From: Nannochloropsis oceanica
Taxonomy: Eukaryota; Sar; Eustigmatophyceae; Eustigmatales; Monodopsidaceae
Direction of reading: 5' to 3'
DNA length: 55,000 nt
Assembly: GCA_004519485.1 (NCBI GenBank)
Contig: CP038136.1
Location: forward strand, 22,501 to 77,500
Below are positions 1 to 55,000 of the stretch, piece by piece. Position 1 is the stretch's first letter, and every line of letters begins with the position of its first letter. The notes below the pieces were generated by a model that ran no database searches, had not been told where the DNA came from, and was given only the letters and a program-made list of their open reading frames with translations. The position numbers and the translations under genes are program-made.

Positions 1-101
1 CGTTTTGTCTTTTCTAAAGTTTCAAAACGTCCTGTACCAACAAGTAATCTAGAGTTAAAAGAAATTTTGTCTACTTCCCATTTGTCGCTAAAGATAACCA
101 T
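1..101 (-). CDS. thiG: Thiazole synthase ThiG, N-terminal part, cut by the window edge
   Basis: ThiG builds the thiazole ring of thiamine, taking sulfur from the ThiS thiocarboxylate in the stroma. Only the first 33 or so codons are present, read leftwards from an ATG at 99-101. They give MVIFSDKWEVD followed by NSRLLVGTGRFETLEKTK, and the SRLL-GTG stretch is the hallmark N-terminus of ThiG. The catalytic lysine and the rest of the barrel lie outside the window. It is the last visible gene of the leftward rpl21-rpl27 group, but a hairpin and a 286-bp spacer separate it from rpl27, so it probably has its own promoter. Its partner thiS is at 36.6 kb. Confidence 0.85.
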   Translation of the reverse strand, partial: MVIFSDKWEVDKISFNSRLLVGTGRFETLEKTK

Positions 102-320
102 AGTTTTTGATTATAATTTCTAATACTGATCTTTAATTTTTTGCTATATAACTTTACTACAAGATAAAATTTATCTCATTAGATATAAATTACTCTTATC
201 TGGAGAGAATTTTGCAAAAATAATTCTACAATACCAAATGTTCAAGTACTTTAGAAATTGGTAAGTTTCGTCCTTTTTGATTTTTAAATATACTCTATTT
301 TTTATGTTTTTTGTTAAAAG

Positions 321-358
321 TAAAAGTGTAAATATTTATGAAAATGCTTACACTTTTA
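321..358 (-). terminator. Hairpin downstream of rpl27
   Basis: An 11-bp perfect inverted repeat (321-331 with 348-358, 16-nt loop) lies 30 bp past the rpl27 stop on the minus strand. It probably ends or stabilises the rpl21-rpl27 transcript before thiG. Confidence 0.55.
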
Positions 359-387
359 GAAGTTTTGTTTAATAAGATTTCACTTAA

Positions 388-714
388 TTATTTCATTTGT
401 ACGCTATTTTGAAATTCTTTCCAACTAGGGTACCCAATTAAGTTTACTAAGTTTTCCCAGTTAGGAACGTCAATTGATACTTTCTTTTTATTACCCTTAA
501 TGCCTGTATAGGAAACATATCCATCTTTTAATGCAAATAAAGTGTAATCTCTACCAATACCAACATTCTCTCCAGCATGGAATGCGTAACCTCGTTGTCT
601 GATAATAATTTGCCCTGTTTGAATAAATTTACCACCAACTACTTTTACACCTAATCGTTTTGCATTAGAGTCTCTACCGTTTTTTGTACTACCAGCCCCT
701 TTCTTATGTGCCAT
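388..714 (-). CDS. rpl27: 50S ribosomal protein L27 (bL27)
   Basis: bL27 sits near the peptidyl-transferase centre of the plastid large ribosomal subunit. The 108-residue product starts [16 protein letters not shown], the classic bL27 N-terminus without the cleaved leader seen in some bacteria, and continues with the conserved [16 protein letters not shown] and [17 protein letters not shown] blocks. Bacterial bL27 is about 85 residues, so there is a C-terminal extension of about 20 residues. The start is an ATG 31 bp after the rpl21 stop. The rpl21-rpl27 order is the ancestral bacterial one and implies a shared transcript. Confidence 0.97.
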
Positions 715-745
715 AATTTCCTATTGTTATTGAATATTTATAAAT

Positions 746-1201
746 TTACTGCCCTGTCTTAGTATTTTTTACAAGGACTTGTAAATCATACCTCTTTTTT
801 GAAGACATAATTCTCAAAACATTATCAAATCGTACGCGTCTAGAAGACATACGATATCCAATTTTTCTTCTATAAGCTTTTTTTGCACGCATTTTAAAAA
901 CGACAAGCTTTGATTTTTTACGTACACCTGGTAGTAAACTACCTTCAATACGAAAGTTACTTAATAGAGGTTTACCAAGATAAACATTATTTTTATCGCT
1001 ATAAAACATTACGCGATCGAATAACACTATTTTAGCTTTCTCTGGTTGGTGGATGTAGTCGGCTTTAAAATTACGTGAACTTGATTTTACTGAACTTTTA
1101 ACAGATTTGGATAATTTAAAATTGTAAAAGTCTTGGAATTTGTCTGGTTCAACCCAGAATTGTCGTCCAAAACTTTCTATAATGCTATAAATGTTTGTCA
1201 T
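746..1201 (-). CDS. rpl21: 50S ribosomal protein L21 (bL21)
   Basis: bL21 binds 23S rRNA in the plastid large subunit. At 151 residues it is longer than the usual 100-120. The N-terminal YSIIESFGRQFWVEP matches the bL21 start (an aromatic and glycine before a -QxWVE- motif), and DRVMFYSDKNNVYLGKPLL and FKMRAKKAYRRKIGYR are the conserved core and basic tail. The extra length comes mainly from a Ser/Lys-rich insert at about residues 28-50 (KSVKSSVKSSSRNFK), between the first strand and the core. It lies 38 bp after ycf54 and 31 bp before rpl27. Confidence 0.94.
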   Translation of the reverse strand: MTNIYSIIESFGRQFWVEPDKFQDFYNFKLSKSVKSSVKSSSRNFKADYIHQPEKAKIVLFDRVMFYSDKNNVYLGKPLLSNFRIEGSLLPGVRKKSKLVVFKMRAKKAYRRKIGYRMSSRRVRFDNVLRIMSSKKRYDLQVLVKNTKTGQ

Positions 1202-1239
1202 ATTAATTTGTATAGATTAAAATAGTCCTCTTAATCGAT

Positions 1240-1563
1240 TTAATTATAGGCTAGAGGTTGTAAAACTTTTGTAGTGGGAGCATTGAAATTTCCTGAAATT
1301 ACATTTTGATAACGTAATTTTAACCAATAAATAAAATCTACATCTGTAGAAACAATAGCTACTAAATTATCATTAGAATTATTTTTAGTAAGTTCCCTTA
1401 ATTCATTAGCGTATATATTTAAAAACTCAGGTGAAGGAAGAATCCAAAAGTCAACTTGTTTATTTCGACTTGAGTAATAATGTGCTCTTTCTCTTAAAAC
1501 TTCTTCAACTGGTTCTATTTCGAATAAGAATTCCTTAGTTGCAAGTATAAAATAATATTTCAT
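1240..1563 (-). CDS. ycf54: Ycf54, partner of the aerobic Mg-protoporphyrin ester cyclase
   Basis: Ycf54 is a small soluble protein needed for stability and activity of the oxygen-dependent cyclase (AcsF/CHL27) that makes protochlorophyllide. The 107-residue product shows the family pattern: a YYF-LATKEFLFEIEP start, then EEVLRERAHYY, VDFWILPSPEFL, and a C-terminal AIVSTDVDFIYWLKLRYQNV-type block. Length and motif order match cyanobacterial Ycf54. It sits 26 bp after orf457 and 38 bp before rpl21, in the same leftward group. No cyclase gene is in this window. Confidence 0.92.
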   Translation of the reverse strand: MKYYFILATKEFLFEIEPVEEVLRERAHYYSSRNKQVDFWILPSPEFLNIYANELRELTKNNSNDNLVAIVSTDVDFIYWLKLRYQNVISGNFNAPTTKVLQPLAYN

Positions 1564-1589
1564 AAGAAATTATTTCCTTTAGTTGATAA

Positions 1590-2963
1590 TTATTCCTCTT
1601 CTTGAGGATTTTTAATTGTTGCAAGTGCTGCTTTTGTTACAAGTGGTATCTTAGGATTTTTATTATAAATTATATAATACAAGCAATTATATACTAAAAC
1701 AGCAAGACTTATAAATGCTAAGGGTGATAAAATAAAGTGATTTAAAAATAATAACCAATTAAAATAGTCCTGTTTTATTTGTAATTCGTATCTTTGGACA
1801 AGATTTGTAAAGATGCTTATAGGTTCTTCTCTTTCCCTATATTTTAGTACATTCAGGTGTTTTACTAAGTAATTACTAAAAAGTATATCTTTAATTAGCT
1901 TGCTGCATTCAAAAATAGTTATTGCAATTTCTTGACTTAACCCTAGACTATAATTTATCAATAAAAAGATAAATGCAATACTACCATTATAACCAAGTTT
2001 GTAGGGTAATTTTAATGATTTATACCCTGTAGGAAATATAAGAAAATATGCAATAATAACCCAAAATTGTACCATTTTATTATAACTATTTATTAACGGG
2101 TTACATATTCTAATTAAAGTAGTAAGGAAAGGAATTTTTTCAAAAAATTTATTTGAAAAACTACTTACAATTAACTCTTCATATTCTTGTATATATGGTA
2201 CTAAAGATTGATTAGCTAAAAAAATAAAAGGTATAAAATATATTTTTAAAATAAATCCGATTCGATTTAAATAGATTAATAAATTCTTTTTATCAAAATA
2301 GTCTCTAAACCTTAGCGATTTTACTAAAAAATCGTTAAGATTATGAATTATAAATTTAGAATAGCTGATTACCCATTTGAAAAACTTACTATTATTGTAT
2401 ATACGGGTTGTAAGATTCAGTTTTTTATTCTTTTTATTAAATAAATCCAATAAAAAAAATAAATTTTTTTCAATTTTTATAAATTTATTTAAATAAGTAG
2501 CCAAAATAGATGGCTTTAATTCTAAAAAATCTACTTTTATTTTTTGAACTAAAAATTTTAACTTACTTACTTTTTCGCGTATTATATAAATAAAATTTAG
2601 TTTAGCTATGAAAATTTTATTTATATAAAACTGGCTCTTCAATTTTTGCCCAACATTATGTTTATGAACGTATCTTGAAAAGTTTATTTGTTCATTAAAC
2701 TTTTCATACTTTAAGATACTAAATTTTTTTATAGCTTGCTTAGATACGTTTAAACGAGTTTTATATTTTATATATAAGTTCTTAAATTGTTTATGATTAT
2801 TAATAGATTTAATAGTTGTTAAATTATTAATTGATCGTATTTTATGCTTTTCTTGGTCTAATTTTATAGAATTAATAATTACTTTAAGAATTTTTTGACT
2901 TTTAAGAAAAGTTTTGTACTTTCCCTCTATTGTATTATTGGATTGATTTTGTATATTCTCCAT
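1590..2963 (-). CDS. Large membrane protein with a Tic20/Ycf60-like C-terminal half
   Basis: The 457-residue product has two parts. Residues 1-230 are rich in Lys, Asn, Ile and Phe, strongly basic, and match nothing I recognise. Residues 235-450 hold about four hydrophobic segments (near 235-251, 298-313, 325-345 and 401-433). This half has features of the Tic20 translocon family: LVPYIQEYEELI at 254-265, a KIPFLTTL segment before the second helix, FLIFPTGYKS after it, and a C-terminal IPLVTKAAL (439-447) like the P-IP-IS-AA tail of Ycf60. If so, it would be an inner-envelope import channel subunit with an unusual N-terminal extension. Starts at ATG; 73 bp after orf200. The family call is inference. 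Confidence 0.5.
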   Translation of the reverse strand: MENIQNQSNNTIEGKYKTFLKSQKILKVIINSIKLDQEKHKIRSINNLTTIKSINNHKQFKNLYIKYKTRLNVSKQAIKKFSILKYEKFNEQINFSRYVHKHNVGQKLKSQFYINKIFIAKLNFIYIIREKVSKLKFLVQKIKVDFLELKPSILATYLNKFIKIEKNLFFLLDLFNKKNKKLNLTTRIYNNSKFFKWVISYSKFIIHNLNDFLVKSLRFRDYFDKKNLLIYLNRIGFILKIYFIPFIFLANQSLVPYIQEYEELIVSSFSNKFFEKIPFLTTLIRICNPLINSYNKMVQFWVIIAYFLIFPTGYKSLKLPYKLGYNGSIAFIFLLINYSLGLSQEIAITIFECSKLIKDILFSNYLVKHLNVLKYREREEPISIFTNLVQRYELQIKQDYFNWLLFLNHFILSPLAFISLAVLVYNCLYYIIYNKNPKIPLVTKAALATIKNPQEEE

Positions 2964-3036
2964 ATGTTATTTTTTATTTTGTTAAACTTATTAAAACACA
3001 AAAGTTTTAAACGCTTTTTTAAAAAATATAAAAGGA

Positions 3037-3639
3037 TCAAACCTTTGGTTTTTGACTATATGAATTATAGAATGTTGTATAACTCTTCTTAGAAAGTCCT
3101 TTGTTTGATGCAATTTTATAATCTAAGTTAATTAGAATAATAGACATGAAATGAATATTAACTAACTTGTTAATATTTTTATAAGTTTTACAAAGTTGCA
3201 TTAACAAGTTAGTTAAATTTTTTCTTAATAAAAGAAAAATTAATGAGCTTCGTAAATGGAAAATTTTTAAAAGAGCTTTTAAGTATATTTTTAAAAAGAC
3301 ATAATTTTCAACTAAGAGTTTTTTGTATCTTACATATTTTAATAATAGATATATCAAGCTAAGAATACTTAATGCCTTTAATTTACTAAAAACTTTAAAG
3401 TTAGTGTAGTAATTTTCTGGGTATAAAGAGTAGATTTTTCTTTGAAAATCGTATCTAATCATTTGTTTATTCTCAATTAGATCAACAAAGATTTGATCTA
3501 AAAATTTTTCGTGTATGAATCTGTTATCATAAAGATTAAATGACAATAATACTCGAGAACTTTTTAGTAAGTTTTCTTGTGGTTTATTTGATAATGTTTG
3601 TAATTTTGCGGTACTAGTTAACTGGTATTGTTGCTCCAT
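3037..3639 (-). CDS. Hypothetical membrane-associated protein (200 residues)
   Basis: I do not recognise this protein. It begins at an ATG, has no internal stops, and lies 73 bp upstream of orf457 on the same strand, divergent from secA. The first 90 residues are mixed and polar (NRFIHEKFLDQIF, MIRYDFQRKIYSLYPENYY). Residues about 90-175 are Leu/Ile/Lys-rich with two or three possible hydrophobic helices (LSILSLIYLLLKYV, then SLIFLLLRKNLTNLLM, then FMSIILINL). Composition matches the basic first half of orf457, so the two may be a co-expressed pair or a once-continuous gene. A lineage-specific plastid gene is the safest reading. Confidence 0.6.
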   Translation of the reverse strand: MEQQYQLTSTAKLQTLSNKPQENLLKSSRVLLSFNLYDNRFIHEKFLDQIFVDLIENKQMIRYDFQRKIYSLYPENYYTNFKVFSKLKALSILSLIYLLLKYVRYKKLLVENYVFLKIYLKALLKIFHLRSSLIFLLLRKNLTNLLMQLCKTYKNINKLVNIHFMSIILINLDYKIASNKGLSKKSYTTFYNSYSQKPKV

Positions 3640-3803
3640 AATAGAAAAGAAAATAATAAGACTTACTTATTTAAAAATATTAACGCTACAAAATAGAAAT
3701 GCATGTTAAATAGAAAAGCTAATGTTTTAACTACATGAGTTTTTTCGACTTATTATAATGTACTTCTAAATCTAAATTTACTTTTTCTCAGAAAAATTCA
3801 AAA

Positions 3804-6410
3804 ATGTTACTAAAAATTGATAATATACCGACTCTTTTCCGTCAACCTAAAATATCGCCTATTTATTATGATCTCGTTGATAAAATTTTAGATTTAGAAT
3901 CAAAAAATAGTTTATTATCAGATACAGATATTCGTCTCAAAGTAAATAATTTAAGAAAAAATTTTTTTGATGAGTCGAAAAAATCTCAAAACATTGTAGA
4001 AAGTTTTGCATTAACTCGAGAAGTGGCCTCCCGTAAATTAGGTTTGAAACATTTTGAAACTCAAATTCTAGGTGGGCTTGTCTTGAATGAAGGTAAAATT
4101 GCTGAAATGAAAACAGGTGAAGGTAAAACACTTGTGGCCACTTTACCTGCGTCATTTCAAGCTCTTAATGGCAAAGGTGTACATATCGTAACAGTTAATG
4201 AATATCTGGCAAAACGTGATAAAGAATTGTTACAAGTTGTTTATCAAACCTTAGGATTTGACGTCGGCTTGATAAGAGAAAGTATGGAAACTATTGAAAG
4301 ACAATACAATTATGCTTGCGATATTACTTACACAACGAATACAGAAGTCGGATTTGATTACTTAAGAGATCTAATGGCGAATTCTCCAAAAAATAGAGTG
4401 TTAAGATCATTTAATTATTGTCTTATTGATGAAGTTGATTCAGTTTTAATTGATGAAGCTCAAACACCACTTATTTTGTCAAGCCCAAGACCCTTAACTT
4501 CTGACAAATATCCTAAGGCATTATGGGTCGCTAAACAATTAGTTCCTAATAGACATTTTATTCCAAAATATCGAACAAAACAAGCAAGTTTGACTGAAGA
4601 TGGGTATAATTTTTTAGCTGAAATTTTTCAAACTGATGATCTTTACGATCCTAAAGATCCTTGGCTGGCTTTTGTTGAAAATGCTCTTAGATCACTACTA
4701 TTCTATCAAAGAGATCAAGATTATATTATCCAAAATAATCAAGTACAGATAATAGACAAATTTACAGGACGTGTTTCTAAAGATAGAAAATGGTCAGATG
4801 GTTTGCATCAGGCTATTGAATGTAAGGAAAACGTGAACGTAACGCCAGAGAGTCAAACTTTAAATTCAATAACATATCCGAAGTTCTTTTCTCTCTATAA
4901 AAAACTTTCTGGAATGACAGGTACTGCCAAAACTTCAGAACAAGAGTTTCGTGAATTTTATGGTCTTGATGTTGTTGTAATTCCAACTAAAAAACCTATT
5001 AAACGGAAAGATTTAACAGATTTTATTTTTGAAACTAAAAAAGCAAAATTTAAAGCTTTAATTGAAACTATAACATCATGCTATACAGTTGGACGACCAG
5101 TTTTAGTAGGGACTACCACGATTGAAGACTCAGAGATTATTGCTGAAACATTAAAGACATTAGGTTTAGAAGATTGTCAACTTTTAAATGCAAAACCAGA
5201 AAATTCTGAAAGCGAGGCAGAAACCGTCGCTCAATCTGGTGCTTTAAATTCCGTTACGATTGCTACTAATATGGCGGGTCGAGGAACTGATATTATTTTA
5301 GGTGGTAATTTAAAATATATTATTAATGATTTACTAAGACAATTAATTTTCCAATTAATAGCTAATGGCCCTAAAAACTTATCATTAATATCAAATTCAA
5401 GAAACTTAAATTTTATCTTATTTGATATTCAGCAACTTTTAAGTAATTTTGATATAAATTTAATTCAAAGTTATTTAGATAATGTCGTTGATATTGAGTC
5501 TCATATACCACAAACTTTATTAGAGCAACGTATTAAAGAGTTATATACTATATTATTAGAAAACTCTAAAATTGAGTGGACTAAAACACGACAACTTGTC
5601 TGCAATTTAGGTGGATTATTAATCTTAGGGACTTCTAGGCACGAATCTAGAAGGGTAGACAATCAATTAAGGGGCCGCTCAGGTCGACAAGGAGACCCCG
5701 GTGAATCACAGTTTTTTATTAGTTTAGAAGATGATCTAGTTAATAGATATGATCCTAATATCTTCTCACCATTCTTAGGTCGAGATAATCCAAACCCTTT
5801 TTCGGGGACAGATTATTTAGCAGTTAGTAAAACATTTGATGCTTTACAAGATCGAGTAGAAAAATTTTTGTATGAAAATAGAAAGTCTAGTTCAGCTTTT
5901 GAAGAAATATATGAGTATCATCAAAAACTATATTTTATTTTCCGCGAATGCATCTTAGAATATAAAGACCCTTTAAATTTGCTATTAAATTTACTTTCAT
6001 TTAGAACTTTAAATTCATCTATATTGATAGAAGAAATGGAGCTGTACCATTCTATTTATATTTCCTCAAATATTTTTAATATCAATACAAACCAGTATGT
6101 TTATATTGCCAATTTGTTATCGGCTACATCTACAGTTTCGTATCAACAAATTATAAGTACTCATTATTTGAACATTTCTAAAAAACTCATTTTAGAAGTT
6201 ATGGATCAGAAGTGGACAGAATATGGTGAAAGAATTTCTTTGAGTCGTGACACTATAGGATTACAAGCTTACGCGCAGAGAGATCCTATAATTGAATATA
6301 GTCGATTATGCAGCCAAGAATTTTCAGATTTAATAAAAGAAACTCAATCACTTATAATAACTAGTCTTATAAATTTTAGTGAATTAAATAAAACCTATCT
6401 TGGTGTTTAA
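3804..6410 (+). CDS. secA: SecA, ATPase motor of the thylakoid Sec pathway
   Basis: SecA drives unfolded proteins through the SecYE(G) channel into or across the thylakoid membrane, using ATP. The 868-residue product is a near full-length plastid SecA. KTGEGKTLVA is the Walker A motif (about residue 100), VDSVLIDEAQTPLI covers the DEAD-like Walker B, KLSGMTGTAKT and TNMAGRGTDIILGGN mark NBD2, and GGLLILGTSRHESRRVDNQLRGRSGRQGDPG holds the arginine finger. The C-terminal zinc-binding SecB tail of bacteria is absent, as is usual in plastids. Starts at ATG in an AT-rich leader; divergent from orf200. SecG is encoded near 45.1 kb and TatC at 34.7 kb. Confidence 0.97.
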   Translation: MLLKIDNIPTLFRQPKISPIYYDLVDKILDLESKNSLLSDTDIRLKVNNLRKNFFDESKKSQNIVESFALTREVASRKLGLKHFETQILGGLVLNEGKIAEMKTGEGKTLVATLPASFQALNGKGVHIVTVNEYLAKRDKELLQVVYQTLGFDVGLIRESMETIERQYNYACDITYTTNTEVGFDYLRDLMANSPKNRVLRSFNYCLIDEVDSVLIDEAQTPLILSSPRPLTSDKYPKALWVAKQLVPNRHFIPKYRTKQASLTEDGYNFLAEIFQTDDLYDPKDPWLAFVENALRSLLFYQRDQDYIIQNNQVQIIDKFTGRVSKDRKWSDGLHQAIECKENVNVTPESQTLNSITYPKFFSLYKKLSGMTGTAKTSEQEFREFYGLDVVVIPTKKPIKRKDLTDFIFETKKAKFKALIETITSCYTVGRPVLVGTTTIEDSEIIAETLKTLGLEDCQLLNAKPENSESEAETVAQSGALNSVTIATNMAGRGTDIILGGNLKYIINDLLRQLIFQLIANGPKNLSLISNSRNLNFILFDIQQLLSNFDINLIQSYLDNVVDIESHIPQTLLEQRIKELYTILLENSKIEWTKTRQLVCNLGGLLILGTSRHESRRVDNQLRGRSGRQGDPGESQFFISLEDDLVNRYDPNIFSPFLGRDNPNPFSGTDYLAVSKTFDALQDRVEKFLYENRKSSSAFEEIYEYHQKLYFIFRECILEYKDPLNLLLNLLSFRTLNSSILIEEMELYHSIYISSNIFNINTNQYVYIANLLSATSTVSYQQIISTHYLNISKKLILEVMDQKWTEYGERISLSRDTIGLQAYAQRDPIIEYSRLCSQEFSDLIKETQSLIITSLINFSELNKTYLGV

Positions 6411-6494
6411 TTTTATGCTAAAATTACAGAAACTTTTAAGTCAAAAATAATTACTTACTTGACTTTATTATTTACCTAAAAAAAAAAGACTCTT

Positions 6495-6644
6495 ATGACT
6501 AAACGTACATTAGAAGGAACGAAGAAAAAAGCAATACGTAAATCAGGTTTTCGTGCTCGAATGAGAACAAAAAATGGCCAAAATGTTTTAAATGCTCGTC
6601 GTAGAAAAAATAGAAGACGTGTAGCAAAAACGATACATAGTTAG
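6495..6644 (+). CDS. rpl34: 50S ribosomal protein L34 (bL34)
   Basis: A small, very basic protein of the plastid large ribosomal subunit. The 49-residue product begins [20 protein letters not shown] and ends [15 protein letters not shown], matching bL34 in length and in the GFRARMRT core. It lies 84 bp after secA and 26 bp before ycf46 on the same strand, so it is probably co-transcribed with them. Confidence 0.95.
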
Positions 6645-6670
6645 TTTGAGTATCTGAAAAAATTTTGAAA

Positions 6671-8170
6671 ATGAGTTTCGAGGAAGAAATTGTTTTATTT
6701 ATTAAAGCAAAATCACCATTAATCTACATTATAAGTGCTGAGGAAGAACGTGTTGAATATGCTTTGCGTAAGCTCATGGCATCTAGATTAAAACGTGTGG
6801 TTTATAGTTGGGATTTTGTTAATGGTTTCAACCCTAATGTCTTGAATGAAGCTTATAACCGAAATCCCTTTGAAGCATTATCAAAAGTTCGTAATATATT
6901 TAGTCAGGTTCCTTCTTTAATTCTTTTTAAGGATTTTCAGAATTTTTTTTCTGACCTTTCGATTTCTAGAGAGTTAAAAAATTTACTACCTATTATTCGC
7001 AAACAACCCAAAACTATTGTTTTCATTAGCGATCAAAAAATTATACCAAATGAATTAGTCGATAAATTTATTTTTATTGAATTCGGTTTACCTAATATTA
7101 TTGAAATTGAAAAAGAATTAAATCGATTATTTAGTACATTAAATATTAATTTAAAAAATGAAGTATTTGATTTATTAGTTAATTCGTGCCGTGGTTTGTC
7201 ATTAGAAAAGATTAGACATTTAATTGCAAAATCAATAGTTTCAAAAAAACAATTAGATTTTTCAACTGTTGAGCTTATATTACAAGAGAAAAGACAAATC
7301 ATTTCACGCACGGAAATACTTGAATTTTGGCAACCTAGCGAACATTTAAATGATATTGGTGGTTTAGATGGTTTAAAATCTTGGCTGGGTAAACGTAGAT
7401 TACACTTTTCTGAACCAGCAACAAATTATGGCTTACCTGTACCGCGAGGCATACTTTTAGTTGGTGTTCAAGGAACTGGAAAGTCAATGACAGCCAAAGC
7501 TATAGCGAATGACTGGTTCTTACCTCTTCTAAGATTAGATACGGGTCGATTATTTGGAGGAGTCGTTGGTGAATCTGAACGTCGTATTAGAGAGATGATT
7601 GAAATTTCAGAATCTTTGTCACCTTGTGTGCTTTGGATTGATGAAATTGAAAAAAGTTTTACGAGTACCACACAAACAGGTGATAGTGGAACCACAAATA
7701 GAGTTTTAAGTACACTTTTGACATGGTTAGCTGAAAAAAAATCTTTTGTATTCGTTGTTGCAACAGCAAATGCATTAGAAAATATTCAATTAGAATTAAT
7801 TCGAAAAGGTAGATTTGATGAAATTTTTTTCTTAGATTTACCCACTAAAAATGAGCGTAAAAGTATCTTTAAAGCTCAATTAAAAACGTTTCGACCTGAA
7901 AGTTGGAAACTTTACGATATAAATGAATTAAGCCAATTAACTCCGTCTTTTTCAGGAGCTGAAATTAAACAATTAATAATTGAAGCAATGTACCAAGCTT
8001 TTTCCGAAGGACGTGAATTTAGAACTCAAGATATTGTTAAAGAAATTGATAATTCTATACCTTTAGCGAAATTACAACAAGAATCAATTCAAAAATTACA
8101 AGCTTGGGCACGTTCAGGTAGAATAAGATTAGGTTCACTTGATGTCTCAGATAATACTAATGAAAATTAA
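6671..8170 (+). CDS. ycf46: Ycf46, AAA+ ATPase of unknown exact role
   Basis: Ycf46 is an AAA+ ATPase kept in cyanobacteria and red-lineage plastids; in cyanobacteria it has been linked to inorganic carbon use, but its molecular job is unsettled. The 499-residue product has an N-terminal half without known motifs and a C-terminal AAA module: LVGVQGTGKS (Walker A), LRLDTGRLFGGVVGESERRIR (pore-loop region), LWIDEIEKSF (Walker B), VVATANALENI (sensor 1) and RKGRFDEIFFLDLP (arginine finger). I chose the ATG at 6671; a TTG two codons upstream is also in frame. Only 15 bp separates it from ccs1. Confidence 0.95.
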   Translation: MSFEEEIVLFIKAKSPLIYIISAEEERVEYALRKLMASRLKRVVYSWDFVNGFNPNVLNEAYNRNPFEALSKVRNIFSQVPSLILFKDFQNFFSDLSISRELKNLLPIIRKQPKTIVFISDQKIIPNELVDKFIFIEFGLPNIIEIEKELNRLFSTLNINLKNEVFDLLVNSCRGLSLEKIRHLIAKSIVSKKQLDFSTVELILQEKRQIISRTEILEFWQPSEHLNDIGGLDGLKSWLGKRRLHFSEPATNYGLPVPRGILLVGVQGTGKSMTAKAIANDWFLPLLRLDTGRLFGGVVGESERRIREMIEISESLSPCVLWIDEIEKSFTSTTQTGDSGTTNRVLSTLLTWLAEKKSFVFVVATANALENIQLELIRKGRFDEIFFLDLPTKNERKSIFKAQLKTFRPESWKLYDINELSQLTPSFSGAEIKQLIIEAMYQAFSEGREFRTQDIVKEIDNSIPLAKLQQESIQKLQAWARSGRIRLGSLDVSDNTNEN

Positions 8171-8185
8171 TTACAATTTAATCTT

Positions 8186-9454
8186 ATGCGTTTTATTATA
8201 AGATGGTTATCAAATATTAAAATAGCGATTTTTCTGCTTGCAATTTTAATATTTTGTAGCTTAATAGGATCAGTTGTTGAACAAACTGATAAACCAATTA
8301 GTCAGGTATTAGAAAATACTGGGGATTTTTCTTTTAATAATATTTCTAGCTTTTTTCGATTCTCAAATATTTTTAATAATGGTTGGTTTTTTTGTTTAAA
8401 TTTACTACTAGGTTTAAGTTTAATATCATGTACTTTTACACAACAATTACCTTCGTTTGATTTTTGTAGAAGTTTGAACTTTTTAAAGAGGTTTTTAGAA
8501 ACAGAAAAATTTGATGGGTCACTAGTTTTCCCTACAAATTGGTTCCCTTTTGTAATTTCTAGAATGTCTACAAAAAACTATTTTCTTTTCCAAAAAAGTA
8601 AAGCGATTTATGCTTCAAAAGGCTTAATTGGTAGACTGGGTCCTGTTTTTGTTCATTTAAGTCTTATTTTAATATTGTTAGCTTCTTTAATTTCAGCTCT
8701 GGGTGGCTTACTTGCCCAGGAATTTGTACCTAAGGGCGAAATTGCTTATTTACAGAATTTTCCGTCCGATCACTTAATTGATAATTTACCAATATATCCT
8801 ATTAGAGTAAATGATTTTTGGGTAAGCCATATAAATGGTTTAATTCATCAGTTTTATACAAATATTTCAAGTTTGAATGATTATGGTAAAGAGTCAACCT
8901 CATTTACCATATCTGTAAATCATCCTTTTTATCAGCAACAGGTTATTTGGTATCAAACAGACTGGGATATAATAGGATTAAAATGTAAATTAAATGACTT
9001 AGTTTATCAAATACCAGTTACTTCAATATCTACAGCCGGAAAACGTTTATGGATAAGTTGGTTGCCTTTTTCAGAAAGTGGCTCTACGCTATTTTTTGAA
9101 ACCTTAAGAGGTGACTTTATTTTACCTTCACTTACTTTGAATGAATCGATTTATGCCGAAATCGGACAAAATCTACAAATCTTAAACTCAATTGATACAA
9201 CAATTCTAGATATACTTACATGTACTGGATTACAAGTTCGTGGCGATCCTGGTGAATTGTTTCTATCTTTAGGTTTTGGAAGTTTGATTCTAAGTACTTT
9301 TATTAGTTACATATCTTATTCAAGAATATGGATCATTAAAAGATTAGACAGCATTCAAATTGGTGGTTTAACAAATAGAGCTAAGTTAAGATTTGATTAT
9401 CACTTGCTAAACTTATTTGACTCTATAACTATAACCTTAAATGTTAAACAGTAG
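8186..9454 (+). CDS. ccs1: Ccs1 (Ycf44/ResB), cytochrome c biogenesis system II
   Basis: Ccs1 works with CcsA in the thylakoid membrane to deliver and attach haem to cytochrome f and c6. The 422-residue product has the ResB layout: two N-terminal membrane segments (about residues 11-30, ending CSLIGSVVEQ, and about 65-90), a third at about 150-175 (GRLGPVFVHLSLILILLASLI), a large lumenal domain, and a final helix near 355-375 followed by the conserved RIWI. Start is ATG. It follows ycf46 by 15 bp and precedes rps6 by 47 bp. The partner ccsA lies convergently 0.6 kb downstream. Confidence 0.94.
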   Translation: MRFIIRWLSNIKIAIFLLAILIFCSLIGSVVEQTDKPISQVLENTGDFSFNNISSFFRFSNIFNNGWFFCLNLLLGLSLISCTFTQQLPSFDFCRSLNFLKRFLETEKFDGSLVFPTNWFPFVISRMSTKNYFLFQKSKAIYASKGLIGRLGPVFVHLSLILILLASLISALGGLLAQEFVPKGEIAYLQNFPSDHLIDNLPIYPIRVNDFWVSHINGLIHQFYTNISSLNDYGKESTSFTISVNHPFYQQQVIWYQTDWDIIGLKCKLNDLVYQIPVTSISTAGKRLWISWLPFSESGSTLFFETLRGDFILPSLTLNESIYAEIGQNLQILNSIDTTILDILTCTGLQVRGDPGELFLSLGFGSLILSTFISYISYSRIWIIKRLDSIQIGGLTNRAKLRFDYHLLNLFDSITITLNVKQ

Positions 9455-9501
9455 TTAAAACTTATTTAAATTATATATATATTATTTAATAATTAAACTT
9501 T

Positions 9502-9822
9502 ATGAAAAATTCCTTATCTCGTTATGAATCCTTATTAATTTTCTCATCAGATTATTCACCTAAACAGTTGAGATTTTTAGGTTACTATTATGCAAAGACA
9601 CTCCGTGAATGGGGAGCTTCTAAGATACATGTAAGATATAGAGGTAAACGAAGTTTATCTTACAATATCAAAGGATCAAAAATTGGTGACTATATTGAGA
9701 TTCGTTTTAACCTTCTACCGTCAAATTTATCTCTTTATCAATCTCTAATTAAATTAGACAACCATATTCTTAGATCTTTCATTCGTAAAAAAACAACAAA
9801 TATTAAATTTGTTTCAATGTAA
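9502..9822 (+). CDS. rps6: 30S ribosomal protein S6 (bS6)
   Basis: bS6 binds 16S rRNA next to S18 in the small-subunit platform. The 106-residue product has the bS6 fold pattern: a YESLLIFSSDYSPKQL first strand and helix, WGASKIHVRYRGKRSLSYNIKG in the middle (WG-K-L-Y-I in the family), and DYIEIRFNLLPSNL as the third strand. Length is normal. It is the last gene of the secA-rpl34-ycf46-ccs1-rps6 run and is followed within a few bases by a strong hairpin. Its assembly partner rps18 is far away at 31.8 kb. Confidence 0.95.
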   Translation: MKNSLSRYESLLIFSSDYSPKQLRFLGYYYAKTLREWGASKIHVRYRGKRSLSYNIKGSKIGDYIEIRFNLLPSNLSLYQSLIKLDNHILRSFIRKKTTNIKFVSM

Positions 9823-9824
9823 AC

Positions 9825-9858
9825 AAATTCATTAAAAGCTTCTGCTTTTAATGAATTT
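9825..9858 (+). terminator. Hairpin after rps6
   Basis: A 15-bp perfect inverted repeat (9825-9839 with 9844-9858, 4-nt loop) begins 3 bp after the rps6 stop. A short T-rich stretch follows. It probably defines the 3' end of the secA-to-rps6 transcript. Confidence 0.75.
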
Positions 9859-10037
9859 ATTCATATTAATTACTATAAATTAATTGTGGATTATTAGATT
9901 TTTTAACTTATTACAAAAATAAATAAAATTTTAAATAGTTTCAGAATTAAAGGAAAAATTATTACGATTTACCTGTTAAAAGGGTTTAAATAGTGTCTGT
10001 ATTAGTAAAAGTCTCTTAACAGTAGAATAATTTTAAT

Positions 10038-10955
10038 TTAACCTATCCAGCCGTAACTGTGTAAACCTTTTCCAAGGAAATTTACCCCTAAATAACATAC
10101 CCAAATAATTACAAAACCTATGCTACCAATAGTAGCTGTTTTTTGTCCGGTCCAACCTTTAATTAAGCGAGCATGTAAGTAAATAGCAAATGTAAGCCAA
10201 GTAATTAGAGCCCAACTTTCTTTTGGATCCCAACTCCAATAAGCACCCCAAGCTTCATTTGCCCAAACAGCACCTGAAATAATCCCCAAAGTTAGGAAAG
10301 GAAAGCCTAGTCCAATTAATCTATAACTCCAAATGTCGATAATATCTAGTAAAGATTTACCTAAATTTTTTGCTTCAAGAAGCTTATTATTAGTTTCATC
10401 ACTTGTTATACTAATTGCTGATGTTGTAACGGCTGTACCTGTCTTTTTTGGTGCATATGTTTTTAATAATAAAAACAATAGACATAACAAAGACCCTAAT
10501 ATCAATGTTCCATAACTTAACATCATAACGCTAACGTGCATCATTAACCAGTTTGATTGTAATGATGGAGCTAGACCAGTAATGATTCGCATTTCTGGTG
10601 GAAGACCCGAATTACCAAACCAATATAAACAAAGAACAAGAGGAAGATTTAAACATCGAATTAAACGTGTGGATAATTTTAATTCTGCGAGCTGTTGACC
10701 AATAAGAAGTATCGCGCATAGAAATAAAATTGACTCGTAAAGATTACTAATTGGAAAATATTTCCCGTTTGTCCATCTGGATACAAGTAGCCCTACAACA
10801 AAAATGCTTGAAAAAAGTGTACTTAATTTAGAAATATTTGACCAAATTTTTGATTTTAAGAAAAATAAATTGATCCAACTTGTACAAGTTGCTAAAGTTA
10901 ATGCATAAAAAGTCGTGTTACCTAAAACACTTTCAATTGTTTTCATTTCTATCAT
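10038..10955 (-). CDS. ccsA: CcsA, cytochrome c haem-attachment protein
   Basis: CcsA carries haem across the thylakoid membrane for ligation to apocytochromes, with Ccs1. The 305-residue product has about eight hydrophobic segments and the diagnostic WWD-type tryptophan-rich motif near the C-end: GAVWANEAWGAYWSWDPKE, followed by WLTFAIYLHARL with the periplasmic/lumenal His, and a C-terminal LGVNFLGKGLHSYG motif. Histidines in SNWLMMHVSVMMLSYG are the other haem-ligand candidates. Start is the ATG at 10955; a second ATG lies three codons in. It is convergent with rps6 and divergent from sufB. Confidence 0.95.
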   Translation of the reverse strand: MIEMKTIESVLGNTTFYALTLATCTSWINLFFLKSKIWSNISKLSTLFSSIFVVGLLVSRWTNGKYFPISNLYESILFLCAILLIGQQLAELKLSTRLIRCLNLPLVLCLYWFGNSGLPPEMRIITGLAPSLQSNWLMMHVSVMMLSYGTLILGSLLCLLFLLLKTYAPKKTGTAVTTSAISITSDETNNKLLEAKNLGKSLLDIIDIWSYRLIGLGFPFLTLGIISGAVWANEAWGAYWSWDPKESWALITWLTFAIYLHARLIKGWTGQKTATIGSIGFVIIWVCYLGVNFLGKGLHSYGWIG

Positions 10956-11014
10956 AGGAAATTTTAACTATTTAAACCTTTGTCAAAACCAATTATAGCA
11001 AACTTATAGATAAA

Positions 11015-11029
11015 TCGAGAAGTTCTCGA
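11015..11029. promoter_or_regulatory. Short perfect dyad in the ccsA-sufB divergent spacer
   Basis: TCGAGAA, one central base, then TTCTCGA: a compact dyad lying 60 bp from the ccsA start and 138 bp from the sufB start. It has operator-like symmetry but could be a chance palindrome. No matching cyanobacterial motif is recalled; it does not resemble the SufR site. Confidence 0.25.
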
Positions 11030-11166
11030 GATAATAGGATATGAAAAATAGAGCAATTTTGTATTTAAAATTATTAAAAATATGAGTATTTTGCCTTTTT
11101 ATAATACGAAATTCTTAAATAATGTAAAATTATTAATATAATCCATTTAAACTTTACAAAAGTATT

Positions 11167-12660
11167 ATGACAACTTTTTTAGATCACAAGCAAATAGATT
11201 TAGTTAGACAAGGTTGTAGATTTACAGAACGTTGTGTTAAACCATTACGTGATAATACGTATAAATATGGCTTCGCTACGGTTATAGAATCAGACGAAAT
11301 TAAATCTGGTTTAGATTTAAATACCATAAAACTTATTTCAGCTAAAAAAGATGAAAGTGGTTTTATTATTGATTTTAGATCTAGAGCTTTTAAAAAATGG
11401 CAATCCATTAAAGATCCTGCTTGGGCAGAATTAAATTATCCACCAATAGATTATCAAGCCATTAAATATTATTCATCACCAAAAGTACAAGAGAAATTAA
11501 AAAGTCTAGATGAAGTTGACCCAGAATTGCGTGATACTTTTGAAAGATTAGGTATTCCTTTAAATGAACAAAAACGTTTAGCTAATGTTGCCGTTGATGC
11601 AGTTTTTGATAGTGTTTCTATTTTTACAACATTTAAAAGAGAACTTCTAAAATTAGGCATTATTTTTTGCTCAATTTCTGAAGCAATTAATACATATCCC
11701 GAATTAGTAAAAAAATATTTAGGTAGTGTCGTTCCAATTACGGATAACTATTTCGTAGCGTTAAATTCAGCTGTTTTTACTGATGGATCTTTTGCTTATA
11801 TTCCAAAAAATCTTCAATCTCCTATAGAATTATCTACATATTTCCGTATTAATAATGAACAATCTGGACAATTTGAACGTACACTTATTATCGCAGAATC
11901 AGGTAGTATGATAAGTTATTTAGAAGGCTGTACAGCACCTAAATACGATAGTAATCAATTACACGCAGCTGTCGTAGAATTAGTTTCTCATGAAGGTGCC
12001 CATATTCGTTATTCAACAGTCCAAAATTGGTATGCAGGCGATAAAAAAGGGAAAGGCGGTGTTTATAATTTTGTTACGAAAAGAGGCTTATGTTTAGGTA
12101 ATGAATCAAAAATTTCTTGGACTCAAGTTGAAACAGGATCTGCGGTAACATGGAAATATCCAAGCTGTTTGTTAATGGGAAATGCTTCGCAAGGTGAATT
12201 TTATTCTGTTGCTTTGACAACAAACTATCAACAAGCGGATACGGGAACAAAAATGATTCATATTGGTAAAAATACGAGAAGTCGTATTTTATCTAAGGGT
12301 ATTTCGGGTGGTCATTCAAAAAATACATACCGAGGACTTATTCAATTTGGTCGTAAAGCCTTACAAGCTGTAAGCTATTCTCAATGTGATTCACTTTTAT
12401 TAGCCCATCAATCTGAGACAAATACTTTCCCTTATATAAATGTACGAAATTCTAGTGCTCGAGTTGAGCATGAAGCATCAATATCAAGAATAGGGGAAGA
12501 ACAAATATTTTATTTCCATCAACGTGGTATTCCAGAAGAAGACGCTATCAAGTTAATTGTTAATGGGTTTTGCCAAGAAGTATTTAGAAAATTACCAATG
12601 GAATTTGCTTTAGAAGCTGAAAAACTTTTAGATTTAAAAGTTGAAAAAAGTCTTACTTAA
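11167..12660 (+). CDS. sufB: SufB, Fe-S cluster assembly scaffold
   Basis: SufB (Ycf24) is the scaffold of the SUF machine: with SufC and nuclear-encoded SufD it assembles iron-sulfur clusters in the stroma. The 497-residue product is full length. Diagnostic blocks are [51 protein letters not shown] (conserved Cys), [27 protein letters not shown], and the C-terminal [19 protein letters not shown] with the Glu-His pair. Start is ATG. sufC follows 76 bp downstream on the same strand, the standard order. Spacer to ccsA is 211 bp and must hold both promoters. Confidence 0.98.
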
Positions 12661-12736
12661 ATTAAATAGGATACAAAAAAGCTTATCTTTTTAAGTTTAA
12701 GAGTTAATTGTCGTATGATAAAACAAAATAGAAAAA

Positions 12737-13600
12737 ATGCTTGAAATAAAAAATTTAACTGCAGCAACAAGTATTAAAGAAGGTAAGCGAAATGTAGCTT
12801 CAATCTTAAAAGGGGTAAACTTAAATTTAAAAGCTGGCGAAATTCAAATTGTAATGGGTTCAAATGGATCAGGTAAAAGTACTTTAGCAAAGCTGTTAGC
12901 GGGTCATCCGGCTTATAACATGCTTCATGGTTCGATAAGATTTCGAAATGAAAAACTTATACGATGTTTACCTGAGACACGGGCAAGATTGGGACTCTTC
13001 TTAGGTTTTCAGTATCCTATGGAAGTTGGTGGGGTAAGTAATCAAGATTTCCTACGTCTTGCGTATCATTCTAGATACAAAAAGAAAGATGATATTCTAA
13101 ATACGAGTTTAAGATTTGCAAATAGAATTTTAAATTACGTAAAAATTTTAGATATGGATCCTAGTTTTTTACCAAGGCCTTTAAATCAAGGATTTTCTGG
13201 TGGTGAAAAGAAAAAGAATGAAATTCTTCAAATGGCCATTACGGGTTGTGAATTAGCGGTATTAGATGAAATCGATTCGGGTTTAGATGTCGATGCTTTA
13301 AAAACTTTATCTAAAACAATTTTAATTTACCAACTTGATAGTTTATTTAATTCACGTTTTCTTCAAACAACAAAAAGTTTAATTCTCATTACACATTATC
13401 AACGTCTTTTGGAATATATTAGACCAGATAAAATTCAGGTTATGAAAGAAGGAAAAATTGTATGTAGCGGAAAATCTAACTTAGGTAATATTGTTGATAG
13501 AAAAGGTTATGATTGGTTATCTGGTACTGGTTTAGGATCATGTCTAATAGAAAATATAAATAAAAAAAAATTACAAACGTTAAAAAATAGCGTATTTTAA
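12737..13600 (+). CDS. sufC: SufC, ATPase of the SUF Fe-S assembly complex
   Basis: SufC (Ycf16) is the ABC-type ATPase that powers the SufBCD scaffold. The 287-residue product has all motifs: MGSNGSGKSTLAKLL (Walker A), LFLGFQYPMEV (Q-loop region), GFSGGEKKKNEILQMA (the SufC-type signature with the KKKNE run), AVLDEIDSGLDVDAL (Walker B and D-loop) and LITHYQRLLEYI (switch His). It is about 30 residues longer than bacterial SufC: a loop at about residues 195-215 (YQLDSLFNSRFLQTT) and a Lys-rich tail. Start is ATG. Confidence 0.97.
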   Translation: MLEIKNLTAATSIKEGKRNVASILKGVNLNLKAGEIQIVMGSNGSGKSTLAKLLAGHPAYNMLHGSIRFRNEKLIRCLPETRARLGLFLGFQYPMEVGGVSNQDFLRLAYHSRYKKKDDILNTSLRFANRILNYVKILDMDPSFLPRPLNQGFSGGEKKKNEILQMAITGCELAVLDEIDSGLDVDALKTLSKTILIYQLDSLFNSRFLQTTKSLILITHYQRLLEYIRPDKIQVMKEGKIVCSGKSNLGNIVDRKGYDWLSGTGLGSCLIENINKKKLQTLKNSVF

Positions 13601-13724
13601 ATTTAAAACTTTTTCGTACCTATTTTTAATCTGTTTCTTAATATAAAATTATTTTTAATAATTTTATGAAAACTAATCATTTTTAATTTTAATAATTTCA
13701 AAATTTTTTAAAAAAGAGGAAAAA

Positions 13725-14879
13725 ATGAACTACAGAGTCTACTTTGAACTTGATGAAGATGAGTTATATGAGTTAAATAGATTTACTCGTGATTTAACAA
13801 TGTCCGCTGAACTAGGATTATTAGACCCATTGATTGGACGCGAACGTGAATTAGATCGAATGGTTAGAATTTTATGTCGTAGGACAAAAAATAATCCTGT
13901 AATTATTGGTGAGCCTGGTGTAGGAAAAACAGCATTAGTTGAAGGGTTAGCACAAAAGATTGCTAATCAAGAAGTCCCAAGGCAACTTTTAGACGCTAGT
14001 GTTGTAACAGTCGATCTTGGTGCTTTAGTTGCCGGAACACGTTATCGTGGCGAATTTGAAGAAAGACTTCAACTTTTAATCGAACATGCGCAGGATGTGC
14101 CGGACACAATTTTGTTTATTGATGAAATTCATACATTAATTGGTGCTGGATCTGCAGAAGGTACAATGGATGCTGCAAATATGTTAAAACCGGTTTTATC
14201 TAGAGGTAAATTTAGATGTATTGGTGCAACAACAACTGACGAATACAAAAAATATATCGAACGTGATCCTGCTCTAGAAAGACGTTTTCAACCTATTTTA
14301 GTAGAACCACCAAGCCCTGCATCGACTGTTCGAATTTTATCGCGTGTTAGAAAATCATTTGAATCATTTCATAATGTTGTCATTTCAAATGAAGCTTTAG
14401 TTGAAGCTGTTGAGCTTTCTGAACGTTATATTGCAGATCGATTTTTACCTGATAAAGCAATTGATGTTATCGATGAAGCTTGTACCTTAGTGGCAATGAA
14501 AGCAGTTAAGCATCCACCAGGTATTGGTCCTTTTTATGAAAGGCTAGCAGCTATGCAAGAGGAAAAGGAGGAAATGCTAAGGATGAATGATTATTATGGT
14601 GCAGCAAGAATAAATGAGCAAGAAACTCGTTTACGTACTGCTATTGATCACTATCAAAGATTTTATTCTGGTTTACCCGATGACGATAAATGGGTTTTAA
14701 AAAATCAAAAAGAATTTGTACAACGTTTTATTCCATCGATGGAAAACCCACAAAGTTTAGAAGAAGTTTTACATGAATTAGAATGGCTCATTAAATCAGA
14801 AACAGATAGTAAAACATCAAGTGTCAAAGAAGAAATATATACACAAAATGAAGACCTTGATTTTGACAATAATATCTAA
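13725..14879 (+). CDS. clpC: ClpC reduced to its first AAA+ module and middle domain
   Basis: ClpC is the Hsp100 unfoldase feeding the plastid Clp protease. Full-length ClpC (about 820 residues) has an N domain, AAA1, a middle domain and AAA2. This 384-residue product has only the first AAA module and middle region: LTMSAELGLLDPLIGRERE leads in, Walker A is GEPGVGKT (62-69), Walker B FIDEIH (131-136), arginine finger ERDPALERRF (179-188), and a UVR-like stretch QEEKEEMLRMNDYYGAAR near 275. It ends with an acidic tail, not with AAA2. A GGAAAA-type RBS precedes the ATG. Split clpC genes are known in ochrophyte plastids; the other half is not in this window. Confidence 0.93.
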   Translation: MNYRVYFELDEDELYELNRFTRDLTMSAELGLLDPLIGRERELDRMVRILCRRTKNNPVIIGEPGVGKTALVEGLAQKIANQEVPRQLLDASVVTVDLGALVAGTRYRGEFEERLQLLIEHAQDVPDTILFIDEIHTLIGAGSAEGTMDAANMLKPVLSRGKFRCIGATTTDEYKKYIERDPALERRFQPILVEPPSPASTVRILSRVRKSFESFHNVVISNEALVEAVELSERYIADRFLPDKAIDVIDEACTLVAMKAVKHPPGIGPFYERLAAMQEEKEEMLRMNDYYGAARINEQETRLRTAIDHYQRFYSGLPDDDKWVLKNQKEFVQRFIPSMENPQSLEEVLHELEWLIKSETDSKTSSVKEEIYTQNEDLDFDNNI

Positions 14880-14925
14880 GATTACGATTTAAGTAAGACT
14901 ATATGTAAATGTAAATCTTTGACAC

Positions 14926-14954
14926 TTGACACTAAATTAATTTAATGGTACATT
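14926..14954 (+). promoter_or_regulatory. Sigma70-type promoter upstream of trnK
   Basis: TTGACA (14926-14931), 17-bp spacer, TACATT (14949-14954): a textbook bacterial-type promoter 30 bp upstream of trnK. A second TTGACA sits just upstream at 14919. Confidence 0.6.
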
Positions 14955-14961
14955 TGTATTG

Positions 14962-14982
14962 ACCCCTCTTATAAAGAGGGGT
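14962..14982 (+). other. Hairpin in the trnK leader
   Basis: ACCCCTCT pairs perfectly with AGAGGGGT over a 5-nt loop, between the trnK promoter and the tRNA 5' end. It may guide RNase P processing or end upstream clpC transcripts. Confidence 0.5.
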
Positions 14983-14984
14983 TT

Positions 14985-15056
14985 GGGTTGCTAACTCAAT
15001 GGTAGAGTACTCGGCTTTTAACCGAAAAGTTCTGGGTTCGAGCCCCAGGCAACTCA
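14985..15056 (+). tRNA. trnK-UUU: tRNA-Lys(UUU)
   Basis: A 72-nt cloverleaf with GGGUUGC/GCAACUC acceptor stem, D-loop AAUGGUAGAGU, anticodon UUU in a CUUUUAA loop, and the TTCGAGC T-loop. No intron and no matK, unlike land-plant trnK. Confidence 0.95.
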
Positions 15057-15077
15057 CCTAATTAAATTTAATAATTG

Positions 15078-15101
15078 TATATATATATATATATATATAT
15101 A
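15078..15101. repeat. (TA)12 microsatellite
   Basis: Twelve perfect TA units in the trnK-psbY spacer; a likely length-variable locus between strains. Confidence 0.95.
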
Positions 15102-15193
15102 ATTATATTTAGTGGTGTCAGGATTTAAACTTAATTAAATCCTTTTGTACAATAGTTGAGAATCATTTAAATATTTATAAAGGAAAACACTAC

Positions 15194-15304
15194 ATGGACG
15201 GACGAATCTTCGTTGTATTTATACCAGTTTTTGGTGCAGCCCTGTGGGTAGTTTATAATATTGGTAGAGTTGCATTACAACAGTTGAAAAAAGCAACGCG
15301 TTAA
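15194..15304 (+). CDS. psbY: Photosystem II protein PsbY
   Basis: PsbY (Ycf32) is a one-helix subunit at the edge of photosystem II near cytochrome b559. The 36-residue product begins MDGRIFVVFIPVFGAALWVV and continues YNIGRVALQQLKK, matching the family pattern MDxRxxVVxxPVxxAxxWxxYNIGxxALxQ. Start is an ATG after AGGAAAACACTAC, with an AGGA ribosome site. It stands alone between trnK and trnG(GCC), followed by a hairpin. Confidence 0.93.
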   Translation: MDGRIFVVFIPVFGAALWVVYNIGRVALQQLKKATR

Positions 15305-15324
15305 TTACTATTTTCGGCTTATAC

Positions 15325-15364
15325 ATTTGGAAATAAAAGAAAGACTCTTTCTTTATTTCCAAAT
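15325..15364 (+). terminator. Hairpin after psbY
   Basis: An 18-bp stem with one bulged base (15325-15343 with 15347-15364) 20 bp past the psbY stop. Confidence 0.65.
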
Positions 15365-15400
15365 AAAAAATATAGTATGTTGATATTGTTTATACACATT

Positions 15401-15472
15401 GCGAGTATAGCTCAGCGGTAGAGCGCAACCTTGCCAAGGTTGATGTCGCGCGTTCAAATCGCGTTACTCGCT
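15401..15472 (+). tRNA. trnG-GCC: tRNA-Gly(GCC)
   Basis: A 72-nt cloverleaf; acceptor GCGAGUA/UACUCGC, anticodon GCC in UUGCCAA, T-loop TTCAAAT. No intron. Confidence 0.95.
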
Positions 15473-15517
15473 TAATTTTTTGAAATAACCTTACTTATTA
15501 GTATAAAAAAAATTTAT

Positions 15518-15552
15518 CTAAATTATCAGATAATCGTTATCTGATAATTTAG
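15518..15552. terminator. Hairpin between trnG and psb30
   Basis: A 16-bp perfect inverted repeat with a 3-nt loop (15518-15533, 15537-15552). The flanking genes converge, so it can serve both. Confidence 0.7.
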
Positions 15553-15597
15553 AAATTAGACTAAAGAAAATTCTAAAATATATTCAATAGCTTTAAA

Positions 15598-15702
15598 TTA
15601 AAGTGCACTTGCTTTTTTAAAAGCTAAAACAGCAATGACAATAGGTCCTGATAAAATTATCAGGGTTAAAGCAATTAACTGGCTAAGAACTTGTAGGTTC
15701 AT
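15598..15702 (-). CDS. psb30: Photosystem II protein Psb30 (Ycf12)
   Basis: Psb30 is a single-helix photosystem II subunit next to PsbJ and PsbK that stabilises the complex. The 34-residue product, MNLQVLSQLIALTLIIL then SGPIVIAVLAFKKASAL, fits the family pattern MNxQVxxQL-(hydrophobic)-GPxVIxxLAxxK. Start is ATG at 15700-15702. It is a lone gene on the minus strand between trnG(GCC) and trnE. Confidence 0.93.
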   Translation of the reverse strand: MNLQVLSQLIALTLIILSGPIVIAVLAFKKASAL

Positions 15703-15827
15703 ACAGTAATCTAAAATTTAAAATATAGCTAAATTAATCCTCCTGACATTAATATTATTATCAAATAATATTAACACTTGACATTTCTTTTGTATTACAG
15801 GAAAATAATAACTGTCTCGTAACACAA

Positions 15828-15900
15828 GCCCCCATCGTCTAGTGGCCTAGGACATCTCCCTTTCACGGAGGTAACAGGGATTCGAATTCCCTTGGGGGTA
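15828..15900 (+). tRNA. trnE-UUC: tRNA-Glu(UUC)
   Basis: A 73-nt cloverleaf; acceptor GCCCCCA/UGGGGGU, anticodon UUC in CUUUCAC, T-loop TTCGAAT. A TTGACA box lies 45 bp upstream (15778) without a clear -10. In plastids this tRNA also supplies glutamate for tetrapyrrole synthesis. Confidence 0.95.
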
Positions 15901-15955
15901 TAAATAAAAACAAAACTGTAGATTTCCTTAGTTCAAATTAAGGGAGTCTATAGTT

Positions 15956-17473
15956 TTAAGAACTAACAAATTCAGTTTGAGTTTGTTGAATTAAACCTTT
16001 TAATAGCGTTTCTAGTTCAGGTGTTAATTTTTTTTCATCACGAATCCCGTTTGTAAATTCAGGATTAACACGAAGTTTTTCACGTAAACTAGCTAAGAAT
16101 GTTTTAACATTTGAAATATCAACGTTATCTAGATAACCATTAGTACCAGTATAAATTAATGCTACTTGATCTTCTACAGAAAGTGGTGAGTATTGGGGTT
16201 GTTTTAATAACTCACGTAATCTTTGCCCACGAGCTAATTGACGTTGGGTTGTTGGATCAAGATCTGATGCAAATTGTGAGAAAGCCTGAAGTTCGTCAAA
16301 TTGTGCTAGCTCAAGTTTTAATGTACCTGCAACTTGTTTCATTGCTTTAATTTGAGCTGCAGAACCCACACGTGATACCGAAATACCAACGTTAATTGCG
16401 GGTCTAATACCTGAGTTAAATAAATCTTCAGAAAGGAAGATTTGTCCATCCGTAATTGAAATTACGTTCGTTGGAATATATGCTGATACATCTCCAGCTT
16501 GTGTTTCAATAATCGGTAGCGCCGTCATACTACCGCCACCAAATACATCGTTTAGTTTTGCTGCTCTTTCTAATAGTCTAGAGTGTAAATAAAATACATC
16601 ACCAGGGTAAGCTTCACGACCTGGCGGTCGACGAAGTAAAAGAGACATTTGACGATAAGCCTGTGCTTGTTTTGTTAAATCATCGTAAATTACTAATGTA
16701 TGACGTCCTGAATACATGTAATATTCAGCAATACTAGCACCTACATATGGCGCAATATACTGCATTGGAGCTGGAGCATCAGCATTTGCTGCAATAACTA
16801 CTGTATATTTTAAGGCACCTTTTTCATTTAAAACACGAACAGCAGAAGCTACTGACGAGGCTTTTTGTCCAATTGCCACATAAACGCAAACTACATTTTC
16901 AGTTGCTTGATTAATGATTGTATCTAATGCAATAGCTGTTTTACCTGTTTGTCGGTCACCAATGATAAGCTCACGTTGGCCTCTACCAATAGGAATAATA
17001 GAGTCAATAGCAACAATACCAGTTTGTAAAGGTTCACATACTGATTGTCTTTCAACAATACCAGGAACCGTTGGTTCTAACATTCTTGATGTTTCAATTG
17101 TAATAGGACCTTTACCGTCTAATGGACTAGTAAGTGGATCAAGAACACGACCTAACATATCAGGGCCAATAGGTACTGTCGCAACTCGTCCAGTTCTTTC
17201 AACTACAGTACCTTCTTTAATACTTGTAGAATTTGTTACAATAACAACACCTGTATATAACTCTTCTAAGTTTAAAGCGATTCCTATAATTTCTCCTTCG
17301 GCACCTGGTACTTTGAAGTTTAAGATCTCACCTACTACAACGAAATTTAGACCATATACTTGAGCAATACCGTCACCTACTTGAATTACTGTTCCAGTTT
17401 CTTTAACAAAGTTATCTTGAACAGAGAAACGCGTAGCTAACTCATCAAGTTGATCGTAGAAAACATTACTCAT
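15956..17473 (-). CDS. atpA: ATP synthase CF1 alpha subunit
   Basis: The alpha subunit forms the non-catalytic nucleotide-binding half of the CF1 hexamer. The 505-residue product has normal length, the P-loop [11 protein letters not shown] (about residues 170-180), the [11 protein letters not shown] lead, the [27 protein letters not shown] block and the alpha signature [14 protein letters not shown]. Start is ATG. It is the last gene of the atpI-H-G-F-D-A string, the cyanobacterial order, with 106 bp between atpD and atpA containing a small hairpin. It converges with trnE. Confidence 0.99.
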
Positions 17474-17536
17474 TTTATTAAACTAAATCCTAAATTTTAT
17501 AGTTGTCCTAAATTCCTAGAAACCCTAGAATAAATT

Positions 17537-17557
17537 AATTCTCATTAAATGAGAATT
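17537..17557 (-). other. Small hairpin between atpD and atpA
   Basis: A 9-bp perfect stem with a 3-nt loop in the 106-bp spacer before atpA; a possible processing or stability site within the operon. Confidence 0.45.
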
Positions 17558-17579
17558 TATTAAATATTATGTGAGAAAT

Positions 17580-18278
17580 TTAATTGTAAAAATTCTCGAT
17601 TAATTGCGATCCTAATAAACGATTCGTTGTAAAATTAAATACAACAGAGTCTACTCGACAAGTATAACCACGAACTATATTTTTGCTCGTTACTTGCTTT
17701 TTAATTAAGAAAGCATGATCTGACGGATTCAAACGTTCTGGATTTTCATCCGTAAAATCTAAAACATCTGAAAGTTTATCTAGTAATTTATCACTATTAA
17801 AACTTGATGTCCAATCATTTACCGTACAAATCTCATCAACGATTCGAAGTCTATGTAAGCGACAAATACGATCAAATACAGATGGAAATACCGAGATTAA
17901 TGAAGAAACGATTCTATTTCGAAAACTTTCATAAAACCATTTCCCAAATACTAAATCAAATCCGTGATTAAATGATGTTTTCCAAGTTGGTAATAATACC
18001 CTCCAGGTAACAAAATCCTCAGAATCTTTACGACGTGCAGCAATTTTATAACGTATGTTATTTTTAAAAGATCTACGTACTAAACTTGAATTTAAGTTAG
18101 TTTTAGCTTGTTTTGGTATCACTTCTGTAGAAGGAAACGTTTGTGCTGTATGATACGATAATGTTTTAAACCAAACCCCAATATGATACATATCATATGC
18201 GTTTGGTACAGCTTGAAATGCTTTTACAAAATTTTGAATCAAATTTTGGCTTAATTGGACCTTGTCAAGACATCCCAT
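17580..18278 (-). CDS. atpD: ATP synthase CF1 delta subunit, divergent
   Basis: The delta subunit joins CF1 to the peripheral stalk. Identification rests on position (between atpF and atpA, as in all red-lineage atp operons) and on a C-terminal NIVRGYTCRVDSVVFNFT-NRLLGSQL segment that fits the delta C-terminus (GG-x-V-x-D-x-S-x-L). The 232-residue product is longer than the usual 180-190, with an extra basic stretch around residues 55-95 (NSSLVRRSFKNNIRYKIAARRK). The rest is poorly conserved, as delta often is. I chose the ATG at 18278; a TTG start three codons upstream is possible. Spacer to atpF is 30 bp. Confidence 0.8.
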   Translation of the reverse strand: MGCLDKVQLSQNLIQNFVKAFQAVPNAYDMYHIGVWFKTLSYHTAQTFPSTEVIPKQAKTNLNSSLVRRSFKNNIRYKIAARRKDSEDFVTWRVLLPTWKTSFNHGFDLVFGKWFYESFRNRIVSSLISVFPSVFDRICRLHRLRIVDEICTVNDWTSSFNSDKLLDKLSDVLDFTDENPERLNPSDHAFLIKKQVTSKNIVRGYTCRVDSVVFNFTTNRLLGSQLIENFYN

Positions 18279-18308
18279 ACGATTCAATAATGTTTCTTTA
18301 ATTTATTA

Positions 18309-18773
18309 CTAACGGCTTTGCCTTATAGTTTTGCCTGTCAATTTTTTTGAAGGACTATTTTCATGCTTTTGATAAGAACGAAATATTCTATTGACTAATT
18401 GTCTATCAAAAGATCTATATTGACCTAAGACTAATGCCTTTAATGCTTTGACTTCCTCAGCAACGTAAGGTTGAAACTGAGCAAAGTTTGAAGTTTTTGT
18501 TTGTCTTAGTTCTTCTATTTTTTCTTTTTGTAAATCGATAGCTTTAATACGTATTTTTTCTAAAGATTCTACAGTATCTTTATAACGAAAATTAGCAAGT
18601 ATCAATCGATTAGCTGCATTATCCAAATTGTCAGAAATTCGTTCTTGACGACTCTTTAAACTTGTTCGGACTGAATCCGCAAATGCAAAAATTAATAATC
18701 CTATCAAAAGTAGAATATTAATTAAATTGGTTTCTAAGATATCAGTATTGATTCCAAACCCAGCTTCACTCAT
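18309..18773 (-). CDS. atpF: ATP synthase CF0 subunit b (I)
   Basis: Subunit b is one of the two peripheral-stalk proteins. The 154-residue product has one N-terminal membrane helix (about residues 11-32, ETNLINILLLIGLLIFAF) followed by a long charged coiled coil starting LKSRQERISDNLDNAANRL, the standard b architecture; DTVESLEKIRIKAID continues the heptads. Slightly shorter than many b subunits. No intron, unlike green-plant atpF. It follows atpG by 42 bp. Confidence 0.95.
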   Translation of the reverse strand: MSEAGFGINTDILETNLINILLLIGLLIFAFADSVRTSLKSRQERISDNLDNAANRLILANFRYKDTVESLEKIRIKAIDLQKEKIEELRQTKTSNFAQFQPYVAEEVKALKALVLGQYRSFDRQLVNRIFRSYQKHENSPSKKLTGKTIRQSR

Positions 18774-18815
18774 ATAAGAAGTCCTTTAGTTTCGAAAACA
18801 TCCCATTTATTAATT

Positions 18816-19292
18816 TTATACTCGATTAATAGGTGGTCTAACCCGTAGGTATCTATTAATTTCTTGGACTACACCCGGTATTAAATCACGAGCTTCAGTT
18901 GCTGTAGTAATATAGTTTTTTACCATTGCTTCCCTAGTATCTCGTACCTTGGCTTCCATATACTTTTTAGATCTAATAACAGCTGTTTGTCGCTTTACTT
19001 CGACTTCTCTAGATCTAATTAAATGTCTTTCACGAACAGATTGTAAAATCCTACGTATTTTTTGTTGCAGTTTTTCTACTTCCTCTAGACTAACTCGAGC
19101 ATTTTTGAGATTATTTTCAATTTCTTGTTCCCTTTGTTTTAATATTGTTTGGATCGGATTAAATAAAAGGAAGGATAAAATTTGAACCAACAAAAAAAAC
19201 TGTATAGTCATAACAGGTAATGTAGCATCTATATCAAATAAGCCACCTGTCTTTTCTAGACTAAGGTATAGATAGGGTAATGATGTGTACAT
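18816..19292 (-). CDS. atpG: ATP synthase CF0 subunit b' (II)
   Basis: Subunit b' is the second peripheral-stalk protein of photosynthetic ATP synthases. The 158-residue product starts in the lumen with GGLFDIDATLPVMTIQFFLLVQILSFLLF, the conserved b' membrane region, then a coiled coil (ILKQREQEIENNLKNARVSLEEVEKLQQ). Start is ATG. It is separated from atpH by 96 bp containing a 22-bp palindrome, so its expression may be partly uncoupled from atpH. Confidence 0.96.
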   Translation of the reverse strand: MYTSLPYLYLSLEKTGGLFDIDATLPVMTIQFFLLVQILSFLLFNPIQTILKQREQEIENNLKNARVSLEEVEKLQQKIRRILQSVRERHLIRSREVEVKRQTAVIRSKKYMEAKVRDTREAMVKNYITTATEARDLIPGVVQEINRYLRVRPPINRV

Positions 19293-19324
19293 ATCCAGAA
19301 TTTTATTGGATTTGACTTAAGTTG

Positions 19325-19373
19325 AGGCCTTATAAGATGATCTTAGACTAACTAAGATCATCTTATAAGGCCT
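19325..19373 (-). terminator. 22-bp perfect palindrome between atpH and atpG
   Basis: Arms 19325-19346 and 19352-19373 pair perfectly over a 5-nt loop, starting 16 bp past the atpH stop. It sits inside the atp operon, where partial termination or 3'-end protection would raise atpH mRNA above the stalk genes. Confidence 0.8.
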
Positions 19374-19388
19374 AGTTTGGATCTTTAC

Positions 19389-19682
<294 letters not shown>

Positions 19683-19710
19683 TTAGATATATTAAATTAA
19701 AATTTAATAT

Positions 19711-20460
19711 TTAATGATGGCCTTCGACTGATTCACCTATATAAGCTGCAGCCAAAGTTGCGAAGATCAATGCTTGAATTGAACTTGCGAATAAACCTAA
19801 TATCATAATAGGTAGTGGTATTAAGATAGGTACTAATAGTGTTAATACACTAACTGTTAATTCATCCGCTAAAATGTTACCGAACAACCTAAAACTTAAT
19901 GATAAAGGTTTAGTAAAATCTTCTAAAATATTGATCGGTAGTAACACAGGAGTTGGTTGGAAATATTTCTTAAAGTAAGAAAATCCTTTTTTCTTTAATC
20001 CAGCATAAAAATATGTAATAGATGTTGCTAAAGCTAGTGATATAGTTGTGTTAATATCGTTTGTAGGGGCAGCTAGTTCACCTTCTGGTAAATGAATTAA
20101 TTTCCAAGGTATTAAAGCTCCTAACCAATTTGATATAAGAATAAATAAGAATAATGTTCCAACGAAGGGAACCCATTCTACAAAGTTCGAACCCATTTGA
20201 TTCTTTGCAATACCTTGAACATATTCAACTACAACTTCCATTATATTTTGCCAGTTATTACGTGGCACTTGATTTAATGTTATAGTGGCCAAAATAGAAG
20301 CTCCTAAAATTAGACCAATAACAAGCCAGCTAACAAGAAACACTTGTCCGTGTAGTGAATATCCAAAAACTTCCCAATAGAAATGTTTTCCTACCTCTAA
20401 ATCTGCTAATGGTAAAGTTGAGATAGTTGGGTTGTAGTCTAAATATAAGGTTGATGTCAT
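19711..20460 (-). CDS. atpI: ATP synthase CF0 subunit a (IV)
   Basis: Subunit a provides the two proton half-channels facing the c-ring. The 249-residue product has about five membrane helices; the essential Arg lies in [15 protein letters not shown], and [26 protein letters not shown] is the conserved last helix. Start is ATG. First gene of the atp string, 117 bp after rps2, with which it may share a transcript, as in many plastids. Confidence 0.98.
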
Positions 20461-20577
20461 AATTACTGTTTAAATCGAAAAGAACGACTTTCTATCTCAT
20501 GAATATTATACGTTATTCCGTATATGTAGTTAAAGTAATTTTATTCGCGCTAAATAGCCAAAACAAAATTTTATTTT

Positions 20578-21330
20578 TTAATTTAAAGCCGCTTGTACTA
20601 GTAACTTATGATTTTGACTCTGTTGATGACCTGCAATTGCTCTTGCTAATCTATGTAAAACATAACGAATTGCTTTCACAGAATCATCATTTCCAGGAAT
20701 ACCTAAGTCAACTAAATCTGGATTTGAATTACTGTCAATGATTGAAATAATAGGAATTTTTAAAGTTTTACATTCTTTAATTGCTGTTAATTCATGCTCT
20801 TGATCTATTAAAACAACAACATCAGGCAAGTAGGGCATATTTTTTATTCCTGCTAAGTAATTATTTAATTTCTCAAGTTCACGTTTCAATTTTGCTGATT
20901 CTTTTTTTGGGTAATAATTAAGAATTCCATAAGCCTGTAATGTTTCTAGAACTCTTAATCGTCGAATTCGCTTTTGAATAGTTTTCCAATTCGTCAACAT
21001 TCCTCCAAGCCAGCGATAATTAACATAAAATGCACCACAGCGCATTGCTTCTTGTTGAATTGCACTAGCTAACCTTTTTTTCGTTCCAACAAATAGTATA
21101 ACCTTTCTTTTTAGTGAAGCTGCTCGCAAGTAACGACACGCTTTATTTAAATATTTTTGAGTCTCATAAAGGTTAATAAAATGATATTCTCTGTTGACCT
21201 CAGGAAAAGAATGGAATAAAAATGGGACCATTTTAGGGTTCCATTCTTTCTTTTTATGACCATAGTGAAGTCCAACTTTAAAGAAGCGAGCTAATTTTTG
21301 ATTTATGGTTTGGCGTGTTCCTTCTGCCAT
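20578..21330 (-). CDS. rps2: 30S ribosomal protein S2 (uS2)
   Basis: uS2 binds at the head-body junction of the small subunit. The 250-residue product has the uS2 hallmarks: FKVGLHYGHKKKEWNPKMVPFLF, VILFVGTKKRLASAIQQEA, YVNYRWLGGMLTNWKTI, LPDVVVLIDQEHELTAIKEC and IPIISIIDSNSNPDLVDLGIPGNDDS. Start is ATG. It follows rpoC2 and precedes atpI; a 29-bp palindrome lies just upstream. Confidence 0.98.
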   Translation of the reverse strand: MAEGTRQTINQKLARFFKVGLHYGHKKKEWNPKMVPFLFHSFPEVNREYHFINLYETQKYLNKACRYLRAASLKRKVILFVGTKKRLASAIQQEAMRCGAFYVNYRWLGGMLTNWKTIQKRIRRLRVLETLQAYGILNYYPKKESAKLKRELEKLNNYLAGIKNMPYLPDVVVLIDQEHELTAIKECKTLKIPIISIIDSNSNPDLVDLGIPGNDDSVKAIRYVLHRLARAIAGHQQSQNHKLLVQAALN

Positions 21331-21375
21331 ATTTTTGTATTATTTTTTGTGTATTCTGTAAATATCGCTTGAAAA

Positions 21376-21439
21376 AATAAAATATTTTAAACGTTATATA
21401 AATTATACATAATTTATATAACGTTTAAAATATTTTATT
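21376..21439 (-). terminator. 29-bp perfect palindrome between rpoC2 and rps2
   Basis: Arms 21376-21404 and 21411-21439 are exact reverse complements over a 6-nt loop. It starts 62 bp after the rpoC2 stop and ends 46 bp before the rps2 ATG. Almost all A/T except two CG steps per stem. Likely rpo transcript end. Confidence 0.8.
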
Positions 21440-21501
21440 CTAATTATATTTATTTAGTTTATCTTAATTCACAAACGATTTATCTAAGTTAGTAAAATAT
21501 A

Positions 21502-24500
21502 TTAACTTTTTTCCTTAATTCCTCTAAGTCGAGAACGGAGTGTTGAATGATTTTCCTCACTTAAATCAACATTTTCATTTGTAATAGTAGGACAGACATT
21601 TTGTTTTTGTAATTTCTTTCTTAAAAATTTCCGACGAGTTGTTAAAGAAACTACACTACGACCATATAGAAAAATATGTTTAGCAATCCATTCATCCAAA
21701 AATGTTAAAATACCTGTACCAGAAGGTATTAACCCACCAACAATAACTTTTTCTTTTAATCCTCGTAGCCAATCAACTTTCCCCTCAATTGCAGCTTGAG
21801 TTAAAATTCTAACGGTTTCTTGAAAACTAGCTGCGGAAATGAAACTTTCGGTAGTTAAAGCTGCTTTTGTTAAACCCAAAATAGCGGGTTTATAATAAAC
21901 TAAATGTTTTTGTTTTTTTTCAAGCATATTATTTAAGATTAATAATTGTTGAACGTCTAAGTATTCGCCAGAAACCAATGGTGTATTTCCAGGAAATTCA
22001 ATCTTGGCTTTTATTATCATCTGTCTAACAATTACTTCTAAATGTCTATCCACAATTTTAATACCTTGGCTTGCATAAACACCTTGAATGGCTTTAATAA
22101 ACATCGATGCTAATCGATACAAACTTCGTAATGTTGCTTTGTGATGCGAATCTCTTTGTCTAAAATAATCAAATGAAATATCTAAAAGTTGTTGAGGATC
22201 AACTAATCCTTTATGAAAACGTTCAGTTAGATTAATATATTGGTAAGGTTCTACTTCAAGATTTTCGGAATCAATTTCTTCAATTAGATATGGTACTTCT
22301 CTAATTGTTCTTAATTGCTTAATATTAGATAAAACTTCAATTTGACTACTTCTGCTTCTAGCATGAGTCATTATCTTAGTGATAATACCAGCTTTTTCAG
22401 CAATAAGTGCTCGATCGGAGGAGCTTCTTGCCTCTAAAATTTCTTCAACTTTGGGTAAACCTTGAATAATATCTTGTGTTTTAAAAATTCTATAGGTTAC
22501 AAAACCTAAAACTGTACTCTCTGGGGCGAAATCTTCATGGTTCTTATAGACTTTAGCCCCTTCTGTAAATAAATAAGGTTTACCAATTCTAAATTGGATT
22601 TTTGAGCCAGTGTAACTTAGTATTTTTCCCCCAATTGTTGAAACAAGTCCATTACCAATATTATCTCCTGCAAAAACAAAATCTTTGTTTCTATTTTTTA
22701 ACGTTGTTTCATCAAAATATAGCTCTCGAATATGATCATTACTGACAATCATAAGCTCCTGAGACTGATAACGACTAGAATATTGAGATCGAAGGCTAAT
22801 AGGTTGTCCTATAATATCTCCTCTTACTTCAGAACACCCAATTAATGTATAAGGTTCTAATATCTGGTTTTGTTTAACCGATGAAATTGTTTTTATTTGT
22901 TGAAATTTCAAACGTCTTGGACTAATTTTTGGTCTATTTAGATCTTGAAAACGACCAAATTCAAGACACCATCTTTTATTTTGGACTTCTCTAAAATTAA
23001 TAAGGATATTAATTTTATTTTTTTGTATTTTACTTGGATTACCAACAAAGAGTCCAGTCTCAATTAAACTTTTTGGAAAATTTTTATTGGCGCTTATTGG
23101 CTCATTTAATTTGAAAGTGAAAAATCGCTTTATTTTAACGATTAATTCATCACTAACAACATTTGAGTTATGGCCAATTGGATTATACTGTTGTGATTGT
23201 GGAATGCTATAAATAGTAATAGGCCTAAGAATTAACTTAATAGAATTTAATGAATATATTATTTGTGAATAAACAATTCGATTAACTTTAATTTGTCCAA
23301 ATAATATTTCACCGGGAAAAAGTAATTGTGAATCGAATTTTAACTTAAAGTGTTCAATGTTAACTTTTTCTCTCTTAAACGTTAAGATTGTACCAGATTG
23401 AATAGATAAATCATTTATTTTACGGGTTTGCTTGCGATAAGAAATTAAACCATTAATTGGAGAAAAAATATTCTGATCGATCCAATAATCCTTTTTTATA
23501 AAGTTGCCTTCCTTTACATGAAAAAGCCCATTTGAAGTTATGTGCTTATAAATTTCCTCTGGTAACCATAAATAAAGTCCACCTTTATTTATTTTGTTCC
23601 ATAAAGGTAGTTTAGATTTTACTAAAACACTTTTGTTTAAGTTAATAGAATATAAATTTCCACCAGTATTGACTGTATAAGCTTTTGTTAAATATTTTCC
23701 TATGTAACCATTTGAATTATCGAGTTGACTCGGATTTAAAGTTTTTTGTAAGATTAACTTCTGTTTATTTTTAAATTCTAGAATAAAAAATCTAGACTTT
23801 TTAGATTTAAAACTTTTGTGGGAAAAAATTCTTAGTTGTTCTAACTCAAAGAATCTAGAAATTAAAGCTATATTATTATTTCTAAAAACACAAATTGTTT
23901 CTGTAAAAGGATTTGATTTGATTACCAACTTTGTTTTTGCAAATACTTGATTATTAGGTTTATAAGATCTAACAATTTGTTTAGCTTCAAATGGTAATGT
24001 GACAAGATTTCCAGCTAAAACCCAAACAATCATATTGTATTCAAAAAAGTTATACTTTTGTCGAGCCTGGTAGTAAATCTCACCAGGAAACTTCGTTGAC
24101 AAGGTTTTTTGTATTTCTGTATCAGAATCTTCTAAGTCTGATGCCGATTGAACAATGGGTTGTCCCTTTTTTATAAATTCCTGATTTCTTATCATCAGCA
24201 AGTCATCACGTTCGACTCTTATTCTAACGACTTCATTTTTATACGTTCGAATCTCAAAAAATGAGGTAGTTAGAATAACTTGACCATAATCACCTTGAGT
24301 TGTTCTAATGAATTGAGTTTTCAAGTTATTAGCAAATTCTACTTGACCTGAATGATTACTTCGTACTTGTTGGCTTAACTCGCGACTGAAAACGCCACCC
24401 GTATGAAATGTTCGCATAGTCAGCTGTGTACCTGGTTCTCCAATAGATTGAGCAGCTATAATACCAATAGCTTCTCCAATTTCAATTAAACGATATTGTG

Positions 24501-25467
24501 TTAAATCCCATCCAAAACAAGTTTGACAAACAGAGCGATAAGACTGGCACGTTAAAGGAGAACGAACACTGATAATAGGAATTTTTAATTCATTTATTTT
24601 ATTTGAAAGATGAAAATCAATTTCTTGGCCTCGATTTGCAAGTAATGTTTTTGTAGCTGGATCAATTAAAGGTTTAGCTAAAATTCTTCCAATTAAGCGT
24701 TCCTCAAATGAAGCCTTTGTCTGATTATCGTAAGGTCTTGAGCAAACTATTAAAATACCATATTTGGATTGGCAATCAAATTGTCGTACAACAACATCTT
24801 GTGCTATATCGATAAGACGTCTTGTCATATAACCAGAGTCAGCAGTTCGAATTGCAGTATCAACTAATCCTTTTCTCGCACCATAAGATGATATTAAGAA
24901 ATCAATAACAGTTAAACCTTCTCTAAAATTCTTTTGAATTGCCGATCCAATCATTTCGCCTTTTTGATCGGACATTAAACCTCTCATACCAATTAGTTGT
25001 CGTACTTGTGAAAGATTTCCCCTTGCACCAGAAAAAGTCATCATGTAAAGCGGATTTAAAGGATCTGTCCTTTCAAAGAACTCAACAATTTCATTTTTTA
25101 AGACTTCACTTGTTAAATTCCATGCCATTACTTGTTTTTGAAACCACTCAGAACTAGTTAGTTCACCTCTTTGATATTTAGTTTCACCATTTGCTAACTC
25201 TTTATTTGTAGAACTAACTAATGGAGTTTTTGTTCTAGGAACTTTTAGATCCTCTAAACTGATTGAAAGCCCACCTTTGGTTGCATAATTAAAGCCTGCC
25301 TCTTTTAGTAACTCGGCTAACATACATGTTTTTCGAATTCCATAATTTCGAAACATCCATAGTAATAACTCTTCTAATTCTTTTTTTGTAATTACTTGAT
25401 TTAGGAAAATAAAACTTCGGGGATTATAGGAATCTATATTTTTCAATTTTGACTGTAAATTTTGCAT
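21502..25467 (-). CDS. rpoC2: RNA polymerase subunit beta'' (RpoC2)
   Basis: RpoC2 is the C-terminal half of bacterial beta', split off in cyanobacteria and plastids. From the ATG at 25467 the product is 1321 residues; a GTG four codons upstream (25479) is also in frame. Seen: [22 protein letters not shown] (bridge/trigger region), the zinc site [43 protein letters not shown], and near the end [35 protein letters not shown]-type block. Between them is a long, variable, Lys/Asn-rich region replacing the cyanobacterial insertion. It follows rpoC1 by 66 bp. Confidence 0.97.
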   Translation of the reverse strand: [1321 protein letters not shown]

Positions 25468-25533
25468 TTTTGTAGACACTTTAGATTAAATAACGTTTAA
25501 TGTTTAAAAATTAATACCTAAATTTTCTATCTT

Positions 25534-27792
25534 TTAAGTTTCCTTAATATGTTTGTGTAAACCAAGTGGTCTAGCATAAATCGCTGCTGCTACTAATTCA
25601 TTAATTAAAATGCGACCAGGGGTTGTTCGAATATATGAAGAGATTATTTTATTATTTGCATCTCGTATGACTTGAATGTCATCAAAAATTTCTAATGTTT
25701 TGTTACTGACCAATATTTCTTTTCGTATTAAATTTTTGTCTTTTTTTGTAATTCCAGTAATTTTTCCTACATATTTAATCCAAACAGTAGAATGAAGTGA
25801 AATAGTTCCATGCTCTAAAGCTTCAGAAATTTTAGAGAAGGAAGTAAAGTAACGATTTCCACCTTTTCTATTTGGAAGAGTTCTAGTTGTAATATAATAC
25901 CATCCCAATACAATATCTTGACTTGGTGTTAATAGAGGTCTACCATTTGCTGGTGACAAAAGATTATTTGATGAGAGCATTCTATAGGCTTCTAATTGAG
26001 TTTTACGAGTAAGAGGTAAATGAACACCCATTTGGTCACCGTCAAAATCGGCATTAAAACCAGCACAAACAAGAGGATGTAATTGAATTGCTCGACCTGT
26101 TGTTAAAATTGGTCTAAAAGCTTGAATGCCAAGTCTGTGTAAAGTTGGTGCTCTATTCAAAAGTACTAATGAAACTGAAACTATCAACGTTAACAGAGTC
26201 CACACTATTGGATAATTTCTTTGTAATGCGGATGTTAAATCGCTTGTATCTAGTTCTCTTGCTCTTGGTATAATTTCTCTAATTTTATAAATTAGATAAG
26301 GGCCAAATAAATTTAATGCCATTTCATAAGGTAAAGCACACTGATCAAGCATTAATGTAGGTCCAACTACAATTACAGATCGGCCAGAATAATCGACACG
26401 TTTTCCTAAGAGATTTTGTCTAAAACGTCCTTCTTTACCAGCAATCAAGTCATTTAAGCATCGAAGTGGTTTATTTCTTGGCCCATATGAATCTCGTCCA
26501 AAACGGCTACCATTATCAATTAAATCATCGACTGCGTCTTGAATCAAAATCTTTTCATTGATTACGACAAAATCTGGAACAATTTGCTCACAAAATCGAA
26601 GGAGTCGATTATTTCTCATAACGATTCTACGATAGTGCTCATTAAATTCTGAACTCATATAAGTTCCATTAGGTAGTTCGAAAACAGGTCTTAGTGCCGG
26701 AGGTAAAACTGGCAATACTGTTAAAACCATCCAAGATGGTTCCGTTTTTGTTGCTAAAAATGTTTCTAAAAGACGCAGCCTTTTCAATAAACGATCACGT
26801 TTACTAATAGAAGAGTGAAATAACTCAGTTCTAACATATTTAACCTCTTCTCTTAAATTAAGAGATTCCAGCATATTTAATATTTTTTTTGAACCATGAT
26901 TTGCAAGTAACAATGCATTGACTTCTTCATCAACCCATTCTTGATATGTAGTAGGACGCTTCTGTCGATTTAATAACTTTTTAACCCGTGGGATTTCTAA
27001 GTTTTTAGACTTACTCAACTTACTTCTTAACTCTTCTTTACTTAATTCTGAAAATACGATATTTTCGGTATCGTTAATTATATCTTGAGTAATTGTATTA
27101 CACGCCCTTAACCATTCTGAAACCCATTTGTCCAATTCGATCTCTTCAGTTTCATCTGATTTTGAATCTTCTGTTGGGTTATTAGGTCCTAATAATCGTT
27201 TAACAGATTCTCTAGCCTCGTTTTCTAACTCCTCTAAAGTTTTTTCTTCTTCAACCAAATAAACAATAGTTTCTAAGTCTTTTAAAGGCTGATCAAGAAT
27301 AATACTGAGATAACTAGGGGAACCTTTTAAATACCACGTATGTGTAATGGGATAATTTAAAGCTACATGCCCCATTCGATGGCGTCTAACATGACTCTCA
27401 GTAACTTCAACGCCACAGCTTGCGCAATAAAAAGGCTTTGTTTTTGGTCTGAACTTATATTGTCCACATCCACATTCCCAACTTTTTAAAGGTCCAAAAA
27501 TTTTTTCGCATAATAAACCATCGGGTTCAGGTCTTCCCGTTCGATAATTCATTGTATCTGGTTTACGTATTTCACCAATAATTTCACCGTTAGGTAGTTT
27601 ACGTTCGCTCCATTCACGTATTTTTTGAGGCGATGCTAATTTTACACCAACCATCTCAAATCGATTTCTATTTGTTTGAGAAGAAATTGTCCGAGAATTT
27701 TTTAAATTTTTTCGTTTAATAACTCTCTTATCGGATAACATATTGGTTTCATTATTAAGATTTTTTATTGGAACGGTTTTTTTTTGTGACAT
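25534..27792 (-). CDS. rpoC1: RNA polymerase subunit beta' (RpoC1)
   Basis: RpoC1 holds the catalytic centre of the plastid-encoded polymerase. The 752-residue product carries the Mg-binding NADFDGDQM motif, the zinc ribbon CGCGQYKFRPKTKPFYCASC, and VDYSGRSVIVVGP. A Lys/Asn-rich N-terminal extension of about 45 residues precedes FEMVGVKLASPQKIREWSE, where most homologues begin. An acidic insert (EDSKSDETEEIELDKWV) lies around residues 206-225. Start is ATG, 25 bp after rpoB. Confidence 0.98.
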   Translation of the reverse strand: MSQKKTVPIKNLNNETNMLSDKRVIKRKNLKNSRTISSQTNRNRFEMVGVKLASPQKIREWSERKLPNGEIIGEIRKPDTMNYRTGRPEPDGLLCEKIFGPLKSWECGCGQYKFRPKTKPFYCASCGVEVTESHVRRHRMGHVALNYPITHTWYLKGSPSYLSIILDQPLKDLETIVYLVEEEKTLEELENEARESVKRLLGPNNPTEDSKSDETEEIELDKWVSEWLRACNTITQDIINDTENIVFSELSKEELRSKLSKSKNLEIPRVKKLLNRQKRPTTYQEWVDEEVNALLLANHGSKKILNMLESLNLREEVKYVRTELFHSSISKRDRLLKRLRLLETFLATKTEPSWMVLTVLPVLPPALRPVFELPNGTYMSSEFNEHYRRIVMRNNRLLRFCEQIVPDFVVINEKILIQDAVDDLIDNGSRFGRDSYGPRNKPLRCLNDLIAGKEGRFRQNLLGKRVDYSGRSVIVVGPTLMLDQCALPYEMALNLFGPYLIYKIREIIPRARELDTSDLTSALQRNYPIVWTLLTLIVSVSLVLLNRAPTLHRLGIQAFRPILTTGRAIQLHPLVCAGFNADFDGDQMGVHLPLTRKTQLEAYRMLSSNNLLSPANGRPLLTPSQDIVLGWYYITTRTLPNRKGGNRYFTSFSKISEALEHGTISLHSTVWIKYVGKITGITKKDKNLIRKEILVSNKTLEIFDDIQVIRDANNKIISSYIRTTPGRILINELVAAAIYARPLGLHKHIKET

Positions 27793-27817
27793 ATTTTTCT
27801 ACTATCAACTGATTGAA

Positions 27818-30800
27818 CTAAAATTTAACAGGCTTTACATTTGGTTCAAGTTTTCCAGATGAATGAGCCATAAATCGTAAAGCATGAATATCTACAGCTA
27901 AAGATCTTAATTCACGAAGTAAAACTCTAAAAGATTCAGGAATTCCAGGTGATGGCATCTGATTATGCCCAACAATAGCTTTATATGCCCTTAATCGACC
28001 TGATATGTCGTCTGATTTTAAAGTTAACAATTCCTGTAAGGTGTGGGCCGTACCATATGCTTCTAAAGCCCACACTTCCATCTCACCAAATCTTTGTCCT
28101 CCTTCTCGCGATCGCCCACCTAAAGGTTGCTGTGTAATAACGGAATATGGTCCTATTGACCTTGCATGAATTTTATCATCTACCAAGTGGATTAACTTCA
28201 ACATATATGGTTTACCTACTGTAATAGGATTATCAAAAGGTTGGCCTGTTCGACCATCACGTAAAACAACTTTCCCTGGTGTAGATTTTTTTAATATTTG
28301 CTCTTCCTCAGATAATTCACCTGTAATTTCAGACAATTTTTGATAAACTAGAGTTCTTGAGGCTTCTGTTCCATACATTTCATCAAACGGGAAGACTTTA
28401 AATCTACGTTCTAACTTTTCGCCAGCCCAACCTAATAAACATTCAAATAATTGACCAACATTCATACGTGAAGGTACACCTAATGGATTTAAGATGATGT
28501 CAACTAGTGTACCGTCGGGTAAAAAAGGTAAATCTGCTAATGGTGCTAAGGTTGAAATTACACCTTTGTTACCATGGCGCCCTGCCATTTTATCACCAAT
28601 CTGCATCCGTCTTATATTAGCAATAAAAACTTGAATAATATAAAACACTTTTGGTGGCATGTCTAAAGCGCTTTCTCTATTAAGAACTCGAACATCTAAA
28701 GTTTTACCCACCATACCTAATGGAACTCTTAAGGATGTGTCAGCAACTGAAGTGGCATCTCCAAATAATTCTTCAAGTAATCTTCCATATGTATTTTCAC
28801 GACGTTTAGGAGAAAGTTTTCCAACTAGTGCATCGCCAGGTTGTACATATACACCAATGTAAACTAAACCATTTTCATCTAAGTTTCGTAAACGATATTT
28901 TTCAGCCGTACTTTCAGGTAAATCACGAGTTACATAATCTGGCCCACGATCATTATCTTCAATTTCAATCTCAAGTTTTTCTATATGTATAGAAGTAAAT
29001 AAATTTTCATAAACTAATCGTTCACTTACGACAATTGCATCCTCGTAATTGTAACCAGCCCAAGGCATATACGCAACTGTGACATTTTTACCTAACGCTA
29101 ATTCACCTTCATCTGTACTTGGGCCATCAGCAATAACACTACCAGATTCTACCTGTTCACCTATCCACACAATAGCGCGCTGACTAATAATTGTTGATTG
29201 ATTTGATGATTGTGCTTTTTCAAGTTTGTAAACAATTGTTTTTTCATATTTGTCTCGGATCCATATAGAATTTGACGAGACAAATCTTACAATACCTTTA
29301 CTATAACTTAAAACTAATGACCCGGATTCTATAGCTAAATGTGATTCTATACCTGTTCCTACAATTGGTTTTTGAGGCCTCAATAAAGGCACTGCTTGAC
29401 GTTGCATATGTGCACCCATTAAAGTTCTATTGGCATCATCATGTTCAAAGAAAGGTATTAAACCAACTGCGGGTGAAAAAAGCTGGAAAGGAGAAATTGA
29501 AAGATATTCAATTTCGGAAGGTGATGTAATACGAAATTCGTCATTTTCTTTCACACCAATTCTTTTGGTTAATAAAAATCCCTTTGAACTTATAAGACTA
29601 TCTCCCATTGCAATGGATTTACCATCTTCTTGTCCTACACTTAAGTAATCTAGTCCAGTAATTTTACCTTTGTTAATTGAGAAAAATGGTGTTTTTAAAA
29701 ACCCTTGAGCATCCGTTTGAACAAAAGTAGCAAGTGATGCTACTAACCCAGCCTTTTCTCCTTCAGGAGTATCAATTGGACATAAACGTCCGTAATAACT
29801 TGGATGAATATCGCGAATAGCTAAACTTGCTTTCTCAAATGGAATACCTCCAGGTCCTAAAACAGTAACTCTTCGTTTATGCATTAACTCTGCTAGAGGG
29901 TTAATTTGATCTAAATACTGAGATAAAGGATTCGTGGCAAAAAATTCATCAACCGCCGATTGAATAGGAAAAGGATTGATTAAAACACTTAAATCAAGTG
30001 TATTCATCGTATCTCTCTTTTCGTCTAGAAAAGCTCCAAATCTTAGGAAAGCTTGAGAAAATTGTGATTGGAGTAATTCTCCTATAGATCTAATTCGTCT
30101 ATTTTCTAAACTATCAATATCATCCACATTTCCAATTAAGACTCTTAATCCAATTAAATAGTCAATAATTTCGACCAAATCATGCAAAGTTAATGTTTGA
30201 GCTTTATCAGGTAAAGACAATCCCAATTTTTTGTTAACTTTATAACGACCAACTTTTCCAAGACTATAGTATTTAGGCTCAAAAATTTCACTTTTCAATA
30301 ATTCCCATCTTGATTGATATTCTTCATAGGGAAAGTCAGAACCTTTTGTATAAATTTTTCTTGAATGGGCTAAAATATATTCAAAATAATGTGAGTTTTC
30401 GAGATGAGAAAACATTGTATTTGAATGAGCTCCAATATCTTCTAATAATATAGAAATTGGAATTTTTTCAATTCGATCTGTTTTTATCCAAACAAGCTTT
30501 TCACGATCATATTCGAAATATAACCATGAGCCACGATTTGATATTAACGTGGCTGCAATTGTAGAAATTTGACTATTAATAGCATCTACCTTGTAATAAA
30601 TACCTGGGCTTCTAACTATTTGACCCAAAATCACTCTCTCGCAACCATTAATAACAAATGTTCCTCGATTTGTCATTAGTGGTAATTCACATAAACACAA
30701 TGTATGTAATTCAATAGTTTGAGTTCTTTTATCCTCAACTTCGATTGGCATATAAAGCCTTATAGAATAAGAAAGTCTATCTCTTCGAGACTCATTTGGT

Positions 30801-30985
30801 ATTCGAAACGGCGCATGAAAATAGAAGTCATTATGGAAAAATCTGACTTCAAAAGTTTCCATAAAATCGGCGAGACTCGAAAGATTTCTTAGTTCCTCAC
30901 TTAATCCTTCTTCCAGGAACCAACAAAAACTAGTCTTTTGAATTTCAACTAGATCTGGCATATTTGCCAGAAAAACTTTTCGCAT
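27818..30985 (-). CDS. rpoB: RNA polymerase subunit beta (RpoB)
   Basis: RpoB is the second-largest catalytic subunit of the plastid polymerase. The 1055-residue product is normal for plastids. Seen: MPDLVEIQKTSFCWFLEEGL, HPSYYGRLCPIDTPEGEKAGL (rifampicin region), FFEHDDANRTLMGAHMQRQAVPLL, MPWAGYNYEDAIVVSERL, GDKMAGRHGNKGVIS and the C-terminal RFGEMEVWALEAYGTAHTLQELLT. First gene of rpoB-C1-C2; a hairpin separates it from rps20. Confidence 0.99.
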   Translation of the reverse strand: MRKVFLANMPDLVEIQKTSFCWFLEEGLSEELRNLSSLADFMETFEVRFFHNDFYFHAPFRIPNESRRDRLSYSIRLYMPIEVEDKRTQTIELHTLCLCELPLMTNRGTFVINGCERVILGQIVRSPGIYYKVDAINSQISTIAATLISNRGSWLYFEYDREKLVWIKTDRIEKIPISILLEDIGAHSNTMFSHLENSHYFEYILAHSRKIYTKGSDFPYEEYQSRWELLKSEIFEPKYYSLGKVGRYKVNKKLGLSLPDKAQTLTLHDLVEIIDYLIGLRVLIGNVDDIDSLENRRIRSIGELLQSQFSQAFLRFGAFLDEKRDTMNTLDLSVLINPFPIQSAVDEFFATNPLSQYLDQINPLAELMHKRRVTVLGPGGIPFEKASLAIRDIHPSYYGRLCPIDTPEGEKAGLVASLATFVQTDAQGFLKTPFFSINKGKITGLDYLSVGQEDGKSIAMGDSLISSKGFLLTKRIGVKENDEFRITSPSEIEYLSISPFQLFSPAVGLIPFFEHDDANRTLMGAHMQRQAVPLLRPQKPIVGTGIESHLAIESGSLVLSYSKGIVRFVSSNSIWIRDKYEKTIVYKLEKAQSSNQSTIISQRAIVWIGEQVESGSVIADGPSTDEGELALGKNVTVAYMPWAGYNYEDAIVVSERLVYENLFTSIHIEKLEIEIEDNDRGPDYVTRDLPESTAEKYRLRNLDENGLVYIGVYVQPGDALVGKLSPKRRENTYGRLLEELFGDATSVADTSLRVPLGMVGKTLDVRVLNRESALDMPPKVFYIIQVFIANIRRMQIGDKMAGRHGNKGVISTLAPLADLPFLPDGTLVDIILNPLGVPSRMNVGQLFECLLGWAGEKLERRFKVFPFDEMYGTEASRTLVYQKLSEITGELSEEEQILKKSTPGKVVLRDGRTGQPFDNPITVGKPYMLKLIHLVDDKIHARSIGPYSVITQQPLGGRSREGGQRFGEMEVWALEAYGTAHTLQELLTLKSDDISGRLRAYKAIVGHNQMPSPGIPESFRVLLRELRSLAVDIHALRFMAHSSGKLEPNVKPVKF

Positions 30986-31025
30986 GGATTTTACCTACTC
31001 CTTAATTATTTATTTCAAAAAATGT

Positions 31026-31055
31026 GTATACAACTAGTGTATTCTAGTTGTATAC
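31026..31055 (-). terminator. Hairpin between rps20 and rpoB
   Basis: A 12-bp perfect stem with a 6-nt loop, 41 bp upstream of the rpoB ATG and 71 bp past the rps20 stop. It may end rps20 transcripts or sit in the rpoB leader. Confidence 0.6.
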
Positions 31056-31125
31056 TGTTAAAACAATAATAATAATATATTAAACTTAACTGCTATGAAA
31101 ATTAATATTAATTCTTTTAACTAAA

Positions 31126-31416
31126 TTAAGGTTTACCCACCTTTTTCAAAACATTACTAATACGAGATTTTTGTCTTGCTGCTTTTCTTAAATGGAAAAC
31201 TTTTTTTTTAGCTGCTTTATCAATTCGACTATAAATTTTTGAAATTAACGTTTGTAAAACTTGATAGGTTTCACTAGTGCGATTTGATTCAAACGTTTTA
31301 ATATTAGTTCTATATTTTTTTACTAAAGTTTTAATACTTGATTTATAAAATCTATTCATTTTACGGTTTCTTTCACCAATACGAACTCTTTTTTTCGCAG
31401 ATTTGATATTAGCCAT
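31126..31416 (-). CDS. rps20: 30S ribosomal protein S20 (bS20)
   Basis: bS20 binds 16S rRNA early in small-subunit assembly. The 96-residue, very basic product begins MANIKSAKKRVRIGERNRKMNRFYKSS and ends in a long helical stretch with KIYSRIDKAAKKKVFHLRKAARQKSRISNVL, the family pattern. Start is ATG. It is divergent from rpl33 with a 199-bp spacer that must hold both promoters. Confidence 0.96.
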   Translation of the reverse strand: MANIKSAKKRVRIGERNRKMNRFYKSSIKTLVKKYRTNIKTFESNRTSETYQVLQTLISKIYSRIDKAAKKKVFHLRKAARQKSRISNVLKKVGKP

Positions 31417-31615
31417 AATGTTTTATTGTTTTTTTATGAGTATTAAATGGACTTCAAAGTTTTTTACAAATAAATTCAGTTACCTAAAAGTATCTAAATA
31501 TTATAAATTAAATTGAAATAATAACATAGTCATTTGACTAGCTTCGTAATAAAAATTTCTTATAATTAATTATATACAATTCTATAATAGAAAATTTACA
31601 AATCCAAAAGAAAAA

Positions 31616-31810
31616 ATGGCAAAACAAAAAGGTAGCCGTATTATTATACATATCGAGTGTACAACTTGTCGTACAAATACGAATAAACGGTCTGAAGGAG
31701 TGTCACGCTACACTACGGTAAAAAATCGTCGTAATACGCCAGCAAGATTAGAAATAAAAAAATTCTGTCCACACTGTAACTCCCATACAGTACATAAAGA
31801 AACTAAATAA
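31616..31810 (+). CDS. rpl33: 50S ribosomal protein L33 (bL33)
   Basis: A small protein of the plastid large subunit near the tRNA exit site. The 64-residue product keeps the four cysteines of a zinc ribbon (two in CTTCR, two in CPHC), plus [19 protein letters not shown]. Start is ATG. It is 5 bp ahead of rps18, the standard plastid pair, so translation is probably coupled. Confidence 0.97.
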
Positions 31811-31815
31811 ATAGT

Positions 31816-32034
31816 ATGAGAAAAATGAAAGCTAAACTTTCGCCTTTAGGCTTAAATCGTGACATTGATTACAAAGACCTTTTGTTGTTACGCTCATTTA
31901 CTACGAGTTACGGTAAAATTTTAGGTCGTCACGTCAGTAATCTAACCAAAATTCAACAAAGTCGTTTAAAAAAAGCTATAAAACACGCAAGACTTTTAGG
32001 ATTATTTCCTTTTGTACCTAATAAAGCTCTCTAG
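31816..32034 (+). CDS. rps18: 30S ribosomal protein S18 (bS18)
   Basis: bS18 partners bS6 on the small-subunit platform. The 72-residue product shows DIDYKDLLLLRSFTTSYGKIL then RHVSNLTKIQQSRLKKAIKHARLLGLFPF, the conserved core, including the RxxGLxPF end. Start is ATG; a second in-frame ATG lies three codons in. It is 5 bp after rpl33 and 41 bp before ycf3. Confidence 0.97.
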   Translation: MRKMKAKLSPLGLNRDIDYKDLLLLRSFTTSYGKILGRHVSNLTKIQQSRLKKAIKHARLLGLFPFVPNKAL

Positions 32035-32075
32035 CTTTAGATAAATAAAATTTAGAAACAAAAATATCTCAAAGG

Positions 32076-32579
32076 ATGAATCAACAAAACGACAACTTTC
32101 TTGACAAAACCTTTACGATTATGGCAGATATAGTAATCAAAGTACTACCTGCTAGTCAGCAAGAAAAAGAAGCCTTCACGTACTATAAAGAAGGTTTAGT
32201 CGCACAATCTTCTGGACAATACGCTCAAGCACTAGAAAGTTACTATGAAGCGCTACAACTAGAAGAAGACCCGATTGATCGTAGTTATATTCTTTATAAC
32301 ATTGCTTTAATTTACTCAAATAATGGAGAGTACTCAATAGCTCTTCAATATTACCATCAATCACTAGAATTAAATCCAAAATTGTCACAAGCCTACAATA
32401 ACATTGCTGTAATTTACCATTACCAAGGTGTTAAATCATCAGAAAAACGACAATCTGAAATAGCTAAAAAGCTCTTTAATAAAGCAGCTGATTATTGGAA
32501 AGAAGCCATTAGGTTGGCTCCAAATAATTATATTGAGGCAGAGAATTGGTTAATTACAACAGGTCGTGAGTTAAACTAA
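32076..32579 (+). CDS. ycf3: Photosystem I assembly factor Ycf3
   Basis: Ycf3 is a peripheral thylakoid protein that acts as a scaffold in photosystem I assembly, with Ycf4 (encoded at 51 kb). The 167-residue product has three tetratricopeptide repeats: [28 protein letters not shown], then [26 protein letters not shown]-type, then [15 protein letters not shown]. Start [20 protein letters not shown] is close to the usual PRSQ-NDNFIDKTF. No introns, unlike land-plant ycf3. Confidence 0.97.
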
Positions 32580-32669
32580 GTAGTTTACCTTTTGTGATTA
32601 ATCGTAGAAACATTTAAATTAAGAAAAAACCGAAAGGGAAACCCTATTTATTTTCTTCTGTATACCTAA

Positions 32670-34160
<1,491 letters not shown>

Positions 34161-34173
34161 GAGTAGATATTTT

Positions 34174-34593
34174 ATGTTAATAACGACGAATATCTTAGCA
34201 ACTAATCGAACAATTACCAACTGGAAAGTTAAAGAAGCTGTTTTACCTACAACAACAGGTGAACTTGGTATTTTACCAAATCATAGTAGATTACTTACAG
34301 CTTTAGATATAGGTGTTCTTAGAATAAAGGCTGAGAATAATTGGATACCAATTGTAATACTAGACGGAATTGCCGAAATTGAAGATAATAATCTTAAAAT
34401 TATTGTTAGACAGGTTGAGGAATTATCTGATATTAAAATGGATATTGATCAAGCAAAAAAAGAACTTGATGAGACAATACAAAACTTAGCTAAATCAAGT
34501 AAGCAGAATGAAAAGCTTTTAAATACAATTAATTTAAAGCGCTCATTAGCTCGATTCCAAGCATTAAGTTTTGCTCAATCAAACTCTAATTAA
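34174..34593 (+). CDS. atpE: ATP synthase CF1 epsilon subunit
   Basis: Epsilon is part of the central stalk and inhibits ATP hydrolysis in the dark. The 139-residue product begins with the beta-sandwich: NWKVKEAVLPTTTGELGILPNHSRLLTALDIGVLRI is the family signature; the C-terminal part is two helices rich in Lys, Asn and Gln. Start is ATG, 13 bp after atpB, with a GGAG ribosome site in the overlap zone. A hairpin follows. Confidence 0.97.
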   Translation: MLITTNILATNRTITNWKVKEAVLPTTTGELGILPNHSRLLTALDIGVLRIKAENNWIPIVILDGIAEIEDNNLKIIVRQVEELSDIKMDIDQAKKELDETIQNLAKSSKQNEKLLNTINLKRSLARFQALSFAQSNSN

Positions 34594-34598
34594 TTAAG

Positions 34599-34648
34599 AT
34601 TAGAGTATTAGGTACAAAATCCCTAGGCTTTATATCTAATACTCTAAT
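34599..34648 (+). terminator. Hairpin after atpE
   Basis: A 13-bp perfect stem (34599-34611 with 34636-34648, 24-nt loop) right after the atpE stop and just before tatC. Likely atpB-atpE 3' end. Confidence 0.6.
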
Positions 34649-34661
34649 TTCAAATTTTTAT

Positions 34662-35420
34662 ATGCAATTTAAATTTAATTTATCTATATTAGACAAAGCA
34701 ACAGCACCTAAGATTTACATGGGGTTGAAAGAGCATAACCAAGAGCTAAGAGAACGTTTATTTCAATTACTCATTTTTCTAATAATATTAGTTGGTTTTT
34801 GCTTTTCTCAGACAAAGATGTTAGCCCAATTTCTTCAAAATGCAATCGATGGTATCAAATTTTTTCAACCTTCTCCGGATGAATATTTTTTCTTGAGCTT
34901 TAAGCTTTCACTATCAACAGCAATTTTTTTAGAAAGTCCTTTTATTATTATTTATGGAATATGTTATCTTTTTCCCGCTTTACTAAGTCGAGAAAAATTT
35001 GCTTTTGGTAGCCTATTGTGTTTGTCACTAACTTTGGTTTTCGCCGGAAGCTTTTATGCATACAATGTAGTTGCACCGGCGGCCTTAACATTTTTCTTTG
35101 CTTACACAAAAGATATCCTTGAACCTTTATGGTCATTTCAAGAATATGTTGATTTTTTATGGATTTTGTTCCTTGGATCAATTTATACCTTTCAAATCCC
35201 TGTAATTCAAATTCTTTTAGGATTTATAGGATTATGTACTTCAAAAAATTGCGTTAATGGGCTTCGATATGTTTTATTGGCTTCAACTGTTTTAGCAGCC
35301 GTAATTACTCCTTCAACAGATCCCCTTACACAATTAGTTTTCACTGTAGCCATTTTGGTTCTATTTATTATAGGTAGTGGTTTGTTATTTGCTTTAGAGA
35401 AATTAAAGGTTATATGTTAG
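34662..35420 (+). CDS. tatC: TatC, twin-arginine translocase core subunit
   Basis: TatC (Ycf43) is the receptor of the twin-arginine pathway, which moves folded proteins across the thylakoid using the proton gradient. The 252-residue product has about six membrane helices and the family motifs HNQELRERLFQLL near the start, SPFIIIYGICYLFPALLSREK, and the late AVITPSTDPLTQL. Start is ATG. It lies between the atpE hairpin and petA; the Rieske protein and others that need Tat are usually nuclear-encoded. Confidence 0.96.
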   Translation: MQFKFNLSILDKATAPKIYMGLKEHNQELRERLFQLLIFLIILVGFCFSQTKMLAQFLQNAIDGIKFFQPSPDEYFFLSFKLSLSTAIFLESPFIIIYGICYLFPALLSREKFAFGSLLCLSLTLVFAGSFYAYNVVAPAALTFFFAYTKDILEPLWSFQEYVDFLWILFLGSIYTFQIPVIQILLGFIGLCTSKNCVNGLRYVLLASTVLAAVITPSTDPLTQLVFTVAILVLFIIGSGLLFALEKLKVIC

Positions 35421-35507
35421 TACTTTGAAACTCTTGTATAAAAATAATTTTAAAACCGGTAAATTTTGTTAATTTTTGATTAATTTAAACAAGTTAAAAC
35501 GGACGAT

Positions 35508-36467
35508 ATGCGAAAAGAATGGCGCAGTAAAATCGGAAAAAGCTTCGATTTTCTTGTTATAGCAAGTATTGCTATTCAGCAATTGTTAGTATCTGCTACT
35601 CAAGTAAACGCATTTCCAATATATGCTCAACAAGCATATAAGAATCCTAGAGAAGCAAATGGTAGAATTGTTTGTGCTAACTGTCATTTAGCTGCTAAAA
35701 CAGTTGAATTAGAAGCACCACAATCAATTTTACCAGATCAAGTTTTTGAAACAACAGTTAAAATTCCTTATGACACAACTAAAAAACAAATTTTAGGTAG
35801 TGGTAAAAAAGGTGGATTAAACGTCGGTGCAGTATTAGTTTTACCTGAAGGTTTTAAATTGGCTCCAAAAGATAAGCTAAGTGCTGAATTAAAAGCAAAA
35901 ACATCTTCAGTATATATTACACCATATAGCCCTACTTTAGAGAACATTTTAGTTGTAGGTCCAGTAGCTGGTGAAAAAAATCAGGAAATTCATTTCCCTA
36001 TCCTAGCTCCAAACCCCGAAACGGATAAACGCGTACATTTTTTCAAATACCCACTTTATGTTGGTGGAAACCGTGGACGTGGACAAGTATATCCTGATGG
36101 GCAAAAAACAAACAACAATCAATATTTATCGTCAGTTAGTGGTAAAGTCATAAATATTGAAGTAAACGAAAAGACAGGAACAAAAGTGAGTGTTCAAGAT
36201 ACTAGTGGAAATAGTATTGAGCAAGTGGTACCTGCTGGATTAGATTTACTTATTTCAAAAAATGATATTGTTAGAGTAGATCAACCTCTTACTATTGATC
36301 CTAATGTTGGAGGATTTGGCCAAACAGACAAAGAAATTGTCTTACAAAATCCAGCTAGAATTTATGGTTATGTAGCTTTTGCTTTTGTTACGATGTTAAC
36401 TCAAGTTCTTTTAGTTGTTAAGAAAAAACAATTTGAAAAAGTTCAAGCAGCCGAAATGAATTTTTAA
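35508..36467 (+). CDS. petA: Cytochrome f (apocytochrome)
   Basis: Cytochrome f passes electrons from the Rieske protein to plastocyanin or cytochrome c6. The 319-residue precursor has a lumen-targeting signal ending in VNAFPIYAQQAY, where Tyr after cleavage is the axial haem ligand. The haem site CANCHLA follows at about residue 57. LNVGAVLVLPEGFKLAP and GGNRGRGQVYPDGQKTNNN are typical. The single C-terminal helix ends near VKKKQFEKVQAAEMNF. Start is ATG. Haem attachment needs Ccs1 and CcsA, both in this window. Confidence 0.98.
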   Translation: MRKEWRSKIGKSFDFLVIASIAIQQLLVSATQVNAFPIYAQQAYKNPREANGRIVCANCHLAAKTVELEAPQSILPDQVFETTVKIPYDTTKKQILGSGKKGGLNVGAVLVLPEGFKLAPKDKLSAELKAKTSSVYITPYSPTLENILVVGPVAGEKNQEIHFPILAPNPETDKRVHFFKYPLYVGGNRGRGQVYPDGQKTNNNQYLSSVSGKVINIEVNEKTGTKVSVQDTSGNSIEQVVPAGLDLLISKNDIVRVDQPLTIDPNVGGFGQTDKEIVLQNPARIYGYVAFAFVTMLTQVLLVVKKKQFEKVQAAEMNF

Positions 36468-36499
36468 ATAATTATGTTTTTTAGTTACTCAAGTATTTT

Positions 36500-36537
36500 T
36501 ACTTATTGTAAAGCTTTATAAAGCTTTACAATAAGTA
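36500..36537. terminator. 18-bp hairpin between petA and thiS
   Basis: Arms 36500-36517 and 36520-36537 pair perfectly around a central AT. It lies between the convergent stops of petA and thiS, so it can act on both. T-rich sequence follows on the plus strand. Confidence 0.75.
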
Positions 36538-36588
36538 AGATTTTCAATTTTTTTTATTTTAGTTAAATTAATAAATAAAGCTTACTTA

Positions 36589-36828
36589 TTAGCCACCACC
36601 TACAATTGTTACAAATTCAATTTGATCAAAAGGATTCAAAAATATTTTTTTTGACAAATCGGGTTTTAGGATTACTTGGTTATATTCAGTAATTAAAACG
36701 TTATGTTTAATATCTAAAAATTCAAAGAGTTGACTGAGGTTAACAGTATAATTAATGGCGTAAACTTCACCATTAATTAAAACCCAATTTTCTGGATTCG
36801 GATATAATTCATTTTTGATAAAAGTCAT
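36589..36828 (-). CDS. thiS: Sulfur carrier protein ThiS
   Basis: ThiS is a ubiquitin-like protein that carries sulfur on its C-terminal glycine to ThiG for thiazole synthesis. The 79-residue product is weakly conserved in general but has the required ending EFVTIVGGG, and the short beta-grasp fold pattern INGEVYAINYTVNLSQLFEFL and ILKPDLSKKIFLNPFDQIE. Start is ATG. About 12 residues longer at the N-end than bacterial ThiS. It lies alone, convergent with petA and divergent from rbcL. Confidence 0.88.
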   Translation of the reverse strand: MTFIKNELYPNPENWVLINGEVYAINYTVNLSQLFEFLDIKHNVLITEYNQVILKPDLSKKIFLNPFDQIEFVTIVGGG

Positions 36829-37145
36829 CGGTATTTGTACATATATAACGAATAATTATTATTCAGATAAATTTTAAAAATGATTAAATTTTTTATTTTA
36901 GGTCTTAAAATGACCTAAAAATATTAAAATAGATAAAATTGTTGTATATTAAAGAAATCATTCATATAATATTTATGTATCTAAAATAGTTCAAATTAGA
37001 GATTTATATATTGAATATTAATTAATTTTCAATAAAATCTCAAGTTAAATGGGTTTTGCTTTTCAAGTTCGGTTTAAATTGCCGAAGGGACCATTTAAAA
37101 TTTCCGAGAACCAGAGAATTTACTGCTATATAAAAGGAGTCCTAA
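36829..37145. other. thiS-rbcL divergent spacer (317 bp)
   Basis: No gene is visible. It must hold the thiS and rbcL promoters. A 9-bp hairpin (36896-36904 with 36912-36920) lies 68 bp from thiS. Nearer rbcL, 37045-37052 pairs with 37091-37098 (8 bp) and encloses a 5-bp stem (37068-37072 with 37082-37086), suggesting a folded 5' leader. AAAGGAG at 37134-37140 is the rbcL ribosome site. Confidence 0.6.
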
Positions 37146-38609
<1,464 letters not shown>

Positions 38610-38661
38610 TCGTATAAAAACAATATCAATCAGTTTAACATACTAAAGGAGTATTTGAAGA

Positions 38662-39087
38662 GTGAGATTAACACAAGGTGCATTTTCGTACTTACCGGAT
38701 TTAACAAACGAACAAATTTTAGGTCAACTTAAATTTATCTGTAGCAAAGGTTGGGCTTGTAGTATCGAATGGACGGAAGATCCACATCCTCGTAACACAT
38801 ACTGGGAACTATGGGGGATGCCTTTATTCGATATTAAAGACGCTTCTGTAATTATGTATGAATTAGATCAATGTCGCGCTGCACATCCAACAACATATAT
38901 CAAAATTAATGCTTTTGATAATACTCGTGGGACTGAAAGTTGTGCATTATCTTTTATAGCGCAACGTCCTTATGAAGAACCAGGTTTCTATCTAGAAAGA
39001 CAAGAAACTGAAGGTCGTAACATCCGTTACACTATTCATAGTTATGTTGTTAACAAATATCCTCCTGGAGAACGTTACGTTTTATAA
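38662..39087 (+). CDS. rbcS: RuBisCO small subunit, red-type
   Basis: The small subunit caps the RuBisCO octamer. The 141-residue product is red-type: RLTQGAFSYLPDLTNEQILGQ at the start and a C-terminal hairpin extension (EGRNIRYTIHSYVVNKYPPGERYVL) that lines the central channel in form ID. WEDPHPRNTYWELWGMP-like and YIKINAFDN are core motifs. The start is a GTG; no ATG fits, and an AAAGGAG box lies 10-16 bp upstream, so GTG is almost certainly real. It is 52 bp after rbcL in the same operon. Confidence 0.98.
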   Translation: MRLTQGAFSYLPDLTNEQILGQLKFICSKGWACSIEWTEDPHPRNTYWELWGMPLFDIKDASVIMYELDQCRAAHPTTYIKINAFDNTRGTESCALSFIAQRPYEEPGFYLERQETEGRNIRYTIHSYVVNKYPPGERYVL

Positions 39088-39096
39088 TTCTTAAAT

Positions 39097-39139
39097 AAGT
39101 AACAACTAGTTCATCAAATTGATGAACTAGTTGTTACTT
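39097..39139 (+). terminator. 21-bp hairpin after rbcS
   Basis: Arms 39097-39117 and 39119-39139 are perfect reverse complements around a single base, 10 bp after the rbcS stop. No T-run follows directly, so a 3'-end stabiliser is as likely as an intrinsic terminator. Confidence 0.8.
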
Positions 39140-39210
39140 ACTTTATTAGATCAATTTTTATAATTTACTAGAATGTATACATACCGCGTTCACTTTATTT
39201 TTGAGTAAAA

Positions 39211-39384
39211 TTAAATTCCATTTGAAATCGTTCGCTTATCTTTTTTACCTATCCATGAAGTTAGTTTGAGTATAATACTTAGACGCTCAGTTAAGTTGGA
39301 TAGAGCAACAATACTATAAAATAGTATTTTTACACTTAATTTAGCAAGTATATAAAAAAGTCTAACCGTTTCATTTTTACTTAA
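39211..39384 (-). other. 57-codon open frame without ATG
   Basis: Bounded by stops on both sides. The translation looks protein-like: it includes ETVRLFYILAKLSVKILFYS, then VALSNLTERLSIILKL, then TSWIGKKDKR, i.e. one or two amphipathic or membrane-like helices and a basic tail. There is no ATG, GTG or TTG at its left part and no ribosome site, so it may be a decayed gene, a gene with a rare start (ATA/ATT), or chance. Confidence 0.3.
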
Positions 39385-39408
39385 TTAAATTAGATCAAAA
39401 AAATTATT

Positions 39409-39439
39409 ACACATGAGTGATTTTTAATCACTCATGTGT
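39409..39439 (-). terminator. 14-bp hairpin after psbA
   Basis: Arms 39409-39422 and 39426-39439 pair perfectly over a TTT loop, 13 bp past the psbA stop on the minus strand; the standard psbA 3' stem-loop. Confidence 0.8.
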
Positions 39440-39451
39440 AATTAAATATTC

Positions 39452-40675
<1,224 letters not shown>

Positions 40676-40748
40676 TTAACTTTATTCTACGATATTTTAA
40701 AGAATCTTGTGGGTTAAATACTTATACTTTTGTTCTTAAATGAATAAT

Positions 40749-42104
<1,356 letters not shown>

Positions 42105-42119
42105 TCATTAAGACGTAAT

Positions 42120-42986
42120 TTAATTATTAAAAAGATCCATCTCCATATTGTCTAAATTTTGTTCTGTATCCGAGGGTTTTAAATAAAAATCAGATAAAAG
42201 AGTAAATAATTCACGATCAGCTGATTCTTTTGGAATTACACCTTCTGGTTGAGCTATAAGTTGATCTGCAATATTTAAGTAATAATCACAAATGTACTCC
42301 AATGAGGGATCAATTATAGACATCTCAAAAAGCGTTTTACCTTTAATTCTTGAAACCCGTATATCTTCAATTAGTGGCAAAACTTCAAGAACTGGGATTG
42401 GTACAGTTTGAATATATTTATCAATTAAATCACGTGTTGCAGTTCGATTACCTATTAAACCAGCTAATCTTAAACTGTGAGTCCTAGCTTTTTCGCGAAC
42501 CGAAGCTGCAATTCTATTTGCGGCAAATAAGGCATCAAAGCCATTGTCTGTAACAATTAAACAGTAATCCGCATAATTCAATGGTGCTGCAAATCCACCG
42601 CAAACTACATCACCTAATACATCAAAAAGAATAACATCGTATTCATCAAATGCATTAAGCTCTTTTAAAAGTTTAACAGTTTCACCAACGACGTAACCAC
42701 CACAACCAGCTCCAGCTGGCGGTCCACCAGCTTCAACACAATCTACACCATTAAATCCTCTATAAATTACATCTTCAGGCCAAACATCCTCATAGTGGTA
42801 ATCTTTGACTTGTAATGTATCAATAATTGTTGGAATTAAAAATCCTGTTAATGTAAAAGTGCTATCATGCTTCGGATCACATCCAATTTGTAAAACTTTT
42901 TTACCTCTTTGTGCTAACGCTACTGAAATATTACAGCTTGTAGTAGATTTTCCAATACCACCTTTACCATAAACTGCTAATCGCAT
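42120..42986 (-). CDS. chlL: Light-independent protochlorophyllide reductase ATPase ChlL
   Basis: ChlL is the nitrogenase-like iron protein that passes electrons to ChlN-ChlB using ATP. The 288-residue product has the P-loop [13 protein letters not shown] at the N-end, [35 protein letters not shown] and [19 protein letters not shown], which carry the two Cys ligands of the shared 4Fe-4S cluster. The dimer-bridging region is intact. Start is ATG with a GGAG box. First gene of chlL-chlN. Confidence 0.98.
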
Positions 42987-43186
42987 TTTTTTCTCCTAGA
43001 AGTAACCGCAAATTTATTTTTTATAAATTGCTCATAAAATACTATAATATAAGGTCTAGAGTGTCAGAGTTAAAAAATCAGACAACTAGTATTTAAATTC
43101 TGGGAGTAAAGAGTATCTTCTCAAAAACATTTGTTTATCTGTAACCCTTAAAATATCATGTTTAATTTTTTATACTCAGTACGTCT

Positions 43187-43259
43187 TAGGCCCAGTAGGA
43201 TTCGAACCTACATTAGAAACTTAGAAGGTTTCTGTCCTAATCCCTTAGACGATGAGCCC
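43187..43259 (-). tRNA. trnR-UCU: tRNA-Arg(UCU)
   Basis: A 73-nt cloverleaf on the minus strand; acceptor GGGCUCA/UGGGCCU, anticodon UCU in CUUCUAA, T-loop TTCGAAT. Only 2 bp from trnV, so they are probably co-transcribed. Confidence 0.93.
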
Positions 43260-43261
43260 TA

Positions 43262-43333
43262 TGGGCAGTACAGGATTTGAACCTGTGGCCTTCTGCTTGT
43301 AAGGCAGAAGCTCTACCGCTGAGCTAACTGCCC
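43262..43333 (-). tRNA. trnV-UAC: tRNA-Val(UAC)
   Basis: A 72-nt cloverleaf; acceptor GGGCAGU/ACUGCCC, anticodon UAC in CUUACAA, T-loop TTCAAAT. No intron. Confidence 0.95.
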
Positions 43334-43361
43334 TTTTGTTTATATATAGCACTTATTTACG

Positions 43362-43411
43362 TTTATCATAAGGCGCATTATTTCTATTTATTTAATATGC
43401 CTTATGATAAA
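43362..43411 (-). terminator. Hairpin after psbI
   Basis: A 13-bp perfect stem (43362-43374 with 43399-43411, 24-nt loop) 15 bp past the psbI stop. Confidence 0.6.
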
Positions 43412-43425
43412 TACCAAACTTTTAA

Positions 43426-43542
43426 TTAGTTATTAATATTCTGTGTAGGGTTACGTGACGGGTCATTTGAAATAAATCCAAACCAAAATAGATAAACGAA
43501 AAAGCTAACAACTGTGTAAACTGCTATTTTTAGTACTAACAT
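43426..43542 (-). CDS. psbI: Photosystem II protein PsbI
   Basis: PsbI is a one-helix subunit beside D1 that helps early photosystem II assembly. The 38-residue product [20 protein letters not shown] then [12 protein letters not shown] matches the family (MLTLKxxVYTVVxFFVxLFxFGFLSNDPxRNP). Start is ATG at 43540-43542, preceded by AGAGG. It lies between trnV and trnS(UGA). Confidence 0.96.
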
Positions 43543-43678
43543 ATATACCTCTTTAGTTAAAAGATTATAAACTGGTTTAGGTTAACCAAACAATACTTTT
43601 GAAATGTTCTATTAGATATTTTAATAGAAAAAAGTTAAATCAAAAGAATCAACCTATATTTTTAATAAAAATATTGAG

Positions 43679-43765
43679 AAGAGAGAGTGGGATTCGAACC
43701 CACGGAACCATTCCTAGTTCTTCTGATTTCAAGTCAGACGCAATCGACCACTCTGCCATCTCTCC
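43679..43765 (-). tRNA. trnS-UGA: tRNA-Ser(UGA)
   Basis: An 87-nt class II tRNA with a long variable arm; acceptor GGAGAGA/UCUCUCU (first pair G-U), anticodon UGA in CUUGAAA, T-loop TTCGAAT. Confidence 0.94.
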
Positions 43766-43839
43766 TAAGATCATACCCTTCAAGTAAAAGTAAAAGGATA
43801 TGAATTAAGATGTATTTTAATACTATCTAGAAATAAATT

Positions 43840-44250
43840 CTAGGTATTTGATTGAAACTTTAAAGAAGCTGGGTTTGGGTTTCCACCAATTGAAGCATCA
43901 CGTTTACCAACTGGAGAACGACCTTGGTTTACTTTCTCGGGGAAAACTCCATCAAAAGGATGTAGTAAAGTAATATCCAATGGTGGATAGATACGAAAAA
44001 TTTTATAATTTGTGATCTTAAAACCACGTAATTGAGATCCTAGTGCTAAACATTGCTCTTTACGTGCAAAGTAAGCCACGTTATTTCCAGCATTCATTTT
44101 TGCTGTTCCACCCGTAGGCATTTCAAATAAAGAAGCATCTTTACTAGTCCAAATAATTACGTATTTTTCTTCATTTTTAGCAGCACTAAGCCAACCACCT
44201 GTCGATCCTTCAAATTTTGGAAAGTCACTTTGCTTTAATTTAAGATTCAT
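43840..44250 (-). CDS. psaD: Photosystem I subunit PsaD
   Basis: PsaD sits on the stromal side of photosystem I, docking ferredoxin and holding PsaC. The 136-residue product has [53 protein letters not shown] and [30 protein letters not shown], all family blocks. Plastid psaD is a red-lineage trait; green algae and plants keep it in the nucleus. Start is ATG. It stands between trnS and trnfM. Confidence 0.98.
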
Positions 44251-44333
44251 GGCATCTTCATCCCTTTGTTGTCAAATTTTGGTTGACTAGTCAAATTAAG
44301 ACTGTTTAATCAAAAGGCATAGACGGCTGTTTA

Positions 44334-44407
44334 TAGCGGAGAGTGGACTTGAACCACTGACCTTCGGATTATGAGCCCAACGAGCTACCAATCTGCTCTA
44401 CCCCGCC
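44334..44407 (-). tRNA. trnfM-CAU: Initiator tRNA-Met(CAU)
   Basis: A 74-nt cloverleaf; GGGCUCAUAAUCC anticodon arm with the run of G-C pairs typical of initiators (two of the three kept). The end pair is G1-U72 rather than the bacterial C1-A72 mismatch, so the pair is weak, in keeping with an initiator. Confidence 0.88.
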
Positions 44408-44447
44408 ATTACCTAATATCTAGAATACACGATTTATAAAAAAAGTG

Positions 44448-44957
44448 TTAATAGATGAATAAAAACAATAGTGCAATCAGAAAAATAATTCCTAGAACTA
44501 GAAATTGAAGGGTTTTAGTAAGACGGGCTATTAAAGGAACCAATTGATAATGATAGAGCAATCGTTCATGACGAAGAATACTAGGTGGCTTTATCCAAAT
44601 ACGTCCGTCATACCACCCTGATTCTTCATACCAAACTTTCGCTGCAACTAATCGTTTTCCAGCATATAACCAAGTGATTAAAAAATAGCTATAAATAAGA
44701 CTTTGAAAAATTAAAGTAACCAAAAGATTTACTAAAATTGCTTGAGAGGGGTAGTATAAAAGTGAAATAAACCAAGATGTAAAAGGTAAAGTTATACAGA
44801 ATATCACTAAGAGACTTAAAAAGAACCTTCGGGCATAATTCGATTCATTTAATCCTACCCAACCTAAAATAGTTGAATCTTTTCGTTTTATATATTCGTA
44901 AAATGGCCTTTGATCTCTAGGAACAGGACATAATACGAACCAATCCATTTTATTCAT
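44448..44957 (-). CDS. ycf36: Ycf36 (CGLD27 family) membrane protein
   Basis: Ycf36 belongs to the CGLD27/DUF1230 family of cyanobacteria and plastids, linked in plants to iron-deficiency responses; its exact role is unsettled. The 169-residue product starts with LCPVPRDQRPFYEYIKRKDS, the family signature, has two hydrophobic hairpins (about residues 45-70 and 73-97), then WYEESGWYDGRIWIKPPSIL, the second signature, and a C-terminal helix. Start is ATG. It follows secG by 42 bp. Confidence 0.92.
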   Translation of the reverse strand: MNKMDWFVLCPVPRDQRPFYEYIKRKDSTILGWVGLNESNYARRFFLSLLVIFCITLPFTSWFISLLYYPSQAILVNLLVTLIFQSLIYSYFLITWLYAGKRLVAAKVWYEESGWYDGRIWIKPPSILRHERLLYHYQLVPLIARLTKTLQFLVLGIIFLIALLFLFIY

Positions 44958-44999
44958 AAAAACTTTATCGCTTAAAAGAAAATGTTCATAATCTACAAG

Positions 45000-45182
45000 T
45001 TATCTACATTTAAATGCAAACAATGTAACTATTAAACTGACAACTAATACAATTATCGTTTTATCTAAACTTTGATTTCTTGCTTTTTCAAATCCAGGTA
45101 ATCGTGCTGGATTACGAGAAATTACTAATATAGCTAGCAGTAAAACTTGAGATAAAAATATTACGTTTAATAAAATACTCAT
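45000..45182 (-). CDS. secG: Probable SecG (Ycf47), Sec translocon subunit
   Basis: SecG supports the SecYE channel that SecA (3.8 kb) drives. The 60-residue product has two hydrophobic segments (about residues 2-20 and 42-57) joined by a polar loop (SRNPARLPGFEKARNQSLDK), and the second begins with a DKTIIVLVVSLIVTLF run like the SecG -R-T-x-x-L-A-x-x-F- helix. Length is close to plastid Ycf47 (65-75). The conservation is low, so the call leans on topology and on its place beside petM and ycf36. Start is ATG. Confidence 0.62.
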   Translation of the reverse strand: MSILLNVIFLSQVLLLAILVISRNPARLPGFEKARNQSLDKTIIVLVVSLIVTLFAFKCR

Positions 45183-45199
45183 AAAAAGAAAAGAATTTC

Positions 45200-45225
45200 A
45201 TTCTCCTTTTTTAAGAAAGGAGAAT
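45200..45225 (-). terminator. Hairpin after petM
   Basis: A 10-bp perfect stem (45200-45209 with 45216-45225) 11 bp past the petM stop and 18 bp before the secG ATG. It contains the AAAGGAG that also serves as the secG ribosome site region, so it could mask it. Confidence 0.5.
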
Positions 45226-45235
45226 AAAAATTTAG

Positions 45236-45331
45236 TTATTTAGCTTGTACTCTTAAAAGTAAAAAACCAAGCGAAAGACCAATAATTGTTATTCCAAAAG
45301 CAATTCCACCGACAGTTAATATTTCTTGCAT
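45236..45331 (-). CDS. petM: Cytochrome b6f subunit PetM
   Basis: PetM is a one-helix subunit at the edge of the cytochrome b6f complex. The 31-residue product MQEILTVGGIAFGITIIG then LSLGFLLLRVQAK fits the family: EI-x5-xFG-x3-G-LG-LLL-x-Q. Start is ATG. It lies 23 bp after petN, so both are probably on one transcript. Plastid petM is a red-lineage trait. Confidence 0.88.
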   Translation of the reverse strand: MQEILTVGGIAFGITIIGLSLGFLLLRVQAK

Positions 45332-45354
45332 AAATTAATTTCAAATTCAAAAAA

Positions 45355-45444
45355 TTAAAAACCGTTTCTACCCCATACCACCATTGCTAGTGAAAAACTA
45401 AATACAACTAGCACCATTGACCAACCTAGAGCAATAACGTCCAT
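45355..45444 (-). CDS. petN: Cytochrome b6f subunit PetN
   Basis: PetN is a one-helix subunit required for b6f stability. The 29-residue product [19 protein letters not shown] then [10 protein letters not shown] matches the highly conserved family (MDIxxLxWAxLMVVFTFSLxLVVWGRSGx). Start is ATG at 45442-45444, preceded by AAGG. It precedes petM by 23 bp. Confidence 0.96.
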
Positions 45445-45534
45445 AAGGTTATCCTTTTTGACTGTCTTTGGGTTTTTAATTTTATAAGAAATACTTTAGA
45501 TTAATAAAACAATTAATTGTTTTATATTTTAAGT

Positions 45535-45789
45535 TTAATTAATTTTATTGATATTCTCAATAACACCAGATTTAACTAAAAAATTTCTAACTGTTAATGT
45601 AGGTTGAGCACCTTGTGATAAGCGAAGTTTAATTCTATCTTGATTATAAACAAGTTCGTTACTCATAGGATTATAATAACCTAATTCTTCAATAGCTCGA
45701 CCATCTCGTCTGGCCTGACTTTTTACTAAAACAATTCTATAACTTGGTAATTTTTTTCTACCACATCTTTTTAGTCTAATTTTTAACAT
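45535..45789 (-). CDS. rps16: 30S ribosomal protein S16 (bS16)
   Basis: bS16 stabilises the lower body of the small subunit. The 84-codon-class product (84 residues) shows MLKIRLKRCGRKKLPSYRIV then SQARRDGRAIEELGYYNP and the late GAQPTLTVRNFLVKSG, all typical. No intron, unlike land plants. Start is ATG, 49 bp after ycf19. Confidence 0.97.
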   Translation of the reverse strand: MLKIRLKRCGRKKLPSYRIVLVKSQARRDGRAIEELGYYNPMSNELVYNQDRIKLRLSQGAQPTLTVRNFLVKSGVIENINKIN

Positions 45790-45838
45790 TTTTTGATTTT
45801 AATCCTTTGTTTTCTTTAATTTTTAATAAAAGATTTTC

Positions 45839-46444
45839 TTAAATAGGTAATATCTTTTCACCAAATATAGCCAAAACTAGTATATCTATAATCTCAAGGC
45901 AAACAACTCTTCCTTTTACATCCACACAATAAGTTGTTAATATTCTATAAAAGCGTGAAATAAAAGATTTTATTTGTTCAATTAAAAGCCAAGCAAAAAT
46001 TGCAGATAATCCTTTCGGTAAGATTTCTTCAGACGCTTTAAAATATGGTTCCGATAAGTTAAATATGATTTGTTCAAATATACCACCTTCGGTTAAATTT
46101 ATGCTAGGGTACCACTCCATTACAAATCGTAGCGATAAAATAACTTCATAAAAAACCATAAAATGGTGCAAGATTAATAACCAAAATCGTCCAGACATAA
46201 ATAAAAGTGTACTTGGACCCTTTAATAAAGAAGTAAAAATATTTAGTGAACTGATAAGAATTAAAAATAACCTTGATGTTACTTTATTTAAAGGAAAGAG
46301 TAAATTAAGTAAAGATAAAATCTTGCGATTACCAGTTATAAGTGTTTTTATTACTAACGTGTAATAAGGAAAATAATCTTTATAAGAAACAGCAAAACAA
46401 TAAAGCTTTATTAAGCGATTTTCTATAATAGGAAGGGTTTGCAT
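45839..46444 (-). CDS. ycf19: Ycf19-like (YggT family) membrane protein
   Basis: YggT/Ycf19 proteins (CCB3 in plants) take part in cofactor or haem insertion into cytochrome b6 and related membrane events. The family part is the C-terminal 100 residues: SLRFVMEWYPSINLTEGGIFEQIIFNLSEPY, i.e. the LR-x-W-P-x-N ... x-SEPYL-x-x-R-x-x-P pattern, then LPKGLSAIFAWLLIEQIKSF. The 201-residue product is about twice the usual length, with an added N-terminal half containing two hydrophobic stretches (about 25-75 and 80-105). Start is ATG. It is first in a leftward group with rps16. Confidence 0.82.
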   Translation of the reverse strand: MQTLPIIENRLIKLYCFAVSYKDYFPYYTLVIKTLITGNRKILSLLNLLFPLNKVTSRLFLILISSLNIFTSLLKGPSTLLFMSGRFWLLILHHFMVFYEVILSLRFVMEWYPSINLTEGGIFEQIIFNLSEPYFKASEEILPKGLSAIFAWLLIEQIKSFISRFYRILTTYCVDVKGRVVCLEIIDILVLAIFGEKILPI

Positions 46445-46625
46445 CGTATATACGTGAATATAAAAAGCATTAAAAGATGAAGTATCTTAACTTTGAAATT
46501 TAATAGCTTCTATTTAAAATAGTCTCAACAAATAAATATAATTAAATTCAGTTTTTCAAAAATTATATATAATTGTACCAAATTTTAGCAACTAAAAGAA
46601 TTTAAAACAATAGATAAACTAAGAG

Positions 46626-46699
46626 GGTGAACGACGGGATTTGAACCCGCGCATGACGGAACCACAACCCATTGCCTTAACCACTTGGCTACGCCCACC
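46626..46699 (-). tRNA. trnH-GUG: tRNA-His(GUG)
   Basis: A 74-nt cloverleaf including the encoded G at -1; acceptor GUGGGCG/CGUUCAC, anticodon GUG in GUUGUGG, T-loop TTCAAAT. Confidence 0.94.
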
Positions 46700-46747
46700 A
46701 TTCATATAATTTTATTATTTCAAAGACTTTAAAAGTTAATCTATATA

Positions 46748-46775
46748 TTGACGGTTACACTATTTTCATTATACT
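46748..46775 (+). promoter_or_regulatory. Sigma70-type promoter upstream of rps4
   Basis: TTGACG (46748-46753), 16-bp spacer, TATACT (46770-46775), 40 bp before the rps4 ATG. Confidence 0.6.
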
Positions 46776-46815
46776 TTTCTTAATATTTCTAACAAAACAT
46801 GGAGTAATTTTAATT

Positions 46816-47442
46816 ATGTCTCGATACCGAGGACCCCGTTTAAGACTTCAAAGAAGATTAGGTGTTCAATTAAGTCATTTAACTCGAAAACGTGTACGCA
46901 ATAAAAAGCGTCAGAATACATTACCGGGCCAACATGGTTATAGTCGTAAAAAAATTCGTCGTTCAGAATATAGAATGCGATTAGAAGAAAAACAAAAGCT
47001 TAGATTTAATTATTGTATTACAGAAGCTCAGTTATTCAGATATGTAAAAGAAGCTAGAAGAATTAAAGGTTCAACAGGACTTATTATTCTTCAACTTTTA
47101 GAAATGCGGCTAGATACAATTGTATTTAGGTTAAATCTTAGCCCAACGATTCTTTCAGCTCGTCAGTTAGTTTCACATGGTCACGTTAAAGTTAATAATC
47201 ATGTAGTTACAATTGCTAGTTTCCAATGTCAACCTGGTGATAGCATTCAACTTTCAGACAAAAAATCAATAAGAGAAATTGTTGAAGAAAATGCAAGCTC
47301 AAAAAGAAGAACGTACCTTCCTTATCATTTAGCAGGATCTTTGAAACAACTTAAAGGTGGAGTAAAAAAAGTTGTTGATCGTAAAGATATTAGACTGCCA
47401 GTAAATGAATTACTAGTAGTGGAATACTATTCAAGACGTTAA
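46816..47442 (+). CDS. rps4: 30S ribosomal protein S4 (uS4)
   Basis: uS4 nucleates small-subunit assembly. The 208-residue product starts MSRYRGPRLRLQRRLG, typical of plastids, with the KRQNTLPGQHGYSRKK segment and an S4 RNA-binding domain LEMRLDTIVFRLNLSPTILSARQLVSHGHVKVNN. It ends VNELLVVEYYSRR, the family end. Start is ATG after GGAG. A recognisable promoter lies just upstream, and a hairpin follows. Confidence 0.99.
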   Translation: MSRYRGPRLRLQRRLGVQLSHLTRKRVRNKKRQNTLPGQHGYSRKKIRRSEYRMRLEEKQKLRFNYCITEAQLFRYVKEARRIKGSTGLIILQLLEMRLDTIVFRLNLSPTILSARQLVSHGHVKVNNHVVTIASFQCQPGDSIQLSDKKSIREIVEENASSKRRTYLPYHLAGSLKQLKGGVKKVVDRKDIRLPVNELLVVEYYSRR

Positions 47443-47446
47443 AATT

Positions 47447-47508
47447 TCTTTTAAAATGAAACCAAAAATCAGTTTCAAAAAGTTGATCTTTGGTTTCATT
47501 TTAAAAGA
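47447..47508. terminator. 20-bp hairpin between rps4 and psb28
   Basis: Arms 47447-47466 and 47489-47508 pair perfectly over a 22-nt loop. It lies between convergent genes and its right arm runs over the psb28 stop codon (47496). Confidence 0.75.
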
Positions 47509-47837
47509 TTATTTTGATCTAAATAAATTTTTAAGCTCTTAGACTCAGGTTTTGATGTTAACAAAAAAACAGCCTGCAAAATAAAAGGTTTTCCTTTTAC
47601 CCAAATAATTCTTATATCTTTTGTTGTATACTTCCAATTAAAATTTAAAAATAAGATTGCTTTTATTGACTCTTCTTCATTTATCATTAAATTTAAGTTA
47701 AACAATTTTGTAGGATTATAAAAATTTAATGTAATGGTAGAGGTCTCTTCATTTATCGAAGATGTAAATCTTATAAAATCTGGAATTAAATTTTCTAAAG
47801 TATTTGAGTGAACTTCAAATTTTATTTTCAACGTCAT
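47496..47837 (-). CDS. psb28: Photosystem II assembly protein Psb28
   Basis: Psb28 (PsbW of older lists, Ycf79) binds assembly intermediates of photosystem II near CP47. From the ATG at 47837 the product is 113 residues. It shows IPDFIRFTSSINEETSTITLNFYNP (family: IPDVRLTRS-x-TGTATFRFENP), INEEESIKAILFLNFNWKY, and GKPFILQAVFLLTSKPE (family: NGKPQAIEAIYIMKSPEEW). Sequence is more divergent than most. A longer start at 47879 adds 14 residues, but family members begin near the chosen site. Confidence 0.85.
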   Translation of the reverse strand: MTLKIKFEVHSNTLENLIPDFIRFTSSINEETSTITLNFYNPTKLFNLNLMINEEESIKAILFLNFNWKYTTKDIRIIWVKGKPFILQAVFLLTSKPESKSLKIYLDQNNLLK

Positions 47838-47887
47838 AAAGAAAGTATATAAAACTCTTCTTAGATTTATTGTATACATAATAGTAA

Positions 47888-47960
47888 GAGCTTGTAGCTC
47901 AGTGGATAGAGCATATGGCTACGAACCATAGTGTCGGGGGTTCAAATCCCTCCTAGCTCG
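47888..47960 (+). tRNA. trnR-ACG: tRNA-Arg(ACG)
   Basis: A 73-nt cloverleaf; acceptor GAGCUUG with CUAGCUC (one U-U mismatch), anticodon ACG in CUACGAA, T-loop TTCAAAT. The A34 is normally deaminated to inosine to read CGN codons. Confidence 0.92.
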
Positions 47961-47984
47961 TCAAAGCTTTTTACACCAAATTAT

Positions 47985-48016
47985 GATAGTTTTTATTGTT
48001 TAAAATAAAAACTATC
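47985..48016 (+). terminator. Hairpin between trnR and trnQ
   Basis: A 13-bp perfect stem (47985-47997 with 48004-48016) over a 6-nt loop, ending 4 bp before trnQ. Confidence 0.55.
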
Positions 48017-48020
48017 CTTT

Positions 48021-48092
48021 TGGGGCGTCGCCAAGTGGTAAGGCAACGGACTTTGACTCCGTTATTCGTAGGTTCGAATCCTCCCGCCCCAG
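48021..48092 (+). tRNA. trnQ-UUG: tRNA-Gln(UUG)
   Basis: A 72-nt cloverleaf; acceptor UGGGGCG/CGCCCCA, anticodon UUG in CUUUGAC, T-loop TTCGAAT. Confidence 0.95.
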
Positions 48093-48136
48093 CTTATAGT
48101 TAAATAATAATATATTAATTTACAAGGAGGTAACAA

Positions 48137-49744
48137 GTGAAAATAGATAACCCTCATGCTATTATACCCTCAGATTCTGTTCAATTGTGTTTAGAAAATG
48201 GCATTAAAAGAATTGAATTACTACTTGGAGAGACTTATGGCCCTTCTGGTAAAAATATCATTTTTGATAAAAAAGATATATCAAACCCCGAGCTGTTTAA
48301 AAACGGTTCAAAAATAATTCGCAATCTTCGTACTAATAATGAGATTGAAAATTTAGTTTATCTTATGCTAGAAGATTCTTTTCAAAAAATTAATAGTGTT
48401 AGTGGGGATGGGACCAAAACGTTTTTCTTAATTTTATCTTATCTAGTATTAAATGGTTTTAAGAATATAATCCAAAATACCTATTCACTCGAAACAAAAA
48501 TTGGAATAACGAAAACTCTCGATTATGCGCTAAAAATTTTAAATGATAAAAGTTTACCAATTACGACAAAAAAATTTTGGGATAAAGTTTTAGAAAGATA
48601 TATACCACAGGAAGATAACCTTGTAGAAATATTTCGTGAAGCATTTAAAAAAATTGGTAAGACGGGACAGTTAAAAATAAAAACGGAAACTGGCAAAAAA
48701 AGTAGCTTAGTTTTGGAAAGGGGTATGCAAATAAGTAGAGGTTATTTTTCGCCTTACTTTATGACTGATACGAAGAAAATGACAGTTCAGTTTGAGAATC
48801 CTTATATTCTTGTCAGTTTACAAAAGATTACATTAGAAGAGGATTATCTTATTCGTTTATTAGAACCTATAATTTATGAAAAAAAACCACTCGTAATAGT
48901 GAGCGCGGATATAGATGAGCATGCATTAGCAACATTAATTTTAAACAAGATCAACGGAATACTAGATCTAGCTTATATCAAAATACCTCAAACATTTTTG
49001 TATGACAAAACAGTTTTAGAAGATTTAGCTTTATATACTAACGCAAAATTAATAACCTCTTCAAGAGATTGGAAGTCAATAAAAAAGTCTAATTTGGGTC
49101 AAGTTAACAAAATACTACTGACAAAAACAAAAAGTATTTTTTGGGCAAAATCTGGCGCGCAGAATGAACTAATAGAGAAAAGATGCCAAGATTTAAAACA
49201 GCAGATACTTTTCAGTGATTCTGATTATGAGAATGAAAAACGTGAAGATAGAAGAAGAAATTTTACAGGTGCAAATGCCATTATCGAGATAGGAGGAATA
49301 ACCGATCTTGAAACTTCTGATTTACGCGCACGAACTGAAATAGGTTTAGTAGGCGCGCAAGCTTGTCTTTATGAAGGGGTTTTACCTGGTGGTGGGTTAA
49401 GCTTTCTTCAATTAACTGAAGAACTTGAAAACTGGGCAAGAAGTAACTTGCACGGTAATTCTATTAGCGGAAGTAAGTTGGTGATTAATTCATTAATAAA
49501 ACCAATTCAAAAATTAATGGAACAACAAATTAATAAGAATACTTTAATTCCTCAATCTTTGAGGAAACTCGAGAAAATTGGGGAAATTCAAGATCTTTGC
49601 TCATCTTATGATATTAAGCAAAATAAAATAAAAAATATTGTAGATTCGGGAATTTTAGATTCCTTTAAGAGCATCCGTATAGGCCTTCAAACTGCAGCTT
49701 CTTTAACTTATTCAATTTTATCCATCGCAAACATCATAATTTAA
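48137..49744 (+). CDS. groEL: Divergent GroEL/Cpn60 chaperonin, hydrolysis residues apparently lost
   Basis: GroEL-type chaperonins form ATP-driven rings that fold proteins such as RuBisCO. The 535-residue product aligns end to end with bacterial GroEL except for the missing GGM tail. Kept: LGETYGPSGKN (29-39), Asp91 of GDGT, RGYFSPYF (201-208), HALATLILNKING, PGGG (417-420) and GILD (505-508). Changed: TKDG becomes FKNG (Asp52 of E. coli GroEL is Asn56) and ARVED becomes ARTEI (Asp398 is Ile402), plus Thr90 to Lys94. Asp52 and Asp398 are needed for hydrolysis. The start is GTG with AAGGAGG 6 bp upstream. May be a non-cycling chaperonin-like subunit. Confidence 0.9.
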   Translation: MKIDNPHAIIPSDSVQLCLENGIKRIELLLGETYGPSGKNIIFDKKDISNPELFKNGSKIIRNLRTNNEIENLVYLMLEDSFQKINSVSGDGTKTFFLILSYLVLNGFKNIIQNTYSLETKIGITKTLDYALKILNDKSLPITTKKFWDKVLERYIPQEDNLVEIFREAFKKIGKTGQLKIKTETGKKSSLVLERGMQISRGYFSPYFMTDTKKMTVQFENPYILVSLQKITLEEDYLIRLLEPIIYEKKPLVIVSADIDEHALATLILNKINGILDLAYIKIPQTFLYDKTVLEDLALYTNAKLITSSRDWKSIKKSNLGQVNKILLTKTKSIFWAKSGAQNELIEKRCQDLKQQILFSDSDYENEKREDRRRNFTGANAIIEIGGITDLETSDLRARTEIGLVGAQACLYEGVLPGGGLSFLQLTEELENWARSNLHGNSISGSKLVINSLIKPIQKLMEQQINKNTLIPQSLRKLEKIGEIQDLCSSYDIKQNKIKNIVDSGILDSFKSIRIGLQTAASLTYSILSIANIII

Positions 49745-49839
49745 AAACAAAACAACTACAGGTTCTATTATTTATAGAATAAGTCGATTATAATTAACCT
49801 ATTTAATGTAATACGAGTATCTTTAGGAGGATCAAATTT

Positions 49840-49977
49840 ATGTCATTAGATTTATTACCTAGTTTTTTTGTACCCCTTGTAGGTTTAGTACTTCCACTTT
49901 TTTCAATCATAGGTTTATTCCTTTATATTGAAAAGGAAAATAGAGAAGTTTTTGATCCAACAACTTATAAATTTTAA
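49840..49977 (+). CDS. psaI: Photosystem I subunit PsaI
   Basis: PsaI is a one-helix photosystem I subunit that organises PsaL. The 45-residue product MSLDLLPSFFVPLVGLVLPL then FSIIGLFLYIEKEN carries the family pattern LPSxxVPxVGLxxPxxxMxxLFLYIE. About 10 extra residues (REVFDPTTYKF) follow the usual end. AGGAGG lies 11 bp before the ATG. It is followed by a hairpin and converges with psbJ. Its partner psaL is at 52.3 kb. Confidence 0.9.
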   Translation: MSLDLLPSFFVPLVGLVLPLFSIIGLFLYIEKENREVFDPTTYKF

Positions 49978-49986
49978 AAAAGCTAT

Positions 49987-50023
49987 AAGTTACCGTAGAC
50001 TTTATAGATAGCTACGGTAACTT
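49987..50023. terminator. Hairpin between psaI and psbJ
   Basis: A 12-bp perfect stem with a 13-nt loop between the convergent stops of psaI and psbJ. Confidence 0.65.
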
Positions 50024-50036
50024 ATTAAAAATGTTT

Positions 50037-50156
50037 TTAAAGAGATGATCCTAAACCTGAATACGAACCATAAATAAAAACTCCAACAATAGTTATAATT
50101 CCTAAACCTGCAACAAAGGCTACAAGCCACAACGGAACACGCCCAGCACTTGCCAT
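50037..50156 (-). CDS. psbJ: Photosystem II protein PsbJ
   Basis: PsbJ is a one-helix subunit that affects electron flow around QA/QB and supports assembly. The 39-residue product [19 protein letters not shown] then [20 protein letters not shown] matches the family ([35 protein letters not shown]). Start is ATG. It is last in the psbE-F-L-J operon, 77 bp after psbL. Confidence 0.98.
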
Positions 50157-50233
50157 AATAACTTTCTCCGTAAATTAAAAATGGGATACCTAGTTAAGTT
50201 ATAAGAAAAAAATATTTTCCTATTTTAAAAAGA

Positions 50234-50362
50234 TTAATTAAAGAAATAACTTGAAAATAAAACAGCTAAAACAAAAATAAGTAAAAGACCCCAATATAAT
50301 GAAGTTCGATTTAATTCGACCGGACTTGAATTTGGATTTGGTCCTGGTGTATTTGATGACAT
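50234..50362 (-). CDS. psbL: Photosystem II protein PsbL
   Basis: PsbL is a one-helix subunit at the dimer interface, needed for QA function. The 42-residue product has [20 protein letters not shown] then [15 protein letters not shown], the conserved [29 protein letters not shown]. Start is a plain ATG, so no editing is needed as in some plants. It follows psbF by 10 bp. Confidence 0.98.
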
Positions 50363-50372
50363 AACTTTGCTC

Positions 50373-50504
50373 CTAACGTTGAATGAATTGCATTGAAGTA
50401 ATTGCACCTAAGAAAAAGATCGTCGGTACTGCTAACCCATGTACTGCTAACCAACGAAACGTAAAGATAGGGTAAACAACAGGTTGGTTTGTGTTTCTAA
50501 TCAT
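50373..50504 (-). CDS. psbF: Cytochrome b559 beta subunit PsbF
   Basis: PsbF supplies one of the two histidine haem ligands of cytochrome b559 in photosystem II. The 43-residue product [20 protein letters not shown] then [20 protein letters not shown] matches the family; the ligand is the His of AVHGLAVP. Start is ATG, 2 bp after the psbE stop, so the two are translationally coupled. Confidence 0.98.
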
Positions 50505-50506
50505 AA

Positions 50507-50758
50507 TTACAGTCCTTTAGTTAAATCATCTAATTCTTGTTTTGCATTAAATCTATCATTAACAAGTGGAACTTGTTGACGATCTTGTGAGAAATACTCA
50601 TTTGGTCTTGGTGTTCCAAAGACATCATAAGCTAATCCTGTACCAACAAATAACCAACCCGAAACAAATAAAGAAGGAATAGTTATACTATGTATAATCC
50701 AGTATCTTACACTAGTAATAATGTCTGAGAATGGGCGTTCGCCAGTAGAACCCGCCAT
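50507..50758 (-). CDS. psbE: Cytochrome b559 alpha subunit PsbE
   Basis: PsbE gives the other haem ligand of cytochrome b559. The 83-residue product has [20 protein letters not shown] with the ligand His, [20 protein letters not shown], and the lumenal tail [28 protein letters not shown]. Length is normal. Start is ATG. First gene of psbE-F-L-J. Confidence 0.99.
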
Positions 50759-50810
50759 ACAACGATTTAGAGTTGAAGAAGATATTAATCATTTCAGGTT
50801 CTGAATTTAC

Positions 50811-50881
50811 AGCGGGTGGGGGGAATCGAACCCCCATAGTCAGCTTGGAAGGCTGAAGTTTTACCACTAAACTACACCCGC
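50811..50881 (-). tRNA. trnG-UCC: tRNA-Gly(UCC)
   Basis: A 71-nt cloverleaf; acceptor GCGGGUG/CACCCGC, anticodon UCC in CUUCCAA, T-loop TTCGATT. No intron, unlike land plants. Confidence 0.94.
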
Positions 50882-50939
50882 TACTCAACAACAATTATTA
50901 TACAAAATTGTTGAAAGAGTGGTACTAATATATTATATC

Positions 50940-51527
50940 TTATTTAGTTTTATCAACAATTTCTGTGTTAAAACCCATTTCTAGACCTAAATTTGTAATA
51001 AAAGATTCTGAAAGAATAAATTTTGAGGGATCTTGTGTAGACCATATAGGAATTTCTCTGTTACCTTCTAAAACTAAAAATAGACCCTGTTTTCTAACTG
51101 GACTGTCCGTGTACATTATTTTGATACACTGTAATTCTTTAAAACTGTAAGAAAAAAATATTCGTTCATTTTTTCCTGGATAGCCTTTAAAAGCCAATGT
51201 TATTTGTTGATTACTTTTATCAAATCGTATTGAACCAGCACCTATATCTAATAACGCTGAGAATAAAAGGAATCCACCTAAAACAAGAGCACCACTACCA
51301 TAACTTAATAAACTAAAGCTTTGTGCCCCAAACCCGTTTAAAAGGGGTTTTGTTGGTGTTGAATGTAATATATTTATCGTAAATAAATCAGAAAATACAG
51401 AGCAAAATCCTGTGTAGCTATAAGCTCCAAGACCTGCAACCAATAAAATAATTGGTATAAAGTAATTTTGAAGCTGATTATTCCCTGGTAAGCTTATCTG
51501 CCATTCATTTTCATTAAATTCTAACAT
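50940..51527 (-). CDS. ycf4: Photosystem I assembly factor Ycf4
   Basis: Ycf4 is a thylakoid protein that acts with Ycf3 in photosystem I assembly. From the ATG at 51527 the product is 195 residues. Two helices (about 20-40 and 82-105, the second in SLLSYGSGALVLGGFLLFSAL) are followed by the stromal domain with RFDKSNQQITLAFKGYPGKNERIFFSY, the clearest family block (R-PGKNRRI-L). GGAG lies 7 bp before this ATG; a TTG further upstream is in frame. It overlaps the end of ycf49 by 14 bp. Loop between helices is longer than usual. Confidence 0.9.
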   Translation of the reverse strand: MLEFNENEWQISLPGNNQLQNYFIPIILLVAGLGAYSYTGFCSVFSDLFTINILHSTPTKPLLNGFGAQSFSLLSYGSGALVLGGFLLFSALLDIGAGSIRFDKSNQQITLAFKGYPGKNERIFFSYSFKELQCIKIMYTDSPVRKQGLFLVLEGNREIPIWSTQDPSKFILSESFITNLGLEMGFNTEIVDKTK

Positions 51528-51807
51528 TTTTTCTCCAAGTTGCAAAAATTAAACTAAAATTTCCAATTAACGTTAGGATTGATTGAAAACCTATTAACCA
51601 ATTTAGTATTTCAAAATTTAAAAAATAATGCCAACTCAAGATACAGATAGCACTAAGGAAAAATAAGGTTAAAGCTGGGATAAAACGAATAAGAGTCCTT
51701 GACTTTATTTGATATGCGTATTGCCAAAAAACCTCAATAAATACTAACCAATCAATTACACTTAAGGAGTGAATATACCAAGTTTGAAATGATAATTTTA
51801 ATATCAT
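51514..51807 (-). CDS. ycf49: Ycf49 (DUF2499) membrane protein
   Basis: A small conserved membrane protein of cyanobacteria and some plastids, of unknown role. The 97-residue product has the family signature LSFQTWYIHSLSVIDWLVFIEVFWQYA, then ALTLFFLSAICILSWHYFLN (family: CACTWHFFYN) and LNWLIGFQSILTLIGNFSL, giving about three helices. Start is ATG. The last 14 bp overlap ycf4, so translation is probably coupled to this photosystem I assembly gene, which hints at a related role. Confidence 0.9.
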   Translation of the reverse strand: MILKLSFQTWYIHSLSVIDWLVFIEVFWQYAYQIKSRTLIRFIPALTLFFLSAICILSWHYFLNFEILNWLIGFQSILTLIGNFSLIFATWRKNVRI

Positions 51808-52048
51808 AGCAGTTTTAAATTTTGATGTAACTAAGAATTATTATATAGACTATATCACTTTTTAATTAAGTTAATTTAATTTGAATTTTATTTTTCTATT
51901 AAAATTAAAAAATTAAGAATAAAAATTTTTAAAATTTTTATACCAAGATCATTTACATTTTGGAAAACTGAAAAGTTAGATCTAAAAGAAACCTTTATCT
52001 TATGGAATAAAATGAAACCATAGACAAAGGGTTTCTAAAACTTATATA

Positions 52049-52144
52049 TTAAATTAGTTTTACTAATTTTAATCCTAAAAATACCGCCGATGCTGTTGCT
52101 ATAGAAAAAACAAGTAGAACTAAATAGTAACTGATTAATATCAT
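52049..52144 (-). CDS. petL: Cytochrome b6f subunit PetL
   Basis: PetL is a one-helix subunit that stabilises the b6f dimer. The 31-residue product MILISYYLVLLVFSIATASA then VFLGLKLVKLI has the family ending (LxFGLxxIKLI) and SY near the N-end. Weakly conserved as a family. Start is ATG. A lone gene divergent from psaL. Confidence 0.82.
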   Translation of the reverse strand: MILISYYLVLLVFSIATASAVFLGLKLVKLI

Positions 52145-52337
52145 CTCTAACAAACCTTTTCTTACTTTATTAATAATTTTATCTTAGTTTTTAAATATTG
52201 ATTTATTAACTAAGATGTTAATATATTATAACAAAATAAAAAATATAAAAAGTTCTAACTTGCTTTATTACTAAAAAAAGACATTTTTATCTTTTTGTAT
52301 GCTATAATAATTTTGGTAAATAAAATAGAGAAAGATT

Positions 52338-52856
52338 ATGGTCAGTTTCATCAAGCCTTACAGGCAAGATCCCTTCGTAGGTCATTTAGCAACACCTATT
52401 ACTACTTCGGCTTTTACAAGGGCGTATCTTAAAGTTCTTCCAGCTTATCGACCAGGACTAACACCACTTTCAAGGGGAGCTGAAATTGGTTTTACACATG
52501 GTTATTTCCTTATTGGACCATTTTATACCTATGGCCCGTTACGTTCTGTAGAATTTTCACTTACATCGTTAGCTGCTGGTTTACTTGCTGCAATAACTCT
52601 ACTATTAATTTTAACAGTGGGATTATCAATTTATGGACAAGTTACTTATGATGTTTATGACAATGCTCTTATCGTAAAACTTGTGCGACAAATGGTAGGG
52701 TCAGAAAGAACACAAGACTTACCTCAAATTAAAGGAACAAGCGAACTAGACACTGTTCTAGGTTGGCAAAAATTCTCAGAGGGGTTCTTTAGTGGCGGAT
52801 TAATCGGTAGCATCGTTGCTGCAGTTGGTATAGCCTTATACTCAACGTACTTATAA
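52338..52856 (+). CDS. psaL: Photosystem I subunit PsaL
   Basis: PsaL forms the trimer or oligomer interface of photosystem I. The 172-residue product has FIKPYRQDPFVGHLATPITTS, LPAYRPGLTPLSRGAEIGFTHGYFLIGPF (chlorophyll ligands), and the later FSEGFFSGGLIGSIVAAVGIALYS helix. Plastid psaL is a red-lineage trait. Start is ATG, with a TATAAT box about 30 bp upstream (52302). A 16-bp hairpin starts within its last two codons. Confidence 0.98.
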   Translation: MVSFIKPYRQDPFVGHLATPITTSAFTRAYLKVLPAYRPGLTPLSRGAEIGFTHGYFLIGPFYTYGPLRSVEFSLTSLAAGLLAAITLLLILTVGLSIYGQVTYDVYDNALIVKLVRQMVGSERTQDLPQIKGTSELDTVLGWQKFSEGFFSGGLIGSIVAAVGIALYSTYL

Positions 52857-52885
52857 ATCTAATGCTTTAAGCATTAGATTTATAA
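52851..52885 (+). terminator. 16-bp hairpin after psaL
   Basis: Arms 52851-52866 and 52870-52885 pair perfectly over a 3-nt loop; the left arm includes the psaL stop codon. It separates psaL from trnY. Confidence 0.7.
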
Positions 52886-52919
52886 ATATTCTAAATTATT
52901 GTATGATTTGACAAAGATA

Positions 52920-53001
52920 GGGTCGATGCCCGAGTGGTTAAAGGGGGCGGACTGTAAATCCGCTGGCTCAGCCTACGTTGGTTCAAATCCAACTCGGCCT
53001 A
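52920..53001 (+). tRNA. trnY-GUA: tRNA-Tyr(GUA)
   Basis: An 82-nt class II tRNA with a variable arm; acceptor GGGUCGA/UCGGCCU (first pair G-U), anticodon GUA in CUGUAAA, T-loop TTCAAAT. It ends 1 bp before the convergent ilvB stop. Confidence 0.93.
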
Positions 53002-53002
53002 T

Positions 53003-54781
53003 TTATGAAAAAGTTTTTTTAGTTGTGTTATGTACAAAAGATTCTGCACTTAAGCCAATCATTTGAGAATTACTTTTACCAGGTGCAACCATTGGGTAAC
53101 AGTTTTCCGTCTCATTTACTTCAAAATCAATTAGCATTGCTTGATTTGTTAAAACAATGTCATTTTCTATTTTAGAAAATTCCTCAGGAGTTTTTATTCG
53201 GCAACCTTTGATACCATATGACTCTGCAAGTTTAACAAAATCAGGCATTCCATCTTTCATAGAGGAATGTGAGTAACGCTCATCATAGAAGGATTGTTGC
53301 CATTGACGTACCATACCTTGCCAACGATTATTTAGAATAAGAATTTTGATCGGTAAATTATATTGAGCTATAGTTCCAAGTTCTTGGATATTCATTTGAA
53401 AACTAGCATCTCCTGTAATACAAATTACGTTTGAAGTAGGAAAAGCTAATTGTGCACCTATCGCAGCAGGTAAACCGTAACCCATAGTACCTAAACCGGC
53501 ACTTGACATCCATTTTCTAATATTACATTTTAAAAATTGAGCGGCCCACATTTGATGCTGTCCAACATCAGTAGTAAAATATGCATTTGGAAGAAGTTCA
53601 GCAACACGATTAACAATTTGTTGAGGAGATAAACCTAAAGGTATATTTGGAATAATTAAAGGATAACGCTCTTTCCATTTTACTATTCGTTCTCGCCAAA
53701 ATCTTGTTTGTGTAGCATCATATGCCGGCGTTATAGTACTCGAATGTTTTAATAGCTGTTGTAAAACTTTTTTTATATCGCCAATGATAGCTAAATGTGG
53801 AATTTTATTTTTACCTATTTCATTAGGATCTATGTCGATTTGAAGAATCTGTGCTTGTGAAGCAAAATCTTCAAGTTTACCAGTAACCCTATCATCAAAC
53901 CTTGCTCCAATAGCTATAAGCAAATCACATTCACTTACTGCAAAGTTAGCATATCCAGTACCATGCATACCTAACATTCCTAAGTATAAACGGTGGTTTT
54001 CGTGAAAGGCTCCTTTCCCCATTAATGTGGTTGTTATGGGTATTTCAAATGTTTCAGCTAAAGCTAAGAGTTCTTGTCTAGCTTCAGCTAAAACGGCTCC
54101 TCCTCCTACATATAGTAAAGGCTGGGAAGATTGTCTCATCAATGCTAAAGCTGAACGAATTTGATCAAAAGGAGTTTGAAATAAAAGTTCATAACGCTTA
54201 CTTTTCGTTGTCTCCTGTTGATAAATAGGTAAATACTGATTTATCTCTTCTAATCCTACGTCCTTAGGTATATCAATTAGAACAGGACCTGGACGTCCAT
54301 TTTTTGCTAAGTAAAAGGCTTCTGACACAATTTCTGCAATAGTACTTGCATCATTAACAACATAAGAAGCTTTTACGATTGGTTTTGTTATATTATAAAT
54401 GTCTACTTCTTGGAATGCATCTGTTCCAATGAATGCTCGACCCACCTGACCAGTAATTACAATCATTGGAATTGAATCCATATCCGCAGTTGCAATTCCA
54501 GTAACTAAATTTGTTGCTCCAGGACCTGAAGTTGCAAAACAAATGCCTACTTTACCACTTGCACGAGAATAAGCGTCAGCGGCATGCGCAGCACCTTGTT
54601 CATGTCGAACTAAAATATGTTCAATTAGTCCTTCTTCTTCCCAAAGATATAACTCGTCATAAATAGGTAGAATTGCACCACCTGGATAACCAAAGATTGT
54701 TTTTCCGCCATTACGTACTAAACTATCAATTAATGCAAATGCACCAGTATGTATTCTTCGAGTTTGTTTCTTGATTTTCAC
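53003..54781 (-). CDS. ilvB: Acetolactate synthase large (catalytic) subunit IlvB
   Basis: IlvB joins two pyruvates, or pyruvate and 2-ketobutyrate, in the first shared step of valine, leucine and isoleucine synthesis. The 592-residue product has [18 protein letters not shown], the catalytic Glu in [35 protein letters not shown], the FAD region, and the ThDP motif [18 protein letters not shown]...LNN. The start appears to be GTG (54779-54781); no ATG lies before the conserved [10 protein letters not shown], and an AAGG box precedes it. The regulatory subunit ilvH is not in this window. Convergent with trnY. Confidence 0.96.
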
Positions 54782-54947
54782 TTATTTACCTTTTCAACTT
54801 TTTTATAAAATTAAATTTTGAATTGCTATTTTATAAAACACAAAATTTTGATGTATTTATTTTTACTAAAAATTAAAATATTTTAAAAGTTAATTAAACT
54901 TAACATAAATAGTTAAGAATTGCTTGTTTTTTATCTCTTTTAATTGT

Positions 54948-54964
54948 ATAGTATTTTATACTAT
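54948..54964. other. Small dyad upstream of the gene starting at the right edge
   Basis: ATAGTAT pairs with ATACTAT over TTT, 28 bp before an ATG. It overlaps a TATACT that could be a -10 box, so it might be regulatory. The divergent ilvB start is 170 bp away. Confidence 0.25.
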
Positions 54965-54991
54965 TTTAGGAACAAATCGAAGAGTTATTTT

Positions 54992-55000
54992 ATGAATAAA
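54992..55000 (+). CDS. Possible start of a gene cut by the right edge
   Basis: ATG AAT AAA closes the window, after TTTTAGGAACAAATCGAAG with a weak AGGA. Three codons are too few to identify it, and it may not be a gene. Confidence 0.3.

Follow-up and report, generated by a model that had tools for sequence, protein, structure and literature searches.

The plastid groEL gene of Nannochloropsis oceanica encodes a group I chaperonin in which both aspartates of the GroEL catalytic pair are replaced, and the loss of one of them, Asp398, extends to all sampled members of its clade. The explanation that we favour, and to which we give about an even chance, is that this GroEL1-type protein is a selected, ATPase-dead plastid subunit acting as a non-cycling partner of nuclear-encoded Cpn60. 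The stretch of DNA analysed, hereafter the window, is 55,000 nucleotides long and lies on a contig of 117,556 bp.

Gene structure and residues of the ATP site

Plastid groEL occupies positions 48137..49744 of the forward (+) strand, downstream of tRNA-Gln, and was identified by translation, PF00118 and alignment as an ATPase-site-degenerate group I chaperonin of 535 amino acids. The frame starts with GTG; as had been stated in an earlier note made from the sequence alone, it is uninterrupted over 535 codons. The ribosome site that this note called ideal is an 8-base Shine-Dalgarno sequence, AAGGAGGT (48124..48131, +), located 5 nt ahead of the GTG start, and is the longest anti-Shine-Dalgarno match among 38 window genes picked and labelled by eye. 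The protein scores 113.2 bits against PF00118 (Cpn60_TCP1; gathering cut-off 34.3), with residues 29-534 covered, and 309.2 bits against the GroEL equivalog model TIGR02348, below the curated cut-off of 582.1. Its identity to E. coli GroEL is 26% in the alignment. The chain ends in ...ILSIANIII and has no Gly-Met-rich C-terminal tail, a tail that is also missing in the three ordinary GroEL rows compared. A three-domain chaperonin fold is predicted by the AlphaFold model (pLDDT 83, full chaperonin fold), which best matches nucleotide-bound intermediates (TM 0.80, against 0.58 for apo 1oel). A diatom control model (pLDDT 86) gives the same order, with TM-scores of 0.88 for nucleotide-bound and 0.76 for apo structures, so these scores say nothing on conformational state and the attempt to read a state from the model was dropped.

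Residues were called from a MAFFT alignment against E. coli GroEL from NC_000913, and the codons, all on the + strand, were rechecked. The catalytic aspartates Asp52 and Asp398 are replaced by Asn56 (48302..48304) and Ile402 (49340..49342), and Thr90, which we take to help hold a K+ ion in GroEL, is replaced by Lys94 (48416..48418). These three replacements had been proposed in the earlier note and are borne out by both alignment and codons; no alignment puts Asp at either catalytic site of the window protein. The key columns lie between kept, gap-free flanks (K-x-G at GroEL 51-53, and R395 and E409-G410 at equal spacing), and the losses are therefore not alignment artefacts. Outside the catalytic pair, the hinge residue Gly375 is Ala379 (49271..49273) and Glu257, the substrate-to-ATPase sensor, is His262. 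Retained residues include Asp87, presumably the Mg ligand, as Asp91 (48407..48409), and Asp495, presumably a ribose contact, as Asp508 (49658..49660), together with the GP and GDGT loops and PGGG at 417-420, where E. coli GroEL has AGGG. In the apical domain, Y199, Y203 and F204 of the substrate/GroES site are kept as Tyr203, Tyr207 and Phe208 (stretch 48743..48760), L237 as L242 and L259 as L264. All eight apical substrate/GroES positions compared are hydrophobic (Y203, Y207, F208, I239, L242, L264, I268, L269). The earlier note was thus correct in listing Asp87, PGGG, Asp495 and the apical Tyr/Phe residues as kept. Its wider claim that the substrate and nucleotide surfaces survive stands for the substrate face and only in part for the nucleotide pocket, where L31 has become Tyr34 (48236..48238), V54 Ser58 (48308..48310), I150 Arg154, S151 Tyr155 and A480 Ile493; like those at the hinge and at Glu257, these changes had not been mentioned in the earlier note.

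Work on Hsp60 ascribes the deprotonation of the attacking water to the aspartate dyad (PMC12557358), and another study reports for GroEL D398A normal ATP binding, 3% ATPase and continued binding of GroES (PMC3326522). Taken together, these data make the loss of hydrolysis very likely, and by analogy with them we are strongly inclined to regard the window GroEL as a protein that would not hydrolyse ATP. Nucleotide binding is a separate matter, and its retention appears evenly balanced: against the retained loops stands a nucleotide pocket reshaped by Lys94, Tyr34, Arg154 and Tyr155, and the changes at Y34, K94, R154, Y155 and I493 could abolish binding.

Spread and timing of the loss

The clade comprises 58 rows, namely the window row, 54 rows from the search with the window protein (P0002-P0055) and three from the profile search (P0245-P0247). 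P0001 and P0002 are identical in sequence, and several clade rows are fragments. Named matches to window proteins belong to Nannochloropsis, Microchloropsis and other Eustigmatophyceae, while the deep rows P0052, P0053, P0055 and P0245-P0247 are assigned to eustigmatophytes solely by their grouping with named rows. The 158 other rows (P0056-P0121 and P0248-P0339) include, where named, diatoms, other algae and one bacterium. All rows are the best listed of 835 matches in the window-protein search and 6,809 in the profile search.

Asp398 is missing in 58 of the 58 clade rows among these matches, its place being taken by I (34), L (7), T (6), K (4), N (4), M, R or A, and Gly375 is likewise missing in all 58. 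Three rows (P0041, P0042 and P0054) of the 53 with a residue still have Asp52, Glu257 persists in 9/58, and the Thr90 column is Lys in 48/55 rows with a residue. Asp87, by contrast with these losses, is kept in 55/55 and Asp495 in 54/57 rows with a residue. The GDGTT loop is altered and carries a one-residue insertion in the deep members P0053 and P0055, which indicates that in some lineages the degeneration of the site has gone further.

The GroEL1-type plastid GroELs of diatoms, raphidophytes and red algae share with the window GroEL their descent in the tree, compartment, domain layout and model fold. One diatom copy has 31% identity to the window GroEL, and the identity between diatom and raphidophyte is 71%. 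These other GroELs differ in the critical positions: among the matches listed, Asp398 and Gly375 are present in 158/158 other rows, the named diatom, raphidophyte and red algal ones included, and Asp52 and Asp87 in 157/157, with one gap. For the nuclear C12 Cpn60 described below, the best 120 of 7,995 matches all carry both Asp52 and Asp398 as well.

Phylogenetic analysis included 45 of the 58 clade rows and 38 others, with fragments and near-copies left out and columns 52, 90 and 398 removed. The clade stands on a single branch (SH-aLRT 100), whose stem measures 1.83 changes per site by a quick method; the branches are long, and the exact attachment point of the clade is unsure. It falls inside a 76-row group that does not include the nuclear P0122/P0124 (SH-aLRT 100, then 95, by the quick method and with long branches), and the window GroEL does not group with the nuclear plastid Cpn60 (GroEL2-type). 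On this tree, one change is needed for Asp398, one for Gly375, four for Asp52 and five for Thr90. The simplest history is thus that the ancestor of the sampled clade had already lost Asp398 and the hinge Gly375, with Asp52 being lost or regained piecemeal. No chrysophyte, pinguiophyte or chromerid was recognised among the named rows, so the loss could predate the eustigmatophytes.

Constraint on the plastid protein

Constraint was measured at the protein level and complemented with published Ka/Ks text. Exactly 535 amino acids are found in 39/58 clade rows, though the within-clade tree totals 15.2 changes per site. With a nonsense:missense ratio of 0.077 for groEL and about 8 thousand replacements in the clade tree, several hundred stops would be expected from such change if the gene were unconstrained. 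This argument is weak by itself because the database has open frames only; for the same reason, the fact that no broken groEL copies were seen among the predicted proteins comes from a database hardly able to show them.

The pattern among sites is the stronger argument. In a 46-row core of the clade, Lys94 is present in 46/46 rows, and Tyr34 and Ser58 each in 44/44 with a residue. The pocket sites, taken as a set, are steadier than the remainder of the protein (0.72 bits of entropy on average, against 1.22, p=0.0013), and the Asp398 column stands at the 86th entropy percentile. That this column drifts while the new pocket residues are invariant implies that the spot was freed once the acid was gone and the surrounding pocket was not. 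Mean entropies by domain in the clade are 1.04 for the apical, 1.25 for the equatorial and 1.29 for the intermediate domain (apical below equatorial, p=0.006). In other GroELs the corresponding values are 1.24, 1.20 and 1.10 (p=0.75), and in nuclear Cpn60s the apical and equatorial values are 0.72 and 0.89, a non-significant difference (p=0.086), the intermediate domain being lowest at 0.60. Positions that elsewhere are constant to 95% or more survive in the core in 16/27 cases in the apical domain and in 20/82 of the others (p=0.0017). The apical, substrate- and GroES-binding domain has become the most conserved part of the protein in this clade.

Passages of a comparison of 110 plastid genes in seven Nannochloropsis strains give Ka/Ks values mostly <0.09 with a maximum of 0.098 for psbK, and groEL is not among the exceptions named there (PMC3750441). 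We infer from this text that groEL is one of the 110 genes and has a Ka/Ks under 0.098. Scans of viral_contigs and genome_contigs revealed no eustigmatophyte relatives for codon comparison; the 13 and 8 loci found, respectively, have 23-34% identity to the first sequence of the profile, and the titled ones are bacterial.

The gene thus looks constrained rather than decaying, and the site pattern speaks strongly for a function under selection in the clade GroEL. The earlier note had suggested a selected, non-cycling subunit and not simple decay. The selected part of that suggestion gains from the site-specific constraint; the non-cycling part is what we infer from the sequence.

Nuclear chaperonins and possible roles

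Partners were searched for in the same genome (29.26 Mb, 32 contigs). Four group I Cpn60-like loci were found besides the plastid one, along with other PF00118 loci that presumably encode the cytosolic CCT. The chain of the C15 locus ends in a Gly-Met tail, a mitochondrial hallmark, and its product looks mitochondrial. The C12, C11 and C7 products look like plastid-type Cpn60: C12 and C11 cluster together in the tree, and 7/7 stretches of C7 with a match fit C12 best. All three retain Asp52, Asp87, Asp398 and Asp495, so the active nuclear-encoded Cpn60 with both aspartates that the earlier note had envisaged is found in three loci. The signal-peptide-like leaders of C12 and C11 end in AFLPP and GFLQPP, motifs of a type known from ochrophyte plastid proteins. 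The leader of the annotated N. oceanica nuclear Cpn60 (P0133) is the same as that of the matching exon in the genome of the window. C7 is split by introns and its targeting is less clear than that of C12 and C11. The C12 gene is arranged head to head with a gene of two Cpn10 stretches, the first of them split over exons, whose AFLLSS leader and two stretches point to a Cpn20. This Cpn60 and Cpn20 pair (L024, G000:C12:596500-603500) resembles a divergent nuclear groESL, and L025 (G000:C11:989000-993500) and L023 (G000:C7:839500-844500) are further diverged plastid-type Cpn60s with the catalytic Asp kept. A nuclear copy of an ordinary GroEL1-type gene was not found in the contigs of the genome. 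Transfer of a GroEL1-type gene to the nucleus was rejected as a candidate explanation, the nuclear matches being the Gly-Met-tailed mitochondrial-looking gene and the Cpn60-type genes. Nuclear Cpn60s with all catalytic aspartates and a two-domain Cpn10-family gene mean that active partners exist.

Since the gene is kept across the group despite the lost acids, its product probably works without an ATP cycle of its own, beside the nuclear versions. Asp398 would have been lost a single time, in the ancestor shared by the sampled clade, and Asp52 mostly lost too, after which selection would have kept the plastid GroEL as a non-hydrolysing subunit. Its intact apical face should still bind unfolded proteins and the co-chaperonin, and the backbone of the equatorial phosphate loops would be kept with no turnover of ATP. 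It would most likely act together with the three nuclear plastid-type Cpn60s, which have the catalytic pair, as a subunit that does not cycle itself and holds clients or sets the timing, with release driven by ATP hydrolysis in the neighbouring nuclear Cpn60. Mixing of the two proteins is a little less probable than an even chance would make it. At the salt-bridge positions D83, R268 and E257 the GroEL residue has mostly gone, a possible point against co-assembly with ordinary subunits. Should mixed rings form, they would show that subunits dedicated to a non-cycling role can arise in the evolution of chaperonin rings.

The main rival of the partner reading is a self-assembled, ATP-independent holdase that would form its own ring or a smaller oligomer, take up unfolded proteins through its apical face and pass them on, and would not mix with nuclear Cpn60. 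We consider it possible though rather unlikely. Such a protein would accord with the kept apical face and the reversed order of conservation among domains, with the separate nuclear chaperonin system, and with the long stem and the fixed changed positions R36, T516 and T517, which we take to lie near the subunit interface; in a holdase, however, the GP and GDGT loops and Asp495 need not have stayed so constant, unless for the fold. A bolder version of the partner reading, which seems unlikely to us, is a permanently pre-armed subunit, in which Lys94 would place a built-in positive charge at the K+ position of Thr90, the hydrolysis pair is gone, and the protein, loaded with nucleotide or mimicking it, would serve in mixed plastid rings with nuclear Cpn60 to hold clients or set a fixed timing. 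Such a protein would amount to a pseudo-chaperonin encoded in an organelle and fixed over an algal class, a natural D52A/D398A trap.

Hydrolysis by a rearranged site, for example with Glu401 beside the lost Asp398 or with other acids, is very unlikely. Asp87, present in every clade row with a residue, and Glu397, present in 47/58 clade rows, would allow for it, but the window protein has neither member of the dyad, the column of Asp398 drifts, 11/58 clade rows have Q or N in place of Glu397, and it is the dyad that is described for Hsp60 as acting on the attacking water. A role outside chaperonin function, as a monomeric scaffold or moonlighting protein, has a parallel in MKKS, which according to passages of PMC2846930 is free at centrosomes and chaperonin-like outside rings, but it is highly improbable given that the 46-row core shows no variation at Y203, F204 and L237 and keeps L259 in 45/46. 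Slow decay of a dispensable gene on its way out, with nuclear Cpn60 doing the work, is now disfavoured and scarcely credible: the very long stem and the outright loss of plastid groEL in colourless chrysophytes and Leucomyxa (passages of PMC7511666 and PMC11528492, respectively) would suit it, but length is kept in 58 predicted proteins, albeit from open frames only, and the sharp site-specific constraint, the published Ka/Ks and the best ribosome site of 38 genes all speak against it.

Close counterparts of the window GroEL are the engineered E. coli GroEL mutants D398A and D52A/D398A, in which the same catalytic residues are removed. The loss in the clade differs from these in being natural, fixed over the sampled clade and accompanied by further changes in the pocket and hinge. 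The second mutation of the ATP football structure 3WVL is, as we assume, D398A, and BBS12 and MKKS are, we likewise assume, of group II type. The 3WVL structure derives from a GroEL double mutant that is printed as D52A/D358A in a table of PMC5941174. BBS12 and MKKS, as described in passages of PMC2846930, combine the chaperonin fold with a degenerate ATP-hydrolysis motif, as does the window GroEL; they are vertebrate proteins in which GDGT itself is changed, whereas the window GroEL keeps it. Chlamydial GroEL2 and GroEL3, which occur beside a GroEL1, are paralogues of group I whose regions for ATP binding and hydrolysis are altered (PMC1892554). These are bacterial duplicates, in contrast to the window copy, which is the only GroEL1-type gene found in its genome and which scores 97.8 and 135.8 bits against the chlamydial models NF038370 and NF038369, below their cut-off of 600. 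BBS12/MKKS and chlamydial GroEL2/3 are looser precedents for degenerate ATP sites. We know of no organelle-encoded chaperonin with a degenerate ATP site that is fixed over an algal class, and no description of catalytic-Asp loss in eustigmatophyte plastid GroEL was recognised in the titles, abstract starts and passages of the open-access literature. Two Nannochloropsis organelle papers name groEL once and twice, in a table of genes and in the name of a spacer (PMC3999925, PMC3750441). Zauner et al. (2006; PMC1550267) stated that oxygenic phototrophs always have the two types of GroEL together and asked for what purpose. One GroEL type that lacks hydrolysis residues and yet is kept, in transformable algae, makes the purpose of the second type testable apart from ATP cycling.

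Other features of the window were also noted. Two frames of 457 and 200 amino acids on the - strand (1590-2963 and 3037-3639) lie in an AT-rich stretch and had no identity recognised by eye. A frame of 235 amino acids (17580-18287, -) stands where, by gene order, atpD usually lies in the ATP synthase cluster and is apparently diverged. A modified AtpD is discussed in PMC3999925, which also reports that ClpC of Nannochloropsis is divided between separate frames; in the window, clpC is present as a piece of 384 amino acids (13725-14879, +).
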